Source of the DNA: Candidatus Colwellia aromaticivorans
GTDB taxonomy: Bacteria; Pseudomonadota; Gammaproteobacteria; Enterobacterales; Alteromonadaceae
Length of the DNA stretch: 64,000 nucleotides
NCBI RefSeq assembly: GCF_003333305.1
Contig: NZ_QOLD01000028.1
Span: forward strand, 62,001-126,000
Direction of reading: 5' to 3'
Shown: in pieces, positions 1 through 64,000 of the stretch
Layout of the letters: the number at the start of each line of letters is the position of its first letter
Position numbering within the stretch: position 1 is the stretch's first letter
The notes under the pieces: generated by a model
The model's database searches: none
What the model was told of the DNA's origin: nothing
Seen by the model: only the letters and a program-made list of their open reading frames with translations
Program-made: the position numbers and the translations under genes

Positions 1-1097
1 ATGCCTTAGCTAAGCAACTATTACGTATGACAGGCGTAAGATTACCTGAAGATGCTTGGCATGAAGTTGAGTTACCACTGCACTTAACGATGAATTTTCA
101 AATTGTTAATGAAAAAGGACAATTATTAAAGCAGGGGCGAGATCTTAATTTACTAAAAGCTGAACTCCAAGGAAAAGTTAAAGCGTCAATTAAACAAGTG
201 GCCGAGAAGGGCATTGAAAAAAGTAAATTAATTCAATGGGATTTTGGTAATTTAGCGCAAAGTTATGAGAAAAAAGTAGCAAATATAACTATTAAAGCGT
301 TTCCTGCTTTGGTCGATCATAACAGCAGTGTTGCTATTGAATTATTTGAACAACAAGAACACGCTGAGCAAGCTATGTTGAATGGTATTAGTCGTTTAAT
401 TTTATTAAATATACCTTCGCCACTAAAATATTTACAAGAAAAACTGCCCAATAAAGCTAAGCTAGGTTTGTATTTTAATCCTTTTGGCTCTATTGCTGAT
501 TTATTGCAAGACTGTATTCAAGCTGCTTGTGTTTATTTAGTTAAGCAATACTTACAAAATAATAAATTAGAGCACTTACCACGAACTGAAAGTGATTTTG
601 ACTTAATACGAGATTATGTCCGTGCAGAAATTTCAGATTGTGTACTAATAGCCGCTATTAAAGTAGAGCAAGCATTGAACTTAAGACACGATGTCGCTAA
701 AAAGTTAAAGGGAAGCGTACCGCTAAATGTTATTCAGTCTCATGGTGATGTAAAACAGCAAAGTGGCAGTTTAGTTTTTAAAGGTTTTGTAAATGCTTCA
801 GGTATCGAGAAGTTAGATGATATTATTCGATACCTAAAAGGAATAGTCCGTCGTTTAGAGAAATTACCAATAGATCCTAATCAAGACAGATTAAAGCTCA
901 TTGATGTAAATAAAGCGGTTGATAAATATAACAGTGTGTTGTCAGCACAGCGAAAAGACAAACCCATAGCACAAGATATTTTAGCGACTAAGTGGATGAT
1001 CGAAGAATTACGAATTTCATTATTCGCTCAAAATTTAGGTACAGCACAGCCGATATCATTGAAACGAATCTTTAATCACCTAAAAAGCTTTTCATAG
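1..1097 (+). CDS. hrpA: ATP-dependent RNA helicase HrpA, C-terminal part (5' truncated by window edge)
   Basis: The reading frame is open from the first bases (codons in phase with position 3) to a TAG stop, so this is the 3' end of a longer gene. The roughly 360 residues match the C-terminal region (DUF3418) that follows the DEAH helicase core in HrpA: an early 'PLHLTMNF' segment, then 'FPALVDH', 'LFEQQEHAEQAM' and 'GISRLILLNIPSPLKYL', all typical of this domain. HrpA proteins are about 1300 residues long, so the helicase motifs lie outside the window. HrpA is a DEAH-box RNA helicase acting on mRNA and, in Escherichia coli, on stalled ribosomes. Family assignment is by recognition of the domain; the helicase core is not visible here. 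Confidence 0.85.
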   Translation, partial: ALAKQLLRMTGVRLPEDAWHEVELPLHLTMNFQIVNEKGQLLKQGRDLNLLKAELQGKVKASIKQVAEKGIEKSKLIQWDFGNLAQSYEKKVANITIKAFPALVDHNSSVAIELFEQQEHAEQAMLNGISRLILLNIPSPLKYLQEKLPNKAKLGLYFNPFGSIADLLQDCIQAACVYLVKQYLQNNKLEHLPRTESDFDLIRDYVRAEISDCVLIAAIKVEQALNLRHDVAKKLKGSVPLNVIQSHGDVKQQSGSLVFKGFVNASGIEKLDDIIRYLKGIVRRLEKLPIDPNQDRLKLIDVNKAVDKYNSVLSAQRKDKPIAQDILATKWMIEELRISLFAQNLGTAQPISLKRIFNHLKSFS

Positions 1098-1099
1098 TT

Positions 1100-1510
1100 A
1101 TACCAATTGAAGTAATGAATAAATCATTCAGCGAGAATTAAAAGGTGTAGAGGCAGCAGGTTCATAGTTCCAGACTGAACCTAAGCACCTACATCAGGAG
1201 AATGTGCGTCCTGCATTCTCTAATAAGGTACTTCCTGTACCGTCATGTAGGCAAGGCATTGATTGAAGAGAATGGTTGTTCAGGAGAATATGCTCCTGCA
1301 TTCTCTAATAAGCTTCATCCATGTAGCGCCATTGTCGAAATTAATAACGCCGCATATATACCTTTTAAACTCGCCCTTGGGAGCTTGTCAGGAAAGTGAT
1401 AACCTCACAAATTTGTTGGATATAGAGTGACTATATACGCACAAATTTTGCTTGTTCTAACTTCCCTGACACTGCTCTGAATTAATTCATGCATTATTTC
1501 ATTTGGGTAT
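1100..1510. repeat. Composite interspersed repeat with ATACC-type inverted ends
   Basis: The left end (ATACCAATTGAAGTAATG) and the inverted right end (ATACCCAAATGAAATAATG) form imperfect terminal inverted repeats, as in the elements at 21929 and 45514. Nested inside are a hairpin with loop TAGTTCCAGAC (1158-1182), a split CCTACAT/ATGTAGG stem (1188-1251), and a stretch at about 1255-1327 that is the reverse complement of part of the element at 63181. The 65-codon ORF within it is not credible as a gene. The rest of the gap up to 1708 is A/T-rich with no gene seen. Confidence 0.75.
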
Positions 1511-1708
1511 TAATTGACACATAGGCTTAAGCTACGTATAAATAACGAAACGGTTTTTTATTTGATTATTTAATTATAATTCACCTTACGTTAACTGTTT
1601 CGTCATTTCGTAGGTTGTTATACGGATCTTTTGTGTTTGTTTTGAAAGTATTAATCAACAAAGCATAAGGATGACAGTAGGTGATAGTTATATTACATTG
1701 GAGTACGA

Positions 1709-2008
1709 ATGATAAATTATGATGACAAACGTGATTTTTACCGCATGATGCTAAACAGCGAGGTAATTGTTACCATTATTGATGATGAGGCTAATAGCCA
1801 AATAACAGCTACTTGTCGAGATTTAAGTGCTACTGGTATGGCAATTGAAATAGAACACCCATTGGCAATATCTACCCATGTAAAAATTAAACTAGACTCA
1901 GCATCGGATCTAGTGCAAGACCTTGATATTCTGGGTAAAGTAGTGAGGGTAGATGAAGAATGTGAAGGGTGTTATCTAGTTGGAATTGCTATAGAGGAAT
2001 TAGATTAA
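1709..2008 (+). CDS. Single-domain PilZ protein (putative c-di-GMP receptor)
   Basis: This 99-residue protein is a stand-alone PilZ domain. The two c-di-GMP-binding motifs are present: RxxxR at residues 8-12 (RDFYR) and D/NxSxxG at 38-43 (DLSATG). The rest fits the small beta barrel of the family, ending in 'LVGIAIEEL'. A good Shine-Dalgarno (TGGAG) lies 6 nt before the ATG. The gene stands alone, between a repeat and the convergent pykA, so the process it controls cannot be inferred from context. c-di-GMP binding is likely from the intact motifs but untested. Confidence 0.85.
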   Translation: MINYDDKRDFYRMMLNSEVIVTIIDDEANSQITATCRDLSATGMAIEIEHPLAISTHVKIKLDSASDLVQDLDILGKVVRVDEECEGCYLVGIAIEELD

Positions 2009-2044
2009 TTTAGTTTCTAATTAATAGTTAATAGTTACGAGTTA

Positions 2045-2092
2045 CGAAGACACTATACTGAGCATGTAATGACTGAGTATGTAATGTCTTCG
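2045..2092. terminator. Hairpin between the PilZ gene and convergent pykA
   Basis: CGAAGACA at 2045-2052 pairs with TGTCTTCG at 2085-2092. The loop holds two near-identical copies of a segment reading GAGCATGTAATG / GAGTATGTAATG. There is no clear T-run, so its action as an intrinsic terminator is uncertain. Confidence 0.35.
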
Positions 2093-2135
2093 AAACGCGA
2101 TACTTTTCTTTCTCGTTTACTTGACTTAAATTAAC

Positions 2136-3587
2136 TTAAACAAGGTGTTTTTTAGTAATAATTAATACTTTTAGTGTATTTGATGCGCCAACTGTTTCCA
2201 TTAAATCGCCATGAGTCACAATGACTTTATCACCTACTTTTAAGTCCGCTTTTTGACATACGGCTTTAAGTATATCGTTGTCTAAGCTTTCATTATCACT
2301 TTGCTTTGAATCAAAGGCAACAGGATAAACACCGCGATAAATAGCAGTTTTGTTTAATGTTTTAGCATGACGAGACAAAGAGTAAATAGGCAAGCCTGAA
2401 GTAATACGAGACATTAACTTACTGGTTTGGCCTGACTCAGTTAAGGCTATAATAGCTTTAACTCCCTCTAAATGATTAGCTGCATACATGGCTGATATGG
2501 CAATAGTTTCAGATACTTCAGTAAAGGTTAAATTCATTCTGTGATTTGAAATATTTACCGAACGATGTTTTTCAGCGCCAACACAAACGCCAGCCATTGC
2601 CGTGACTGTTTCAACAGGGTATTTACCTGCAGCTGTTTCAGCACTAAGCATTACTGCATCAGTACCGTCTAATACCGCATTTGCTACATCCATAACCTCA
2701 GCACGCGTTGGCATAGGTTGCTCAATCATGGTTTCCATCATTTGTGTAGCCGTAATTACCACACGATTTAATTGACGAGAACGGGCGATAATATGCTTTT
2801 GTTTACCAACAAGCTCTGCATCACCAATTTCTACCCCTAAATCACCACGAGCAACCATAACAACATCAGAGGCTAGAATAATACCATCAAGTATTTTGTC
2901 ATCATTTACCGCTTCTGCACGTTCAATTTTTGATACTAAACGGGCATCACAACCGGCTTCTTGTGCGAGTAAACGTGCTTCGCGCATATCTGCTGCATCA
3001 CGAGGAAAAGAAACTGCAAGGAAATCGACATTGATTTTAGCGGCTAATTTAATATCTTCTTTATCTTTAACGGTTAATGCCGGCGCTGTTAAACCACCAC
3101 CTTGACGGTTAATGCCTTTATTATTAGATAATGGACCACCAACGGTAACTTCTGTAAATACAGAAGTATCAGATGTTGACAGTACCTTTAATTGTACGCG
3201 ACCATCATCAAGCAATAAAATATCGCCGGTATTAACATCTTGTACTAATTTTTTATAATCAATACCTACTTTTTCTTGGCAACCTAAGCCTTTATCTAAA
3301 GTGGCATCAAGTTCAAATTTATCACCAATAGCGAGCTTTATTGGACCATCTTTGAAGGTTGATACACGTATTTTAGGACCTTGTAGATCACCTAGAATAC
3401 CAACATAAATACCTAATTCCTTTGCCACTTCGCGAACATTATTAGCTCTGTCGATATGATCTTGTGGAATTCCGTGAGAAAAATTAAGTCTCACAACGTT
3501 TACACCAGCATCCAGTACTGATTTCAATATGTCTCTATCATCGGTTGCCGGACCAAGCGTGGCAACAATTTTTGTTCTTCTAGGCAT
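2136..3587 (-). CDS. pykA: Pyruvate kinase (PykA type)
   Basis: This is full-length pyruvate kinase (483 residues), the last step of glycolysis: phosphoenolpyruvate + ADP to pyruvate + ATP. It starts '[15 protein letters not shown]' and has '[10 protein letters not shown]' near residue 30, the '[13 protein letters not shown]' substrate region, '[13 protein letters not shown]', the signature '[10 protein letters not shown]' and '[15 protein letters not shown]'. It is closer to E. coli PykA than PykF ('[13 protein letters not shown]', '[17 protein letters not shown]'). It lies 71 bp downstream of hexR on the same strand and may be co-transcribed with it. pykA is a HexR target in related bacteria, but I saw no clear HexR palindrome in the 71-bp gap. 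The assignment is secure. Confidence 0.97.
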
Positions 3588-3658
3588 GTTAATCCTTATT
3601 TATTTCTTTAAATGGTTCTTACGTTAGTGTGCGTTGTATTTTTTGTAAAAATAAACGG

Positions 3659-4507
3659 TTAATCTTTTCTATCAAAGCGTGAGCTTCTTAAACTATCTTT
3701 TACTTTTTTCAAATTATCTCTAAATTTACTACCTCTGCGTAAGGTGAAGCCGGTAGCCAATACATCAATTAATGCTAATTGAGCAATTCTAGAGGCCATT
3801 GGCATATATAGGTCTGTATCCTCGCTAACATCGAGCGATAAAACGATGCTACATTCTTTAGCTAATGGTGTATCTTTTGAAGTGATACCAATCACGGTTG
3901 CATCATTTTCTTTAGCCAAACTTGCTACTTCAACCAGTGATTTAGTTCTACCCGTATGAGAAATAACAATGACAACATCACCTTGGCGACTATTTATAGC
4001 ACTCATACGTTGCATTAATATGTCATCGAAATAAACAACAGGTACATTAAAGCGAAAAAATTTATTTTGAGCATCATGGGCGACAACTGCGGAAGCACCT
4101 AGACCAAAAAAAGAAATCTTATTGGCTTGGGTTAACACATCAACTGAGCGGTTGATTAACATTGGATCTAAACTTTTACGCGCCAATTCAAGATTAGCCA
4201 TAGTCGATTCAAAAATTTTAGACATATATTCTTCGGCACTATCAGTTTCATCCACATGGCGGTTAACATAGGGAGTACCGTTAGCTAAACTTTGCGCTAA
4301 GTGAAGTTTGAAATCGGGATAACCCTTAGTATCTAAACGACGACAAAAGCGGTTCACCGTAGGTTCACTTATGTTAGCTTCTTTAGCTAATGCAGCTATA
4401 CTTGAGTGTATAACCGTATTGGGTGAAGATAATATTACTTCAGCTACTTTACGTTCTGATTTACTTAATGTGTCTAGTTCGTTTGTGATCTTTTCTAATA
4501 TATTCAT
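3659..4507 (-). CDS. hexR: HexR, RpiR-family regulator of central carbon metabolism
   Basis: This 282-residue protein has the RpiR layout: an N-terminal helix-turn-helix (about residues 1-77, with 'ALAKEANISEPTVNRFCRRL') and a C-terminal sugar-isomerase (SIS) domain (about 125-255, with 'ISFFGLGASAVVAHDAQNKFFR' split across the sugar-phosphate site, and 'VIVISHTGRTKSLVE'). HexR senses 2-keto-3-deoxy-6-phosphogluconate and controls zwf, edd, eda, pykA and gapA in gammaproteobacteria. The gene is divergent from zwf-pgl-edd, and HexR-type palindromes lie between them. Assignment to HexR rather than another RpiR protein rests on sequence, neighbours and operators together. Confidence 0.93.
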   Translation of the reverse strand: MNILEKITNELDTLSKSERKVAEVILSSPNTVIHSSIAALAKEANISEPTVNRFCRRLDTKGYPDFKLHLAQSLANGTPYVNRHVDETDSAEEYMSKIFESTMANLELARKSLDPMLINRSVDVLTQANKISFFGLGASAVVAHDAQNKFFRFNVPVVYFDDILMQRMSAINSRQGDVVIVISHTGRTKSLVEVASLAKENDATVIGITSKDTPLAKECSIVLSLDVSEDTDLYMPMASRIAQLALIDVLATGFTLRRGSKFRDNLKKVKDSLRSSRFDRKD

Positions 4508-4822
4508 TATCGTGTGATCCTAGATCTACTTATATTAGCCAGCAATATTTATATTTGATGGCAAGTAAAGTGTATATTTAATGCTCAACGGTTGACTGTT
4601 ATTCCTTTACTGTAATTTATTTTCTTCTTAAGTAACAGGAAAAATGAAATTTTATTCCATAATTAGGACTGATATAATGTAAAACGGTTGAAATATGCAA
4701 GTATTCAATTAATAAACAGGGGTTCTATACAGTGATTTATTAATATATTATGTTTGTAACACCATCTAATAAGTAAGTTTACCTAGGTTTAATAGCCATT
4801 TTTATGATATTTACAAATAAAA

Positions 4823-4837
4823 TGTAATAAAATTACA
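4823..4837. promoter_or_regulatory. HexR operator, site 1
   Basis: TGTAATAAAATTACA is a palindrome (TGTAAT-N3-ATTACA) matching the known gammaproteobacterial HexR motif. It lies about 160 bp upstream of zwf and 316 bp from the hexR start, in the 488-bp divergent region, which otherwise holds no gene. Confidence 0.85.
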
Positions 4838-4883
4838 AAAAGTTCTTTACTGATGGACATTCAGGCGCTAAATTAGATGTATA

Positions 4884-4898
4884 TGTAGTTTAGTTACA
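4884..4898. promoter_or_regulatory. Possible second HexR site upstream of zwf
   Basis: TGTAGTTTAGTTACA keeps the TGTA and TTACA ends of the HexR palindrome and matches site 1 at 11 of 15 positions. It starts 61 bp after site 1 and ends about 97 bp before zwf. It is a weaker match and is reported as a candidate. Confidence 0.5.
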
Positions 4899-4995
4899 AT
4901 ACTGCTATTTAATAATTATCAATTTAGTACGCAGTCATTAATGAAATGAACTTATCCATCAAAGCCCTAATTAGAAAATAAGGTCAGAGAGTTTT

Positions 4996-6465
4996 ATGAA
5001 GAAATTAGATTGTCAGTCTGCCAGTGAAATCGTTATTTTTGGTGCTTTAGGTGATTTGTCACGCCGCAAACTTTTGCCTGCATTATACCAACTAGAGGTA
5101 TGTGGGTTAATTAATGAAAGAAGCCGCATTGTTGCTGTTGCTCGTCCAACACACACTATTGAAGAGTTTAAAAGTTTTGTGTTAGAAAACCTTAATAACT
5201 TTGTTAAGGAAGAAATAGATGAAGATGTTTTAGCACGCTTTATGGCACGTTTAGTCTATCAACAGCTTGATATGAAAGAAGCTTCTGCTTATAGCAATTT
5301 AGCCGATACTTTATCAGGTGGAAATAGTACCCGTGTTTATTATTTCTCTACGCCACCTGCTATCTATGGCGATATATGTGATGGTCTTAATCACGCTTCA
5401 CTTATCTGCGATGATGACCGTGTCGTGATGGAAAAGCCTATTGGTCACTGTTTAGAGTCTTCTAAAGTAATAAATAACCAAGTAGCGCGCTTTTTTAATG
5501 AAAATCAAATTTATCGTATTGATCATTATCTAGGTAAAGAAACGGTATTAAACCTTTTGGTATTACGTTTTGCTAATTCACTTTTTACCAACAACTGGGA
5601 TAGAAATAGTATAGATCATGTGCAAATAACGGTTGCTGAAAGTGTTGGTATAGAAGGCCGTTGGGGTTTTTATGATGAAGCGGGCCAAATGCGCGATATG
5701 ATTCAAAACCATTTATTGCAGATATTATCTTTATTAGCGATGGAGCCTCCTGCGGACTTAAGTGCTGAAAGTATTAGAGCAGAAAAATTAAAAGCAGTTA
5801 AAGCGCTTTCTCCTATTGATCGCACCAATGTTAAAGAGAAAACAGTTCGCGGCCAATACGCTGATGGTTTTTTAAATGGTGTTGCCGTACCTGGATATTT
5901 GAACGAAGAAGGTGCTATTGCTAATAGTAAAACAGAAACATTTGTTGCAATTAAAGCCGAAATAGATAATTGGCGATGGTCGGGTGTGCCATTCTATTTA
6001 CGAACCGGTAAGCGTATGCCAGCTAAGCACAGTGAAATTGTTGTGCACTTTAAAGAGCAGCCACACAACATCTTTAAGGACAGTTATAGCGAGTTACCTT
6101 CAAACAAGTTAACCATACGTTTGCAACCTGATGAAGGGGTAGAATTGCAAATGATGAATAAAATTCCTGGCATTGCATCGCAAATGAATATTCAAGAAAA
6201 TAAACTAGATTTGAGTTTCAGTGATACTTATCAAGATCAAAGGGTAATTGATGCATATGAACGCTTAATGCTAGAAGTATTAAATGGTAATCAGTCATTG
6301 TTTGTTAGTCGTGACGAAGTTGAAGCAGCTTGGACATGGGCTGATAGTATTATTGATGCATGGCAGGCAACCAGTGAAGCACCTAAACCATATGCAGCAG
6401 GCTCATGGGGGCCAGTATCATCAATTTCATTAATTGCGCGTGATGATCGCCAGTGGGTAGAGTAA
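4996..6465 (+). CDS. zwf: Glucose-6-phosphate 1-dehydrogenase
   Basis: This 489-residue enzyme oxidises glucose 6-phosphate to 6-phosphogluconolactone with NAD(P)+, the entry to the Entner-Doudoroff and oxidative pentose-phosphate pathways. Visible are the N-terminal dinucleotide motif 'IFGALGDLSRRKLLPALY', the active-site signature 'RIDHYLGKE', the 'EKPIGH' segment and 'PFYLRTGKRM' near residue 335. It is first in a zwf-pgl-edd unit under the HexR palindromes. Its stop codon is 2 nt before the ATG chosen for pgl, indicating tight coupling. Confidence 0.97.
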   Translation: MKKLDCQSASEIVIFGALGDLSRRKLLPALYQLEVCGLINERSRIVAVARPTHTIEEFKSFVLENLNNFVKEEIDEDVLARFMARLVYQQLDMKEASAYSNLADTLSGGNSTRVYYFSTPPAIYGDICDGLNHASLICDDDRVVMEKPIGHCLESSKVINNQVARFFNENQIYRIDHYLGKETVLNLLVLRFANSLFTNNWDRNSIDHVQITVAESVGIEGRWGFYDEAGQMRDMIQNHLLQILSLLAMEPPADLSAESIRAEKLKAVKALSPIDRTNVKEKTVRGQYADGFLNGVAVPGYLNEEGAIANSKTETFVAIKAEIDNWRWSGVPFYLRTGKRMPAKHSEIVVHFKEQPHNIFKDSYSELPSNKLTIRLQPDEGVELQMMNKIPGIASQMNIQENKLDLSFSDTYQDQRVIDAYERLMLEVLNGNQSLFVSRDEVEAAWTWADSIIDAWQATSEAPKPYAAGSWGPVSSISLIARDDRQWVE

Positions 6466-6467
6466 CC

Positions 6468-7163
6468 ATGTTTAAGCAAAATGATTTTGAAACCCGTGAA
6501 GCGTTAGATATTGCTTTAGCAGACAAAGTGAGTGAAATACTTCAACAAGCCATTTCACTAAAAGGTAAAGCGAGTATTGCGGTTTCAGGTGGCTCTACAC
6601 CGAAAGGATTTTTTAAAGTGTTATCACATAAAGATATTGACTGGAAAAAGGTCACTATTACTTTAGCTGATGAACGTTGGGTTGATATTACCTCAGATGC
6701 TAGTAATACCCGTTTAGTGCATGAAAATTTATTACAAAATAAAGCATCTGTAGCCAAGTTTTTTCACTTAAAGCAGGGTGAAGTACTTTGTGACGATACT
6801 TTAGCTGACCTTAATGTTGCGGCTCACAATGCATTGTTACCCTTAGATGTACTTATTTTAGGTATGGGTGAAGATGGTCACACGGCTTCATTATTTCCGT
6901 GTAGTGCACAAATCAAACAGGCTTTAGACATTAATAATGAAAATGCTTTAATGGTTGTACAGCCAACAACAGCACCACATCAGCGAATTACTTTTAGTTT
7001 TGCCTCATTAAGTCAGAGCAAAAACGTCTTTTTACATTTGTCTGGCGACAGTAAAAAACAAGTATTAGAAAAAGCACTTAACGGTGATGATGTATTTGAC
7101 ATGCCAATTCGTAAATTTCTACAAACTGATAACATTGATACACAAGTATATTGGGCTGTGTAG
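6468..7163 (+). CDS. pgl: 6-Phosphogluconolactonase
   Basis: The protein hydrolyses 6-phosphogluconolactone to 6-phosphogluconate. With the ATG at 6468 it has 231 residues, the usual length for Pgl/DevB proteins; an in-frame upstream start at 6453 would overlap zwf and adds only five residues. Family motifs are 'AVSGGSTPKGFF', 'TLADERWV', 'SNTRLVHENLL' and 'ILGMGEDGHTASLFP'. The position directly after zwf and before edd agrees with the function. Confidence 0.95.
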   Translation: MFKQNDFETREALDIALADKVSEILQQAISLKGKASIAVSGGSTPKGFFKVLSHKDIDWKKVTITLADERWVDITSDASNTRLVHENLLQNKASVAKFFHLKQGEVLCDDTLADLNVAAHNALLPLDVLILGMGEDGHTASLFPCSAQIKQALDINNENALMVVQPTTAPHQRITFSFASLSQSKNVFLHLSGDSKKQVLEKALNGDDVFDMPIRKFLQTDNIDTQVYWAV

Positions 7164-7218
7164 AACGGAATTTAGATAGTTTTAAACTAGCTATTATATA
7201 AATATTGAGAAATAAATT

Positions 7219-9033
7219 ATGAAACAAGAAATTGTAGATATTACTGAGCGAATTATTGCTCGAAGTGCTACCTCAAGAGCTGAATATTTAGTTAAAATAG
7301 AGGCAGAAAAATCAAGTACAGTACATCGCGCTAGTTTATCATGCGGTAACTTAGCACATGGTTTTGCTGCCTGTGGTAAAGATGACAAGCAATCATTACG
7401 TGGCATACATCATTCAGATATCGCTATTGTTTCTGCTTACAATGACATGCTTAGTGCTCACCAGCCATATCAAACATATCCAGACATTATCAAAGCTGCA
7501 GTTAAAGATGCGGGTGGTGTTGCACAATTTGCGGGTGGTGTTCCTGCTATGTGTGACGGAGTTACCCAAGGTCAACCGGGTATGGATTTAAGCCTGATGA
7601 GCCGTGATGTGATTGCAATGGCAACCGCTGTTGGTTTATCTCATAACATGTTTGATGGCGCATTAATGTTAGGTATATGTGATAAAATTGTACCTGGCTT
7701 ACTCATTGCTAGTATGACCTTTGGCCACTTACCAACAGTATTTATTCCTGCAGGTCCAATGCCTTCAGGTCTTCCAAATAAAGAAAAAGCAAGTGTACGT
7801 CAGCAATATGCTAAAGGTGAAGTAGACGAAGCAGCATTGCTTGAAGCAGAATCTGCATCATACCACTCTGCAGGTACTTGTACTTTCTTTGGCACAGCAA
7901 ACTCTAATCAGTTAGTTGTTGAAGTGATGGGCTTACATTTACCAGGTGCCTCTTTTATTGCACCTAACACACCACTTCGAGAAGAACTAACTAAAGCTGC
8001 AGCTAGACAGGCAACACGTCTTACGCAACAGTCGGGTAACTATATGCCGATTGGTAAAATGGTTGATGAACGCTCGGTTGTTAATGCCATTGTTGCATTA
8101 CTTGCAACGGGTGGTTCAACGAATCTAATCATGCACATTATTGCTTTTGCGAAAGCGGCAGGAATTATCATTAACTTTCAAGATTTTAATGATCTTTCTG
8201 AAACAGTACCATTGTTAACACGTATTTACCCTAATGGTCATGCTGATATCAATCAATTTCAAGAAGCGGGCGGTATGGCGTTATTATTCCGTGAACTTAT
8301 TGAGGGTGGTTTAGTCTTTGAAGATGTTGAAACTATTTGTGGTCGTGGTTTAACTCGATACACTAAAAAACCAGTTTTAGAAAACGGTGAGCTTAAGTGG
8401 GTTGATTGTGTTGAAAAATCACTTAATGATGCCATTATTGCAACGGTTGCTAAGCCATTTAGTAGTCATGGTGGTTTACGCATGATGAAAGGTAACTTGG
8501 GTGTTTCTGTTATTAAAACGTCATCACTTCCAGAAGGCAAGCTTGTCATTAAAGCACCTGCTATTGTTTTTGAAGATCAACATGAGTTACAAACGGCTTT
8601 TGATAACGGTGAACTTGAAAAAGATTTTGTTGCAGTAGTACGTTTCCAAGGACCCAAAGCTCGCGGTATGCCTGAGTTACATAAATTAACGCCGCTACTT
8701 GGTGTTTTACAAGATAAAGGGTTTAAAGTAGCGTTAGTAACAGATGGTCGTATGTCTGGTGCATCAGGGAAGGTTCCTGCAGCGATACATTTATGTCCAG
8801 AAGCGTTAGATGGCGGTTTAATTGCCAAAGTGAAAACGGGTGATATGATCAATCTTGACGGCGAGACAGGTGAATTAACATTATTGGTTGATGAAAAAGA
8901 ATTGGCCGCACGTGATATAGCTATATTTCAAGTTAATGGACATCATCAAGGTATGGGGCGTGAACTATTTGGTTTTATGCGTCGTAATTTAAGCTCAGCA
9001 GAAACTGGTGCTTGCTCATTGTTTGATGAATAA
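7219..9033 (+). CDS. edd: Phosphogluconate dehydratase
   Basis: This 604-residue Edd belongs to the IlvD/Edd family of iron-sulfur dehydratases and makes 2-keto-3-deoxy-6-phosphogluconate from 6-phosphogluconate, the committed Entner-Doudoroff step. Cluster-ligand cysteines are visible in 'GGVPAMCDGVTQGQPGM' and 'SAGTCTFFGTANSNQ'; other markers are 'LATGGSTNLIMHI' and 'VTDGRMSGASGKVPAAIH' with 'KARGMPELHKLTPLLG'. The length equals that of E. coli Edd. It follows pgl by 55 bp, probably in the same transcript. The next gene, eda, is separated by 307 bp that include a repeat. Confidence 0.97.
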   Translation: MKQEIVDITERIIARSATSRAEYLVKIEAEKSSTVHRASLSCGNLAHGFAACGKDDKQSLRGIHHSDIAIVSAYNDMLSAHQPYQTYPDIIKAAVKDAGGVAQFAGGVPAMCDGVTQGQPGMDLSLMSRDVIAMATAVGLSHNMFDGALMLGICDKIVPGLLIASMTFGHLPTVFIPAGPMPSGLPNKEKASVRQQYAKGEVDEAALLEAESASYHSAGTCTFFGTANSNQLVVEVMGLHLPGASFIAPNTPLREELTKAAARQATRLTQQSGNYMPIGKMVDERSVVNAIVALLATGGSTNLIMHIIAFAKAAGIIINFQDFNDLSETVPLLTRIYPNGHADINQFQEAGGMALLFRELIEGGLVFEDVETICGRGLTRYTKKPVLENGELKWVDCVEKSLNDAIIATVAKPFSSHGGLRMMKGNLGVSVIKTSSLPEGKLVIKAPAIVFEDQHELQTAFDNGELEKDFVAVVRFQGPKARGMPELHKLTPLLGVLQDKGFKVALVTDGRMSGASGKVPAAIHLCPEALDGGLIAKVKTGDMINLDGETGELTLLVDEKELAARDIAIFQVNGHHQGMGRELFGFMRRNLSSAETGACSLFDE

Positions 9034-9049
9034 AAAATAACGTGCCTAT

Positions 9050-9198
9050 GTAGATGGTTCAGGAGCGTCATCCCCGTGATTTCTTTGCCTACATGGATGT
9101 AGGTACTTAGCTTTGGTCTGGAACTACAAAGCTGAATCGGGGATCTAGTGTTTTAAGCACAATAGATCTTCGATCAGAGACTTCGAAGATGACGTCTA
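9050..9198. repeat. Nested palindromic intergenic repeat between edd and eda
   Basis: The outer arms are CGTCATCCCC (9066-9075) and the later CGGGGAT (9138) and GAAGATGACG (9185) segments. The core, read on the minus strand, is AGCTTTG + TAGTTCCAGAC + CAAAGCT (9133 to 9109) followed by a perfect CCTACAT-GG-ATGTAGG hairpin (9088-9103). The 27-bp block 9109-9135 occurs identically, inverted, at 26241-26267. The remaining bases to 9340 are A/T-rich and should hold the eda promoter; no gene was seen. Confidence 0.75.
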
Positions 9199-9340
9199 CA
9201 GTTACATTCTGAGTTAACTGCATAGACATGAAAAATAAATATTATCATTTGGCTAAGTTGCGATTTTAAAAAAGTTAACTTAGCTGTACAAAAATTTAAG
9301 TATCAGTGAACTACTGATGCCAAGAGAGTATAGAGGATTT

Positions 9341-9988
9341 ATGACAGTATCAAAAAATTGGCAAATTATGCCAAAGGACATTTTCGCTACAGGCCCAATA
9401 GTACCTGTATTAGTTATCAACAAAGTTGAAGATGCCTTGCCAATTGCTGAAGCGTTATTGGCTGCGAATGTAAGAGTGTTAGAAGTAACCTTACGTACGC
9501 CTGCGGCACTTGATGTAATAAGCATTATTTCTAAAGAGTTACCTGAAGCTATTATCGGCTCTGGTACTGTGACTAATAGTCACCAATTACAACAATCAAT
9601 TGATGCGGGTGCTAAATTTGCGATTAGCCCAGGATTAACTAAAGGTTTGTTACAAGCTGGCAGTGAAGGAAGTATTGCGTTAATTCCCGGTATTTCTTCT
9701 ATTTCAGAATTAATGGACGCTGCTGACTTTGGTTATGATCATTTGAAGTTTTTCCCTGCAGAAGCGTCTGGTGGGGTGAATGCAATTAAATCTATTGGTG
9801 GTCCATTCCCGGATATAAAATTCTGCCCAACAGGTGGCATTAACTTAAAAAATGTCCGTGATTATTTAGCATTGTCTAATGTTGCTTGTTGTGGCGGCTC
9901 TTGGTTAGTACCTAATAGTGCCGTTGAAAATAAAGATTGGTCAGCGATCACTAAACTTGCAAATGAGGCACTTGCCTACGTTAAGTAA
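9341..9988 (+). CDS. eda: KDPG/KHG aldolase
   Basis: This class I aldolase splits 2-keto-3-deoxy-6-phosphogluconate into pyruvate and glyceraldehyde 3-phosphate, completing the Entner-Doudoroff pathway. The ATG at 9341 gives 215 residues, has AGAGG 6 nt upstream, and is preferred over the in-frame start at 9317, which adds eight unlike residues. Motifs: 'PVLVINKVEDALPIAEAL', 'LEVTLRTPAAL', 'IGSGTVTN', 'HLKFFPAEASGG' with the Schiff-base lysine, and 'CPTGGI'. It probably has its own promoter after the repeat; a weak HexR-like segment at 9285-9299 was not accepted as an operator. Confidence 0.96.
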   Translation: MTVSKNWQIMPKDIFATGPIVPVLVINKVEDALPIAEALLAANVRVLEVTLRTPAALDVISIISKELPEAIIGSGTVTNSHQLQQSIDAGAKFAISPGLTKGLLQAGSEGSIALIPGISSISELMDAADFGYDHLKFFPAEASGGVNAIKSIGGPFPDIKFCPTGGINLKNVRDYLALSNVACCGGSWLVPNSAVENKDWSAITKLANEALAYVK

Positions 9989-10032
9989 GCGTAAAGTGCA
10001 TCGTCTTCGTATATGTTGACGGTCTTAACTTT

Positions 10033-10062
10033 AAAGCCAGCTACTTAGTCGCTGGCTTTTTT
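10033..10062 (+). terminator. Intrinsic terminator after eda
   Basis: AAAGCCAGC and GCTGGCTTT form a stable stem with loop TACTTAGTC, followed by a T-run. Confidence 0.85.
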
Positions 10063-10153
10063 GATTGTAGAGCCATCAATAATTGCCAAAGCACTTCAAT
10101 ACAAGTTTCGGTCTAGCTGAATTTTTCCTATAGTGGTTACTTGGTTGCAGGCA

Positions 10154-10193
10154 TTAAAAAAGGCAACTGTTAAAAGTAACAGTTGCCTTTTTA
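10154..10193. terminator. Bidirectional terminator between eda and rne
   Basis: The long stem AAAAAGGCAACTGTTA / TAACAGTTGCCTTTTT has a 4-nt loop and A/T-runs on both sides, so it can end transcripts from both directions, chiefly rne on the minus strand. Confidence 0.88.
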
Positions 10194-10246
10194 ATTAGCT
10201 GAACAAAAAAGCTTAAAGTAAGCACTTCAAGCCTTTGTGTAATCAA

Positions 10247-13200
10247 TTAACTTGCTTTAGTCATTCCAGCTGAACTTCTGCTTGTTACATCAGCAGCAAT
10301 CGCAGTACGACCTGAAACTTGATGTGCCATACGATCTTCATTTGCCATAGCACTGCGTGGAAGTTCGTTCATGGTAGTAATGGTTTCCGTTTTCGTCATT
10401 GGTGAAGCAGCGTGACCAGATAAACGATTAGCTTTTTTAACTTGTCTGGCTAATTTTTTATCTTTGATTGGTGACTTTTTCGAAGCCGGAGCGACAACCT
10501 TTTTAGCTTTAGTTTTGACAACTTGCTCTGTAGTTAACTCAGGCTCTATAACCAATTCAGGCTTAATTTCAGCTTTTGCCTCAATAGATGTTTCACTCTC
10601 TACCTTAACTTCAACGGTAGGTTGAATATCAATGATGCTGTTCTCGCTAGCATTATTATCTGTAACCTTTAGTGTATCTACTTTAGTTTCGGCTTCTACT
10701 TCCGCTGTTATCTCAACAGGTGATTCTTGAGCTGATTTAGTTTCTGTATTACTGTCTGTAGTTTGAGCTGGTTCAACATCTGACTTTTGTTCTTCGCTAG
10801 TTGTTTCAACATCAGTAAAAGGTAGATCTTGTTGCTTCTCTTGAATTTTAACTTCAACAGAGGGTGTATTTTCAACAGTTGAAGTCTCAACCACTTGCTC
10901 TGTAGGGGGAGTTTGATGAGCAGGATAGCGTGCTTCAATAGCATCATTGCTTTGAGTATCTGTTGATGTTTCTTGTACTGTGTCTTCTGCTTTTGTCTCA
11001 CGACGTCTACGTTGTCCATTAGAACGCAAATGTCTTGGTGAGCGTCTATTACGAGGACGGTCTTCACGAGAAACTTCATTTGAAGGAGTTAACTCAGGAG
11101 AGGCAGCCTCAGTAGCATTAACTGCTTCATCAGTGCTATTTATCTGCTCTGATATGCTAGCTTTGTCATTGACGTTCTCTTTTTTATCTTTTTGTTGAGG
11201 AGTAATTACCTGTTCAGTATTAGTATTCTCAGGTTTATTAACACGTATTTTTTTACGGTTACTTCTCCGTTGGCGACGCTCTTTTACAACTTCGTCTTTT
11301 ACCGGTTTGTTTCTATCATGTTCAGGCTTACGAGTTTGAGTTTTAGCTTTGCTCTGAGGCTTTTTAGCTTCATCACGCGTATTACTGTTTCTCTCATCGC
11401 TTTTAACATTTTTAGTGTTAGTGCGATCATCATTACGATTGCCACCACGATTATTACGCGAGTTATTACGACGCTGTCCTTGGCGACCACGTTGACTACG
11501 GTTATCTTGACGTTTAGGTTGAGTTTCAGGTGTCGGTGCAGGTTCTTCTTTAACTTCTTCTTCAGAAGAAAACAACCCTTTTAACCAAGCAAATAAGCCA
11601 GTTGGCTTTTCAATTTTTTCAGTTACCAATGTTGATGATGCATCTTCAGTTTTTGCAACTTTAGGTGCTGCCATTCCTTGACCCATTGATTGGATTAAAG
11701 GCTCATCTTGCTTTACGGCTTCTTTATCAAACTTAGGCATTTTGGCTTCTTCAAGTTCAGCCTCTTTAATTCTAATGTCATAGCTAGCTTCAGTAACTGT
11801 TTCATCTTTCTTAACACGTAACACTTCGTATTGAGGTGTATCCATATGTGGGTTAGGAATGATTAATACGCGAGCACCATGCTGTTTTTCAATATGCATT
11901 ACTGAGCGACGTTTCTCATTCAACAAATAAGTTGCTACAGGAACAGGTACTTGTGCTTGAACATGCTGAGTATTATCTTTGATGGCTTCTTCTTCCATCA
12001 ATCGTAAAATTGATAAAGCTAAAGACTCTACACCACGGACTTGGCCAGTACCACTACAACGAGGGCAAACACCTTGGCTAGTTTCACCAATTGAAGGGCG
12101 TAAACGTTGACGTGACATTTCTAATAAACCAAAACGAGAAATTCGACCTAACTGGATACGCGCTCTATCTTGGTGAACAGAATCACGCATGCGATTTTCT
12201 ACTTCACGTTGATGGCGAACAGGAGTCATATCGATGAAGTCTATTACCACTAAGCCACCTAGATCGCGTAAACGCAATTGACGGGCAACTTCTTCAGCCG
12301 CTTCTAAGTTTGTATTAAATGCTGTTTCTTCAATATCGCTACCTTTAGTTGCACGGGCAGAGTTAATATCAATTGAAGTCATTGCTTCAGTAGGGTCTAT
12401 AACAATAGAGCCACCAGAAGGCAAACGTACTTCGCGTTGAAAAGCAGTCTCAATTTGAGTTTCAATTTGATAATGAGTGAATAAAGGCACATCACTTTCA
12501 TAGAGTTTTATTTTATTTAGAAAATCAGGACGAACAATTTCAATGTGCTTTTTAACACTTTCAAATGTTTTAGGTCGATCAATAAGTACTTCACCAATAT
12601 CACGACGTAAATAATCACGTATAGCGCGTAAAATAAGGTTTGTTTCTTGGTGAATTAAAAATGGAGCAGGGCGGCTCTTTCCAGCATCACTTATAGCTTG
12701 CCAGTGGTGTAATAGAACATTTAAATCCCATTCTAATTCTTCATAAGCTTTGCCTACGCCAGCGGTGCGAACAATTAAACCCATACCTTTAGGTAGGTCT
12801 AACTTGCTTAACGATGCTTTCAATTCAGTACGTTCATCACCTTCAATGCGGCGAGAAATACCACCAGCACGAGGATTGTTTGGCATTAATACTAGGTAAC
12901 TACCAGCAAGGCTGATAAAAGTAGTAAGGGCTGCGCCTTTTTGACCGCGTTCTTCTTTGTCTATTTGAACGATAACTTCTTGGCCTTCGCGTAACACTTC
13001 TTTAATGTTAGGGCGACCTTGGAAACTATAGCCTTTTGGAAAATATTCCCGAGATATTTCTTTCATGGGTAAAAAACCATGACGATCAGCGCCATAGTCA
13101 ACGAAAGCAGCTTCTAGAGAAGGTTCAATGCGAGTGATTTTTGCTTTGTAAATATTAGATTTTTTTTGTTCATGTCCAGGGCTTTCAATATCTAAATCGT

Positions 13201-13273
13201 AAAGTTTCTGACCATCTACAAGTGCTACGCGCAATTCTTCTGATTGGGTAGCGTTTATTAACATACGTTTCAT
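10247..13273 (-). CDS. rne: Ribonuclease E
   Basis: This 1008-residue endoribonuclease is the core of the RNA degradosome. The N-terminal half has the S1 domain (about residues 35-120), the catalytic DNase-I-like region with '[13 protein letters not shown]' and '[12 protein letters not shown]' carrying the two metal-binding aspartates, and the zinc-link 'CPRCSGTGQ' that tetramerises the enzyme. From about residue 530 the protein is low-complexity: a segment '[11 protein letters not shown]' that may bind membrane, an arginine-rich RNA-binding stretch, then Glu/Thr/Val-rich sequence. The last part has '[10 protein letters not shown]', like a motif near the C-terminus of enterobacterial RNase E. 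It is divergent from rluC, as in E. coli. Overlapping frames in the low-complexity tail are shadows. Confidence 0.97.
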
Positions 13274-14041
13274 AGTTTGTGTGACTCATTTTTAGTCACA
13301 ACACACCATTTGCTTTACACACAAAGCAATCTGTTTTTTGGTAACAGCAATTTGTCAGCCTCACGGATGTCATAAAATTGATCTGTCATATTACCAGATC
13401 AAGCTGTTCTAAATTCTGATTGTTAATTCAATAATATGCTCACAATGCTGTTTTAAGCTCGGTGAGCAGTGTCAATATATTTCTTTATGTGCCCAGCCAG
13501 TGCGCCGTGCTTTTTAGTAATCTCATTCCTTGAAGTCTAATAATTAGCGGACGATATTTTTTACGTCTTATTTTTGCTACATCAGACTGTTAGTTGACCT
13601 TCGTTAAAAAGGTCAAATGAGTGTTACCAAATAATTTAATAAAATTGCTTTATGGAGTAGGGCTAAATGATATCTTTTTAGTGATAAAACTGTTTATGCT
13701 ATTTTTAACAAGTTACACGCGTTAAATGTTGCAATAGGCCGTACCTTCAATATGTCACCTTACTTTACTGGTTTGTAGTCGTTTAGTTTTTGTCATAACA
13801 AAACTATAAATTCCAGTGGGTGCATATTAATGTGGCCGCAGTTTGCCTCTTACGTCTCTCTGTAAAGCTTCATGCGATAGTGTTTGTTTAGCTAAGCTAG
13901 TTAACATTCAATCACTAACGTTTCATTATCACACTATATTGCTTGATAAGCTAATAAAAAACGGGGTAAATGGTGAAATGCCGTAAAAAAAATGTGTTAA
14001 ACTTCCTGCCATTAAAGAATTGAACCAAAAAGCACAGCAAA
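13274..14041. promoter_or_regulatory. Divergent rne-rluC region with long rne leader
   Basis: This 768-bp gap contains no credible gene. In E. coli the rne mRNA has a 361-nt leader through which RNase E represses its own synthesis; by analogy part of this gap is probably that leader. A clear hairpin lies at 13378-13402 (TTGATCTG / CAGATCAA), about 105-130 nt before the rne start. I could not place the promoters with confidence. Confidence 0.55.
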
Positions 14042-15022
14042 ATGTCACAAAAACCAGATAACACAGTAGTTCAGGATGATGAGCGACCTAAAGTTCGTTT
14101 TATTACCATTGATAGTGAAGACGCAGGGCAGAGAATTGATAATTTCCTACTGAGAACGTTAAAAGGTGTCCCTAAAAGTCATTTATACCGTTTAATGCGT
14201 AAAGGAGAGATAAGGGTTAATAAAAAACGAATTAAGCCAGTTTATAAATTAGCTGTGGATGATGTCTTACGTATTGCACCTATTCGCGTCTCTGAAAAAA
14301 AGGATACGGTTTCTACAGGGTTAAATATTGTTGCTAATTTAGAAAAACAAATATTGTTTGAAGATGAGAGGTTAATTGTAATCAATAAACCTTCAGGTAT
14401 GGCTGTACACGGAGGTAGTGGTTTAAGTTTTGGTTTAATTGAAGCGCTTCGAGCACTTCGCCCCGATGCACGTATGCTAGAGCTGGTTCATCGATTAGAT
14501 AGAGATACGTCAGGTTGTTTAGTGGTTGCTAAAAAACGGTCAGCACTACGCCACTTGCATGAACAATTGCGAAATAAAACCGTACAAAAATTTTATCATG
14601 CTTTAGTGAAAGGTCATTGGCCTACTAAACTCACTCGGGTTACGGAAGGATTAAGGAAGAATGATCTTAAATCCGGTGAGCGTGTAGTGATTGTTGATAA
14701 TATTAATGGTAAAGAATCAGAAACTCGTTTTAGAGTATTAGAACGCTATCGTGGTGCGACGCTAGTACGTGCCTTCCCTGTAACAGGAAGAACTCATCAA
14801 ATTCGTGTTCATTGTCAGGTGACTGGTCATTCTATTGCAATGGACTCTAAATATGGTCATGAAGATTTTGATGCTGATATGAAGGGCAAGGGCTTAAAAC
14901 GTTTATTTTTACATGCGGCTAGCATTGAATTTACTCACCCTTTATCAGAAGAACGTTTAAAAATTGAAGCGCCGCTTGAGCCAAGTTTAGAAAAGCTATT
15001 GACTAAATTAGTTAGAGAATAA
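14042..15022 (+). CDS. rluC: 23S rRNA pseudouridine synthase RluC
   Basis: The protein (326 residues) has an N-terminal S4 RNA-binding domain (about residues 22-80, 'GQRIDNFLLRTLKGVPKSHLYRLMRKGEIRVN' read in pieces) and an RluA-type catalytic domain with 'LVHRLDRDTSG', whose aspartate is the nucleophile, then 'GRTHQIRVH'. RluC makes pseudouridines 955, 2504 and 2580 in E. coli 23S rRNA. Divergence from rne is the standard arrangement and supports RluC over RluD. A HAD phosphatase follows by 25 bp. Confidence 0.95.
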   Translation: MSQKPDNTVVQDDERPKVRFITIDSEDAGQRIDNFLLRTLKGVPKSHLYRLMRKGEIRVNKKRIKPVYKLAVDDVLRIAPIRVSEKKDTVSTGLNIVANLEKQILFEDERLIVINKPSGMAVHGGSGLSFGLIEALRALRPDARMLELVHRLDRDTSGCLVVAKKRSALRHLHEQLRNKTVQKFYHALVKGHWPTKLTRVTEGLRKNDLKSGERVVIVDNINGKESETRFRVLERYRGATLVRAFPVTGRTHQIRVHCQVTGHSIAMDSKYGHEDFDADMKGKGLKRLFLHAASIEFTHPLSEERLKIEAPLEPSLEKLLTKLVRE

Positions 15023-15047
15023 TTTCAGATAAAAATAGAAGAGATGT

Positions 15048-15698
15048 ATGCAAAATTATAAATTAGTAATTTTTGATTGGGATGGCACCTTAATGGATTC
15101 TGTTGATCGTATTGTTTCTTCAATGCAATCTGCGGCAAAAGCTGTTGGTTTAACTATACCGTCAAATGAAGCCGCGAAACAAATTATTGGTTTAAGCATT
15201 CCTGAAGCACTGAAAGCGTTGTTTGAGGGTATTACCGATGAACAAATAGAAATAATGCGATTGCAATATAAGTATCAATACCTGGAAGGCGATACAACGC
15301 CAACGCCTTTATTTGCTAATGCTACTAATTTACTTACTCAGTTAAAGCAACAAAATAAGTTGTTGGCAGTCGCTACGGGTAAAGGGAGAGAAGGATTGAA
15401 CCGCGTATTAAAAGTCAGTGAAACAACTGCCTTTTTTAATACGACTCGTTGTGCGGGTGAAATGCCGTCAAAACCTGATCCCACAATGCTACTTAGTATT
15501 TTAGACGAATTAAACTTAGCGCCACATGAGGCTATTATGATTGGTGATACGAGTCATGATTTAAAAATGGCACAAAATGCCGGTGTGGATAGTATTGGCG
15601 TGACTTTTGGCGTGCATGACCGAGAAGTGCTTAGTCGATACCAGCCAAAAGTAGTCGTTGATTCTTTGGCTGAGCTACACCAATTGTTGCTCGGCTAG
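15048..15698 (+). CDS. HAD-superfamily phosphatase (phosphoglycolate-phosphatase-like)
   Basis: This 216-residue hydrolase has the HAD motifs in order: 'DWDGTLMDS' (motif I, nucleophile aspartate, residues 10-18), 'ATGKGREGL' (motif II), 'KPDP' (motif III lysine) and 'MIGDTSHDLKMA' (motif IV). A helical cap sits between motifs I and II, as in subfamily IA. AGAAGAG lies upstream of the ATG. It is probably co-transcribed with rluC, an arrangement common in gammaproteobacteria. The substrate is unknown. Its 3' end overlaps the convergent yceF by 24 bp. Confidence 0.88.
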   Translation: MQNYKLVIFDWDGTLMDSVDRIVSSMQSAAKAVGLTIPSNEAAKQIIGLSIPEALKALFEGITDEQIEIMRLQYKYQYLEGDTTPTPLFANATNLLTQLKQQNKLLAVATGKGREGLNRVLKVSETTAFFNTTRCAGEMPSKPDPTMLLSILDELNLAPHEAIMIGDTSHDLKMAQNAGVDSIGVTFGVHDREVLSRYQPKVVVDSLAELHQLLLG

Positions 15699-16271
15699 TA
15701 CATCAAGATCATGTTGTTTTAATAAGCTTACTAGCTTGATAAGCGGTAAGCCAATTAAAGTGTTAGGATCATCACCTTCTAGCTTTTCAAATAAACAAAT
15801 ACCTAAACCTTCGCTTTTAAAACTACCCGCACAGTTATAAGGTTGTTCCGCTTTTAGGTAGCTTTCGATTTCATCTAATGTAAGCGCATTAAAATGCACG
15901 ATAAAAGGTTCTACTATTGATGTTACCTTTTCGTTTTCGCTATCAAAGACACAAAGCCCAGTATAGAAAGTAACGCTTTTATTACTAAATTTACTGAGTT
16001 GCTTTACGCCATTATCAAAGTTATGGGGTTTACCGAGGATTTCGCCCTCACATACGGCTACTTGATCTGAGCCTATAATAAGTGCACTTGGAAATTTGGG
16101 TGCAACTGCTTTTGCTTTCTCAATCGCTAAACGTTCAACTAATGCTTGTGGTGTTTCATTTGCTAACGCGGTTTCATCAATATTGGGTTTGGCAGTTTGA
16201 AAGGGTAGGTTAAGTTTTTCTAGAATAGATTGTCGAAATACAGAGGTAGAGCCTAATACTAAGGTTTTCAT
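15675..16271 (-). CDS. yceF: Maf-family nucleotide pyrophosphatase YceF
   Basis: This 198-residue Maf/Ham1-type protein starts 'LVLGSTSVFRQSILEKL', the usual substrate-binding beginning, and has 'NIDETAL', 'IIGSDQVAVCEGEILGKP' and 'GSFKSEGLGICLFEKLEGDDPNTLIGLPL'. The YceF subgroup of E. coli hydrolyses 7-methyl-GTP, probably to cleanse the nucleotide pool. AGGA lies 7 nt before the ATG. It lies between rluC and yceD-rpmF, as in other gammaproteobacteria. The overlap with the convergent HAD gene is real: both stops are clear. Confidence 0.92.
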   Translation of the reverse strand: MKTLVLGSTSVFRQSILEKLNLPFQTAKPNIDETALANETPQALVERLAIEKAKAVAPKFPSALIIGSDQVAVCEGEILGKPHNFDNGVKQLSKFSNKSVTFYTGLCVFDSENEKVTSIVEPFIVHFNALTLDEIESYLKAEQPYNCAGSFKSEGLGICLFEKLEGDDPNTLIGLPLIKLVSLLKQHDLDVLAEQQLV

Positions 16272-16483
16272 ATAAATCCTGAAAGCGTTATTTTGATTTA
16301 ATTATGTTTATATTTGAGTTTTGATTTAACTAACGTTAACGTAATAATAAAGTGTTATAATTAGACCACTTTAGTCAAAAAATAAACTATTAGCGCTATT
16401 ATAAGGACAATCTTTAATTTTTAAACAAAATAAGCTAATTTTCTTTTGACACTTGCCCCTCAGGGCTTTAATATGCGCGACTT

Positions 16484-16996
16484 ATGCAGAATCTTAAGCT
16501 TCCGATAACAATTAGTCCATCTCGTAGTGCACAGCGCAGGCTTGTGTGTGAAGGTGTGTTTAAATTATCGGACATGACTAGACTGTTGGCTACCTGTGAA
16601 GAACGTAGCGAGCATGTTCAAGTTAATGTTAAGTTTGATGTGGATGAACGTGGTTTGACAGTAATGTCTGGCAGCGCATCGGCATTAGTTGCATTAACTT
16701 GTCAGCGGTGTAATGAACTTTTTGACCATAAACTAGAAGTAGAGTTTACTTTCAGTCCAGCAAAAAATGCAGAAGCAGCTGAAAAAATTCCGTCATATTA
16801 TGACGTAGTAGAATTAAATGAAGATGGTGAAGTAAACTTGCGAGAGCTAGTGGAAGAAGAGTTTATACTCATGATTCCATTAATTCCACGGCATGACATC
16901 GAAGACTGCTCAGCTGATGCTGATAGTGTTTGGGGTGAATTGCCAGAAGAGCTTGAGAAACCGAATCCATTTGATGCATTAAAACAACTTAAATAG
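16484..16996 (+). CDS. yceD: YceD family protein (DUF177), rRNA-linked
   Basis: This 170-residue protein belongs to the DUF177/YceD family encoded just before rpmF in most bacteria. It has the paired cysteines 'LTCQRCNELF' near residue 75 and the acidic 'VNLRELVEEEFILMIPLIPRH' typical of the family. In E. coli and plants YceD homologues are tied to 23S rRNA accumulation; the exact role is unclear. It is followed by rpmF within 48 bp and they are probably co-transcribed. Confidence 0.93.
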   Translation: MQNLKLPITISPSRSAQRRLVCEGVFKLSDMTRLLATCEERSEHVQVNVKFDVDERGLTVMSGSASALVALTCQRCNELFDHKLEVEFTFSPAKNAEAAEKIPSYYDVVELNEDGEVNLRELVEEEFILMIPLIPRHDIEDCSADADSVWGELPEELEKPNPFDALKQLK

Positions 16997-17044
16997 TTAA
17001 CGTGTATTTAGCAATTTAACTAATAACCGATTTAGGAGTAACTC

Positions 17045-17215
17045 ATGGCAGTTCAAAAAAGCAAAAAGTCTCGTTCAAGACGTGGCATGCGCCGTTCACA
17101 TGATGCTGTAACAGCAGAACATTTATCAGTAGATCCAGTTTCAGGTGAAACGCATCGTCGTCACCATGTAACAGCTGATGGCTTTTACAAAGGCGTTAAA
17201 GTAATCGCTAGTTAA
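17045..17215 (+). CDS. rpmF: 50S ribosomal protein L32
   Basis: This short gene encodes 56 residues starting '[20 protein letters not shown]' and ending '[11 protein letters not shown]', a clear L32. AGGAG precedes the ATG by 7 nt. The length is one residue less than in E. coli. It sits between yceD and plsX, the standard order that couples ribosome and lipid synthesis. Confidence 0.97.
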
Positions 17216-17260
17216 GCGTTATTACTTTAAACCACCTATTTAAAGCTAATATATTTACGC

Positions 17261-18310
17261 TTGAATAGTATCAATAAACTAACCTTAGCGTTAGATGTTA
17301 TGGGGGGCGATCAAGGCCCCCTTATAACGATCCCCTCTGCAATAATGGCAATAAAGTTTCTGCCGAATTTGCACCTTATTCTTTGTGGTGATGAAAACAT
17401 CATTACAACAGAACTTGCTCGCTTAAATATCAGTCAACAATATTTAGCCCAACATAAACAGTTATCTATTTTTCCTACTACAGAAATTGTAGAAATGGAT
17501 GAAAAGCCTGCTTTTGCCTTAAGAACAAAAAAGAATTCTTCTATGCGTAAAGCACTAGACTTAGTGCATGAAGGTAAAGCACAAGCATGTGTTAGCGCTG
17601 GGAATACGGGTGCCTTATTTTCTATGGCGCATTTTGTATTAAAAACAATTGTCGGTGTTGAGCGGCCAGCATTAATTTCTTCTTTGCCTACCCATGATAA
17701 TGATAAGCATGTTTTTATGTTGGACTTAGGCGCGAATGTTTTTTGTGATTCACACGTATTGTATCAGTTTGGTGTCATGGGCTCTGTGATGGCTGCACAA
17801 GTGGATGGAATCGAGAACCCTCGTATCGCGTTACTAAATATGGGGGCGGAAGCAATTAAGGGAAGTGATCATATAAAGCAGGCTGCGCTTGAGTTGTCTG
17901 CCAATGATGATATTAATTACATAGGTTTTATTGAAGGCTCTGATATTTTCTCTAACAAAGCTGACGTTATTGTCTGTGATGGTTTTGTTGGAAATGTTGC
18001 GCTTAAAACCTGTGAAGGGGTAGCACGTTTAGTTTATAAAAAATCTGAAGTACTTTTTAGCCAAAACTTTTTAGCTAAGTTAATGGCGGCTGTTTTTAAA
18101 CCTAGCTTAAAAAAGCTATTTAAATCGGTGAACCCTGACCAGTATAATGGTGCAAGTTTGATAGGATTACGCGGTATAGTTGTTAAAAGTCATGGAAACG
18201 CCAATGCAAATGCTTTTTATTCTGCCATTATGGAAGCAGTTAAAGAGGTAGAACGACAAGTACCAACAAAAATAAAAAACTCATTAGAACAAGAGTTATC
18301 ACCTCTGTAA
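17261..18310 (+). CDS. plsX: Phosphate acyltransferase PlsX
   Basis: PlsX makes acyl-phosphate from acyl-ACP for phosphatidic acid synthesis. The 349-residue protein starts at TTG and reads 'LALDVMGGDQGPLITIPSA', with 'ALRTKKNSSMRKALDLVHEGKAQACVSAGNTGALF' (in pieces) and 'DGFVGNVALKTCEGVA', all PlsX hallmarks. No good Shine-Dalgarno precedes the TTG and there is no nearby in-frame ATG upstream of the conserved start, so the start is the least certain part. rpmF lies 45 bp upstream and fabD 36 bp downstream. Confidence 0.95.
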   Translation: MNSINKLTLALDVMGGDQGPLITIPSAIMAIKFLPNLHLILCGDENIITTELARLNISQQYLAQHKQLSIFPTTEIVEMDEKPAFALRTKKNSSMRKALDLVHEGKAQACVSAGNTGALFSMAHFVLKTIVGVERPALISSLPTHDNDKHVFMLDLGANVFCDSHVLYQFGVMGSVMAAQVDGIENPRIALLNMGAEAIKGSDHIKQAALELSANDDINYIGFIEGSDIFSNKADVIVCDGFVGNVALKTCEGVARLVYKKSEVLFSQNFLAKLMAAVFKPSLKKLFKSVNPDQYNGASLIGLRGIVVKSHGNANANAFYSAIMEAVKEVERQVPTKIKNSLEQELSPL

Positions 18311-18346
18311 AATTCACTTATAAATAATTAAAATAGAGTAAATAAT

Positions 18347-19309
18347 ATGCAAAATTTATCTTCTCAAAATAAGTTAGCCTTTATATTTCCCGGTCAAGGT
18401 TCTCAAGCAGTTGCTATGCTTAGTGACTTTGCACAAAACGATATTGTTCAGCAAGCATTTAAAGAAGCATCAGACGCATTGGGTTATGACTTATGGCAGT
18501 TGGTTTCCCAGGGGCCAGTAGAGCAACTTAATCAAACTAATTTTACTCAGCCTGCACTGTTAACCGCCAGTGTTGCTTTATGGCGTGTTTGGCAAGCTGA
18601 GTCTGATGTAATGCCTAATGTTTTTGCAGGGCATAGTTTAGGTGAATATTCAGCGTTAGTTTGTGCTGGTGTATTCTCATTAACCCAAGGGGTTAAATTA
18701 GTGGAGAAACGCGGTGAGTATATGCAAGCTTGTGTTCCTGCTGGTGTTGGTGCAATGGCAGCTGTTATAGGCTTAGATGATCAAGCGATTATTGAAGCTT
18801 GTGCTGAATCTCAAATGGATGATGTGGTGGCAGCGGTTAATTTTAATTCACCCGGGCAAGTGGTTATTGCGGGTCATAAAGAAGCTGTTGAGCGCGCTGG
18901 TGTTCGTTGTAAAGAAGCTGGCGCTAAACGTGTATTACCGTTACCTGTTAGTGTGCCGTCCCATTGTGCTTTAATGACTGATGCCGCTCAAAAATTAGCA
19001 GGAGATCTTGAACAAATAACATTTAACACACCAACTGTTAATGTTGTTAACAATGTTGACGTAAGTATTGAAACGAGTAGTGAAGCTATTAAAACTGCTT
19101 TAATTAAGCAATTATATAGTCCTGTTCGCTGGAGTGAAACGATCACTGCCCTAGACGAGCAAGGGATAACGCAAATGGTTGAAGTGGGCCCTGGCAAAGT
19201 ATTACAAGGTTTAGTGAAGCGTATTAATAAAACTATCACGTGTGTTTCATTCAATTCAACAGACACATTAGCTAAAGCAAAAGATCTTACGCAAGCAAGC
19301 GAGTTATAA
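18347..19309 (+). CDS. fabD: Malonyl-CoA:ACP transacylase
   Basis: FabD moves malonyl from CoA to acyl carrier protein. The 320-residue sequence has 'FIFPGQGSQAVAML' at the start, the nucleophile elbow 'FAGHSLGEYSALV', 'GAMAAVIGL' and 'VPSHCALM' with the catalytic histidine, and 'EVGPGKVLQGLVKRI' near the end. Length is near the usual 309 residues. It is in the plsX-fabD-fabG-acpP-fabF order; a 60-bp inverted repeat separates it from fabG. Confidence 0.96.
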   Translation: MQNLSSQNKLAFIFPGQGSQAVAMLSDFAQNDIVQQAFKEASDALGYDLWQLVSQGPVEQLNQTNFTQPALLTASVALWRVWQAESDVMPNVFAGHSLGEYSALVCAGVFSLTQGVKLVEKRGEYMQACVPAGVGAMAAVIGLDDQAIIEACAESQMDDVVAAVNFNSPGQVVIAGHKEAVERAGVRCKEAGAKRVLPLPVSVPSHCALMTDAAQKLAGDLEQITFNTPTVNVVNNVDVSIETSSEAIKTALIKQLYSPVRWSETITALDEQGITQMVEVGPGKVLQGLVKRINKTITCVSFNSTDTLAKAKDLTQASEL

Positions 19310-19312
19310 GTT

Positions 19313-19372
19313 TATACCCATTACCATTCAAAGTGCACTCTGAAATATGCATCTTGATTGGTAACGGGTATA
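19313..19372. repeat. Short palindromic element with TATACCC ends, fabD-fabG gap
   Basis: TATACCCATTACCATTCA at the left and its imperfect inverse (TGATTGGTAACGGGTATA) at the right make a 60-bp hairpin element. Its ends match those of the larger elements at 35697 and 63181. It lies inside the presumed fab operon, where its transcript would fold into a long stem. Confidence 0.7.
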
Positions 19373-19402
19373 TTTAATAATTAAGAATAAATAGGAAATA
19401 AT

Positions 19403-20149
19403 ATGTTTTCATTAACGGGAAAAGTTGCATTAGTTACTGGTGCAAGTCGTGGAATTGGTAAAGCGATTGCGACACAATTACAAGCATTAGGTGCTACGGT
19501 TATAGGTACTGCTACTTCTGAGCACGGCGCAGATAGAATCTCAGAGTATTTAGGCACTGGTGATTCACAAGGGTTGGGTTTAGTCTTAAATGTGACAAGT
19601 GACGATTCTATTGCAGCAATGTTTGCTGCGATCAAGGATTCTTACGGCGCTATTGATATTTTAGTCAACAATGCCGGTATTACTCGTGATAATTTATTTA
19701 TGCGTATGAAAGACGATGAGTGGCAAGATATTCTTGATACCAACTTAACGTCTGTTTTTAAGGTTAGTAAAGCAGCTATTCGTCCTATGATGAAAAAACG
19801 TAATGGTCGAATTATTAACATTGGCTCTGTTGTTGGTTCAATGGGTAATGCGGGTCAAGTTAACTACGCAACAGCAAAAGCGGGCTTATTAGGTTTTACC
19901 AAATCATTAGCGCGCGAAATTGCCTCTCGAGGCATAACTGTTAATACTATTGCGCCTGGTTTTATTGATACTGATATGACTCAAACATTAACAGATGAGC
20001 AAAAAGAAGGCATTTTCTCACAAGTACCCGCTAATCGTTTAGGTAAACCAGAAGAAATTGCCAGTACAGTTGCCTTTTTAGCATCAGATGCAGCAGCTTA
20101 TATTACTGGAGAAACAATTCATGTTAACGGTGGCATGTATATGGTGTAA
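19403..20149 (+). CDS. fabG: 3-Oxoacyl-ACP reductase
   Basis: This 248-residue short-chain dehydrogenase reduces 3-oxoacyl-ACP with NADPH. It has the cofactor motif 'TGASRGIGKAIA', 'NNAGITRDNL', the catalytic Ser and YxxxK ('GSVVGSMGNAGQVNYATAKAG' in pieces) and ends 'TIHVNGGMYMV', the FabG C-terminus. Its place between fabD and acpP separates it from other short-chain dehydrogenases. Confidence 0.97.
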   Translation: MFSLTGKVALVTGASRGIGKAIATQLQALGATVIGTATSEHGADRISEYLGTGDSQGLGLVLNVTSDDSIAAMFAAIKDSYGAIDILVNNAGITRDNLFMRMKDDEWQDILDTNLTSVFKVSKAAIRPMMKKRNGRIINIGSVVGSMGNAGQVNYATAKAGLLGFTKSLAREIASRGITVNTIAPGFIDTDMTQTLTDEQKEGIFSQVPANRLGKPEEIASTVAFLASDAAAYITGETIHVNGGMYMV

Positions 20150-20237
20150 GCCCTAATTTTAAAGGGTTTGTGTTTTTTTCTTTATGAAAATCATCACGTC
20201 AACAGGTAAGACCACGAAAAAAAATAAAACTATAGGC

Positions 20238-20266
20238 TTGCATGGCAAGCTGTTGACGAATACACT
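20238..20266 (+). promoter_or_regulatory. Candidate acpP promoter with palindromic -35 region
   Basis: TTGCAT (20238-20243) and TACACT (20261-20266) are separated by 17 bp, about 47 bp before acpP. The -35 lies inside a perfect inverted repeat, GCTTGC-ATG-GCAAGC (20236-20250). The promoter is inferred from spacing and partial consensus only. Confidence 0.4.
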
Positions 20267-20312
20267 ACACACAATTTGAAAAAATGCACTTACAGTAAGT
20301 AAAGGAAAAATA

Positions 20313-20546
20313 ATGAGTACTATCGAAGAACGCGTAAAAAAAATCACTATTGAACAATTAGGTGTTAGTGAAGCAGAAGTTAAAATTAATTCATCATTTG
20401 TTGATGACTTAGGTGCTGATTCATTAGATACAGTAGAATTAGTAATGGCGTTAGAAGAAGAATTTGATACTGAAATTCCTGACGAAGAAGCTGAAAAAAT
20501 CACTACAGTTCAAGCTGCAGTTGACTACGTTACTGCTAACCAGTAA
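20313..20546 (+). CDS. acpP: Acyl carrier protein
   Basis: The 77-residue acidic protein carries the 4'-phosphopantetheine attachment serine in '[21 protein letters not shown]'. It starts '[17 protein letters not shown]' and has the length of E. coli AcpP. AAGGAAAA lies before the ATG. It is the carrier for the fatty-acid enzymes encoded around it. The 163-bp gap before it suggests an additional promoter for high expression. Confidence 0.98.
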
Positions 20547-20584
20547 TTGTTGTTCGCGTTTAAAAACGCGTATGAATAAAATCA

Positions 20585-20623
20585 AAAAGCGGTATACTTA
20601 CTAATTAAGTAACCGCTTTTTTT
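20585..20623 (+). terminator. Terminator or attenuator between acpP and fabF
   Basis: AAAGCGGT and ACCGCTTT form a stem around an A/T-rich internal pairing (TACTTA...TAAGTA), followed by a T-run. It probably reduces fabF expression relative to acpP. Confidence 0.82.
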
Positions 20624-20657
20624 GTATCTCCTATTTGATTTTTAAAGGTATAAAACG

Positions 20658-21893
20658 ATGAGACGAGTTGTAGTTACCGGCCTTGGTATGCTTAGCCCAT
20701 TAGGCAATACACCAGAGACAACTTGGGAAAATTTGCTGCTAGGTAAAAGTGGTATCAGTAATATTGATCATTTTGATGCATCAGAGTTCACCACTAAGTT
20801 TGCCGGTTTGGTTAAAAACTTCAACGCACAAGACTATATGGAAAGAAAAGAAGCCAAGAAAATGGATCTTTTTATTCAATACGGTGTTGCTGCAGGTGTA
20901 CAAGCAATTAAAGATTCAGGCATAGAAGTTACTGATGAAAATGCTCCTCGTATTGGTGTTGCAGTTGGTTCGGGTATTGGCGGCTTAGGCTTAATTGAAC
21001 AAAATCACGAAAAGATGTTAAAAGCATCTAGCCCCCGTAAATTATCGCCATTTTTTGTTCCTTCAACCATTATTAATATGATTTCTGGTCATTTATCTAT
21101 TATGTTTGGCTTGCAAGGGCCTAATATTGCTATTACTACCGCTTGTACTAGTGGTGTGCATAATATTGGTCATGCTGCACGTATGATCGCTTACGGTGAT
21201 GCTGACGTTATGGTAGCAGGTGGCGCAGAAAAAGCCTCAACCACTTTAGGTATGGGCGGCTTTGGTGCTGCCAGAGCTTTATCAAGACGAAATGATGACC
21301 CAGAAGCCGCTTCTCGCCCTTGGGACAAAGACCGAGATGGTTTTGTACTTGGTGATGGTGCCGGTGTAGTCGTTGTTGAAGAATATGAACATGCAAAAGC
21401 GAGAGGCGCAAAAATTTACGCCGAGTTAATCGGTTTTGGTATGAGTGGTGATGCGTATCATATGACATCACCTCCAGCAGATGGTGCCGGTGCAGCGCGC
21501 GCTATGGTTAATGCATTAAATGATGCAAAAATTGATGTCAGTAAAGTTGGTTACATCAATGCTCACGGAACATCGACACCTGCGGGTGATATTGCTGAAA
21601 CAAATGCAGTAAAATCTGTTTTTGGAAATGATGCCTATAAAGTGCTGATGGGATCAACAAAATCAATGACAGGGCATTTGTTAGGCGCTGCAGGTGCTAT
21701 TGAAAGTATTTTTAGTATTCAAGCGTTGATGCATGACGCTGTGCCACCAACGATTAACTTAGATAACCCTGATGAAGGGTGTGATTTAGATTATATTGCC
21801 GGTACTGCTCGTGATGTGAAGCTAGATTATGTACTATGTAATTCATTTGGTTTTGGTGGTACTAATGGCTCACTGATCTTCAAAAAAGTTTAA
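20658..21893 (+). CDS. fabF: 3-Oxoacyl-ACP synthase II
   Basis: FabF condenses malonyl-ACP with acyl-ACP in chain elongation and matters for temperature control of membrane unsaturation. The 411-residue protein has the nucleophile cysteine in '[12 protein letters not shown]', histidines in '[11 protein letters not shown]' and '[16 protein letters not shown]', and the end '[14 protein letters not shown]'. The length equals that of the family. It is the last gene of the fab cluster and is followed by a repeat and a terminator. Confidence 0.97.
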
Positions 21894-21928
21894 TTAGTCA
21901 CTATTAAAAGCTTGAAATCAAGTGATTA

Positions 21929-22088
21929 ATACCATTTGGATTAATTAAGGTTACAGAATTCAATGAGGATAAATTTTCAAGAACAAGGCGCTTGATTGAG
22001 CAATAGCTGGCTATTGGGATTGAAAGCAACGAAGTTATTGGATATTTAGGCCATTTGAAAATGATCACTTAGTTAGTGCAATTGGTAT
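21929..22088. repeat. 160-bp interspersed element with ATACCA inverted ends
   Basis: Left end ATACCATTTGGATTAATTAA and right end, inverted, ATACCAATTGCACTAACTAA form terminal inverted repeats. The interior shares ACAAGGC and AACGAAGT blocks with the inverted interior of the element at 45514, so they belong to one family. With the terminator after it, it fills most of the 316-bp fabF-pabC gap. Confidence 0.7.
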
Positions 22089-22089
22089 A

Positions 22090-22135
22090 AGCCTGAATAC
22101 TTAGCATCTTTGCAAAAGTCTTCAGGCTTTTTATT
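22090..22135 (+). terminator. Intrinsic terminator after fabF
   Basis: AAGCCTGAA and TTCAGGCTT pair across a loop of about 25 nt, followed by TTTTAT. Confidence 0.75.
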
Positions 22136-22209
22136 TTATACTTGTTATTTAACCTCCAACATAGTGTTGAGATGAGAATAAATTTAATCGAATTGGTATT
22201 ACATAGCGT

Positions 22210-23022
22210 ATGAAATTTTGCTTGGTTAATGGCGTAGAACATAATCAAATCGATATTGAAAATCGTGGTCTAGCGTATGGCGATGGTTTATTTACTACCG
22301 CTAAAATCATTGATGGGAAAATTCAATACTTATCATCACATGTTCAACGTTTGCGTTTAGGTTGTAAACAGTTAGCTTTATTTGCACCAAACAAGGTTGA
22401 ATTAACTGAGCAATTAAGCCAAGTGGCTAAGCAATATGATTTAGCGGTATTAAAAATCATTATTACTGCTAGTAGTGGCGGGAGAGGTTACGCTCGCTCT
22501 ACTGATCCCAACAGTGATGTTATTATCATGGTGCATGATTACCCCAAACATTATGATGAACTTGCTATTGAAGGGATTACATTAGGGGATAGTAATCAGC
22601 ATATTGGTATTAATCCTATGCTTAGCGGATTAAAACACTTAAACCGCCTTGAACAAGTGCTTTTACGTCAAGAACTCGTTAACACCAAGGAAGATGACTT
22701 AGTCGTCACAAATGTCAATAATGAAGTAATAGAAGCGACGAGTGCTAATTTATTCTTCTGGCTTAATGGGCGGCTTTGCACACCTGATATAACAAACAGT
22801 GGTGTTAATGGCATCATGCGACAAACTATTTTGCAAAAATACCCTGATACCTTAATTAAAACAGTAACATTAGCTGAGTTGGCAAGCTCTCCGGCTATGT
22901 TTATTTGTAATTGTGTGATGGGAGTCATGCCCGTTAAAAATTATAATGGTCAACATTTATCAATAATGTTATCTCAACGCGTACGTAACGCGGTAAATCA
23001 AAAAGCAATTAATGCATCATGA
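22210..23022 (+). CDS. pabC: Aminodeoxychorismate lyase
   Basis: PabC is the PLP enzyme that releases pyruvate from 4-amino-4-deoxychorismate to give p-aminobenzoate for folate. The 270-residue sequence starts with '[16 protein letters not shown]', has the PLP lysine in '[18 protein letters not shown]' and '[19 protein letters not shown]' typical of fold-IV enzymes. Its stop overlaps the mltG start by 4 bp (ATGA), so the two are translationally coupled. The order pabC-mltG-tmk-holB is as in E. coli. Confidence 0.95.
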
Positions 23023-24053
23023 TTAGTAATCTCAATAAAATAAGCTTGTTTAATAAAGCACTGATTAGTATATTTCTTGGTTGCTTAATCATTGTTACTA
23101 TTTTCTTTGGTTTACTTGAAAAACAACTGAATAAAAAATTACCATTACAACATGCACAATTACTGACAATTAAAAAGGGCAGTTCTGTTGCCTCATTTGC
23201 AAAACTATTAGTGAATAAAGGCTGGTTAGCAAATCGGTTTTGGTTAAGAAGTTATGCCCGCTTAAACCCTGATAAAGTAAAGATAAAAGCAGGCACTTAT
23301 CAGATAGTACCAGACATTACGTTAAGCGCTTTACTTGAACATGTTTCTACAGGAAAAGAATATCAATTTAGCGTGACGTTTATTGAAGGTTCAACTTTTA
23401 AGGAATGGTTAGGGGCATTACAACAACAGCCTAATTTATCTCATCGCTTATCAACACTAAGCGTTGAAGAAATAGCGAAACGGTTAACTATAGAACAAAG
23501 TAACCCTGAAGGTTGGTTTTTTCCAGAAACTTACGCGTTTACTCAAGGCACACCCGCTATTGATGTATTAAAACGTGCCCATTTAGCGATGCAACAAAAA
23601 CTTGCAGAGTTATGGCAACAAAGAGCGAAAGGGTTACCCTATAAAAACTCATATGAAGCATTAATCATGGCGTCAATCATAGAGAAAGAAACGGGTTACT
23701 TAGCAGAGCAACCCTTAATAGCCTCTGTTTTTATTAACCGAATAGCGAAAAAAATGCGTTTGCAAACGGATCCAACGGTCATTTATGGTTTAGGGGAACG
23801 TTACCAAGGGGATATTACTCGCGCTCATTTACGAGAAAAAACGGCTTACAATACTTATAGAATAAATGGTTTACCACCTACGCCTATTGCTATGCCGGGA
23901 ATATCTGCTATCGAAGCCGCGTTAAATCCAGCAATAAGTGAGTATTTCTATTTTGTTAGCCAAGGTGATGGTAAACATGTTTTTAGTAAAACACTCACTG
24001 AACATAATATTGCCGTGAGAAAGTTTTTGGCAAGACAAAGAAATAAAAAATAA
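23019..24053 (+). CDS. mltG: Endolytic murein transglycosylase MltG
   Basis: MltG cuts nascent glycan strands and ends peptidoglycan polymerisation. The 344-residue protein has one N-terminal membrane segment (about residues 13-31, '[19 protein letters not shown]'), a LysM-like region, and the YceG catalytic part with '[26 protein letters not shown]' holding the catalytic glutamate, '[10 protein letters not shown]' and '[18 protein letters not shown]'. It is a cytoplasmic-membrane protein with a periplasmic domain. Confidence 0.95.
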
Positions 24054-24090
24054 TTTTTTTATTCAATAAATTGGGATAACGAGAGATAAT

Positions 24091-24729
24091 ATGAAAAAAG
24101 GTTTTATGTTTGTCTTTGATGGTAGCAATGGTGCGGGGAAAACAACGGTTATTAAAGGCGTTGAAAAATACCTGACTTTAAAAGGGTTTGATGTTCTTTT
24201 AACAAGAGAGCCGGGTGGGACGCCTATAGGTGAAAAAATCAGAGAAGTAATTTTAGATCCCTCTACCCCTGAAATATGTCACATGACCGAGTTAATGTTA
24301 TTTGGGGCAGGGCGCGCACAACATGTTCAAGAAAAAATCATCCCAGCTTTAGCACAAGGAAAAATTGTAATTTCAGACAGGTTTGATGCAGCAACTTTTA
24401 GCTTTCAACACTTCGCTAGAGGTATTGATTTAGAAACAATTGTTAAAATAAATAATTTAGCACTCGCAGGTTTTACCCCTGACATGAATATTATTTTAGA
24501 TTTAGATCCCCGTGAAGGATTAAAAAGGGTTATCAGCCGAGGTGAAGGGCTTGACCGTTTAGAAGATGAAAAATCTGATTTCTTAGCAAAGGCTAGAGAT
24601 GGTTATTTAAAACAAGCAGAGCAGAACCCTGAAAAATTTGAGATTATTAACGCTGCACAATCAAAAGAAGACGTTTTATCTGATGTAATTAACATTATTG
24701 ATTCATTACTCGAAAGTCAATTGTCATAA
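24091..24729 (+). CDS. tmk: Thymidylate kinase (divergent motifs)
   Basis: Tmk phosphorylates dTMP to dTDP. The 212-residue protein has the P-loop 'FDGSNGAGKTT' (residues 9-19) and 'LLTREPGGTPIGEKIRE', both typical. The usual 'DRYxxSSxAYQG' motif instead reads 'DRFDAATFSFQHFARG', and the LID-side arginines appear in 'VISRGEGLDRLEDEKSDF'. Position between mltG and holB strongly supports Tmk. The altered motif is unlike the common form and could be lineage-specific drift. Confidence 0.9.
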   Translation: MKKGFMFVFDGSNGAGKTTVIKGVEKYLTLKGFDVLLTREPGGTPIGEKIREVILDPSTPEICHMTELMLFGAGRAQHVQEKIIPALAQGKIVISDRFDAATFSFQHFARGIDLETIVKINNLALAGFTPDMNIILDLDPREGLKRVISRGEGLDRLEDEKSDFLAKARDGYLKQAEQNPEKFEIINAAQSKEDVLSDVINIIDSLLESQLS

Positions 24730-24750
24730 AACAGGAAATTTAGACTTAAC

Positions 24751-25752
24751 ATGAAATCATGGTTATCCTCACATCAGCTGATACTCAGCGAACAATACAA
24801 TAATGCTACCTTGCCTCATGCTATTTTAATTAGTGGTGTTTCTGGCTCAGGAAAACTTGAGTTAGCGCAATGGTTAGTACAGTTATTGAATTGTAAACAG
24901 CCAAGTCAATCAGTTGAAAGTAAAGAAGTGATTCTGCAAGCCTGTGGCCATTGTAAATCATGCTTATTGCTAAACAGTAATACCTTTCCCGATCACCTTA
25001 ACCTTATTGCTCAAAAAAATAGTTTGGGTATTGATGATGTTCGTCATGCAAATAGCTTTTTACAAAAAACGGCGTATTTAGGGCAATTTAAAACAGTCTT
25101 AATTGAAAATGCTCAAACGATGACACAAGCGGCCATGAACGCCTTGCTTAAAACCTTGGAAGAGCCTAGTGATAATAGCATTATTATTTTATTAACAAAT
25201 GATATCGAAATTTTACTACCAACCATCATTAGTCGTTGTCGTGTGCTAAATATCAGGCCCGCCGTAGGCAAAGATTTAATATTACAATTAAAAGAACAAG
25301 ACAGGAAAAATGGCGAGGTTAGTGCTGAAGCTCACTCTTTATCATCAGATCCTTTTGTTAATTTAACTCAACTACCTGAGCTCACGGATGCAGCAATCAA
25401 TGAAGCGTTTAAAGTCTTTAAAGAATGCTATATAGGTTACCTCTGTTATCAACAAGGCGAATCACAGTTATTACAATATTTGTTAAACAATGAACATGCA
25501 CTGCGATGGTTAGAACAAATAACGGTCAATTTACACCGTGACTACTTCCTTGATAAGATTGACAATGAACACAAAAACACACTAAATGCAGAGCTGCTTA
25601 ATAATCTCTATAAAGTTATCATTAATGGGTGTAAAGTAATAAAATCTTATACGCAGGCAAATAAACAGTTTGTATGCGAACAACTTATAATGGCAATAAG
25701 TGATGTGGTTGAGCAGAGTAAAGTTGAAGCAAATTGTAATGCTTCAGTTTAA
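24751..25752 (+). CDS. holB: DNA polymerase III delta' subunit
   Basis: HolB is the delta' subunit of the clamp loader. The 333-residue protein has an AAA+ fold with 'ILISGVSGSGKLELAQWL', a zinc-binding group with 'CGHCKSCLLL', 'IDDVRHANSFLQKTAYLG', 'NALLKTLEEPSDNSIIILLTN' and 'TIISRCRVL' (the SRC motif). The C-terminal half is poorly conserved, as usual. The gene follows tmk by 21 bp and precedes pilZ. Confidence 0.95.
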   Translation: MKSWLSSHQLILSEQYNNATLPHAILISGVSGSGKLELAQWLVQLLNCKQPSQSVESKEVILQACGHCKSCLLLNSNTFPDHLNLIAQKNSLGIDDVRHANSFLQKTAYLGQFKTVLIENAQTMTQAAMNALLKTLEEPSDNSIIILLTNDIEILLPTIISRCRVLNIRPAVGKDLILQLKEQDRKNGEVSAEAHSLSSDPFVNLTQLPELTDAAINEAFKVFKECYIGYLCYQQGESQLLQYLLNNEHALRWLEQITVNLHRDYFLDKIDNEHKNTLNAELLNNLYKVIINGCKVIKSYTQANKQFVCEQLIMAISDVVEQSKVEANCNASV

Positions 25753-25793
25753 TAGCATCAGCGTTGTATTAGGTCCAGAGCAGGAGAGTAAGC

Positions 25794-26120
25794 TTGATCC
25801 CCATTAATATTGAATTTCAGTCTGAACATGATTTATATATATCATATATGCCTTTTTTAAAAGAAGGTGGTTTGTTTATTCGTACTGCTGAGCCCTATGA
25901 GCTAGGCTCGGAAGTTGAATTAAATGTTTTATTACCTGATTCTTTAGAGCCATCAATAATAAAAGGTGAAGTTTGTTGGGTAACTCCAACGGGCGCTCAA
26001 AATGGAACACCTGCGGGCATCGGTGTTAGTTTTATCTACGATCCTGATAAGATTCGCCATCAAATCGAACAAGCTATTGCGCGGCAATTAAGTTCATCTG
26101 ACCCAACATTAACTATGTAA
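25794..26120 (+). CDS. pilZ: Type IV pilus assembly protein PilZ
   Basis: This 108-residue PilZ-like protein resembles Pseudomonas PilZ, which is needed for pilus formation and lacks the c-di-GMP-binding arginines. Neither RxxxR nor a full D/NxSxxG is visible; the conserved parts are 'YMPFLKEGGLFIRT', 'YELGSEVELNVLLPD' and 'GEVCWVTPTGAQNGTPAGIGVSF'. The start is TTG, supported by AGGAG 7 nt upstream. The tmk-holB-pilZ order matches pseudomonads and other pilus-bearing bacteria. c-di-GMP binding is not expected. Confidence 0.9.
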   Translation: MIPINIEFQSEHDLYISYMPFLKEGGLFIRTAEPYELGSEVELNVLLPDSLEPSIIKGEVCWVTPTGAQNGTPAGIGVSFIYDPDKIRHQIEQAIARQLSSSDPTLTM

Positions 26121-26181
26121 TAGCATTAATTGAAAATGCTCTTATCTTTTTTACTTTGATTATTCGTAACTACTCACCTAT

Positions 26182-26308
26182 CGTCACTCCCGAGATGTTT
26201 TAATCGGGAGTCTAATGTTTAAAACAGGCAGATTCCGGCTTCAGCTTTGTAGTTCCAGACCAAAGCTAGACCCTACGTCCTGTAGGCAAAGACACAACCG
26301 GAATGACG
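26182..26308. repeat. Nested palindromic intergenic repeat between pilZ and the TatD-type gene
   Basis: Outer arms CGTCA and TGACG enclose an inner CTCCCGA / TCGGGAG hairpin, a GATTCCGG / CCGGAATG pair, and the module AGCTTTG-TAGTTCCAGAC-CAAAGCT (26243-26267) followed by a CCTAC / GTAGG hairpin (26272-26286). The module is the same as that at 9084-9135, inverted. Confidence 0.75.
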
Positions 26309-26380
26309 TGCACGCTGGGTATGGTGAATAATTACGATTATTCTTTTTCATTATTTTTAATTTACCTGTGGAGTTTTCTG

Positions 26381-27148
26381 TTGTTTATTGATTCTCATTG
26401 CCATTTAGATCGACTAAATTTGTCACTTTATAACAACGATTTAGCCAATGTAGTACAAGCGGCAAGTGATGCAAAAGTAGATAAACTTTTGTGTGTTAGT
26501 GTAACCTTGAAAGATTTTCCGGCTATGGTGGAGAAAACTAAAGGTTTTGATAATGTTTTACTGTCGTGTGGCATGCATCCTCTTAATCAAGAAGATGAAG
26601 TGAATCTCGATCAGCTAAGACTGTTGTCAGATAATCCATCAGTCATTGCCATTGGCGAAACAGGTTTGGATTATCATTATGCACCTGAAACAAAAGCCTT
26701 ACAGTTAGACTCGTTTAAAAAGCATATAGTTGTTGCTAAAGAACTTAACAAACCCTTAATTATCCATACCCGAGATGCTCAAGAAGATACTTTAGCTATG
26801 TTGCGCTTGGAAGGTGCAGATGCAGTTGGTGGGATTTTGCACTGTTTTACTGAAACTTGGGAGATGGCAAAACAAGCGATTGATTTAGGTTTTTACATTT
26901 CTTTTTCTGGAATTGTTACCTTTAAAAATGCCAGTGCATTAAGAGAAGTTGCAAAACTTGTTCCTGATAACAGATTCCTTATTGAAACAGATGCGCCATA
27001 TCTTGCGCCAGTGCCACATCGAGGTAAAGAAAACCAACCGGCTTATGTTGTTGAAGTTGCAAAACATTTAGCTAGCATTCGTGGTCAGTCTGTTGACACT
27101 ATCGCTAATTTATCTACTGATAACTTTAATCGACTTTTCAATTTGTAA
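26381..27148 (+). CDS. TatD-family metal-dependent hydrolase (YcfH type)
   Basis: The protein is a TatD-family hydrolase with a metal-binding TIM barrel, of the YcfH subgroup found after holB in E. coli. Metal ligands are in 'FIDSHCHLD' at the start, 'AIGETGLDYHY', 'PLIIHTRDA', 'GILHCFTE' and 'FLIETDAPYLAP'. A TTG at 26381 with GGAG 7 nt upstream gives about 255 residues; the frame open to 26303 would begin inside the repeat and add an unlike hydrophobic stretch, so it was rejected. TatD proteins are DNases; the substrate of this one is unknown. Confidence 0.92.
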   Translation: MFIDSHCHLDRLNLSLYNNDLANVVQAASDAKVDKLLCVSVTLKDFPAMVEKTKGFDNVLLSCGMHPLNQEDEVNLDQLRLLSDNPSVIAIGETGLDYHYAPETKALQLDSFKKHIVVAKELNKPLIIHTRDAQEDTLAMLRLEGADAVGGILHCFTETWEMAKQAIDLGFYISFSGIVTFKNASALREVAKLVPDNRFLIETDAPYLAPVPHRGKENQPAYVVEVAKHLASIRGQSVDTIANLSTDNFNRLFNL

Positions 27149-27176
27149 GTGTATTGCTGTAAATAAACAGTAAAAA

Positions 27177-27205
27177 AAAACCCAAACACTTAGTTTGGGT
27201 TTAAG
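27177..27205. terminator. Terminator after the TatD-type gene
   Basis: AAACCCAAAC and GTTTGGGTTT flank a short loop. The A-run before it suits minus-strand termination too. A second small hairpin (GGCTC / GAGCC) follows at about 27210-27223. Confidence 0.7.
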
Positions 27206-27378
27206 GGAGGCTCAAGGGGAGAGCCGTACGCTATTTAACACATTCAATCACATTGCAAGCATCTTTTCTCTAACGATAGAAATAGAAACGTAACAGTATT
27301 AAGCACCATCTTGTTTCTTATAGTAACTAAGTCTAGTGCAAGTTTTCATAAATGCTAATTATTCTCGTTATATTTTTA

Positions 27379-28953
27379 TTATATTTTTTTCGCTTCGATT
27401 AGCGCTATACTTTCATCAGCGAAACCAACACCAGCTTCACTGTAAAAGTTGAATACTTTATCAACTCCTAATTTTTCTAGCTGCGTTCGTTCATCATCAT
27501 AACGTGCAATTGCCGCTATTTTACCCTTGTAGTGTGCGCTTCTTAGTTGTCCGGTAATATTCATGCTATCAATAACATTAGGCAATGCCAGTAATACAAG
27601 CTCTATCTTAGACATGTCCATTCGTTCCCAAAAGAAAGCATCTTCGGCATCACCACAATAGGCATCTACGCCTTGTTCACTTAACCAAGCGACTTTTTCA
27701 GCCTCTGCGTCTAATCCCCATGCAAGCTTATTACCATGCTCGCTTATCGCTCTATAAGCCCCCATGCCGACACGACCCATACCTATAATAATTATAGGAG
27801 ACTGACTTGGCTGGCAGAAATAATCTTCAGCTAACGTTTCTTTGCGCTCAAAGCGGATAAAAAATCCTTTATGTTTAGCGAAAAAACTATGAGCAAAGCG
27901 GTACAGAACATTAGTTATGACGAAAGAAATAGCGACAGCAAGCGCTAAAATAACTAACCATTCATTACTTAACCAGCCATTAGCCACACTGATAGCCGCG
28001 ACGATCAAACCAAATTCACTAAAATTACTCAATGCTAAGGCGCTTAAATAAGCGGTTCTACAGCGGATTTTTAACAAACTTAATAAAGCATAAAATAAAA
28101 CAAATTTGAACGGTATGATCAATACCAATAAAACTGCTAGCCCTAACATTTGCAGCGTTGGAATGGCACTAAATCCAATCGATAAAAAGAAACCAATTAA
28201 AAATAAGTCTTTAAAGCTCATCAGTGATTTGTTTATTTCGGATGCTTTCGGATTAGAAGATAAAAACATGCCCATTAACAAGGCACCTAAATCACCTTTA
28301 ATATTTACTAGTTCAAATAACTCATAGCTGCCAAGTGCGATAAAAAATCCCATCAGAGGAATTAACTCACCATGGCCTACATGCTCAATAATCTTGTTAA
28401 TTAGTGGTTTAACAAAAAATAAGGTAAGTAAAGCAAACGCCCAAACTGACGGTGTTTTACCGGTAGCAAAAACTAAAAATGCCACGGCAACTATATCTTG
28501 AATGACGAGTATACCCACCGCTATCTTGCCATGACGGGTTCGCATTTCGCCATTTTCTTCTAGCAATTTTATGACACATACTGTGCTACTAAAGCTTAAA
28601 GCAAAGGCAATAAGTGTTGCTGTTATCAAATCTAGCTCAGTGAAATAACTAATAGCGAATATGGCAAACAGTTTGGTAATAGCAACCGTAATAACTAGCC
28701 AAGTAACTGTATGTAATGAACTGGTTAACCATATTTCGTTTTTAAATAAGCTTTTTACATTTAATTTCAAGCCAATGGTGAATAACATCAAGGTTATACC
28801 TAAATTACTCAGCGTAACTAAGCTGTCATCCGCTTGATAACCTAAAAAGTTTAAGGCAAATCCTGCAATTAAAAATCCGATAGAAGGAGGGAGATTAATA
28901 GTTTTGGCACCAAGGCCACAGATAAAAGCGAAAAAAATCCAAGTAAATTCCAT
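27379..28953 (-). CDS. CPA2-family cation:proton antiporter with TrkA-N domain
   Basis: This 524-residue membrane protein has about a dozen hydrophobic segments forming a Na+/H+-exchanger-like domain (about residues 5-370), then a Rossmann NAD-binding TrkA-N domain beginning 'PIIIIGMGRVGMGAYRAI' (about 400-510). This is the layout of KefB/KefC and YbaL potassium or sodium antiporters. 'MLFTIGLKLNVKSL' and 'LSFSSTVCVIKLLEENGE' are typical membrane-domain signatures. The transported ion cannot be told from sequence alone. No KefF/KefG-type partner is adjacent. Confidence 0.9.
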   Translation of the reverse strand: MEFTWIFFAFICGLGAKTINLPPSIGFLIAGFALNFLGYQADDSLVTLSNLGITLMLFTIGLKLNVKSLFKNEIWLTSSLHTVTWLVITVAITKLFAIFAISYFTELDLITATLIAFALSFSSTVCVIKLLEENGEMRTRHGKIAVGILVIQDIVAVAFLVFATGKTPSVWAFALLTLFFVKPLINKIIEHVGHGELIPLMGFFIALGSYELFELVNIKGDLGALLMGMFLSSNPKASEINKSLMSFKDLFLIGFFLSIGFSAIPTLQMLGLAVLLVLIIPFKFVLFYALLSLLKIRCRTAYLSALALSNFSEFGLIVAAISVANGWLSNEWLVILALAVAISFVITNVLYRFAHSFFAKHKGFFIRFERKETLAEDYFCQPSQSPIIIIGMGRVGMGAYRAISEHGNKLAWGLDAEAEKVAWLSEQGVDAYCGDAEDAFFWERMDMSKIELVLLALPNVIDSMNITGQLRSAHYKGKIAAIARYDDERTQLEKLGVDKVFNFYSEAGVGFADESIALIEAKKI

Positions 28954-28989
28954 AATAGTGTTAACTTTCCTCTAACTAAAAAATATTGG

Positions 28990-29655
28990 TTATTTATTTA
29001 ACGGTGATGTTACCAACAAATCTAGTTGTTGTTTCATAAAAGCCACGATAAGTGGTTGTGCTTTAATGTTAGGATGGATACCGTCTGTTTGCATCAACTC
29101 AGGCTTTATTGCAATAGACTCCATAAAAAAGGGTAATAAGCTAATATTGCTTATGTTCGCTACTTTAGTAAAAGTCTGATTAAAAAGCTTATTATAACGC
29201 GTGCCATAGTTAGGGGGTATTTTAATATCCATTAAGAATACCTTGATATTTTTTTGCTGAGCTAATTGAATTATTTGTAACAAGTTGTTTTTGATAAGTG
29301 TAGGAGGATAGCCTCTTAAGCCGTCATTTCCGCCTAATTCTACTAATAAATAATCGATATTTTGTTTAGCTAAAATTCTCGGCAAGCGTGTTAAACCGCT
29401 GGCTGTCGTCTCACCGCTGATACTAGCATTAATTAAGGTGTAAGATGCTTTTTGCTGTTGTAAGGCTTCATTGAGTTGGTATACCCAACCTTGATTTTCT
29501 TTCATGCCAAAGCTTGCACTTAGGCTATCACCTAGTATTAAAATAGAACTAGGTTCACTGTTATGATTGTCACTCGCTTGGCTTGAATAAGTAAAAAACA
29601 ACCCAATGCTAGTTATAACCAGTATCGATAAACGAAAGAACGACTTTTTTATCAT
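28990..29655 (-). CDS. tesA: SGNH-type esterase / lysophospholipase TesA
   Basis: The 221-residue protein starts 'MIKKSFFRLSILVITSIGLFF' (split signal peptide, cleaved after 'SQA' or nearby), so it is probably periplasmic. SGNH blocks are 'ILGDSLSASFGM' (catalytic serine), 'ISGETTASGL', 'ELGGNDGLRGY' and 'DGIHPN' (Asp/His). This matches thioesterase I / lysophospholipase L1. The frame extends upstream to 29781 but the start at 29655 fits the signal peptide. It is divergent from ybbA, as in E. coli, and the two start codons overlap by 2 nt. Confidence 0.92.
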   Translation of the reverse strand: MIKKSFFRLSILVITSIGLFFTYSSQASDNHNSEPSSILILGDSLSASFGMKENQGWVYQLNEALQQQKASYTLINASISGETTASGLTRLPRILAKQNIDYLLVELGGNDGLRGYPPTLIKNNLLQIIQLAQQKNIKVFLMDIKIPPNYGTRYNKLFNQTFTKVANISNISLLPFFMESIAIKPELMQTDGIHPNIKAQPLIVAFMKQQLDLLVTSPLNK

Positions 29656-30406
29656 GAAATTAAATTCCGAAATTATTCTTAAAACACAATCGCTTGCAAA
29701 ATACGTTATGCTTGAAGATAAGCAGTTATCTTTATTACAAGACATAAATTTAGCGGTGTCTACAGGAGAAACTATTGCCATAGTTGGCTCATCTGGCTCA
29801 GGTAAAACTACTTTGTTATCACTCTTAGCAGGTTTAGATTTACCCTCTACGGGTGAAGTCTATCTGAAAAACAAATCATTGCACCAATTAAATGAAGAGC
29901 AGCGTAGTCAAGTTAGAGCAGATCATGTTGGTTTTATTTTTCAGCAGTTTCTTTTAATCAGTAGTTTAACCGCCCTAGAAAATGTAATGCTACCCGCAGA
30001 GCTTGCCAATGATGAAAACGCTAAACAACAAGCAATAGACTTATTGGCGCAAGTAGGCTTGAGTGAACGTGCTAATCATTTTCCTGCACAACTCTCAGGC
30101 GGAGAACAACAAAGAGTCGCCATTGCTCGCGCCTTTATCACTAAGCCCGATGTTTTATTTGCTGATGAACCCACCGGTAATTTAGATAAGCAAACCTCAA
30201 CCCATATTGCGGATTTATTATTTGATTTGAATAAGCAGTTTGGCACAACCTTAGTGCTAGTTACCCATGATTTAACATTAGCTCAGCGCTGCCAACGCAG
30301 TGTTGAAATGCAAGGTGGTCGATTAATCAATGATCAAAACTTGTGTGATACTAATACGGAACAGTTAAGTGGCAATACGAAAACAATTCAAGCAGAAGTA
30401 GTATGA
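29654..30406 (+). CDS. ybbA: ABC transporter ATP-binding protein YbbA
   Basis: This 250-residue ATPase has Walker A 'GSSGSGKTT', Q-loop 'FIFQQFLL', signature 'LSGGEQQRVAIARAF', Walker B 'VLFADEPTGNLD' and the H-loop 'VLVTHDL'. It is in the LolD/MacB group and pairs with the YbbP permease, overlapping it by 4 bp (ATGA). The ATG at 29654 matches E. coli YbbA in length before the Walker A. The substrate is uncertain; the link with tesA suggests a role in lipids or esters of the envelope. Confidence 0.93.
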   Translation: MKLNSEIILKTQSLAKYVMLEDKQLSLLQDINLAVSTGETIAIVGSSGSGKTTLLSLLAGLDLPSTGEVYLKNKSLHQLNEEQRSQVRADHVGFIFQQFLLISSLTALENVMLPAELANDENAKQQAIDLLAQVGLSERANHFPAQLSGGEQQRVAIARAFITKPDVLFADEPTGNLDKQTSTHIADLLFDLNKQFGTTLVLVTHDLTLAQRCQRSVEMQGGRLINDQNLCDTNTEQLSGNTKTIQAEVV

Positions 30407-33021
30407 ATTGTTTTATGGCTAATTGGGCAAAACAGTCAATACGGTTATTAAAACATGAACTAAAACGAGGAGAGCTAACTATCATAGTGTTAGCCATTGT
30501 TCTTGGTGTTGCCAGTGTATTTTCGTTAGCAGGATTCTCAGGAAAAATTAAGCAAGCACTTCTCAATGAAAGTACCAGTTTTATTGCCGCTGATCGTGTT
30601 TTACAGACAAGTAGAAAAATAGACTTTCAAAATATAACAACTGAACCAATAGCGTTATCGCGCGATCAGATAACTCAAAAAAGCCAACAACTTAATATTA
30701 AGCAAGCCCAACAAGTATTGATGTCATCTATGGTATTTGCAGGTGATGTTATGGGGTTAGTTGAAATTCAAGCAGTCTCAAATTATTACCCGTTAAGAGG
30801 GGAGCTGCTGGTCAATTATTCAACTAATACAAATGAGTTAGCAGCGGTAAACGCACCAGATTTAGGCACAGTGTTTATTGAAGAAAAAATATTATCACTA
30901 CTTGAAGTAACCATTGGAGATGTTATTGATATTGGTGATAGTCGCTTTGTTATTAAAGCGATAGCCAAACAAATTCCTGATGCTTCTTTTAGTGTTTTTA
31001 CTTCTGGTGCTAAGGTGATTATTAATATTGCCGATCTTGAGAAAACCCAGCTAGTTCAACCGGGCAGCAGGCTTACTTACAAGTATTTATTTTCTGGCGA
31101 TGTTGATGCGATTAAAGCGTTAAGTGTATGGCTTAAACCAAAACTTAATGATAGTCAGCGTTGGTATGATATTCAATCAAAGCAATCACCCTTGGCTAAT
31201 GCGCTAAATAAAGCTGAAAAATATCTATCTCTTGCAAGTTTGTTAGGGATTATTTTAGCAGCAGTAGCCGTTTCAGTTGCCAGCAGACGCTACGCTCAAC
31301 GCCATCAAAGCAGTGTTGGTGTATATAAAGCAATGGGAGCCTCGTTTAGCCATATTAGAAAGTTGTATTATTTACATTGGTCATTATTGAGTGTTGTTAG
31401 CATAGCGCTTGGCTTACTTGTTGGTTATGTCCTTGCACAGCTGGGGCTTTATGCGATACAAGATTATTTACCGGTACAATTAACCTTGGACTCAGTAAGT
31501 GAAACTGGCTTTTCAGGCTTAATCTCATTAGGTTTTTATCCATTAATTATTGCTGTTTTTACCGGTTTACTTTGTGCATTCGCATTTGCCATAACCCCGT
31601 TAAAAGAATTGATAGCCACCTCTCCTTTAGTGGTAATTAGAGGGGCAAGTTTAACACCAAGTCATCAAATGTTTAGGATGCGTGTTGGTAAATTTTTGAT
31701 TCCATTATTAGCACTGCTCTTATTATTATTTGTTTTTAGTAATGACTTGATGTTAAGTGTTAGCTTATTAATTGGCGGTATTCTCGTGTCGGCTTTATTA
31801 TTATTATTTGGCCGTTTATTGATGAAGCTTACACGTAATATTGGTACTAAAGCAGGCGCATCTTGGCATTTAGCATTGGCCAATTTACAACGTAGGGCAC
31901 AAGCGAATAGTGTGCAGCTGGTTAGTTTTACTATCGCGATAAAGTTACTATTGATGATCATCGTTATCAGAAGTGCTTTATTGAGCGAATGGCAAGCGCA
32001 ATTGCCTGAACAAACACCAAACTTGTTTTTAGTTAATATTGCCCAGAACCAAGTTGATAACGTAGAACAGTTTATTGATCAGCAAGGTATTACGGCAAGT
32101 GATATTTATGCCGTTATTCGTGGTAGGTTAAGCGCTATTAACAGCGATAAAATTGCTAAGCAAGTTTCTAAAGAACAAACTGATGGCAGTGACAATGGTC
32201 GTCAAGGTGTAGGAAGAGAGTTGAACTTAACTTGGCGAGAACACTTACCGAAAGAAAATAGTGTCGTGCAAGGTAAATGGTGGCAAAATGATTTAACAGA
32301 TGCTAATAAACCACAAGTATCAATTGAACAAACGCTGGCTAAGCGTTTAGATATAAAATTAGGCGACAGTTTAACCTTTCAACTAGGTAGTGAAGTCATT
32401 ACGGTCCCTGTGACCAGTATTCGAGAAGTTAATTGGCAATCAATGCAGCCAAATTTCTATATGATTTTTAACCCACAAGTATTGGCTGATTATCCAGCTA
32501 GTTATATTTCATCTTTATATGTTTCTGTCGATAAAAAAGATCAGTTACAAAAGTTTCTTAGCGCTTACCCAACGATTAGTGTTATTGATGTTGATGCCAT
32601 GATTGCACAATTGCGCAAGGTAATAGATCAAGTATCTAAAGCGGTTGAGTTTATTTTAGTACTGGTAGTTTTTGCTGGTTGTTTAGTGTTAGTTGCACAA
32701 GTACAGGCGAGTATGGAGGAACGCGAACGAGAAATCGCCATATTAAGAACTATTGGTGCTAAAGGCTCTTTATTGCGTAATAGTATTTTATTAGAATTCG
32801 TTGCGTTAGGTGCTATTGCGGGCTTTATGGCTAGTGTTGCAATGGAGTTGACGGTTTACTTGCTTCAAAGTCATTTATTTAAGATGCAAACGAGTTTTCA
32901 TTTTGAGTATTGGTTATTAGGTATTGTTGCGGGGGCAAGTTTTGTTGGTATAGTGGGGTTACTTAGTTGTTGGCGCCTCCTAAATATGTCGAGTGTTACC
33001 TTAATTCGCCGTACTATGTAA
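30403..33021 (+). CDS. ybbP: FtsX-like ABC permease YbbP
   Basis: This 872-residue protein carries two FtsX-type permease regions and resembles E. coli YbbP. One membrane segment is near residue 25-50 ('IIVLAIVLGVASVFSLAGF'), a first FtsX block at about 270-400, further segments at about 425-470 and 510-525, and a final block at about 750-865. Large soluble parts between them are probably periplasmic. The end 'RREIAILRTIGAKGSLL'-like stretch ('EREIAILRTIGAKGSLLRN') is the typical FtsX coupling signature. It forms an exporter with YbbA. Confidence 0.92.
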   Translation: MNCFMANWAKQSIRLLKHELKRGELTIIVLAIVLGVASVFSLAGFSGKIKQALLNESTSFIAADRVLQTSRKIDFQNITTEPIALSRDQITQKSQQLNIKQAQQVLMSSMVFAGDVMGLVEIQAVSNYYPLRGELLVNYSTNTNELAAVNAPDLGTVFIEEKILSLLEVTIGDVIDIGDSRFVIKAIAKQIPDASFSVFTSGAKVIINIADLEKTQLVQPGSRLTYKYLFSGDVDAIKALSVWLKPKLNDSQRWYDIQSKQSPLANALNKAEKYLSLASLLGIILAAVAVSVASRRYAQRHQSSVGVYKAMGASFSHIRKLYYLHWSLLSVVSIALGLLVGYVLAQLGLYAIQDYLPVQLTLDSVSETGFSGLISLGFYPLIIAVFTGLLCAFAFAITPLKELIATSPLVVIRGASLTPSHQMFRMRVGKFLIPLLALLLLLFVFSNDLMLSVSLLIGGILVSALLLLFGRLLMKLTRNIGTKAGASWHLALANLQRRAQANSVQLVSFTIAIKLLLMIIVIRSALLSEWQAQLPEQTPNLFLVNIAQNQVDNVEQFIDQQGITASDIYAVIRGRLSAINSDKIAKQVSKEQTDGSDNGRQGVGRELNLTWREHLPKENSVVQGKWWQNDLTDANKPQVSIEQTLAKRLDIKLGDSLTFQLGSEVITVPVTSIREVNWQSMQPNFYMIFNPQVLADYPASYISSLYVSVDKKDQLQKFLSAYPTISVIDVDAMIAQLRKVIDQVSKAVEFILVLVVFAGCLVLVAQVQASMEEREREIAILRTIGAKGSLLRNSILLEFVALGAIAGFMASVAMELTVYLLQSHLFKMQTSFHFEYWLLGIVAGASFVGIVGLLSCWRLLNMSSVTLIRRTM

Positions 33022-33115
33022 TAGTGCGTAATGTAGTGTAAAACGGTTGTACCTGTTGTGTTTTATACGGGAATCTTGGAAAATTAACTCTTACTTAATT
33101 CTGGACTCATTATTT

Positions 33116-34180
33116 ATGGGCGTTTCTGCTAAAACAACAAGTATGGTCAAAGTTTTTGTGACTACCGCAGCAATTTTTATTATTTTAGCCGGTATCAAAA
33201 CTGCAGCAAATTTACTCGTTCCATTTTTATTGTCTTTATTTATCGCTATTATATGTAATCCACTTGTAGCTAAAGCGAGTGAGTTTAAAATTCCCAAAGC
33301 TATTTCTGTTATTTTAGTTATTGGTATTTTTGTCACAATAGCATTATCTTTAGCGGGTTTAGTGGGAAATTCGTTAAATGAACTGTCTCAATTAATTCCG
33401 CAATATCGCCTACAATTACAAGAGCAATTTACTTGGATAACCGCTTTTTTATCTCGTTATAACATTCAAGTTTCTTCCGCTATTTTATTGGAATACTTTG
33501 ATCCTGCAGTAGCCATGGGAATGGCAGCAAATATGCTTAGTGGCTTTGGTTCAGTGATGGCTAATTTATTTTTAATCATATTGACGGTAGTTTTTATGCT
33601 ATTTGAGGCATCATCTTTTCCTTTAAAAATTCATTTTGCACTAGATGACCCTGAAATGCGTTTGAAACAAATTGAACGCTTTTTAGAGTCTGTTAATCAC
33701 TATATTGCTATCAAAACTATGGTCAGTATTGCTACCGGTATTGTAGTCTCGGTTATGTTATGGGCTTTTGGTTTAGATTTCTTTCTTTTGTGGGGCGTCT
33801 TTGCTTTTCTACTTAATTACATTCCTAACATTGGTTCTATTATTGCTGCGCTTCCTGCCGTGATATTAGCCGCACTGCAATTAGGTTTAGGGGAAGCGGG
33901 CTTTATTGGTTTAGGTTATGTTGCCATCAATATGGTAATGGGCAATATGATTGAACCCAGATACTTAGGCAAAGGCCTAGGCCTTTCAACGTTGGTAGTA
34001 TTTTTATCCTTGATATTTTGGGGATGGTTGTTAGGTACCGTTGGTATGTTGTTAAGTGTACCTTTAACGATGATTTTAAAAATTGGTTTTGAAAACTCAC
34101 CTGAGGGACGTTGGTTGGCGGTATTATTAAGTGATGAAGAAACTGTCGTGCAAGAAGCTGAACAAGTACAGTCAGCTTAA
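33116..34180 (+). CDS. AI-2E family transporter (PF01594)
   Basis: About 354 residues with seven to eight membrane segments and the family arrangement: paired segments at the N-terminus ('FVTTAAIFIILAGIKTAANLLVPFLLSLFIAII' in pieces), a soluble central part, 'WGVFAFLLNYIPNIGSIIAALPAVILA' and 'GNMIEPRYLGKGLGLSTLVVFLSLIFWGWLLG'. These are signatures of the YdgG/TqsA-PerM family. The ATG at 33116 fits the family N-terminus; an earlier in-frame TTG at 33047 would add an unlike segment. Members move AI-2 or Na+/Li+ in exchange for protons; the substrate here is unknown. Confidence 0.88.
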   Translation: MGVSAKTTSMVKVFVTTAAIFIILAGIKTAANLLVPFLLSLFIAIICNPLVAKASEFKIPKAISVILVIGIFVTIALSLAGLVGNSLNELSQLIPQYRLQLQEQFTWITAFLSRYNIQVSSAILLEYFDPAVAMGMAANMLSGFGSVMANLFLIILTVVFMLFEASSFPLKIHFALDDPEMRLKQIERFLESVNHYIAIKTMVSIATGIVVSVMLWAFGLDFFLLWGVFAFLLNYIPNIGSIIAALPAVILAALQLGLGEAGFIGLGYVAINMVMGNMIEPRYLGKGLGLSTLVVFLSLIFWGWLLGTVGMLLSVPLTMILKIGFENSPEGRWLAVLLSDEETVVQEAEQVQSA

Positions 34181-34195
34181 TTTTACTGTGTTATT

Positions 34196-34600
34196 TTACT
34201 GTACTAGGCTCAATTCCTTTATTCGAGACTGGCTTAAAAGTATATAACACTTCTTATAGGCATTACCTGCGCCTTTATCAGGTGAGATAACAAGGTACTG
34301 CCAACGGCAGTCATTATCTCGAAAGGTAATAAAGTTGCTTTGTGAACGTTTAAACATTTTTAATGTGGAATAACGCCCAGTAATAAGGGCTTTTTCCTCA
34401 AGATTAAAAATATGATTATTAACCCAAGTTTGCAGCTCTCTGTCGACAACGTCTTTGACACCATCTAAACAGCGCGAAAGTTTTTCTGTTGTTTGTTCTG
34501 CTTTTTCACATTCATCTACTGTTTTTTGCGCATAAGACGGCGTAGAAAGTAACAATTGGCTAACAATTAATACATTTAAGGTGAGTAATTTCTTTATCAT
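34196..34600 (-). CDS. LprI-like secreted protein (DUF1311)
   Basis: This 134-residue protein has a signal peptide ending 'PSYAQ' and a mature part with four cysteines. 'DNDCRWQY', 'GAGNAYKKCYILLSQSRIKEL' resembles the DUF1311/LprI domain found in proposed lysozyme-inhibitor-like periplasmic proteins. The role in this organism is unknown. It is convergent with the upstream AI-2E gene with a 15-bp gap. Confidence 0.7.
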   Translation of the reverse strand: MIKKLLTLNVLIVSQLLLSTPSYAQKTVDECEKAEQTTEKLSRCLDGVKDVVDRELQTWVNNHIFNLEEKALITGRYSTLKMFKRSQSNFITFRDNDCRWQYLVISPDKGAGNAYKKCYILLSQSRIKELSLVQ

Positions 34601-34692
34601 TTTGTTTATATTCTAACTTTATAAGTAACTTTATTTCTGAAAATTAATAGCTTAGTTGAAAGCCTCAAATCAAAAGGCTTAAATTAACAGAA

Positions 34693-34995
34693 CTATGCAG
34701 GTAGTACTTTTTTATAAGGTTTAACGGTAACTTTTTTATAAACACCAGCGGCAACATAAGGATCAACATCAGCCCAAGCTTGTGCTTGCGTTAAGCTATC
34801 AAATTCAGCAACAATTAATGAGCCCGTAAACCCAGCAGCTCCTGGGTCGTTACTATCTATGGCAGGACATGGGCCCGCAATTAATAAACGCCCTTGATCT
34901 TGTAAGTTTGTTAAACGGGCTAAATGTTGCTCGCGTACGGCTAAACGTTTTTCTAAGCTGTTATCAACATCTTCACTATAAATTAAGTAGAACAT
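34693..34995 (-). CDS. yciI: YciI family protein
   Basis: The 100-residue protein closely resembles E. coli YciI: '[28 protein letters not shown]', then '[31 protein letters not shown]' (both read in pieces) and '[21 protein letters not shown]'. YciI has a ferredoxin-like fold with a conserved His-Asp pair; its reaction is not firmly known. It precedes nothing in its direction except the LprI-like gene and follows yciB by 44 bp. Confidence 0.93.
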
Positions 34996-35039
34996 GGGCT
35001 TTCCTATTTCAATTATTATTTGAGGTGTTTTTTAAGGTA

Positions 35040-35663
35040 CTATTTTGGATAGTATTTTTTATCTTCAGGTGATTCACTCATCACACTTGAGGTAATTTCA
35101 ATGCTGTCTTCAAGTACTTCTACTACTTCGTCAGTTTCTTGAGGAAGATACTTGTATAAGGAAAAAATAGAGCCAATAGCAAAGGCAAGTGTTAAGCCAG
35201 TTAAGCCAAAGACTTTAAAGTTCACCCATGTTTCTAAATCATAATTAAAGGCAACATATAAATTAAGCGCTCCTAATAGTGCGAAAAGAGCTGCCCAAGC
35301 AAGGTTTAACTTAACCCAAATAGGCTCGGGTAAGGTTAATGATTCAGATAAAAACTGCTTAATTAAATTTTTCTTAAAACCGTAATAACTCACGATGAGC
35401 GCTAGTGCAAATATCTCATTAATAATGGTTACTTTCCATTTAAGAAAAAGATCATTATGTAAAAATATTGTAAGACCACCAAATACGGCAATCAAACCGA
35501 AAAATATCCAGTTGCGAGTAGGTACTTTTTCTTTTTTGATAACGTAATACATAATTTGCAAAGCAGATGTAGCTATTAAAGAGCCTGTAGCCCAATATAT
35601 GTCAGTAAATTTATTTACTATAAAGAAAATAATTAATGGGATGTATTCTAAAACAGCATGCAT
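35040..35663 (-). CDS. yciB: Inner membrane protein YciB (septation protein A family)
   Basis: This 207-residue protein has about five to six membrane segments and the family opening 'LEYIPLIIFFIVNKFTDIYWATGSLIATSALQI'. YciB/IspZ proteins affect septation and envelope synthesis in Shigella and E. coli. 'LNLAWAALFALLGALNLYVAF' and 'WVNFKVFGLTGLT' are conserved. The C-terminal tail (about 30 residues, acidic) is longer than in E. coli YciB (179 residues). It is probably co-transcribed with yciI. Confidence 0.93.
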   Translation of the reverse strand: MHAVLEYIPLIIFFIVNKFTDIYWATGSLIATSALQIMYYVIKKEKVPTRNWIFFGLIAVFGGLTIFLHNDLFLKWKVTIINEIFALALIVSYYGFKKNLIKQFLSESLTLPEPIWVKLNLAWAALFALLGALNLYVAFNYDLETWVNFKVFGLTGLTLAFAIGSIFSLYKYLPQETDEVVEVLEDSIEITSSVMSESPEDKKYYPK

Positions 35664-35696
35664 ACTTAACCTTAATTGCTAGAGTTGGAAATAGTT

Positions 35697-35963
35697 TATA
35701 CCCGCTTCACTTGAAAATGCTCGTTTCAGGAAGTCTGAGCGACTCATAATCAAGGCACATTTTTTTATTAAGGGTTATTCCCTTAAAAAGAAAGGTAACG
35801 CAGAGTATGATTTGCTCAGCCTTCCCCAATGAGCTAGTTTAGAAACGCTTTATGCTACGTTATTGATTTTGGGAAGGGAACAACCATTCTCTTCAATCAA
35901 CGCCTTGCCTAAAGTCGTTTCTAATTCCAGCTGAATCATGCATCTTCAAGTGAAACGGGTATA
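35697..35963. repeat. 267-bp interspersed element with TATACCC inverted ends
   Basis: The left end TATACCCGCTTCACTTGAA and the inverted right end TATACCCGTTTCACTTGAA are near-perfect inverted repeats. The body matches the element at 63181 over most of its length but lacks a 47-bp insert found there (63361-63407). It carries no gene. Together with the following element it fills the 774-bp gap between yciB and norQ. Confidence 0.85.
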
Positions 35964-36054
35964 TATTGGGTATAATCCAATTTTAATGGATGCAATTTTA
36001 ACGAAACTTAACGTACTTTAATAGTAAAAAGCTAAGTAATAATTTATAACATTA

Positions 36055-36318
36055 GGGTCTGTTGATCTTTCGCGGTTAAATTTTGTTCGAGATAAAAGCG
36101 TTTTAATCGCGGCGAGTAGTGTGTAGCCTAGTCATTCTAAGCAAATTCTACTCAACAAAGAGTAAAACGCTTTTAACCGAATCCATCGGACAGCGTTTGT
36201 TGATCATTTTTACGGCGTTATCGCTTTTTTATGTGGAACAACCACATGACAAAGGCTCTGCCTTGTATAAATACCCAACAAACAACTGCAAAAACAATCT
36301 CGAAAAATCAACAGACCC
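36055..36318. mobile_element. 264-bp MITE-like element with TA target-site duplication
   Basis: GGGTCTGTTGATCTTTCGCG at the left and, inverted, GGGTCTGTTGATTTTTCGAG at the right are terminal inverted repeats with 18 of 20 positions matching. TA is present just outside both ends (36053-36054 and 36319-36320), as left by IS630/Tc1-mariner-type transposition. It has no transposase, so it would need one in trans. Its right end runs into the region that holds the FNR-type box of norQ. Confidence 0.85.
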
Positions 36319-36339
36319 TAGATTACTTCGCACTTTTCA

Positions 36340-36353
36340 ATGATCTTCATCAA
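36340..36353. promoter_or_regulatory. FNR/NnrR/DNR-type box upstream of norQ
   Basis: ATGATCTTCATCAA matches TTGAT-N4-ATCAA at 9 of 10 fixed positions. A class II promoter with the box centred at -41.5 would put its -10 at about 36375-36380, which reads TACTCT. The transcript would start at about 36388, 50 nt before the norQ ATG. Which CRP/FNR-family protein binds is not known. Confidence 0.6.
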
Positions 36354-36437
36354 ATAAAGGGTTGTTGTCGTTTGTACTCTGCTTGTGGACAAGGTATTTT
36401 ACCCGCAAGTAAATTTATAGGATTTAGGTTAATTAAT

Positions 36438-37223
36438 ATGTCAACAAATGAGATTTTTTATCAAGAACAAAACAATGAAGTATCTTTGTTCAATTATGCA
36501 TTCGAGCATCAATTACCTGTTTTAATCAAAGGCCCAACGGGGTGTGGTAAAACACGCTTTATTACCCATATGGCCCAAAAATTAAACAAACCTTTATATA
36601 CCGTAGCCTGTCATGATGATTTAACCGCAGCTGACTTAGTTGGTCGACACTTGATTGGTCCAGAAGGAACTTATTGGCAAGATGGCCCATTAACTAGAGC
36701 AGTAAGAGAAGGGGGGATTTGTTATTTAGATGAAGTAGTTGAAGCACGTAAAGATACTACCGTTGTTTTACATCCGCTTGCTGATGATAGACGTGTTTTG
36801 CCATTAGAGCGAACTGGTGAATTACTTGAAGCAGCGCCTGGCTTTATGTTGGTAGTTTCTTATAATCCCGGTTATCAAAACTTATTAAAGGGCATGAAAC
36901 CAAGTACTAGACAACGCTTTGTTGCTTTACGTTTTGACTATCCTAGTGCCGAAGTTGAACAACAAATATTAATAAAAGAAGCGGGTGCAGATGCACATCT
37001 AGCATTTAAATTGGTTGAGTTAGCTGGCGCATTACGTAAATTAGAACAAAATGATTTAGACGAAGTCGCTTCCACACGATTACTTATCTATGCAGCCCGT
37101 ATGATCGGCTCAGGCATGAATGTATTAGATGTATGTCGTTGTTGTTTGGCAGAGCCATTGTCTGATGATCCACAGACGGTTAACGCATTAATGGATGTAG
37201 CCAAAATATACTTTGATGAGTAA
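36438..37223 (+). CDS. norQ: NorQ, MoxR-type AAA+ ATPase for nitric oxide reductase
   Basis: This 261-residue AAA+ protein has Walker A 'GPTGCGKTRFI' near residue 36, 'DLTAADLVGRHLIGPEGTYWQDGPL', Walker B 'GICYLDEVVEA' and 'SYNPGYQNLLKGMKPSTRQRFVAL', which is the NorQ/CbbQ signature. NorQ and NorD together insert iron into NorB of cytochrome-c nitric oxide reductase. The ATG at 36438 matches the family; the frame extends back through the miniature element, and that part was excluded. The last 8 nt overlap norE. No norC or norB is in the window. Confidence 0.93.
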   Translation: MSTNEIFYQEQNNEVSLFNYAFEHQLPVLIKGPTGCGKTRFITHMAQKLNKPLYTVACHDDLTAADLVGRHLIGPEGTYWQDGPLTRAVREGGICYLDEVVEARKDTTVVLHPLADDRRVLPLERTGELLEAAPGFMLVVSYNPGYQNLLKGMKPSTRQRFVALRFDYPSAEVEQQILIKEAGADAHLAFKLVELAGALRKLEQNDLDEVASTRLLIYAARMIGSGMNVLDVCRCCLAEPLSDDPQTVNALMDVAKIYFDE

Positions 37224-37845
37224 TCAATTGAATGATTCCATAAATAGCAATCCTGAATTCACTTTGGTTGGAATAAAGAATGAACAAATACTAGAAAAAT
37301 GCCTACCGGGCGATTTAGCAATGTGGTTTTTTATCTTAGCTGAGCTAACTGTATTTGCCATTTTATTTATTGGTTTTGCCGTATCTGAGCAATTGAACGC
37401 AGAAATGTTCATTGAAGGGAAGGCTAAACTACATCAAATATCGGGTTTGATTAATACCTTAACATTGATCACGAGTAGTTTTTTTGTTGCGTTAGCATTA
37501 AACGCTATGCACAAAGGTGATGGCAAAAAATCAGCAAAATTACTGGTTATAGCTAAACTTGTTGCAAGTGTTTATATTGCAGTAAAGGTATGGGAGTACA
37601 TGTCTTTATTTGATCAAAATATTGATATTGAAACTAATACCTTTTTTACGCTGTATTTTATGATCACATTTTTTCACTTAATGCATGTTTTGTTAGGGAT
37701 GGTTATTCTTATCTTTATCGCCATGAAAGCGGCTAATAATGAATACAACGCTAGCAATATATCAGGGTATGAATCAGGCGCTAGTTATTGGCATATGGTC
37801 GATATGCTTTGGATTATTCTCTTTCCACTTATTTATGTGATTTAA
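37216..37845 (+). CDS. norE: NorE, cytochrome-c-oxidase subunit III-like protein
   Basis: This 209-residue membrane protein belongs to the haem-copper-oxidase subunit III family and to its NorE branch. It has five or so membrane segments: 'WFFILAELTVFAILFIGFAV', 'ISGLINTLTLITSSFFVALAL', 'FTLYFMITFFHLMHVLLGMVILIF' and the end 'YWHMVDMLWIILFPLIYVI', in which 'SYWHMVDMLWI' is the family signature. NorE supports full NO reductase activity in denitrifiers. It overlaps norQ by 8 nt with an ATG at 37216. Confidence 0.9.
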   Translation: MSNQLNDSINSNPEFTLVGIKNEQILEKCLPGDLAMWFFILAELTVFAILFIGFAVSEQLNAEMFIEGKAKLHQISGLINTLTLITSSFFVALALNAMHKGDGKKSAKLLVIAKLVASVYIAVKVWEYMSLFDQNIDIETNTFFTLYFMITFFHLMHVLLGMVILIFIAMKAANNEYNASNISGYESGASYWHMVDMLWIILFPLIYVI

Positions 37846-37850
37846 CATTT

Positions 37851-38114
37851 ATGCAAACGATTAACTCAAATAAGAAAAATACGTTAAGTTGGTTATGGTT
37901 GATGGCTTTAACGGTTATTTCTACCTTCATTGGTTTAGTTATTAACAATAAAGCTTTGTTTATTGCCAGTGTTTTATTTATTGTCTTTTTAAAAGGACAG
38001 CAAATTATTGATATTTTTATGGAGCTTGCACATGCTCCTAAGTTGTGGCGACGTTTATTACTGGGCTATGTCACGCTGCTCCCAATCATAATTGGTTTTA
38101 TTTATATACTTTAA
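37851..38114 (+). CDS. NorF-like small membrane protein (COX4-type)
   Basis: The 87-residue protein has three membrane segments and 'FLKGQQIIDIFMELAHAPKLWRRLLLGY', a pattern seen in NorF and prokaryotic cytochrome-c-oxidase subunit IV. It starts 5 nt after norE. NorF works with NorE in Paracoccus-type nor clusters. Assignment rests on size, segments and location directly after norE. Confidence 0.75.
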   Translation: MQTINSNKKNTLSWLWLMALTVISTFIGLVINNKALFIASVLFIVFLKGQQIIDIFMELAHAPKLWRRLLLGYVTLLPIIIGFIYIL

Positions 38115-38147
38115 TCATCTCTTTATAACAGTAACAGGTAATTGAGC

Positions 38148-38495
38148 ATGAAATCTAATCAACAAAATAAACCTGCTATTATTTATCAATCACTTTACCT
38201 TTCAAATTTACTATTAGTTCCCATTGTTAGTTTTATACTTCTTGTTTTTTATTTATATCAAGATAAACCACTGTCTAATTTCAGCAAAATTCATTTAATT
38301 AGGAGCATTCAAATTTCAGCTTTAGCTGGGTTATTTTTAGGGGTAGCACCTATTTTTTATATTATTTATTCTAAAGAATATGATGCGTCAGTGATGATCA
38401 CCATTTTTTATTTTGTTACTTTACATACGGGCTTTGTTTTAATAGGAATGCTTAACTTAACTCGTGCAATGTCGAGAAAATTACCATTATTTTAA
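38148..38495 (+). CDS. Unknown membrane protein in the nor accessory cluster
   Basis: This 115-residue protein is not recognised. It has four predicted membrane segments: about residues 17-36 ('LYLSNLLLVPIVSFILLVFY'), 51-72, 78-97 and 92-108. There are no cysteines and two or three conserved-looking histidines ('KIHLIRSIQIS', 'YFVTLHTGFVL'). An ACAGGTAA Shine-Dalgarno lies upstream. It stands 33 bp after the norF-like gene in the same direction, so a role in NO reductase assembly is possible but not shown. Confidence 0.8.
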   Translation: MKSNQQNKPAIIYQSLYLSNLLLVPIVSFILLVFYLYQDKPLSNFSKIHLIRSIQISALAGLFLGVAPIFYIIYSKEYDASVMITIFYFVTLHTGFVLIGMLNLTRAMSRKLPLF

Positions 38496-38691
38496 CCTGA
38501 GTAATTTTACGCATTGACCATTCACGGTAATTAGAGAAAGTATGTTACCGAATCAATTGAAAGTTATTAAACCGTGGCTGATTTCTTATTCCGTATAATG
38601 ACTCATTTATCTACTTATCGTTGTCAGTCATGTTGTAAAATTGAGTAAATCTTAAATTTTCTACACTAATCTATTAAATATTATAATGATG

Positions 38692-38705
38692 TTGACACAA
38701 ATCAC
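38692..38705. promoter_or_regulatory. FNR/NnrR/DNR-type box upstream of norD
   Basis: TTGACACAAATCAC matches TTGAT-N4-ATCAA at 8 of 10 fixed positions. With the box at -41.5 the -10 would be about 38727-38732, which reads TACACT, and transcription would start near 38740, 26 nt before norD. It suggests that norD has its own oxygen- or NO-controlled promoter, separate from norQ. Confidence 0.5.
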
Positions 38706-38765
38706 ATAACCACACCTTGTATTTGATACACTATCGGTATTGTTTATTAGTTGAATGGTTTGGTT

Positions 38766-40613
38766 ATGGAAGAGTGGGTTGGTGGCCTGTGGCATAAATA
38801 CATTACGCGTAAGGCTAACCCTGAGTTTGATAATGCTCGTGTATCCTTTGATGAAGTTCATAAATCAGTTGGTATGATTTTTAGAGCTTTAGGTGGTGAT
38901 GCGATAAAGCGTGTTGAAGCCGCTACAGGGCGAGAGTATTTAAGTCGTAAAAGTTTATTACAAAAAATTTCTGGTGACACCCAACTTATTAGCCTTGCTT
39001 GGCAAGATGAAGAAAGTTTACGTTTACCTGAATCACTTGCTATTTTTGAAGAAAAATCACTCAATTATGATCTGTATATTTGGTTAGCGGTGTTAGCTGC
39101 TCATCATGGCGGGTGTTTTACTCACTGGGCACAAGATAACCAAGCATTGGTGATTAATGTTTTGGAAAAATTTCCAGCACTGCGTAGTCGTTATCAACGA
39201 TTAGCCAACGCTTTCGTTGCCAGTAGACCCGCCATAGATAGCCTTCCTCAATCAGAAAAAGAAATGGAACAAGCGATTGTTAATGCCATTTTAAAGCCTG
39301 GCTCTGTAATTGAATTTCCACTGGTAAACTTTGCGCCTAAACCTGTGTATTTATGGTTATATCCATCGTCGAGTGCTGATGATCTAATAATGCCAGAATA
39401 TCAAGAGGTTGAAGAAGAAAAAGAGTCTGAAGATCAAGAGAGTAAATCGGTCAAAAAAGCAAAAACAAGTCGTAAAAAAGCTGAGCGTACCGATGCGCCA
39501 GATGAAAAAGAAGGTATGATGATTTTTCGATTGGAAAGCTTGTTTTCTTGGAGTGAATTCTCCAAGTTAGATCGAGGTTGTGATGATAGCGACGACGATG
39601 AAGATAATTCTAAAACAGTAGACGATCTTGATAAAATTACCCTAGCAAAAGAGCAAGAACAGCAAAAAAGTGCTCAAATAAAAATTGACCTTGATTTGCC
39701 ATCTGCCTCAGAAGATGACATTCCATTAGGTGAGGGGCTTAAACTACCTGAATGGGATTATAAAAAACAAACCTTAGTCGCAGATCGCTGTTTATTACAA
39801 CCTATGTTGCCCAAAGGTGCTAGTGCAAAAAACCTCCCCATAAGGTTACAAAAATTAGCTAAAACAATTCAAGCACAATTTGAACAACTTCGCAGTGTTC
39901 GATATTGGTTAAAGGCAGAGCCACAAGGTGAAGAGTTAGATTTAAGCGCATGGTTAGACTTTCATGTGGAAAGTAAAATTTCGCCAACGCCTCAAAGGGG
40001 ATTATATAAATCGTTTAGGGGAAATAATCGCGATTTATCTTGTTTACTGTTAGCTGATTTATCAATGTCTACCGATGCACATCTTAATGACAACAGTAGA
40101 GTTATTGATGTTGTGCAAGACAGCATGTTACTTTTTGGTGAAGCGCTACAGTCGGTTGGTGATAGTTTTGCTATGTATGGTTTTTCATCAGTAAAACGCC
40201 ATCATGTCCGCTTTACGATGTTGAAAAACTTTAATGAACGTTATAATGATGAAATACGAGGTCGCATTCAAGCAATTAAACCTGGATTTTATACACGTAT
40301 GGGTGCTGCTATTCGTCAAGCAACCAAGGTAATTAACGAACAAAAAAGTAGTGAAAAATTATTGCTTATCATCACTGATGGTAAGCCTAATGATATTGAT
40401 CATTATGAAGGTCGGTTTGGTATAGAAGATACTCATCAGGCAATAAATGAAGCTAAAAAGTTAGGTATAAAGCCTTTTTGTATAACCATTGATACAGATG
40501 CGCAAGATTATTTACCTTATTTATTTGGCAGTGATGGTTTTACGGTAATTCTTAGGCCAGAACAACTTCCGATGCGATTACCACAACTTTACCATCAACT
40601 AACTACCCAATAG
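38766..40613 (+). CDS. norD: NorD, von Willebrand factor A protein for nitric oxide reductase
   Basis: The 615-residue protein begins 'MEEWVGGLWHKYIT', the usual NorD start, and ends with a VWA domain (about 425-610) with the MIDAS 'LADLSMSTDAHLN' and 'LLIITDGKPNDID'. A charged acidic linker (Glu/Asp-rich, about 215-325) lies in the middle. NorD partners NorQ in activating cytochrome-c NO reductase. The ATG at 38766 was chosen over an in-frame TTG at 38751. A separate FNR-type box lies upstream. Confidence 0.93.
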   Translation: MEEWVGGLWHKYITRKANPEFDNARVSFDEVHKSVGMIFRALGGDAIKRVEAATGREYLSRKSLLQKISGDTQLISLAWQDEESLRLPESLAIFEEKSLNYDLYIWLAVLAAHHGGCFTHWAQDNQALVINVLEKFPALRSRYQRLANAFVASRPAIDSLPQSEKEMEQAIVNAILKPGSVIEFPLVNFAPKPVYLWLYPSSSADDLIMPEYQEVEEEKESEDQESKSVKKAKTSRKKAERTDAPDEKEGMMIFRLESLFSWSEFSKLDRGCDDSDDDEDNSKTVDDLDKITLAKEQEQQKSAQIKIDLDLPSASEDDIPLGEGLKLPEWDYKKQTLVADRCLLQPMLPKGASAKNLPIRLQKLAKTIQAQFEQLRSVRYWLKAEPQGEELDLSAWLDFHVESKISPTPQRGLYKSFRGNNRDLSCLLLADLSMSTDAHLNDNSRVIDVVQDSMLLFGEALQSVGDSFAMYGFSSVKRHHVRFTMLKNFNERYNDEIRGRIQAIKPGFYTRMGAAIRQATKVINEQKSSEKLLLIITDGKPNDIDHYEGRFGIEDTHQAINEAKKLGIKPFCITIDTDAQDYLPYLFGSDGFTVILRPEQLPMRLPQLYHQLTTQ

Positions 40614-40623
40614 AGATTTTATA

Positions 40624-40818
40624 ATGAGTCAAAACAGTAAAAAGTGTCTTTATTGTGAAGTTGAAAATGATATTAACAATGAAAATTGCAGTCATTGTGG
40701 TATGGCGCTACCAACGAAGCATCCCCATGACAAAAAAACCAAAATTAGTTTTTTTGTTAAAGCCTTTTGGGGAATAGTGATATTTTGTGTAATTATGGTG
40801 TTTTATTTGCCAAGGTAA
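40624..40818 (+). CDS. Small zinc-ribbon membrane protein (DnrP-like)
   Basis: This 64-residue protein has a zinc ribbon ('CLYCEVENDINNENCSHCGMAL': two CxxC pairs) and one C-terminal membrane segment ('FFVKAFWGIVIFCVIMVFYL'). Similar small proteins are annotated DnrP in pseudomonads and lie beside denitrification genes. It starts 10 nt after norD and is probably co-transcribed. The function is unknown. Confidence 0.78.
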   Translation: MSQNSKKCLYCEVENDINNENCSHCGMALPTKHPHDKKTKISFFVKAFWGIVIFCVIMVFYLPR

Positions 40819-40857
40819 ACTCATTTTTTAAGCCGTTAAACTGGTGAGAAAAAGTGC

Positions 40858-41724
40858 CTATGATAAATGCGCTACGAGGTAATCTACCAATAACCTAATT
40901 TTGGGTGAAAGATGACGGTTTTGTGGGTAAATGGCCCAAATTCCTTCATCAGGTACTTTATAATTGTCCAATATTGTGATCAAGTTACCCTTTTTGAGCT
41001 GATCTTTGATGTAGTAATCAGGCAACTGAACTATGCCCAATCCTTTTAATGCCGCATCAACTAAGCCAAAACCACTGTTGTATCGTAACCTTCCCGCAAC
41101 TCGGATATTTTTTTCTTTCCCAGCGTCGTTAAAATGCCAATAATCTCGTGTACCTAACAGACAGCTGTGTTTGTCAAGCTCAGACAACGAGTGAGGTAAC
41201 CCATATTTATCTATATAGGCAGGCGATGCGCAAACATAATTTGTTCGCTCAGCCAACTTTTTTGCCATCATAGAGGAGTCACTTAATTTACCTAAACGAA
41301 TAGCTAAATCAAAGCTTTCATCAACTAAATCTAGTTGTTGATTACTTAAATAAGCAGTAACTTCAATATCTTTATATTGCATCATAAAGTTATTTATCAG
41401 CGGCAAAATTTGTTGTTCGCCATAGGTAATAGGTGCCGTTAGCTTAATTTTTCCCTGAGGTTTTGATTGTAAATTAGTAACAGCTCTTTGTGCAGCATCT
41501 AAGCCATCAAGTACACCACGACAGTGTTGATAAAAAACGCGCCCCTCTTCAGTTAGTGATACCTTGCGAGTAGTGCGATAGAAAAGTTTAATATTAAGGC
41601 GCTGTTCTAATGCACTAACCTGACGACTAACCTGAGCGGTTGATATAGCCAGTTTATTTGATGCTTGCGTAAAGCTCTCTGTTTCTGCGACATTAACAAA
41701 CTCACTAATACCTTCCCATTGCAT
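40858..41724 (-). CDS. LysR-family transcriptional regulator
   Basis: This 288-residue LysR protein has the N-terminal winged helix ('FVNVAETESFTQASNKLAISTAQVSRQVSALEQRL') and a C-terminal effector domain. The ATG at 41724 fits the family and is preceded by AGGTAAC; the frame extends to 41757. It is divergent from frmA with 162 bp between, so it may control frmA-fghA. The effector is unknown; formaldehyde or a glutathione adduct is plausible from context. Confidence 0.9.
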   Translation of the reverse strand: MQWEGISEFVNVAETESFTQASNKLAISTAQVSRQVSALEQRLNIKLFYRTTRKVSLTEEGRVFYQHCRGVLDGLDAAQRAVTNLQSKPQGKIKLTAPITYGEQQILPLINNFMMQYKDIEVTAYLSNQQLDLVDESFDLAIRLGKLSDSSMMAKKLAERTNYVCASPAYIDKYGLPHSLSELDKHSCLLGTRDYWHFNDAGKEKNIRVAGRLRYNSGFGLVDAALKGLGIVQLPDYYIKDQLKKGNLITILDNYKVPDEGIWAIYPQNRHLSPKIRLLVDYLVAHLS

Positions 41725-41868
41725 TATTGTTACCTGTGTGTAAAAGTTATTTACCAAACCGTTATATTATCATTTTTTAGGAAATAGATATAATACTCCT
41801 TATAACGACAAATACGATATGACAAAGTAAAGTCATCTAGAGCTTGAGAAAATGACTTAGGCCTATAA

Positions 41869-43017
<1,149 letters not shown>

Positions 43018-43075
43018 AAACTATTTTACAGCCTCACTGAGTGATAATAAGTGAGGGTGTTGTTAAGGCATTAAT

Positions 43076-43915
43076 ATGACAATTGAAAATTTAAGTGTTA
43101 ATAAAAGTTTTGGCGGTTGGCACAAACAATATAGCCATTACGCTAAAACAGTAAACTGCGATATGCGGTTTGCTATCTACTTACCGCCGCAGACATCAAA
43201 TGGTAAAAAAATTCCAGTTTTGTACTGGCTTTCTGGCCTAACCTGCACTGATGAAAACTTTATGCAAAAAGCAGGAGCGTTACGCATTGCTGCAGAATTA
43301 GGAATAGCGATCGTTACGCCTGATACTAGCCCTCGTGGTAGTGATGTAGCTGATGATGAAGCTTATGATTTAGGGCAAGGTGCAGGGTTTTACGTCAATG
43401 CGACGCAAGCACCGTGGAATCGTCATTATCAAATGTATGATTATGTGGTTAACGAGTTACCTGAGCTCATTGAAGCAAACTTTCCTGTTTCAGATGAACG
43501 TTCAATTGCTGGACATTCTATGGGCGGGCATGGCGCATTAACAATTGCCATGCTAAATCCTGAACGGTATAGGTCAATGTCAGCATTTAGTCCTATCAGC
43601 AACCCGATGAATTGTCCTTGGGGGCAAAAAGCGTTTACGGCTTATCTAGGTAAAGATAAAACCAATTGGGTTAAGCATGATGCTAGTGAGCTAATAAAAC
43701 AGGCAACACATTTTGTGCCGGGTAAAGTTGATCAAGGTATCGCTGATGACTTTTTGAGTGAACAACTAAAACCTGAAATGCTAACAGCCGCGGCCAAAAC
43801 AAATAACTATCCTTTGGAGTTAAACCTTCATGAAGGTTATGATCATAGTTACTATTTTATCGCCAGCTTTATTGAAGACCATTTACGCTTTCATGCGGAT
43901 CACTTGAGCAAATAA
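43076..43915 (+). CDS. fghA: S-formylglutathione hydrolase
   Basis: The 279-residue esterase-D-type hydrolase converts S-formylglutathione to formate and glutathione. It has 'YWLSGLTCTDENFMQKAGA', the nucleophile elbow 'AGHSMGGHGALTIA', and the C-terminal 'GYDHSYYFIASFIEDHLRFH' with the catalytic histidine. It follows frmA and completes glutathione-dependent formaldehyde oxidation. Confidence 0.95.
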   Translation: MTIENLSVNKSFGGWHKQYSHYAKTVNCDMRFAIYLPPQTSNGKKIPVLYWLSGLTCTDENFMQKAGALRIAAELGIAIVTPDTSPRGSDVADDEAYDLGQGAGFYVNATQAPWNRHYQMYDYVVNELPELIEANFPVSDERSIAGHSMGGHGALTIAMLNPERYRSMSAFSPISNPMNCPWGQKAFTAYLGKDKTNWVKHDASELIKQATHFVPGKVDQGIADDFLSEQLKPEMLTAAAKTNNYPLELNLHEGYDHSYYFIASFIEDHLRFHADHLSK

Positions 43916-44005
43916 ATAACTTATTGCTATCTAGTGAAACTTCATCATTATTCAAATAATTGAAATGGTATGTTTGGTAAAAGGCTTTTATTTGGATGAT
44001 GAAAT

Positions 44006-44260
44006 TTAATCTATTTCTATCACTAAATGCGAAGTAGGGTAAGCACAACAGGTTAGAATTTCATTGTCACCTACATAAGCTAGAGGGTATTGCTTATATT
44101 CAACAGTCCCTTCTTTTAATGAGCAACGACAAGCACCACAAAACCCATCTCGACAATGAAAGTGTGACTCTATATTTTCTCTTTCTAAGGCATTAAGTAT
44201 CGTTTTATCTTCTTCGAGGAACGATATTTCACGATCCTCGATAGTAATACTAAAAGACAT
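44006..44260 (-). CDS. yfaE: 2Fe-2S ferredoxin YfaE, diferric-tyrosyl radical maintenance
   Basis: This 84-residue plant-type ferredoxin has cluster cysteines in 'CRDGFCGACRCSL' and 'LTCCAYP'. YfaE in E. coli keeps the NrdB radical cofactor active. It lies 5 nt downstream of nrdB on the same strand, which supports the role. Confidence 0.93.
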   Translation of the reverse strand: MSFSITIEDREISFLEEDKTILNALERENIESHFHCRDGFCGACRCSLKEGTVEYKQYPLAYVGDNEILTCCAYPTSHLVIEID

Positions 44261-44265
44261 AAAAG

Positions 44266-45396
44266 TTATAAATCGAAATCGTCAAAATCATCAGCATCTA
44301 CAGTTGAATCAACCTGACCAACTAAATAGCTTGATATTTCAGTCTCTTGTGGAGCAACCTGAACATTATCACTGACTAAATAGGCATTCATCCATGGTAA
44401 CGGGTTACTTTTAATATCAAAAGGAGCATCAAAACCAATAGCAGTTAAGCGTTGATTTGAAATATATTCAATGTATTGATTTAAAATTTCAGCATTTAAA
44501 CCAATCATAGAGCCATCTTTAAATAAGTATTGTGCCCATTCTTTTTCTTGTTCAACCACATCAAGGAAAATTTGCAAGCCTTCTTTACGCATACTTGCAC
44601 TGATTTCTTTCATTTCAGGATCGTCTTTACCACTCATCCAATTATTTAAAATATGTTGAGTGCCTGTTAGGTGTAACGCTTCATCACGTGCTATTAATTT
44701 AATTATCTTAGCGTTGCCCTCAAGGAGTTCTCGCTCAGCAAAAGCAAAAGAACAAGCAAAGCTAACATAAAACCGAATAGCTTCAAGGGCATTTACTGAA
44801 CAAACGGCAAGGTATAAACGTTCTTTTAATTTGCGGGTGCTAACTTCAATACTGCGGCCTTCAACTTCATATGTACCATCACCTTGTGACTGTAATAATT
44901 GCGTTGTTAAAATCACATCATCAAAATATTTAGCGATGCTAGTCGCACGTTTTAAAATGGCAGGGTTAACAATTATATCGTCAAATACTTCGCCAGGATT
45001 GGTGAACAGGTTACGTAAAATATGGGTGTAAGAGCGAGAGTGAATGGTTTCACTAAATGCCCATGTCTCTACCCATGTTTCTACTTCTGGTAAAGAGACT
45101 AACGGTAATAAAACAGCATTAACAGAGCGAGCTGCCATTGAATCTAATAGCGTTTGGTACTTTAAGTTAGAAATGAAAATATGTTTTTCTGAATCGGTTA
45201 AAGTTTGCCAATCTGCTCTGTCTTTTGATACATCTACTTCTTCAGGACGCCAAAAGAATGATAATTGTTTTTCAATTAATTTCTCAAAAGCCATATAGCG
45301 TTGTTGATCATAGCGAGATACATTGACGCTATTACCTAAGAACATTGGTTCTAATAAAGCATTATTTGGAACTTGGTTAAACGTGGTGTACGTCAT
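44266..45396 (-). CDS. nrdB: Ribonucleotide reductase class Ia, beta subunit
   Basis: NrdB holds the di-iron tyrosyl radical. The 376-residue sequence has iron-ligand regions '[17 protein letters not shown]' and '[14 protein letters not shown]', and the C-terminal 'DDFDDFDL', the peptide that docks on NrdA. Its upstream gene is nrdA, with a 282-bp gap that holds a terminator-like hairpin and a repeat. This gap is unusual, as nrdA and nrdB are often closer. Confidence 0.96.
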
Positions 45397-45445
45397 TATT
45401 TTTGTATTCCTTAAAGTATCACCGCTATAGTTTGAGCAGGGTGAT

Positions 45446-45471
45446 AAAAAGCCTAGACATATCTAGGCTCA
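45446..45471 (-). terminator. Terminator-like hairpin between nrdA and nrdB
   Basis: On the minus strand GCCTAGA and TCTAGGC pair around a 4-nt loop and are followed by a T-run (TTTTTATC). It would end or reduce transcripts coming from nrdA before nrdB. Confidence 0.75.
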
Positions 45472-45513
45472 TTTTATTACGTATTATTGTTGGTGTTTTT
45501 GTTGCGTATAGTT

Positions 45514-45675
45514 ATACCAATCTCACTAACTATGTGGTCATTTCTACTTGTTAAAACGACCAACTACTTCGTTATTTATTTAATAATTAGAACAACTAGT
45601 TATTAAAATAAATGCCTTGTATTTGACCGTTTTTTCTCCGCATAAAATAGATCACCTAATTAATGAAACTGGTAT
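45514..45675. repeat. 162-bp interspersed element with ATACCA inverted ends, nrdA-nrdB gap
   Basis: ATACCAATCTCACTAACTA at the left and, inverted, ATACCAGTTTCATTAATTA at the right form terminal repeats that match those of the element at 21929. Its right end lies only 3 bp from the nrdA stop codon. Confidence 0.7.
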
Positions 45676-45678
45676 TAG

Positions 45679-47949
45679 CTAAATTTTACATGCGCCGCCG
45701 GCACAGTCATCATCTTCCACTTCAACGTCATCACTAGCGCCATCACGGGTGTTATGATAATACATGGTTTTAATACCAAGCTTATAGGCGGTTAAAATAT
45801 CTTTTAGTATTTGTTTTATAGGCACTTTGCCACCAACAAATTTAGATGGATCATAGTTAGTATTAGCTGAAATTGTTTGATCAATGAATTTTTGCATAAT
45901 ACCTACTAGCTCTAAATACCCCTCATTACTAGGAATATTCCATAGTAATTCGTAGTTTTGCTTAAGCTTTTTATATTCAGGTACTACTTGCTTTAAAACA
46001 CCGTCTTTACTTGCTTTTATACTAATTAAACCCCTTGGTGGTTCTATTCCGTTTGTGGCATTAGATATTTGCGATGAGGTTTCTGATGGCATTAAGGCCG
46101 ATACCGTTGAATTTCTTACACCAAACTCTTTTATGCTAGCACGTAATGATTCCCAATCTAAATGTAAAGGCTCACCAGTAAGATCATCAATCGTTTTTTT
46201 GTAGGTATCAATTGGTAAGATACCTTGCGATAAACGTGTTTCATTAAATTTAGGACAAGCTCCTTGCTCTTTTGCAAGCAAGTTGGTAGCTTTCAATAAA
46301 TAATATTGGATAGCTTCAAAGGTTCTATGGGTTAAATTGTTAGCACTACCATTTGAGTAGTACAAACCATTTTTCGCTAAATAATAGGCGTAATTAATGA
46401 CACCTATACCTAATGTTCTACGCGCTAAACTCGCATTTTTAGCAGCAGGAATAGGGTAGTCTTGGTAATCAAGTAAACTATCAAGCGCGCGCACAGCTAG
46501 ATCAGCTAAACCTTCTAATTCATCTAGAGACTCTATTGTACCTAAATTGAAAGCAGACAATGTACATAGTGCAATTTCACCATTTTCATCATTTACATCT
46601 TTCATTGGCTTAGTTGGGAGTGCAATCTCTAAACACAAATTACTTTGACGAATAGGGGCTTTACTCGGGTCAAATGGGCTATGCGTATTACAGTGGTCAA
46701 CATTTTGTAAATAAATACGGCCTGTACTTGAACGCTCTTGAGCAAATAATGTAAATAATTCAATTGCTTTAATACGTTTTTTACGAATTGATTCATCATT
46801 TTCGTATTGAACATAAAGTTGTTCGAATTTTTCTTGATCTTCAAAAAATGCATCGTAAAGTCCTGGAACATCACTTGGGCTAAATAAGGTGATATATCCA
46901 CCTTTTATTAAGCGCTGGTACATTACTTTATTAAATTGTACACCGTAATCTAAATGACGAACGCGGTTTTCTTCAACGCCTCGGTTGTTTTTCAATACAA
47001 GTAGACTTTCTACTTCTAAATGCCAAAGTGGATAGAATAACGTGGCAGCACCACCTCGAACACCACCTTGAGAACAGCTTTTAACCGCCGTTTGAAAATG
47101 TTTATAAAAAGGAATACAGCCAGTATGAAAAGCTTCGCCGTTACGAATAGTACTACCTAAAGCACGAATACGACCAGCGTTCACGCCGATGCCAGCGCGC
47201 TGTGATACATATTTAACAATGGCACTAGAAGCAGCATTAATTGAGTCTAATGAATCATCACACTCAATCAATACACAGGAAGAGAATTGACGTGTTGGTG
47301 TACGAACACCGGCCATTATTGGCGTTGGTAGTGATAATTTAAACGTTGAAATAGCGTTATAAAAGCCTTCAACATAACCTAATCGAGTTTCTTTAGGGTA
47401 TTTAGCAAATAAACACGCAGCAACTAAAATATATAAGAACTGTGCGCTTTCATAAATTTCTCCGTTCACACGGTTTTGAACAAGATATTTGCCTTCAAGT
47501 TGTTTTATCGCAGCATAACTAAAATTTAGATCACGGGTATGATCTAAAAATAATGACATATGTTCAAAATCACTTTCATCATAGTCAGTTAACAGGTGTT
47601 GATCATATTTACCAGCTTCAACTAATTTAACAACATGATCATAAAGTTTAGGTGGTTCAAATTGACCATAGGCTTTTTTACGTAGATGAAATACCGCAAG
47701 CCTAGCGGATAAATATTGATAGTCAGGTGTTTCTTCTGAAATTAAATCAGCCGCCGCCTTGATAATGGTTTCATGAATATCTTCAGTTTTAATACCATCA
47801 TAAAACTGAATATGTGATTTAAGTTCAACTTGAGAGACAGAAACGTCTTCTAGACCAGCTGCAGCCCAAGCAATAACACGGTGAATTTTTTCTAAATCGA
47901 TGGATTCTTTTTCGCCATTACGCTTGGTAACAAAAAGATTATTATTCAT
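45679..47949 (-). CDS. nrdA: Ribonucleotide reductase class Ia, alpha subunit
   Basis: The 756-residue catalytic subunit has an N-terminal ATP-cone ('VTKRNGEKESIDLEKIHRVIAWAA' in pieces), the active-site cysteine in 'QSNLCLEIALP', the glycyl-site loops 'SSCVLIECDDSLDSI', and the C-terminal redox pair 'CAGGACKI'. It is a class Ia NrdA by length and by NrdB pairing. It is followed on the same strand by nrdB and yfaE. A 14-bp palindrome lies 66 nt upstream of its start. Confidence 0.97.
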   Translation of the reverse strand: MNNNLFVTKRNGEKESIDLEKIHRVIAWAAAGLEDVSVSQVELKSHIQFYDGIKTEDIHETIIKAAADLISEETPDYQYLSARLAVFHLRKKAYGQFEPPKLYDHVVKLVEAGKYDQHLLTDYDESDFEHMSLFLDHTRDLNFSYAAIKQLEGKYLVQNRVNGEIYESAQFLYILVAACLFAKYPKETRLGYVEGFYNAISTFKLSLPTPIMAGVRTPTRQFSSCVLIECDDSLDSINAASSAIVKYVSQRAGIGVNAGRIRALGSTIRNGEAFHTGCIPFYKHFQTAVKSCSQGGVRGGAATLFYPLWHLEVESLLVLKNNRGVEENRVRHLDYGVQFNKVMYQRLIKGGYITLFSPSDVPGLYDAFFEDQEKFEQLYVQYENDESIRKKRIKAIELFTLFAQERSSTGRIYLQNVDHCNTHSPFDPSKAPIRQSNLCLEIALPTKPMKDVNDENGEIALCTLSAFNLGTIESLDELEGLADLAVRALDSLLDYQDYPIPAAKNASLARRTLGIGVINYAYYLAKNGLYYSNGSANNLTHRTFEAIQYYLLKATNLLAKEQGACPKFNETRLSQGILPIDTYKKTIDDLTGEPLHLDWESLRASIKEFGVRNSTVSALMPSETSSQISNATNGIEPPRGLISIKASKDGVLKQVVPEYKKLKQNYELLWNIPSNEGYLELVGIMQKFIDQTISANTNYDPSKFVGGKVPIKQILKDILTAYKLGIKTMYYHNTRDGASDDVEVEDDDCAGGACKI

Positions 47950-48014
47950 GAAAGACCTGTGATGTAAATAGTTACTTATTTTTTAGTTTGCTTTTTCAGT
48001 ACAGATAAGTGATA

Positions 48015-48028
48015 TCAGTTATAACTGA
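48015..48028. promoter_or_regulatory. 14-bp palindrome upstream of nrdA
   Basis: TCAGTTATAACTGA is a perfect palindrome 66 nt before the nrdA start. It may be an operator. It does not match the NrdR box well and the binder is unknown. Confidence 0.35.
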
Positions 48029-48112
48029 AAATGCTCCTTGTTTTATTATTGTTTCCCTGAAGACGTATTAAAAGTCATACGCACAACATCTAGGGTTTTT
48101 TATAAAGCCAAG

Positions 48113-48705
48113 CACAAGATAATGAGGTTTTTGCTTGAATGCAAGCGATAAAATAACTTGATTTTGGGTTGACTTTTTACCTATTTAACAGGGGTTAGTA
48201 ACAACTAACCTAGCAAGGTAAATTTGTTTGGTAATTTACTAAAAGCAATATTTTTTTTTAACATTTTTTTTAACTGAAAATATTTTAATTGATTTTTATG
48301 TCTCTATATATCAAATTGAAATATAAAAAATAAAGTCACCAATTAACAGTGACTTATTGATTTTGTTGATTGTTTGCACAACTTGCTTAAAAATTAAAAT
48401 ATGTGTTTTTAATTTTTACACTTTTTGACAACATAGAATATAATTCACGTCTAAATTGGCCGCCAACTTATGGTTCTCTGTCACTGGATTATAATGAATG
48501 CCACTGGCATCAATGCATTTCAATTGACTTTCTTCAGCCCAAGCGATTAATTGCGACGGTTTTATGAATTTATCATGACCATGCGTACCTTCAGGAACCA
48601 ACTTAAACATTGTTACTGTGGAAAACCCTAGGTAAGAGTATATTTTTCTCTTTTTGACCCCAACCATTTTAAAACCACCTAAAATAGATTGGCTCAATCA
48701 TAATC
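48113..48705 (-). pseudogene. Duplicated 3' end of ubiG with its downstream region
   Basis: Positions 48113-48705 match 49108-49695. The stretch 48240-48540, which covers the terminator and the last 50 or so codons of ubiG, is almost identical. The part farther 5' (48612-48705) is still recognisable as ubiG (remnants of the segment after 'VKPGG') but has decayed. The 93-codon frame 48416-48697 ends with the UbiG C-terminus 'NYILCCQKV' and lacks the SAM-binding domain, so it is a pseudogene fragment. Confidence 0.85.
48330..48359 (-). terminator. Terminator copy in the ubiG duplication
   Basis: AAGTCAC / GTGACTT hairpin followed on the minus strand by a T-rich run. It is identical to the one after the intact ubiG. 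Confidence 0.7.
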
Positions 48706-48772
48706 AAATAGTTAGAGCTTAGATAGTTTTTTGAACTATAAAATGGCTACAAAGCCTCCTTTTCCATAAAAA

Positions 48773-48797
48773 AAAGCCACTATTAAAGTGGCTTTTA
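48773..48797. terminator. Hairpin with flanking A/T runs
   Basis: AAAAGCCAC and GTGGCTTTT flank TATTAAA, with A-run before and TTTTAA after, so it can act in either direction. No annotated gene needs it, except possibly the candidate RNA that follows. Confidence 0.5.
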
Positions 48798-48859
48798 ATC
48801 GAGTGATTACATAATCCAGAATTGGATAATATAAATAAAACTAGGTATCTTGATTTTTA

Positions 48860-49073
48860 TTTTAAGATCAATAGATAACATAATTCCCCTCCTTTTTTGC
48901 TTCAAAATTATAATTATGAAGCAATCGAAAGATGTATAAATCAACGAAAAAGAGTTGAATCCATCACACTAAAAATTTATAGTGGCTTTGCAAATACAGC
49001 CTATCTTTCGATTTACTTCGACATATGCTGACTAAAGAACCTTTGAATGCCTTAGAAACTTCAGAGGTTTTTT
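48860..49073 (+). ncRNA. Candidate small RNA between the ubiG copies
   Basis: The plus strand has an 11-bp inverted repeat AATCGAAAGAT (48923-48933) / ATCTTTCGATT (49002-49012), extended by GAAG/CTTC across a bulge, with an inner CACTA / TAGTG hairpin. It is followed by a strong intrinsic terminator at 49038-49073: AACCTTTGAA pairs with TTCAGAGGTT (10 pairs, one G-U) then six T. No plus-strand gene precedes it. The 5' end is a guess and expression is not shown. Confidence 0.4.
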
Positions 49074-49321
49074 CTTGTCTGAAAATCAACCGATCCCCTT
49101 GCACCCCCACAAGATAGTGAGGTTTGGACTCGAATGCAAGCGATAAAAGCTATGTGTTTTTATTGACATTTTACCGAATTAATAAGGGTTAGTAACAACT
49201 AACCTAGCACGGTTAATTTATTTGGTAATTTACTAAAAGCAATATTTTTTTTAACATTTTTTTTAACTGAAAATATTTTAATTGATTTTTATGTTTCTAT
49301 ATATCAAATTGAAATATAAAA

Positions 49322-49351
49322 AATAAAGTCACCAATTAACAGTGACTTATT
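49322..49351 (-). terminator. Terminator after ubiG
   Basis: AAGTCAC / GTGACTT hairpin with 8-nt to 9-nt loop and a T-rich stretch on the minus-strand side, about 60 bp downstream of the ubiG stop. Confidence 0.75.
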
Positions 49352-49408
49352 GATTTTGTTGATTGTTTGCACAACTTGCTTAAAAATTAAAATATGTGTT
49401 TTTAATTT

Positions 49409-50137
49409 TTACACTTTTTGACAACATAGAATATAGTTAACGTCTAAATTGGCCGCCAACTTATGGTTCTCTGTCACTGGATTATAATGAATGCCACTGG
49501 CATCAATGCATTTCAATTGACTTTCTTCTGCCCAAGCAATCAATTGTGAAGGTTTAATGAATTTGTCATGATCATGTGTTCCATCAGGAACCAATTTTAA
49601 TATCTTTTCTGCTGCTACAATAGCGAGTAGATAAGATTTAACTGTTTTATTTAATGTTGAAAAAAACACTAAACCACCCGGTTTTACTAATTGCGCGCAG
49701 GCTTTTATTACTGAAGCAGGATCAGGTACATGTTCAAGCATTTCCATACAAGTAACCATGTCAAATATTTCATTGCACTGTTGTGCCTTTTCTTCAGCGG
49801 TAATTTTTTCGTAATTTATGGTTAAGCTAGATTCTAGCGCATGCAGTTTAGCGACATTGAGTGGCTCTGCCCCCATATCTATACCTGTGACCGTGGCACC
49901 CAATTTAGCTAACGATTCTGTTAATATTCCGCCGCCGCAGCCTACGTCGATTACGTTTTTTGAGAATAGCTCTTGTTTTTGTTCAGCTATATGTTGACAA
50001 ATAAATTGAACTCTTAACGGGTTAACCTGATGTAGTGGTTTAAAATCACCTGTTAGATCCCACCATTGGCTTGCGATTTGTTCAAATTTAGCAATTTCTT
50101 CTTCATTTACATTAGGCACGCTTTTATTGTCAGTCAT
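49409..50137 (-). CDS. ubiG: Ubiquinone biosynthesis O-methyltransferase UbiG
   Basis: UbiG performs both O-methylations in ubiquinone synthesis. The 242-residue protein has SAM-binding motif I '[19 protein letters not shown]', motif post-I 'VTGIDMG', and '[11 protein letters not shown]', then the family segment '[15 protein letters not shown]'. It is divergent from gyrA and upstream of nrdA, as in E. coli. Its last part and the downstream 300 bp are duplicated at 48113-48705. Confidence 0.96.
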
Positions 50138-50322
50138 GAGGTAATCTAGTTGAAATACAGATGATCAGATTCTAAACGAAACTTTTAGTTAAACAAAGCA
50201 TAAACAATGGTAAAACCAATGTAATAGATCAATAAATATTTTTTTAGCTTACTTTATAAGCAGAATTAGTCGCCTTTATATATCGTGGCTAAAACACCTT
50301 TAAAACGGCTAAATAAAGCTGT

Positions 50323-50350
50323 TTGGCATCAACAAAAACTATGCTAATAT
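50323..50350 (+). promoter_or_regulatory. Candidate gyrA promoter
   Basis: TTGGCA (50323-50328), 16 bp, TAATAT (50345-50350), about 90 bp upstream of gyrA in the 304-bp divergent gap. No other feature is seen in that gap. Confidence 0.5.
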
Positions 50351-50441
50351 GCTGCGTTGATTTATGTTTGTTATGAAAAGATAATAATAAAAATCTAAGT
50401 GATTTTATCGTTACGTTTTAAGTTAAGGGATACATCTATTT

Positions 50442-53180
50442 ATGTCAGATCTGGCCAAAGAAATAGTACCAGTAAATATTGAAGATGAGTTAAAAACTTC
50501 CTATCTAGATTATGCCATGAGCGTTATTGTTGGGCGTGCACTGCCTGACGTACGTGATGGTTTAAAACCTGTGCATCGCCGCGTATTATTCGCAATGGAT
50601 GTATTAGGTAATGATTGGAATAAAGCTTATAAAAAATCAGCCCGTGTGGTTGGTGATGTTATCGGTAAGTATCACCCTCATGGTGATACAGCTGTTTACG
50701 ATACAATTGTTCGTATGGCACAACCTTTTTCACTTCGCTACATGTTAGTAGATGGTCAAGGTAACTTTGGTTCGGTTGATGGTGATAGTGCAGCGGCAAT
50801 GCGTTATACCGAAATTCGAATGTCTAAAATTGCTCACTCTATTCTAGCTGATTTAGAAAAAGAAACGGTTGATTTTGTTCCTAACTATGATGGTACAGAG
50901 CATATTCCTGCGGTTATGCCAACGCGTATTCCTAACTTGCTTGTTAATGGTAGCTCGGGTATTGCGGTTGGTATGGCAACGAATATTCCACCACATAACT
51001 TAACTGAAGTTGTTAATGCTTGTTTAGCGCTTATTGAAAATAGCGATATTTCTTTTGAAGAATTATTAACTCATATACCTGGCCCTGATTTTCCAACAGC
51101 AGGAATTATCAGTGGTCGTGCAGGCATTGAAGAAGCTTACCGTACTGGCCGTGGTAAAATAAAAATTCGAGCGCGTGCAGACATTGAAGTGAATGAAAGC
51201 ACGGGTAAAGAAACTATTGTTGTACACGAATTACCATACCAAGTTAACAAAGCACGCCTGATTGAAAAAATGGCCGAGCTTGTTAAAGAAAAACGTCTTG
51301 AAGGTATTTCAGCATTGCGTGATGAGTCTGATAAAGACGGCATGCGTATGGTTGTTGAAGTTAAGCGTGGTGAAGTGGGTGAAGTTGTTTTAAATAACTT
51401 ATACAAACTGACACAAATGCAGGTGTCTTTTGGTTTGAATATGGTGGCATTGACTAATGGTCAACCAAAAATATTCAATATAAAAGAAATGTTAGAAGCG
51501 TTTGTACTGCATCGCCGTGAAGTAGTTACACGCCGTACTATTTTTGAATTAAGAAAAGCACGTGAACGCGCGCATTTACTTGAAGGTTTATCAATTGCCC
51601 TAGCGAATATAGACCCGATCATTGAATTAATTAAAACCTCAACAACACCAAGTGAAGCAAAAGAAGCGTTAATTTCACGTGGCTGGAGTTTAGGTAATGT
51701 TGCAGACATGCTTAGTGCAGCCGGTAATGATGCGGCACGTCCTGAATGGCTAGAACCAGAGTTTGGTATTCTTGAAAATCAATATTATTTAACACCTGTT
51801 CAAGCACAAGCTATTTTAGATTTGCGTTTGCACAAATTAACCGGCTTAGAACATGAAAAAATTCTAGCTGAATACAAAGGCTTACTCGATGTCATCGCAG
51901 AGTTGATGCATATACTTGCAGAGCCGTCACGTTTAATGGAAATTATTTGTGAAGAGCTTGAAGCCATTCGTGACGAATTTGGTGATGAACGCCGTACAGA
52001 AATTACTAATGCGTCTCATGATTTGTCTTTAGAAGACTTAATCACTGAAGAAGATGTAGTGGTAACACTTTCTCACGAAGGTTATGTTAAATACCAAATA
52101 CTGTCAGATTACCAATCACAAAAACGTGGTGGAAAAGGTAAAGCAGCAACTAAGATGAAAGAAGAAGATTTCATCGAACGTTTATTGATTGCTAATACCC
52201 ACGACACTATTTTGTGTTTCTCAAATCGTGGTAAATTATATTGGTTGAAAGTATATCAATTACCGCTTGCAAGTCGTACTGCGCGTGGTCGTCCTATTGT
52301 TAATATACTGCCGCTTGAAAATGATGAACGAATTACCGCTATTTTACCTGTACGCGAATATGAAGAAGATAAGTACATCATCATGGCAACAGCCTCAGGT
52401 ACAGTGAAGAAAACAGCATTAACGGCTTATAAAAACCAAAGAGCTAACGGTATTATCGCACTTAACCTACGTGATGATGATACCTTAATTGGTGTCGATA
52501 TTACCGACGGTAACAATGACATCATGTTATTCTCTGATGCGGGTAAAGTTGTTCGTTTCAATGAAAAAGTTCGTGATAGCGAAACGGGTGAAATAAAAAT
52601 TGATCCTGAAACAGGTGAACAGCGTTGGGCATTAAAACCTATCGGCAGAACAGGTACCGGTGTTCGTGGTATTAGACTTGAGGATACGCAGAAAGTAATT
52701 TCTTTAATCGTACCTAAAAATGATGGACCAATATTAACGATTACTGAAAATGGTTACGGTAAACGTACTGAACTAAGCGAATATCCTGCGAAGAGTAGAG
52801 CAACTAAAGGTGTTGTTTCTATTAAAGTGAGTGAACGTAATGGTAAGGTTGTTGGTGCTGTACAAGTTGAAGATCTTGATGAAATCATGGTCATTACCGA
52901 TAACGGCACATTAGTACGTACCAGAGTTAATGAAGTGAGTATTATTGGTCGTAATACTCAAGGTGTTCGTTTAATTCGTACGAGTGACGATGAACATGTT
53001 GTTGCCTTACAACGTATTGATGAAATAGAAGAGCCAGCTGTGCTTGAAGGTGAAAGTGTCGAAGGAGAAGTAACTAGTCAAGAAGATAGCTCTTTAGATC
53101 AAGATGCTTTGAATCACAATCCAGAGCAAAGTGCTCAACAAGCTGATGAAGATAGCCAAATAGATGACGAACAAGAATAA
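50442..53180 (+). CDS. gyrA: DNA gyrase subunit A
   Basis: The 912-residue GyrA cuts and rejoins DNA in gyrase. The catalytic tyrosine is Y122 ('AMRYTEI'), same number as in E. coli. The quinolone-determining region reads '[15 protein letters not shown]', with T83 where E. coli has S83, and D87. The GyrA box is 'QKRGGKGK'. The C-terminal beta-pinwheel ends with an acidic tail ('[15 protein letters not shown]' and beyond) longer than in E. coli (875 residues). An intrinsic terminator follows. Confidence 0.98.
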
Positions 53181-53199
53181 TCGTCGTTAACAACAAAAA

Positions 53200-53228
53200 A
53201 AAGGGCGGCTAATAACCGCCTTTTTTAT
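53200..53228 (+). terminator. Intrinsic terminator after gyrA
   Basis: AAGGGCGG and CCGCCTT form a stem around TAATA, followed by TTTTTT. Confidence 0.85.
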
Positions 53229-53334
53229 GTTCAGGATGAACGGTATTTCGTGGTCACATAGATGTGAAAGAGCGTGTATTACTTTAAATACATAATAAAA
53301 ATGTATTAATATTATTTTATTTGAGAATAACAAA

Positions 53335-54423
53335 ATGTCTGAAGTTTTTAATTTTTGTGCAGGCCCTGCAATGTTACCAACAGCAGTAATGACAAAAGCG
53401 CAAAATGAATTTATTAATTGGAATAACACCGGTAGTTCTGTAATGGAATTAAGCCACCGTAGTAATATCTATATGAAAATGGCATTCCAAGCTGAGGCAG
53501 ATTTACGCGAGTTAATGGCCATTCCTGATAACTATAAAGTATTATTTTGTCATGGTGGTGGTCGAGGCCAATTTTCTGCTGTTCCGCTAAACTTATTACC
53601 TCAAGGTAAATCAGCAGACTATATTGTTAATGGCTCGTGGTCAAAAGCAGCCGCCTTAGAAGCTGAAAATTTTGGTTCTATTAACGTTATTAATGTTCGT
53701 GAAGAGCACAATGATGGTGAAATTAGTATTATTCCTAATGCTAAATGGCCATTAAATAATGATGCCGCTTATGTACATTACTGTCCAAATGAAACGGTTG
53801 ACGGTATTGAAATTAATGAAATACCAGAAACTAACGGTGTTCCTTTAGTTGCTGATATGTCATCAACCATTTTATCTCATGAAATTGATGTGACTAAATT
53901 TGGTTTAATTTATGCAGGAGCACAAAAAAATATTGGTCCGTCAGGTTTGACTATTGTTATTGTTCGTGAAGACTTACTTGGTAATGCTCAACTAGCAACA
54001 CCTTGTATTATGAATTACCAAACCTCTGCTGATAATGACTCTATGTACAATACGCCACCTACATATGCATGGTATTTAGCGAGTTTAGTTTTTCAATGGC
54101 TTAAAGAACTTGGCGGTGTTAAAGCTATTGCTAAAGTAAACCAAGAAAAAGCCGAATTATTATATCAAGTTATCGATAGTAGTGATTTTTATAACAATCC
54201 TATTGATAAGCAATATCGTAGTAAAATGAACATTCCATTTTGGCTTAACGATGAAAGCTTAAATGAAAAGTTTATATTACAAGCAGAACAACATGGGTTA
54301 ATGGCACTAAAAGGTCATAGGATCGTTGGTGGTATGCGTGCAAGTATCTATAATGCTATGCCAATTGAAGGTGTACAAGCATTAGTCGATTTTATGCAAC
54401 AATTTGAAAAGAGGATGAGATAA
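53335..54423 (+). CDS. serC: Phosphoserine aminotransferase
   Basis: SerC makes phosphoserine from 3-phosphohydroxypyruvate and also acts in pyridoxal phosphate synthesis. The 362-residue PLP enzyme opens '[16 protein letters not shown]', has '[13 protein letters not shown]', the PLP lysine in '[19 protein letters not shown]', and ends '[23 protein letters not shown]'. It is in the standard serC-aroA order with 1 nt between genes. Confidence 0.97.
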
Positions 54424-54424
54424 A

Positions 54425-55705
54425 GTGGAGCAGTTAACATTAAATCCAATAGGTAGAATTAACGGAGAAGTTTTTTTACCTGGTTCTAAAAGCTTATCTA
54501 ATCGCGCATTGTTAATTGCGGCATTAGCGAACGGCGTAACTAAAATCACTAACTTATTGGTTAGTGATGACATTAACCATATGCTAAATGCGTTAAAAAG
54601 CCTTGGTATTGAATATACCCTAAGTGATTGCGGTACTGAGTGTACTGTTATCGGAAATAATGGTTTTTTCAAAACTAAAGCGCCATTGGAACTATTCCTA
54701 GGTAATGCAGGTACGGCGATGCGCCCATTGTGTGCAGCCCTTGCAGCGAGTGAAGGTGAATATATCTTAACTGGCGAACCAAGAATGAAAGAACGGCCAA
54801 TCGGCCATTTAGGTGATGCATTGGCACAGCTTAGTGCTGATATAGAATATTTAGAAAATAAAAATTACCCACCGGTAAAAATAACAGGTAAAACGTTAAC
54901 AGGAAATACAGTAAGCATTGATGGCTCAATATCGAGTCAGTTTTTAACTGCAATTTTAATGATAGCACCCTTGTTAGGAACAGATACCGATATAGAAATT
55001 GACGGTGAATTAGTCTCTAAGCCATACATTGATATTACGCTTGATATTATGCAAAGGTTTGGTGTTAACGTACAGAATAATGACTATAAGTCTTTCACTG
55101 TTAAAGGTGGTCAGTCATACCAAGCTTTAGAAAAATATATGGTTGAAGGTGATGCCTCTTCAGCTTCATATTTTTTAGCGGCTGGGGCAATTAAAGGTGG
55201 CGAAATTACCGTGCATGGCGTTGGTAAACTAAGTGTTCAGGGTGATAAGCACTTTGCTGATGTTCTTGAGAAAATGGGAGCAGAAGTTACTTGGGGTGAT
55301 GAATCAATCACTGTTGTTGGCAAACCGTTAACTGCAGTTGATATGGATATGAATCATATCCCTGATGCAGCCATGACCATTGCAACCACAGCACTTTTTG
55401 CTACAGGCACAACAACTATTCGAAATGTTTACAACTGGCGCGTAAAAGAGACTGATCGATTAAACGCCATGGCTACAGAGCTAAGAAAGGTAGGTGCTGA
55501 TGTGATTGAAGGTGAAGATTATATTTCTATTACGCCACCTAAGCTTCTTAAACATGCTGAAATTGATACTTATGACGATCACAGGATAGCTATGTGCTTT
55601 TCTCTCGTTGCCTTAAGCGATACCCCCGTTACTATTAATGATCCTAAGTGTACGGCAAAAACATTTCCTGATTATTTTGACAAGTTAGCGCAAGTCTCTT
55701 GCTAA
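54425..55705 (+). CDS. aroA: 3-Phosphoshikimate 1-carboxyvinyltransferase (EPSP synthase)
   Basis: The 426-residue enzyme joins PEP to shikimate 3-phosphate in aromatic amino-acid synthesis. Conserved parts are '[18 protein letters not shown]', '[16 protein letters not shown]' (class I 'GNAGTAMRP'), '[13 protein letters not shown]' and '[12 protein letters not shown]'. The start is GTG, immediately after the serC stop; GAGG lies upstream. The [20 protein letters not shown] sequences point to a class I (glyphosate-sensitive) enzyme; sensitivity is inferred from class. Confidence 0.97.
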
Positions 55706-55750
55706 ATACATTAAAATAATTTTTTTGGCGATTTTTAAATATAAATCCCG

Positions 55751-55756
55751 TATAAT
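55751..55756 (+). promoter_or_regulatory. Candidate -10 of a cmk promoter
   Basis: TATAAT lies 38 bp upstream of the cmk start, preceded by a weak -35 (TTGGCG, 20 bp away). A strong AAGGAG follows for cmk translation. Confidence 0.4.
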
Positions 55757-55788
55757 CCCGCCGATTTTTGACATAAGGAGAGATATGT

Positions 55789-56469
55789 ATGCAGGAAAGC
55801 GTTCCAGTTATTACCATTGATGGTCCTAGTGGTGCAGGCAAAGGAACAGTTGCCAGACTTGTAGCAGAACAGCTAGGTTGGCACTTACTTGACAGCGGTG
55901 CTATCTACCGTGTCCTTGCCGTGGCAACTCAACATCATCATGTTAGTATTGAAGATGAAGAGCCACTTATTCCCATGGCTGCACATTTAGATGTGCAATT
56001 CGAAATCAGTAGCCAAGGGGAAGGAAAAATCATTTTAGAAGGTGAAGATGTTACCAATAGTATTCGCACCGAAGAAATTGGTGCGTTAGCGTCAAAAGTT
56101 GCCGCATTTCCCCGTGTACGTGAAGCTTTATTACGCCGTCAACGTGCTTTTTGTGTTTCACCAGGTTTAGTTGCTGATGGACGAGATATGGGAACCGTTG
56201 TGTTTTCAAATTCGCCGGTAAAGGTATTTTTAACGGCTAGTGCTGAAGAACGTGCACAGAGACGATTTAATCAGTTGAAAGAGAAAGGATTTGATGTTAA
56301 AATCGGGCGCCTTTTGGATGACATACGTCAACGAGATGAGCGAGATAGCAGCCGAAAAGTTGCCCCGCTTGTTCCTGCAGAAGGAGCGTTAATCATTGAC
56401 TCTACTGACTTTTCCATACAGGAAGTGGTTAATAAAGTCCTTTCATTTGCGAATGGAAAATTAACATAA
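55789..56469 (+). CDS. cmk: Cytidylate kinase
   Basis: Cmk phosphorylates CMP and dCMP. The 226-residue protein has the P-loop '[18 protein letters not shown]', '[13 protein letters not shown]', 'GRDMGTVVF' and '[13 protein letters not shown]'. AAGGAG is 8 nt before the ATG. It lies upstream of rpsA as in E. coli. Confidence 0.97.
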
Positions 56470-56595
56470 ATCTTTTACCTTTTATTTATTAGGTAAAATT
56501 AACTAAAGCTTACGTCAAGGATGTACCGAAGCTAATTTAACAACCCCATGAGACATGAAGTCGACTGGATTAATAGCTGAGTTTATAAACAAGTT
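56470..56595 (+). promoter_or_regulatory. rpsA leader without Shine-Dalgarno
   Basis: There is no Shine-Dalgarno in front of the rpsA ATG. In gammaproteobacteria this leader folds into hairpins with GGA in the loops and S1 represses its own translation. Two GGA segments are seen here (AAGGATG at about 56517, CTGGATT at about 56566). The folds were not computed. Confidence 0.45.
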
Positions 56596-58257
56596 ATGAC
56601 TGAAAATTTTGCGCAACTTTTTGAAGAAAGTTTAAAAGAAATCGAAACACGTCCTGGTTCAATTATTAAAGGCACTATCGTTGCTGTTAATAAAGACAAT
56701 GTTATTGTTGATGCAGGCCTTAAATCTGAAAGTGTTATCTCAATTGATCAATTCAAAAACGCTACTGGTGAAGTAGAAGTTGTTGTTGGCGATCAAGTTG
56801 ACGTATCTCTTAAAGCCACAGATGATGGTTTCGGTGAAACTGTTCTTTCTCGCGATGATGCTAAGCGTCATGAAGCGTGGCAAGTGCTTGAAAAAGCATA
56901 TGAAGAAAAAGAAACTGTTATCGGTGTTATCAACGGTAAAGTTAAAGGTGGTTTCACGGTTGAAGTTAGCGATATTCGTGCTTTCTTACCTGGTTCATTA
57001 GTAGATGTTCGTCCAGTACGTGACACTGCTCACCTTGAAGGTAAACCTTTAGAATTTAAAGTTATTAAGCTTGATCAAAAGCGTAATAACGTAGTTGTTT
57101 CACGTCGTGCTGTTATAGAAGCAGAAGGCAGTGCAGAACGTGATGAATTACTAGAGTCATTAGCGGAAGGCCAAGAAGTTAAAGGTATCGTTAAGAACCT
57201 TACTGATTACGGTGCATTCGTTGACTTAGGCGGCATTGATGGTTTATTACATATCACAGATATGGCTTGGAAACGTGTTAAGCACCCAAGTGAAATCGTA
57301 AATGTTGGCGATGAAATTCAAGTTAAAGTATTGAAATTCGACCGTGAGCGTACTCGTGTATCTCTTGGTATGAAGCAGTTAGGCGAAGATCCATGGGTAG
57401 CAATTGCTAACCGTTACCCTGAAGGTTCTAAACTTTCAGGTCGCGTAACTAACTTAACTGATTACGGTTGTTTCGTTGAAATCCAAGAAGGCGTTGAAGG
57501 TTTAGTTCACGTTTCTGAAATGGATTGGACTAACAAAAACATCCACCCATCTAAAGTTGTTAGCTTAGGTGATACAGTTGAAGTACTAGTATTAGAAATT
57601 GACGAAGAACGTCGTCGTATTTCTCTAGGTCTTAAACAGTGTATTGCTAACCCTTGGGAAGAGTTTGCTAAAAACTTCAACAAAGGCGACAAAGTATCAG
57701 GTAAGATCAAGTCAATTACTGACTTTGGTATCTTCATTGGTCTTGATGGCGGCATAGATGGTTTAGTTCACTTATCTGATATTTCATGGGCTGGTGGCGA
57801 AGAAGCCGTACGTGATTATAAGAAAGGCGATGAAATCGATGCTATCGTTCTTCAAGTTGACCCTGAACGTGAGCGTATCTCGTTAGGTGTTAAACAAGCT
57901 GAAGACGACCCGTTCAATATGTATCTGACAGATAAGAAAAAAGGTGCTATTGTTAACGGTAAGGTAACTGAAGTTGATGCTAAAGGCGCAACTATTTTGT
58001 TAGCTGAAAGTGTTGAAGGTTACTTACGTGTTAGCGACATTTCTGTAGAGCGTATCGAAGATGCATCTGCAGTATTAAAAGTTGGTGACGACGTTGAAGC
58101 TAAGTTTATGGGTGTGGATCGTAAGAACCGTACTATTAGCTTATCTATCAAAGCTAAAGATCAAGCGGACGAGCGTGAAGCTATGGATAGCTTGAACCAA
58201 GTTGAAGAAACTGGTTTAAGTGCAATGGCTGCAGCGTTTAAAAACGCTAAAAACTAG
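56596..58257 (+). CDS. rpsA: 30S ribosomal protein S1
   Basis: The 553-residue protein has six S1 repeats, each with a copy of the 'GxVxxxxxxGxxVxxxxxxGxxxxSE' style pattern: '[16 protein letters not shown]', '[15 protein letters not shown]', '[17 protein letters not shown]', '[16 protein letters not shown]', '[18 protein letters not shown]' and '[17 protein letters not shown]'. S1 binds mRNA on the 30S subunit. E. coli S1 has 557 residues. The order cmk-rpsA-ihfB is conserved. Confidence 0.98.
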
Positions 58258-58335
58258 TTTCTAATAAAAAGTTGTTAGTTTTTACACTCTTTTTACTTGA
58301 ACTGAGTCATTAGGAAAAGTAAACAAGAGATCAGG

Positions 58336-58366
58336 GGAAGAGAGGTTATTTTTACCTCTCTTCTTA
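58336..58366 (+). terminator. Hairpin between rpsA and ihfB
   Basis: GAAGAGAGGT and ACCTCTCTTC form a long stem with loop TATTTTT. The following TATATT is only weakly T-rich, so partial read-through to ihfB is likely. Confidence 0.65.
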
Positions 58367-58411
58367 TATTAACTTCATTAGCGCGAAGCTAGATGAATAC
58401 TGGAGGGGCAT

Positions 58412-58699
58412 ATGACCAAATCAGAACTCATTGAAAAGTTAGCAGATAAATTAAGCCATTTATCCGCCAAAGATGTAGAACAATCGATTAAAGAAATCTT
58501 AGAATTAATGGCGCAATCCTTGTCAAAAGGTGACCGCATAGAAATTAGAGGCTTTGGTAGTTTTTCATTACATTATCGTGCTCCTAGAGTTGGTAGGAAC
58601 CCTAAAACTGGTGAATCAGTTGAGTTGACGGGCAAATACGTACCTCACTTTAAACCGGGTAAAGAATTGCGAGAAAGAGTTAATCTTTCGGTTGCTTAG
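58412..58699 (+). CDS. ihfB: Integration host factor subunit beta
   Basis: The 95-residue DNA-bending protein has the HU/IHF pattern: '[17 protein letters not shown]', '[29 protein letters not shown]' (arm with the conserved proline in 'GRNPKTG') and '[16 protein letters not shown]'. IHF subunit beta is supported by position after rpsA. GGAGG lies before the ATG. Confidence 0.97.
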
Positions 58700-58760
58700 T
58701 CTTCTCTGATAATGAGAAGCAACTTAAGTAATTGCAAAGCAATACAAAAGATTAGATAAT

Positions 58761-58793
58761 AAACGGCATACTTTGGTATGCCGTTTTTTTTAT
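58761..58793 (+). terminator. Intrinsic terminator after ihfB
   Basis: AAACGGCATAC and GTATGCCGTTT form a strong stem, followed by a T-run. Confidence 0.87.
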
Positions 58794-58817
58794 TTCCATT
58801 ATTAAGCAGGAGCTCAC

Positions 58818-59063
58818 GTGCGAATATATTTTACTTTTTTCTTAGTGTTGATTTTACTCGCGATTGCTTTTGTTTTTGGTAGTCAAAATGATCAATTAAT
58901 ATCGTTAAACTATTTAGTTGCAAGAGTTGAGTTGTCAATGGCAGCGGCCGTTAGTTTATTCACTACTATTGGTTTTATCCTTGGTCTTTTAGCTACCATA
59001 CTGTGGCGCTTGATACGTAAAGGTAAAAAATCATTAGCTAAGAATCGTTCAACTGAAGTCTGA
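58818..59063 (+). CDS. lapA: LapA family inner-membrane protein (LPS assembly)
   Basis: This 81-residue protein has two membrane segments (about 3-21 'IYFTFFLVLILLAIAFVFG' and about 38-62) and 'GSQNDQLISLNYLVARVELSMAAAVSLF', typical of LapA/DUF1049. It works with LapB in control of LPS synthesis. The start is GTG, with AGGAG 5 nt upstream. It is co-transcribed with lapB, 14 bp downstream. Confidence 0.9.
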   Translation: MRIYFTFFLVLILLAIAFVFGSQNDQLISLNYLVARVELSMAAAVSLFTTIGFILGLLATILWRLIRKGKKSLAKNRSTEV

Positions 59064-59077
59064 GAATCAGTAACACC

Positions 59078-60247
59078 ATGATTGAACTACTATTTTTATT
59101 ACTCCCTATTGCAATGGCCTATGGCTGGTTTATGGGAAGAAATAGCATAAAACAAAAAGATCAGACCATTAAGCAAGATTTATCTATAAAATATTCAACA
59201 GGTTTGAATTATTTATTATCAAACCAAAAGGATAAAGCAATTGATTCTCTTTTAGAAGCGTTAAAAGTGGAAGATGACAGTGTAGAGGCACATTTTGCCA
59301 TGGCTAATCTTTTTCGTAAACGTGGTGAATTAGATAGAGCTTTGAAGGTTCATGAACATTTAGTTCGTCACGGCAACTTACAAACTAAAGACAAGCAACA
59401 GGCCGTTTTTGAATTAGGTAAAGATTTTTTATGCGCTGGCTTATATGATCGTGCAGAAAAAATGTTTACGAAACTTTTGAAGTCTAAAGATTATGGCTTG
59501 AAATCATTAACCTACTTGTTGCAAATATTTCAATCAACTAAAGATTGGCAACAAGGTATTGGTCATAAAAAACTCGTAGTGAAATTAAATGATAAACGTT
59601 TATTACACACCTTGGCTAATTTTTATTGTGAGCAAGCAACCAGTGCATTTGAACAAGATAACTTTATCGAGGTTATAGAGTTGTTAGAACAAGCATTGTT
59701 ATTAGATCCAAACTCTTGTCGAGCCAATTGGTTGATGGCAAAAATTTATGAAAATCATCAACAATGTGAATTAGCATGTCAGTGTTATCAAGATATATAC
59801 CAACAGGATAAAGAGTTTTTCCCCGATGTTATTGAACAGATGCATCAATGTTACTTAGATATTGATGCTTCGGATGAGTTTTTTCGTTTTATTAAAAAAG
59901 TATATGACGAAACGGCTAGTTCAAGTGCATTAATTTCATATTTAAGCCATGTTGAAGATAAACATGGACATAAAAAAGCTAAAGAATTTATGTTATCGGC
60001 ACTTAAACGTCGTCCGACAATACGCGGGTTTAAACACTTTGTTAAAATGCAAATGAATCAATCAGACGATTTGGATAATAAGGCAAGTCTAGATTTAATC
60101 AAAGAATTGATCAGCGAATACTTAAAAGTTAAACACAGGTATAGTTGCCGTAACTGTGGTTTTAATAGTTCTACTCATTATTGGTCTTGTCCATCCTGCC
60201 ATGAGTGGGAACAACTTAAACCTGTGCGTGGCCTAGAAGGCGAGTAG
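59078..60247 (+). CDS. lapB: LapB (YciM), TPR and rubredoxin-like LPS regulator
   Basis: The 389-residue protein has an N-terminal membrane segment ('LLFLLLPIAMAYGWFMG'), TPR repeats (about 45-330, such as 'VEAHFAMANLFRKRGELDRALKVHEHLV') and a C-terminal rubredoxin-type metal site ('YSCRNCGFNSSTHYWSCPSCHEW', two CxxC pairs). LapB directs FtsH to degrade LpxC and limits LPS synthesis. The length equals that of E. coli YciM. pyrF follows after a repeat. Confidence 0.95.
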   Translation: MIELLFLLLPIAMAYGWFMGRNSIKQKDQTIKQDLSIKYSTGLNYLLSNQKDKAIDSLLEALKVEDDSVEAHFAMANLFRKRGELDRALKVHEHLVRHGNLQTKDKQQAVFELGKDFLCAGLYDRAEKMFTKLLKSKDYGLKSLTYLLQIFQSTKDWQQGIGHKKLVVKLNDKRLLHTLANFYCEQATSAFEQDNFIEVIELLEQALLLDPNSCRANWLMAKIYENHQQCELACQCYQDIYQQDKEFFPDVIEQMHQCYLDIDASDEFFRFIKKVYDETASSSALISYLSHVEDKHGHKKAKEFMLSALKRRPTIRGFKHFVKMQMNQSDDLDNKASLDLIKELISEYLKVKHRYSCRNCGFNSSTHYWSCPSCHEWEQLKPVRGLEGE

Positions 60248-60402
60248 ATATTTATTTCGTCATCAGGTATCCCTAATCGTCATAAGTACTCATTGACTAC
60301 CGTCAACTCCGTGCTTATTTCTTGAACTTGCATCACTTGATTTAGAAATAACCATCTACAGAATCAAGTGCTTTATTAATTTAAAAAGTTTAAAAAATAC
60401 AA

Positions 60403-60635
60403 CCGTTCGTCCTGAGCTTGTCGAAGGAAGCTTGTCGAAGGAAGCTTGTCGAAGGAAGCTTGTCGTACATCGACTGCTCGTGCCTCGCGCTCAGTATGAA
60501 TGGAAAAACACCGTTCGTCCTGAGTTTGTCGAAGGAAGCTTGTCGTACATCGACTGCTCGTGCCTCGCGCTCAGTATGAATAAAAAAACACCGTTCGTCC
60601 TGAGCCTGTCGAAGGAAGCTTGTCGAAGGATTTTT
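60403..60635. repeat. Tandem and interspersed repeats upstream of pyrF
   Basis: The motif CCGTTCGTCCTGAG starts at 60403, 60511 and 60591; the last two units are 80 bp apart and near-identical. The first unit is 28 bp longer because AAGCTTGTCGAAGG occurs as extra 14-bp tandem copies. Each contains the widespread TCCTGAGCTTGTCGAAGGA element. It ends about 30 bp before the pyrF ATG. Confidence 0.85.
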
Positions 60636-60665
60636 AACGTAAAGAAATTGAAAATAGGAAACCGA

Positions 60666-61361
60666 ATGTTAGATCCAAAAGTAGTTGTCGCTTTAGACTT
60701 CGATAAAAAAAATGATGCTTTATCTTTTGTTGATAGAATTTCACCAACAGATTGTAAGCTTAAAGTAGGCAAAGAAATGTTTACTTATTTTGGCCCTGAG
60801 TTTGTTAAACAATTAACAGGGAAGGGCTTTGATGTTTTTCTTGATTTAAAGTTTCATGATATCCCTAATACGGTAGCAAAAGCGGTAACTGCAGCAGCAG
60901 ATCTTGGTGTATGGATGGTAAATGTACATGCCAGTGGCGGTAGCCAAATGATGACTAAAGCGAAAGAAGCCTTAGTGAATTATGGAAATGACGCGCCCTT
61001 GTTAATCGCCGTTACGGTATTAACAAGCATGTCGGAAAGCGATTTACGCGGTTTAGGTATTAACAAAAGCCCCGCAGAGCAAGTTGACTTTTTAGCTAAG
61101 CTAACGAAAGAAAGTGGTTTAGATGGTGTTGTCTGTTCGGCATGGGAAGCGGAGCACTTAAAGCGTTCACTTGGTAAAGAGTTTAAATTGATCACCCCCG
61201 GTATTCGTCCTGCAGGCTCAGCGAAAGATGATCAACAACGTATTATGACGCCAGAGCAAGCAATAAATGTTGGTGTTGATTATTTGGTGATCGGACGCCC
61301 AATTACAAAAGCACTTAATCCACAGCAAGTACTAGAGAAAATTAATCAGTCAATAAGGTAA
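60666..61361 (+). CDS. pyrF: Orotidine 5'-phosphate decarboxylase
   Basis: PyrF makes UMP from OMP. The ATG at 60666, with AGGA 7 nt upstream, gives 231 residues starting '[21 protein letters not shown]'; the frame stays open back through the repeat to 60432 but those 78 codons are not PyrF. The catalytic Asp-Lys-Asp group is in '[15 protein letters not shown]'; 'VNVHASGG', 'TPGIRP' and '[10 protein letters not shown]' are also present. The lapA-lapB-pyrF order is conserved. Confidence 0.96.
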
Positions 61362-61460
61362 AATGAAGAGAAACTAATTGGAGTTTTACAGTAGTGTAAA
61401 TATAGAAGATATTAATTGTTTACTATTTTTAACGGTATCAAGTACGATTCTATAGCAAAT

Positions 61461-61494
61461 AAAAAGGCTTAATTTTTCAATTAAGCCTTTTTTG
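61461..61494. terminator. Bidirectional terminator between pyrF and gapA
   Basis: AAAAAGGCTTAAT and ATTAAGCCTTTTTT form a stem with a 5-nt loop between the convergent genes, with T-runs in both directions. Confidence 0.88.
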
Positions 61495-61512
61495 TAATTT
61501 TCAGATCAAAAT

Positions 61513-62535
<1,023 letters not shown>

Positions 62536-62541
62536 TCATTA

Positions 62542-62556
62542 TGTAGTAAAATTACA
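62542..62556. promoter_or_regulatory. HexR operator upstream of gapA
   Basis: TGTAGTAAAATTACA differs at one position from the palindrome between hexR and zwf. It ends 39 nt upstream of the gapA start and begins 25 nt upstream. gapA is a HexR target in related bacteria. Confidence 0.8.
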
Positions 62557-62815
62557 CCATTTTGAGATTATTTCAAGTTAAAGTTGCTTTAAATGCCAAA
62601 TAAGCCTGATTATATAATTTGTTTTTCGTATAATTACCAAAATAATTAATTATTCATTAAAAAACCACCAGTTTTGTGTTTTTATTCGCTATTTAAATGA
62701 ATTAGCGTTTGTTGCATGGTGAAATGTGAAAACATTCAGTGTATAAAGTTTAGCTTTCGTTTCGAAAGTTAGTAATGATATAACTTGCTTAGCTTTTATT
62801 TATATTTTTTATACA

Positions 62816-63129
62816 AGTAAAGTTTGGCGTGCCGGTTGTATTATTCGCGCCACATTTTTGCAATCAATTGCCAAAGCATATGAACGAAATAATGATTTAG
62901 ATAATTTATTGCTTGACAGCTTCTTCGTTGAGCAATTGAGTGAACGCCAGTTAAATTGGCGTAAATCTGTTTGTAGCGCTACAATGGTTGGCATACCAAA
63001 CGGTGCTTTATCATCAGCATTATCTTATTATGACTCAATGCGTAACCGGCGAATTTGTTACAAGGTCAACGTGACTTTTTTGGTGCACATACTGTTGAAC
63101 GCGTTGACAAAGCAGACGGTAAAAAATAG
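62816..63129 (+). pseudogene. gnd: Decayed 3' fragment of 6-phosphogluconate dehydrogenase (gnd)
   Basis: In one frame 'KVWRAGCIIRATFLQSIAKAYERN', 'DLDNLLLDSFF' and 'GIPNGALSSALSYYDSMRNRR' match the C-terminal domain of decarboxylating 6-phosphogluconate dehydrogenase. At about 63050 a frameshift with loss of some four codons occurs; the next frame reads 'LLQGQRDFFGAHTVERVDK' and a stop at 63127-63129. The rest of gnd (over 300 codons) is absent from the preceding 300 bp. The 95-codon frame 62858-63145 is thus not a gene. This copy cannot be functional. Confidence 0.9.
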
Positions 63130-63180
63130 CATGTACAGTGGTTAAGCACTGAACGAAATACTATTTTAATAGAGTAAGGG

Positions 63181-63493
63181 TATACCCAAGCCCCTTGAAG
63201 ATGCGAGTTTCAGCAAGTCTGAACAAGTTATAATCAAGGCGAATTTTTGTATTAATGGTTATCCCTTAAAAAGAAATGCAACGCAGAGTATGATTTGCTC
63301 AGCTTTGCCCGAGGGCTGGTTTAGAAACGTTTTATGCTGCGTTATTGATTTCGACAAGGACGCTACATGGATGTAGCTTACTAGAGAATGCAGGAGCACA
63401 TTCTCCTGAACAACCATTCTCTTCAATCAACGCCTTACCTAAAGACGTTTCTAATTCCAGCTGAATCCTGTATCTTCAAGTGGTTTGGGTATA
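63181..63493. repeat. 313-bp interspersed element with TATACCC inverted ends
   Basis: Left end TATACCCAAGCCCCTTGAAG and inverted right end TATACCCAAACCACTTGAAG form terminal repeats. The body matches 35697-35963 but has a 47-bp insert (63361-63407) with a GCTACAT-GG-ATGTAGC hairpin; this insert region matches, inverted, part of the composite repeat at 1100-1510. The element ends 6 nt before the msrB ATG. Confidence 0.85.
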
Positions 63494-63499
63494 TGTTTT

Positions 63500-63874
63500 A
63501 TGACAGATGATAATTACAAGAACAAGCTCAGTGAAGCGGCATTTAAAGTATGTCGTTTAGCGGCAACAGAACAGCCTTTTACGGGTAAGTACAATAATCA
63601 TTTCCAAGCAGGTATCTATTTGTGCGCTTGCTGTAATACACCGCTTTTTACCAGTGAAAGTAAATTCGACTCGGGTTGCGGATGGCCGAGTTTTTTCGAA
63701 GCTATCGCTAACAACGTAGCTTATATTGAAGATTTAACTCACAGTATGGTACGTGTTGAAATTCAATGTCAGCAATGTCAATCTCATCTTGGTCATGTGT
63801 TTGAAGATGGTCCTAAACCCACAGGAAAAAGGTACTGTGTTAATTCGTTAAGTTTAACTTTTCAAACGAAATAA
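63500..63874 (+). CDS. msrB: Peptide methionine-(R)-S-oxide reductase MsrB
   Basis: The 124-residue enzyme reduces R-methionine sulfoxide. It has zinc cysteines in 'LCACCNTPLF' and 'IQCQQCQSHLGHVFEDGP', 'FDSGCGWPSFFEAI' and the catalytic cysteine in 'KRYCVNSLSLTF'. The ATG at 63500 is chosen because the conserved part begins soon after; an upstream in-frame TTG at 63485 lies inside the repeat. No Shine-Dalgarno is visible, since the repeat ends 6 nt before the ATG. Confidence 0.95.
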   Translation: MTDDNYKNKLSEAAFKVCRLAATEQPFTGKYNNHFQAGIYLCACCNTPLFTSESKFDSGCGWPSFFEAIANNVAYIEDLTHSMVRVEIQCQQCQSHLGHVFEDGPKPTGKRYCVNSLSLTFQTK

Positions 63875-63901
63875 CTGGGATAAGGAATTACTAAAGATAA
63901 A

Positions 63902-63924
63902 AGGCACTTAATATTTAGGTGCCT
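63902..63924. terminator. Hairpin after msrB
   Basis: AGGCAC and GTGCCT pair around a 10-nt A/T-rich loop. It overlaps the stop region of the minus-strand frame that follows. Confidence 0.55.
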
Positions 63925-64000
63925 TAAATGTACTGTTTTCAATGTTAGCTAATGTATTACTTGCTACTTTATCTAAAAACTCCCCATCTAATGAATAAGC
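63908..64000 (-). CDS. Possible C-terminal end of a minus-strand gene (truncated by window edge)
   Basis: A minus-strand frame is open from the window end to a TAA at 63908-63910 and encodes 30 residues ending 'NSTFKAPKY'. Composition looks like protein but the segment is too short to identify. It could be chance. Confidence 0.4.
   Translation of the reverse strand, partial: AYSLDGEFLDKVASNTLANIENSTFKAPKY

Follow-up and report, generated by a model that had tools for sequence, protein, structure and literature searches.

What kind of sequence keeps a short loop almost letter for letter while the stem that presents it changes on both arms at once? The question is raised by three dispersed hairpins in a 64,000-nucleotide stretch of the genome of Candidatus Colwellia aromaticivorans (hereafter the window), for which a preliminary description had proposed either a REP-like element acted on by a transposase-type protein or a structured RNA. 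The 11-nt loop TAGTTCCAGAC does occur at 1165-1175 and 26250-26260 on the plus strand and at 9116-9126 on the minus strand, the stems of the three copies and their three compensated pairs are exactly as first given, and the core of that description, an element defined by its fold, with compensated stems round a kept loop in many dispersed copies, is supported here. What it missed is that the hairpin belongs to a precise 49-nt insert inside other repeats. We show that this insert is a discrete unit that has been gained or lost precisely, is nested in several hosts and has kept its fold.

Aligned copies read C-S1-NNGTTCCAGAC-S1'-AAGTA-CCTACATCCNTGTAGG-CA, a discrete module of 49 nt made of C, hairpin 1, AAGTA, hairpin 2 and CA, with CAG...GGCA at its ends. 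Hairpin 1 comprises a 7-bp stem (S1), a 2-nt variable bulge, inner G-C and T-A pairs and a TCCAG-type loop, and hairpin 2 has the consensus CCTACATCC-N-TGTAGG; AAGTA forms the constant foot of the bulged hairpin 1, a constancy owed partly to the way copies were selected. The 11-nt loop, first called invariant, is better described as near-constant, since its positions 1-2 differ among copies and the inner T-A pair is replaced by C-G in 3 of 140. The inner pairs are G-C in all 140 copies and T-A or C-G in 138 of them, counts that are partly by construction because the pattern that chose these copies permitted only G, T/C, A/G and C at the four places concerned. On the minus strand the sequence is CCTACATGGATGTAGG for hairpin 2 and GTCTGGAAC for the hairpin-1 loop, with GGA in both loops, and the foot of hairpin 1 reads TACTT; the GTAG nearest to that foot lies 6 nt off, on the same strand. 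When folded as DNA, host A (described below) with its unit beat 200 of 200 shuffles (z -2.89), and RNA folding of two copies gave z-scores of -2.2, equalled or bettered by 3 of 200 shuffles, and -3.7, equalled by none.

The three copies in the window represent three states of this unit. The copy at 9086-9134 on the minus strand has the full 49 nt, with hairpin 2 as CCTACATCCATGTAGG, inside a repeat that we call host C. The copy at 26242-26288 on the plus strand runs from C through stem AGCTTTG (26243-26249), the loop (26250-26260) and stem CAAAGCT (26261-26267) to an AGAC linker, hairpin 2 CCTACGTCCTGTAGG (26272-26286) and CA; the second hairpin reported for it is there, but linker and hairpin are shortened, leaving 47 nt instead of 49. 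The third, at 1157-1253 on the plus strand (stem AGGTTCA/TGAACCT), lies in a repeat host of B type. Both arms of its hairpin 2 are present as reported (1188-1195 and 1244-1251), but they are split by a 48-nt nested insert at 1196-1243, so this copy has no simple second hairpin. The 48-nt module, also seen in locus L033 near 2030, has hairpins of its own (GAGAATG...CATTCTC and GGTAC...GTACC) and occupies the exact centre of hairpin 2, one hairpin insert thus being nested within another. Elsewhere in the window, 60394-60630 holds tandem 80-bp and 14-bp repeats around CCGTTCGTCCTGAGCTTGTCGAAGGA, and a block of more than 400 bp at 48113-48551 is repeated about 995 bp downstream at 49108-49544, its pieces being 88-98% alike.

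The boundaries of the unit are set by comparison of filled with empty hosts. Removal of 49 nt turned 59 of 148 copies into ungapped matches to an empty site, at least four of these matches (L074, L176, L185, L187) being tandem contexts in which the neighbour is another copy, whereas removal of 43, 45, 46, 47, 48, 50, 51, 52, 53 or 55 nt gave 0, 0, 0, 1, 3, 0, 0, 0, 0 and 1 matches; the other 89 copies are without an empty partner in the sampled DNA, and the number of hosts is limited. The window itself carries empty hosts. Host D is empty at 21941-22030 on the plus strand, with its junction at 21985/21986, and matches the filled copies L018, L021 and L035 minus 49 nt without gaps at 95.6-97.8%; host B is empty on the minus strand at 35878-35950, with ACGACTTTAGGCAAGGCGTTG at 35898-35918, and again at 63391-63480, with ACGTCTTTAGGTAAGGCGTTG at 63428-63448. 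No target duplication at the ends of the unit was seen in the comparisons of filled with empty hosts. Units also stand in tandem, with a period of 49 nt, and among the matches listed there are seven such pairs, of which three differ in stem 1 (L074, L186, L187), each stem perfectly paired, and four have the same stem 1 (L090, L135, L141, L188). From these filled and empty host copies, not from observation between strains, we infer that the unit has probably moved.

The hosts are themselves repeats. The copy at 26 kb lies in host A, an IS66-type MITE of 170 bp at 26166-26335 on the plus strand, with terminal inverted repeats GTAACTACTCACC/GGTGAATAATTAC and an 8-bp duplication GATTATTC on either side (26158-26165 and 26336-26343). 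The genes flanking this MITE are presumably PilZ-like and TatD-like, to judge from their sequences; the mechanically called TatD-like ORF starts inside the MITE, and the actual gene probably begins further downstream. Loci L001-L070 hold 12 more deduplicated copies of the host A MITE; the two 8-bp flanks agree in 10 of these and disagree in two. Ends like those of host A adjoin two remnants of IS66 transposases in this genome (L231, L232), but searching with that pattern gave none around its single full-length IS66 gene (L230). GTAA terminal repeats with 8-bp duplications are the rule for IS66; here they are a property of host A and are absent from the 49-nt unit. Host C, round the 9-kb copy, consists of CGTC-type palindromes, CGTCATCTTCGA... 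and ...CGGGGATGACG, of a kind reported to lack a dedicated transposase (PMC3733652). In locus L204, a RAYT gene (151 aa, above the NF047646 cut-off) is flanked by GTAG REPs whose apex is empty in some (GTCGAGGTGAACCTCGAC, 18 nt) and filled in others (67 nt). The range of hosts thus extends from the IS66-type MITE, CGTC-type palindromes and GTAG-type REPs beside a RAYT to further repeat families and arrays of hairpins. In host E the unit lies just beyond a hairpin, not within one, and in several loci the array copies start at a terminator-like T-run, just past a GTTCAGGATGAAC hairpin.

Several of these loci show further junctions that deserve a description of their own. The hairpin arrays of L071, L136, L164, L187, L189 and L194 start directly in the T-run of sequences resembling intrinsic terminators (TTTTTTATGTTCAGGATGAACGGT), and the period of these arrays is in some about 100 nt, that is 49 + 51 nt, a pattern that looks as if another module targets terminators. 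In L031, L140 and L183, from three genomes, the copies end within hairpin 2 at an identical position, CCTACATCC being followed by CTGTCTCTTGATCACAAGT, a junction that we take to be the end of an IS50-like insertion sequence preferring this palindrome. Locus L034 holds, near 1990, a chimera in which the left half of the IS66-type MITE (host A) continues, by way of the stem common to both, into the left half of the CGTC-type host (host C) in inverted orientation, and L029 and L033 have the nested 48-nt hairpin insert in common. These chimeras show that recombination between hairpins does happen.

How strongly is the fold kept? Stem letters played no part in choosing either the 140 or the 148 copies, the 140 having been selected by loop and linker alone. 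Stem 1 is fully Watson-Crick in 101 of the 140 copies and imperfect in the other 39; compensation, whose failure in further copies the preliminary description had named as a point against its reading, thus holds in the majority. There are 55 distinct arm pairs, among them 22 different perfect 7-bp stems round a near-constant loop, and stem-1 pairs form at 87% of places, compared with a mean of 66% and a maximum of 71% over 2000 re-dealings of the arms. In 95 distinct rows, two-sided changes occur at 9 of 13 pairs, and the covariation score is 0.282 against 0.076 after shuffling and at most 0.039 for slid partners, in an alignment fitted to the model. Hairpin 2 is conserved less faithfully: it has one mismatch in 37 of 121 copies and few two-sided changes, none of which falls among the 18 typed copies of the own genome. 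The compensation first noticed in three copies is accordingly strong across genera, and the convincing covariation stems from other genera; copies from a single host family share one stem, and the genome of the window on its own therefore amounts to mainly three stem types and two or three compensating events.

Nor are the copies few. A genome-wide search of the own genome (3.75 Mb in 101 contigs) found 41 exact copies of the loop against 2 for the backwards pattern, and a covariance model of both hairpins, built from the 18 typed copies and also favouring the loop, gave 83 matches at E<=1 and 67 at E<=1.3e-6. A few host families largely explain this copy number, and the concern that the copies might be recent duplicates is partly justified, in that many of those in the own genome ride in a few host repeats. 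Within the family, 62 of 196 sampled genomes and 25 of 52 genera carry the unit (E<=0.01). Of eight sampled genomes of the genus five have a match, among them four congeners with 1-3 matches each; sampled congeners of the window's genome thus range from 0 to 3 copies, while some other genomes have dozens, and scans of more than 40 genomes with stricter filters gave at least 29 copies in some. Across the class, 4 of 369 genomes matched at E<=1e-4, two of them in the same family and the others with one copy each in two other families. Named carriers are Colwellia, Cognaticolwellia, Thalassomonas, Thalassotalea and Psychrobium; bins labelled Nitrincolaceae, Bermanella and Kangiella carry the unit too, a spread beyond the order that may be binning error because these copies come from metagenome bins, some of which share data sets with Colwellia bins. 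The search of plasmids returned one record with three places, a plasmid of Saccharobesus litoralis, that of phages no match to the unit, and that of viral contigs no match to the exact pattern. The pattern used to pick the 65 loci from named genomes was exact and included GTTCCAGAC and AAGTACCTACATCC; the conservation of loop and linker among these loci is therefore by construction.

Where the unit enters a host, its right side is the more fixed. In 37 host contexts, grouped from 117 of the 140 copies by a crude k-mer rule and not all independent (the 23 dropped being 21 units whose last two bases, in register, are other than CA, TA or CG and two with short flanks), the base to the right is A in 34 and the base at +3 is G in 27; the left flank is less fixed. 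Stems formed between the two flanks of a unit are slightly longer than those between re-paired flanks (mean 3.73 bp against 3.29 in 33 contexts, a value reached in 27 of 2000 re-pairings; stems of at least 6 bp in 3 of 33, reached in 130 of 2000), and hairpin tips are therefore favoured but not required. With genes taken as mechanical ORFs of at least 80 codons, 139 copies divide into 15 at locus edges, nine in short ORFs that we judged to be spurious and 115 between genes. The intergenic copies occupy 63 same-direction, 39 convergent and 13 divergent gaps, against a background of 131, 53 and 58 that includes the copy-bearing gaps, copies in one gap being counted separately; convergent gaps are thus preferred to divergent ones (39:13 against 53:58, p=0.001). 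In genome G049 the 29 copies among the matches listed are by eye about evenly divided between the replication strands, with the origin assumed at coordinate 1. Among 288 ORFs of at least 300 bases near copies, no family recurs in more than four loci; four groups span three or four loci, and none of these is transposase-like by inspection. Genes that we take to be metK-like adjoin copies in L010, L153 and L159, as do presumed gpsA/secB-like genes in L133, L167 and L174, so that in loci of different genera either the same gaps have been hit repeatedly or an old insertion has been kept.

This context bears on the structured RNA of the preliminary description, here taken as an RNA or an RNA-binding decoy that would be transcribed from the 3' ends of genes. 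The covariation of the stems and the lower number of copies between divergent genes agree with such a role, and in a minus-strand transcript both loops would expose GGA, as in CsrA-binding hairpins, GGA in a hairpin loop being the motif that CsrA binds. However, the orientation of copies relative to neighbouring same-direction genes is 38 same to 25 opposite (p=0.13), the distribution of the unit is patchy, and the 22 copies whose stem has exactly one non-Watson-Crick pair show 3 G-T, 5 A-C or C-A and 14 other pairs, small numbers that give no G-U preference for either strand. With no clear strand bias and no G-U excess, a structured RNA is disfavoured, and we consider it improbable. A known Rfam RNA was also rejected: no family lies over the unit at the gathering score in the window or at E<=5 in five loci. 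A c-di-GMP-I riboswitch and a group II intron exceed the gathering score close to copies (L009 2066-2145; L016 2282-2358), neither of them over the unit.

If DNA is the form that matters, which enzyme would move it? None of the candidate classes is significantly associated with the unit. Y1 transposases are found in 45 of 62 copy-bearing and 77 of 134 other genomes (p=0.057), RAYTs in 35 of 62 and 68 of 134 (p=0.54) and reverse transcriptases in 35 of 62 and 66 of 134 (p=0.36), with genome lists compiled by hand and the RAYT set defined by E<=1.2e-15 and not by the curated cut-off. Of the 30 copy-rich genomes, meaning those with at least 12 copies among the matches listed per genome, 13 are without a RAYT match at E<=1.2e-15 and seven without a Y1 match at E<=1e-5; the complete genomes G007 and G013, also copy-rich, have no Y1 match at that threshold either, and in G025, where at least 29 copies were counted, Y1, RAYT and reverse transcriptase matches are all missing. 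The lack of association therefore leaves three possibilities: a different enzyme as the mover, a mover since lost, and exchange of modules through replication and recombination. Two insertion-sequence systems were considered and rejected. An IS200/IS605 derivative should have ends in common with resident elements, and these were not found in 30 Y1 loci (about 3 kb each, chosen as the top match of each genome and encoding for the most part short proteins of IS200 type), none of which held a model match at E<=1. IS110-type insertion leaves a core dinucleotide at both ends of the insert and one copy in the empty target; CA is present in the empty targets of hosts B and D, but it is absent from those of host E (GGT|ATG), host C (ATT|AAG) and the REPs (GTG|AAC).

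The unit could still be a REP of an unusual kind whose transposase, a RAYT or one of IS200 type, reads an altered guide tetranucleotide, ACTT in the minus-strand foot of hairpin 1. Its hairpin 1 has the shape in question, with a basal stem of at least 7 bp, a bulge of 1-3 nt and an inner stem, and corresponds to the REP 'long hairpin' as defined in the literature (PMC6006769); target duplication is lacking, the conserved flank is mainly one-sided, three copies lie round one RAYT (L204), and G007 and G013 do give weak RAYT-profile matches (best E 1.6e-7 and 2.0e-8). Against these points, no GTAG lies within 0-2 nt of the hairpin, confident copies occur in none of the 30 Y1 loci and in one of 20 Y1/RAYT loci (one further locus matching at E=0.31), the three copies of that lone positive locus are inserts in the RAYT's own GTAG REPs, and strong RAYT matches and Y1 matches are missing from the 13 and seven copy-rich genomes just named. 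We find a REP of this kind hard to credit, and the RAYT-dependent version of the element first proposed, with no GTAG at the hairpin foot and RAYT loci nearly free of copies, found no support. An ordinary GTAG REP was rejected outright, GTAG or GTGG being absent 0-2 nt 5' of the hairpin and copies not flanking RAYTs, and the GTAG REP/RAYT system failed on co-occurrence across genomes.

We favour a non-autonomous mobile element of 49 nt that probably acts as folded single-stranded DNA and is also carried by its hosts. Such a unit would insert with exact ends and no target duplication; its usual site would lie immediately 5' of A-N-G, and in many cases at a hairpin tip of another repeat or adjacent to one. 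Its active form may be one folded DNA strand, on which an enzyme supplied in trans would read the loop and foot of hairpin 1, cut at the ends of the unit and paste it into another folded strand; if loop and foot are what is read, selection would keep the fold while the letters of the stem drift. Many of the copies in a genome would be multiplied by hosts such as the IS66-type MITE at 26166-26335, and not by the unit. A mainly one-sided flank, the lack of duplication and a bulged hairpin with a constant foot recall, by analogy, IS200/IS605 elements and REPs. Counting against a mobile element are the failure to find a mover among the Y1, RAYT and reverse transcriptase associations, the modest preference for hairpin tips, the frequent mismatches of hairpin 2 with its few two-sided changes, and the 39 imperfect first stems. 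More tentatively, we suggest that an undescribed nuclease or recombinase that reads hairpins could act on the unit; it would cut the 49-nt double hairpin out of one strand, paste it into hairpin tips and so nest elements in one another; recognition of loop and foot only would leave the stems free to drift in pairs. As part of the same suggestion, and with equally low confidence, this enzyme might be distinct from RAYTs, IS200/IS605 transposases and reverse transcriptases.

It is also conceivable, if rather unlikely, that no dedicated enzyme is involved, and that replication slippage, template switching and recombination at cruciforms account for the exchange and insertion of hairpin modules. 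Intrastrand template switching would then rewrite one arm of a stem from the other, so that compensation is only apparent, and by itself it would yield perfect stems. The chimera with its breakpoint at the stem (L034), the nested insert common to L029 and L033 and the lack of any significant enzyme association fit this account. Nevertheless, the 49-nt boundaries recur across hosts and the mainly one-sided A-N-G flank is kept, neither of which is expected from ad hoc slippage; neighbouring tandem units differ in stem in three of the seven pairs among the matches listed, and the 22 stems with exactly one non-Watson-Crick pair are partly mispaired.

Tiny mobile repeats without a known mover, such as mitochondrial double-hairpin elements, the small mobile repeats (SMRs) of Haloquadratum, SDR5 of Nostoc and CGTC palindromes, are an old puzzle, for which the double-hairpin unit offers an unusually clean case in culturable marine bacteria, with exact boundaries and with empty and filled hosts in one genome. 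Exact boundaries, filled and empty hosts, uneven copy numbers and paired changes make the search for a mover directly testable, and the unit illustrates the assembly of compound intergenic repeats through nesting. The double-hairpin elements of fungal mitochondria are said to have been described by Paquin in 2000, and SDR5, which is shorter than the 49-nt unit, reportedly by Elhai in 2008.

Searches covering open-licence PMC papers found no description of the 49-nt unit in titles and the opening lines of abstracts. The IS66-type MITE encloses the 26-kb copy, and the terminal repeats and duplications belong to the MITE. GTAG- and CGTC-tagged REPs are likewise small intergenic palindromes, some with bulged hairpins (PMC3733652, PMC6006769), but the unit has no tag at its foot and such REPs serve as its hosts. 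PATEs, non-autonomous relatives of the IS200/IS605 type, have palindromes near their ends, no target duplication and no transposase of their own (PMC3119063); the unit resembles them in its palindromes near the ends and its exact 49-nt empty sites without duplication, but no matching IS200/IS605 element was found, its hairpins occurring in 0 of 30 Y1 loci. SDR5 is, as cited in PMC4390886, a small module inserted precisely within the repeat HIP1, its described insertion being inside one octamer, whereas the 49-nt unit has several hosts and two hairpins. SMR-A of Haloquadratum walsbyi is an archaeal element of about 110 bp with prominent terminal inverted repeats (PMC3119063). Like the unit, it is short, too small for a transposase, without target duplication and able to enter palindromes of other mobile elements, and the unit enters CGTC palindromes and the tips of GTAG REPs without duplication, while in host E it lies beside the hairpin; unlike SMR-A as there described, the unit has 49 nt, two hairpins and no long terminal repeats, and is bacterial. 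The double-hairpin elements of fungal mitochondria, likened here by description, also consist of two adjacent hairpins and are small, dispersed, potentially mobile and mainly intergenic (PMC10085805), but they are mitochondrial, whereas the unit is bacterial and has a 49-nt boundary inside host repeats. Among these systems, the unit would work most like the small mobile repeats of Haloquadratum and the mitochondrial double-hairpin elements.
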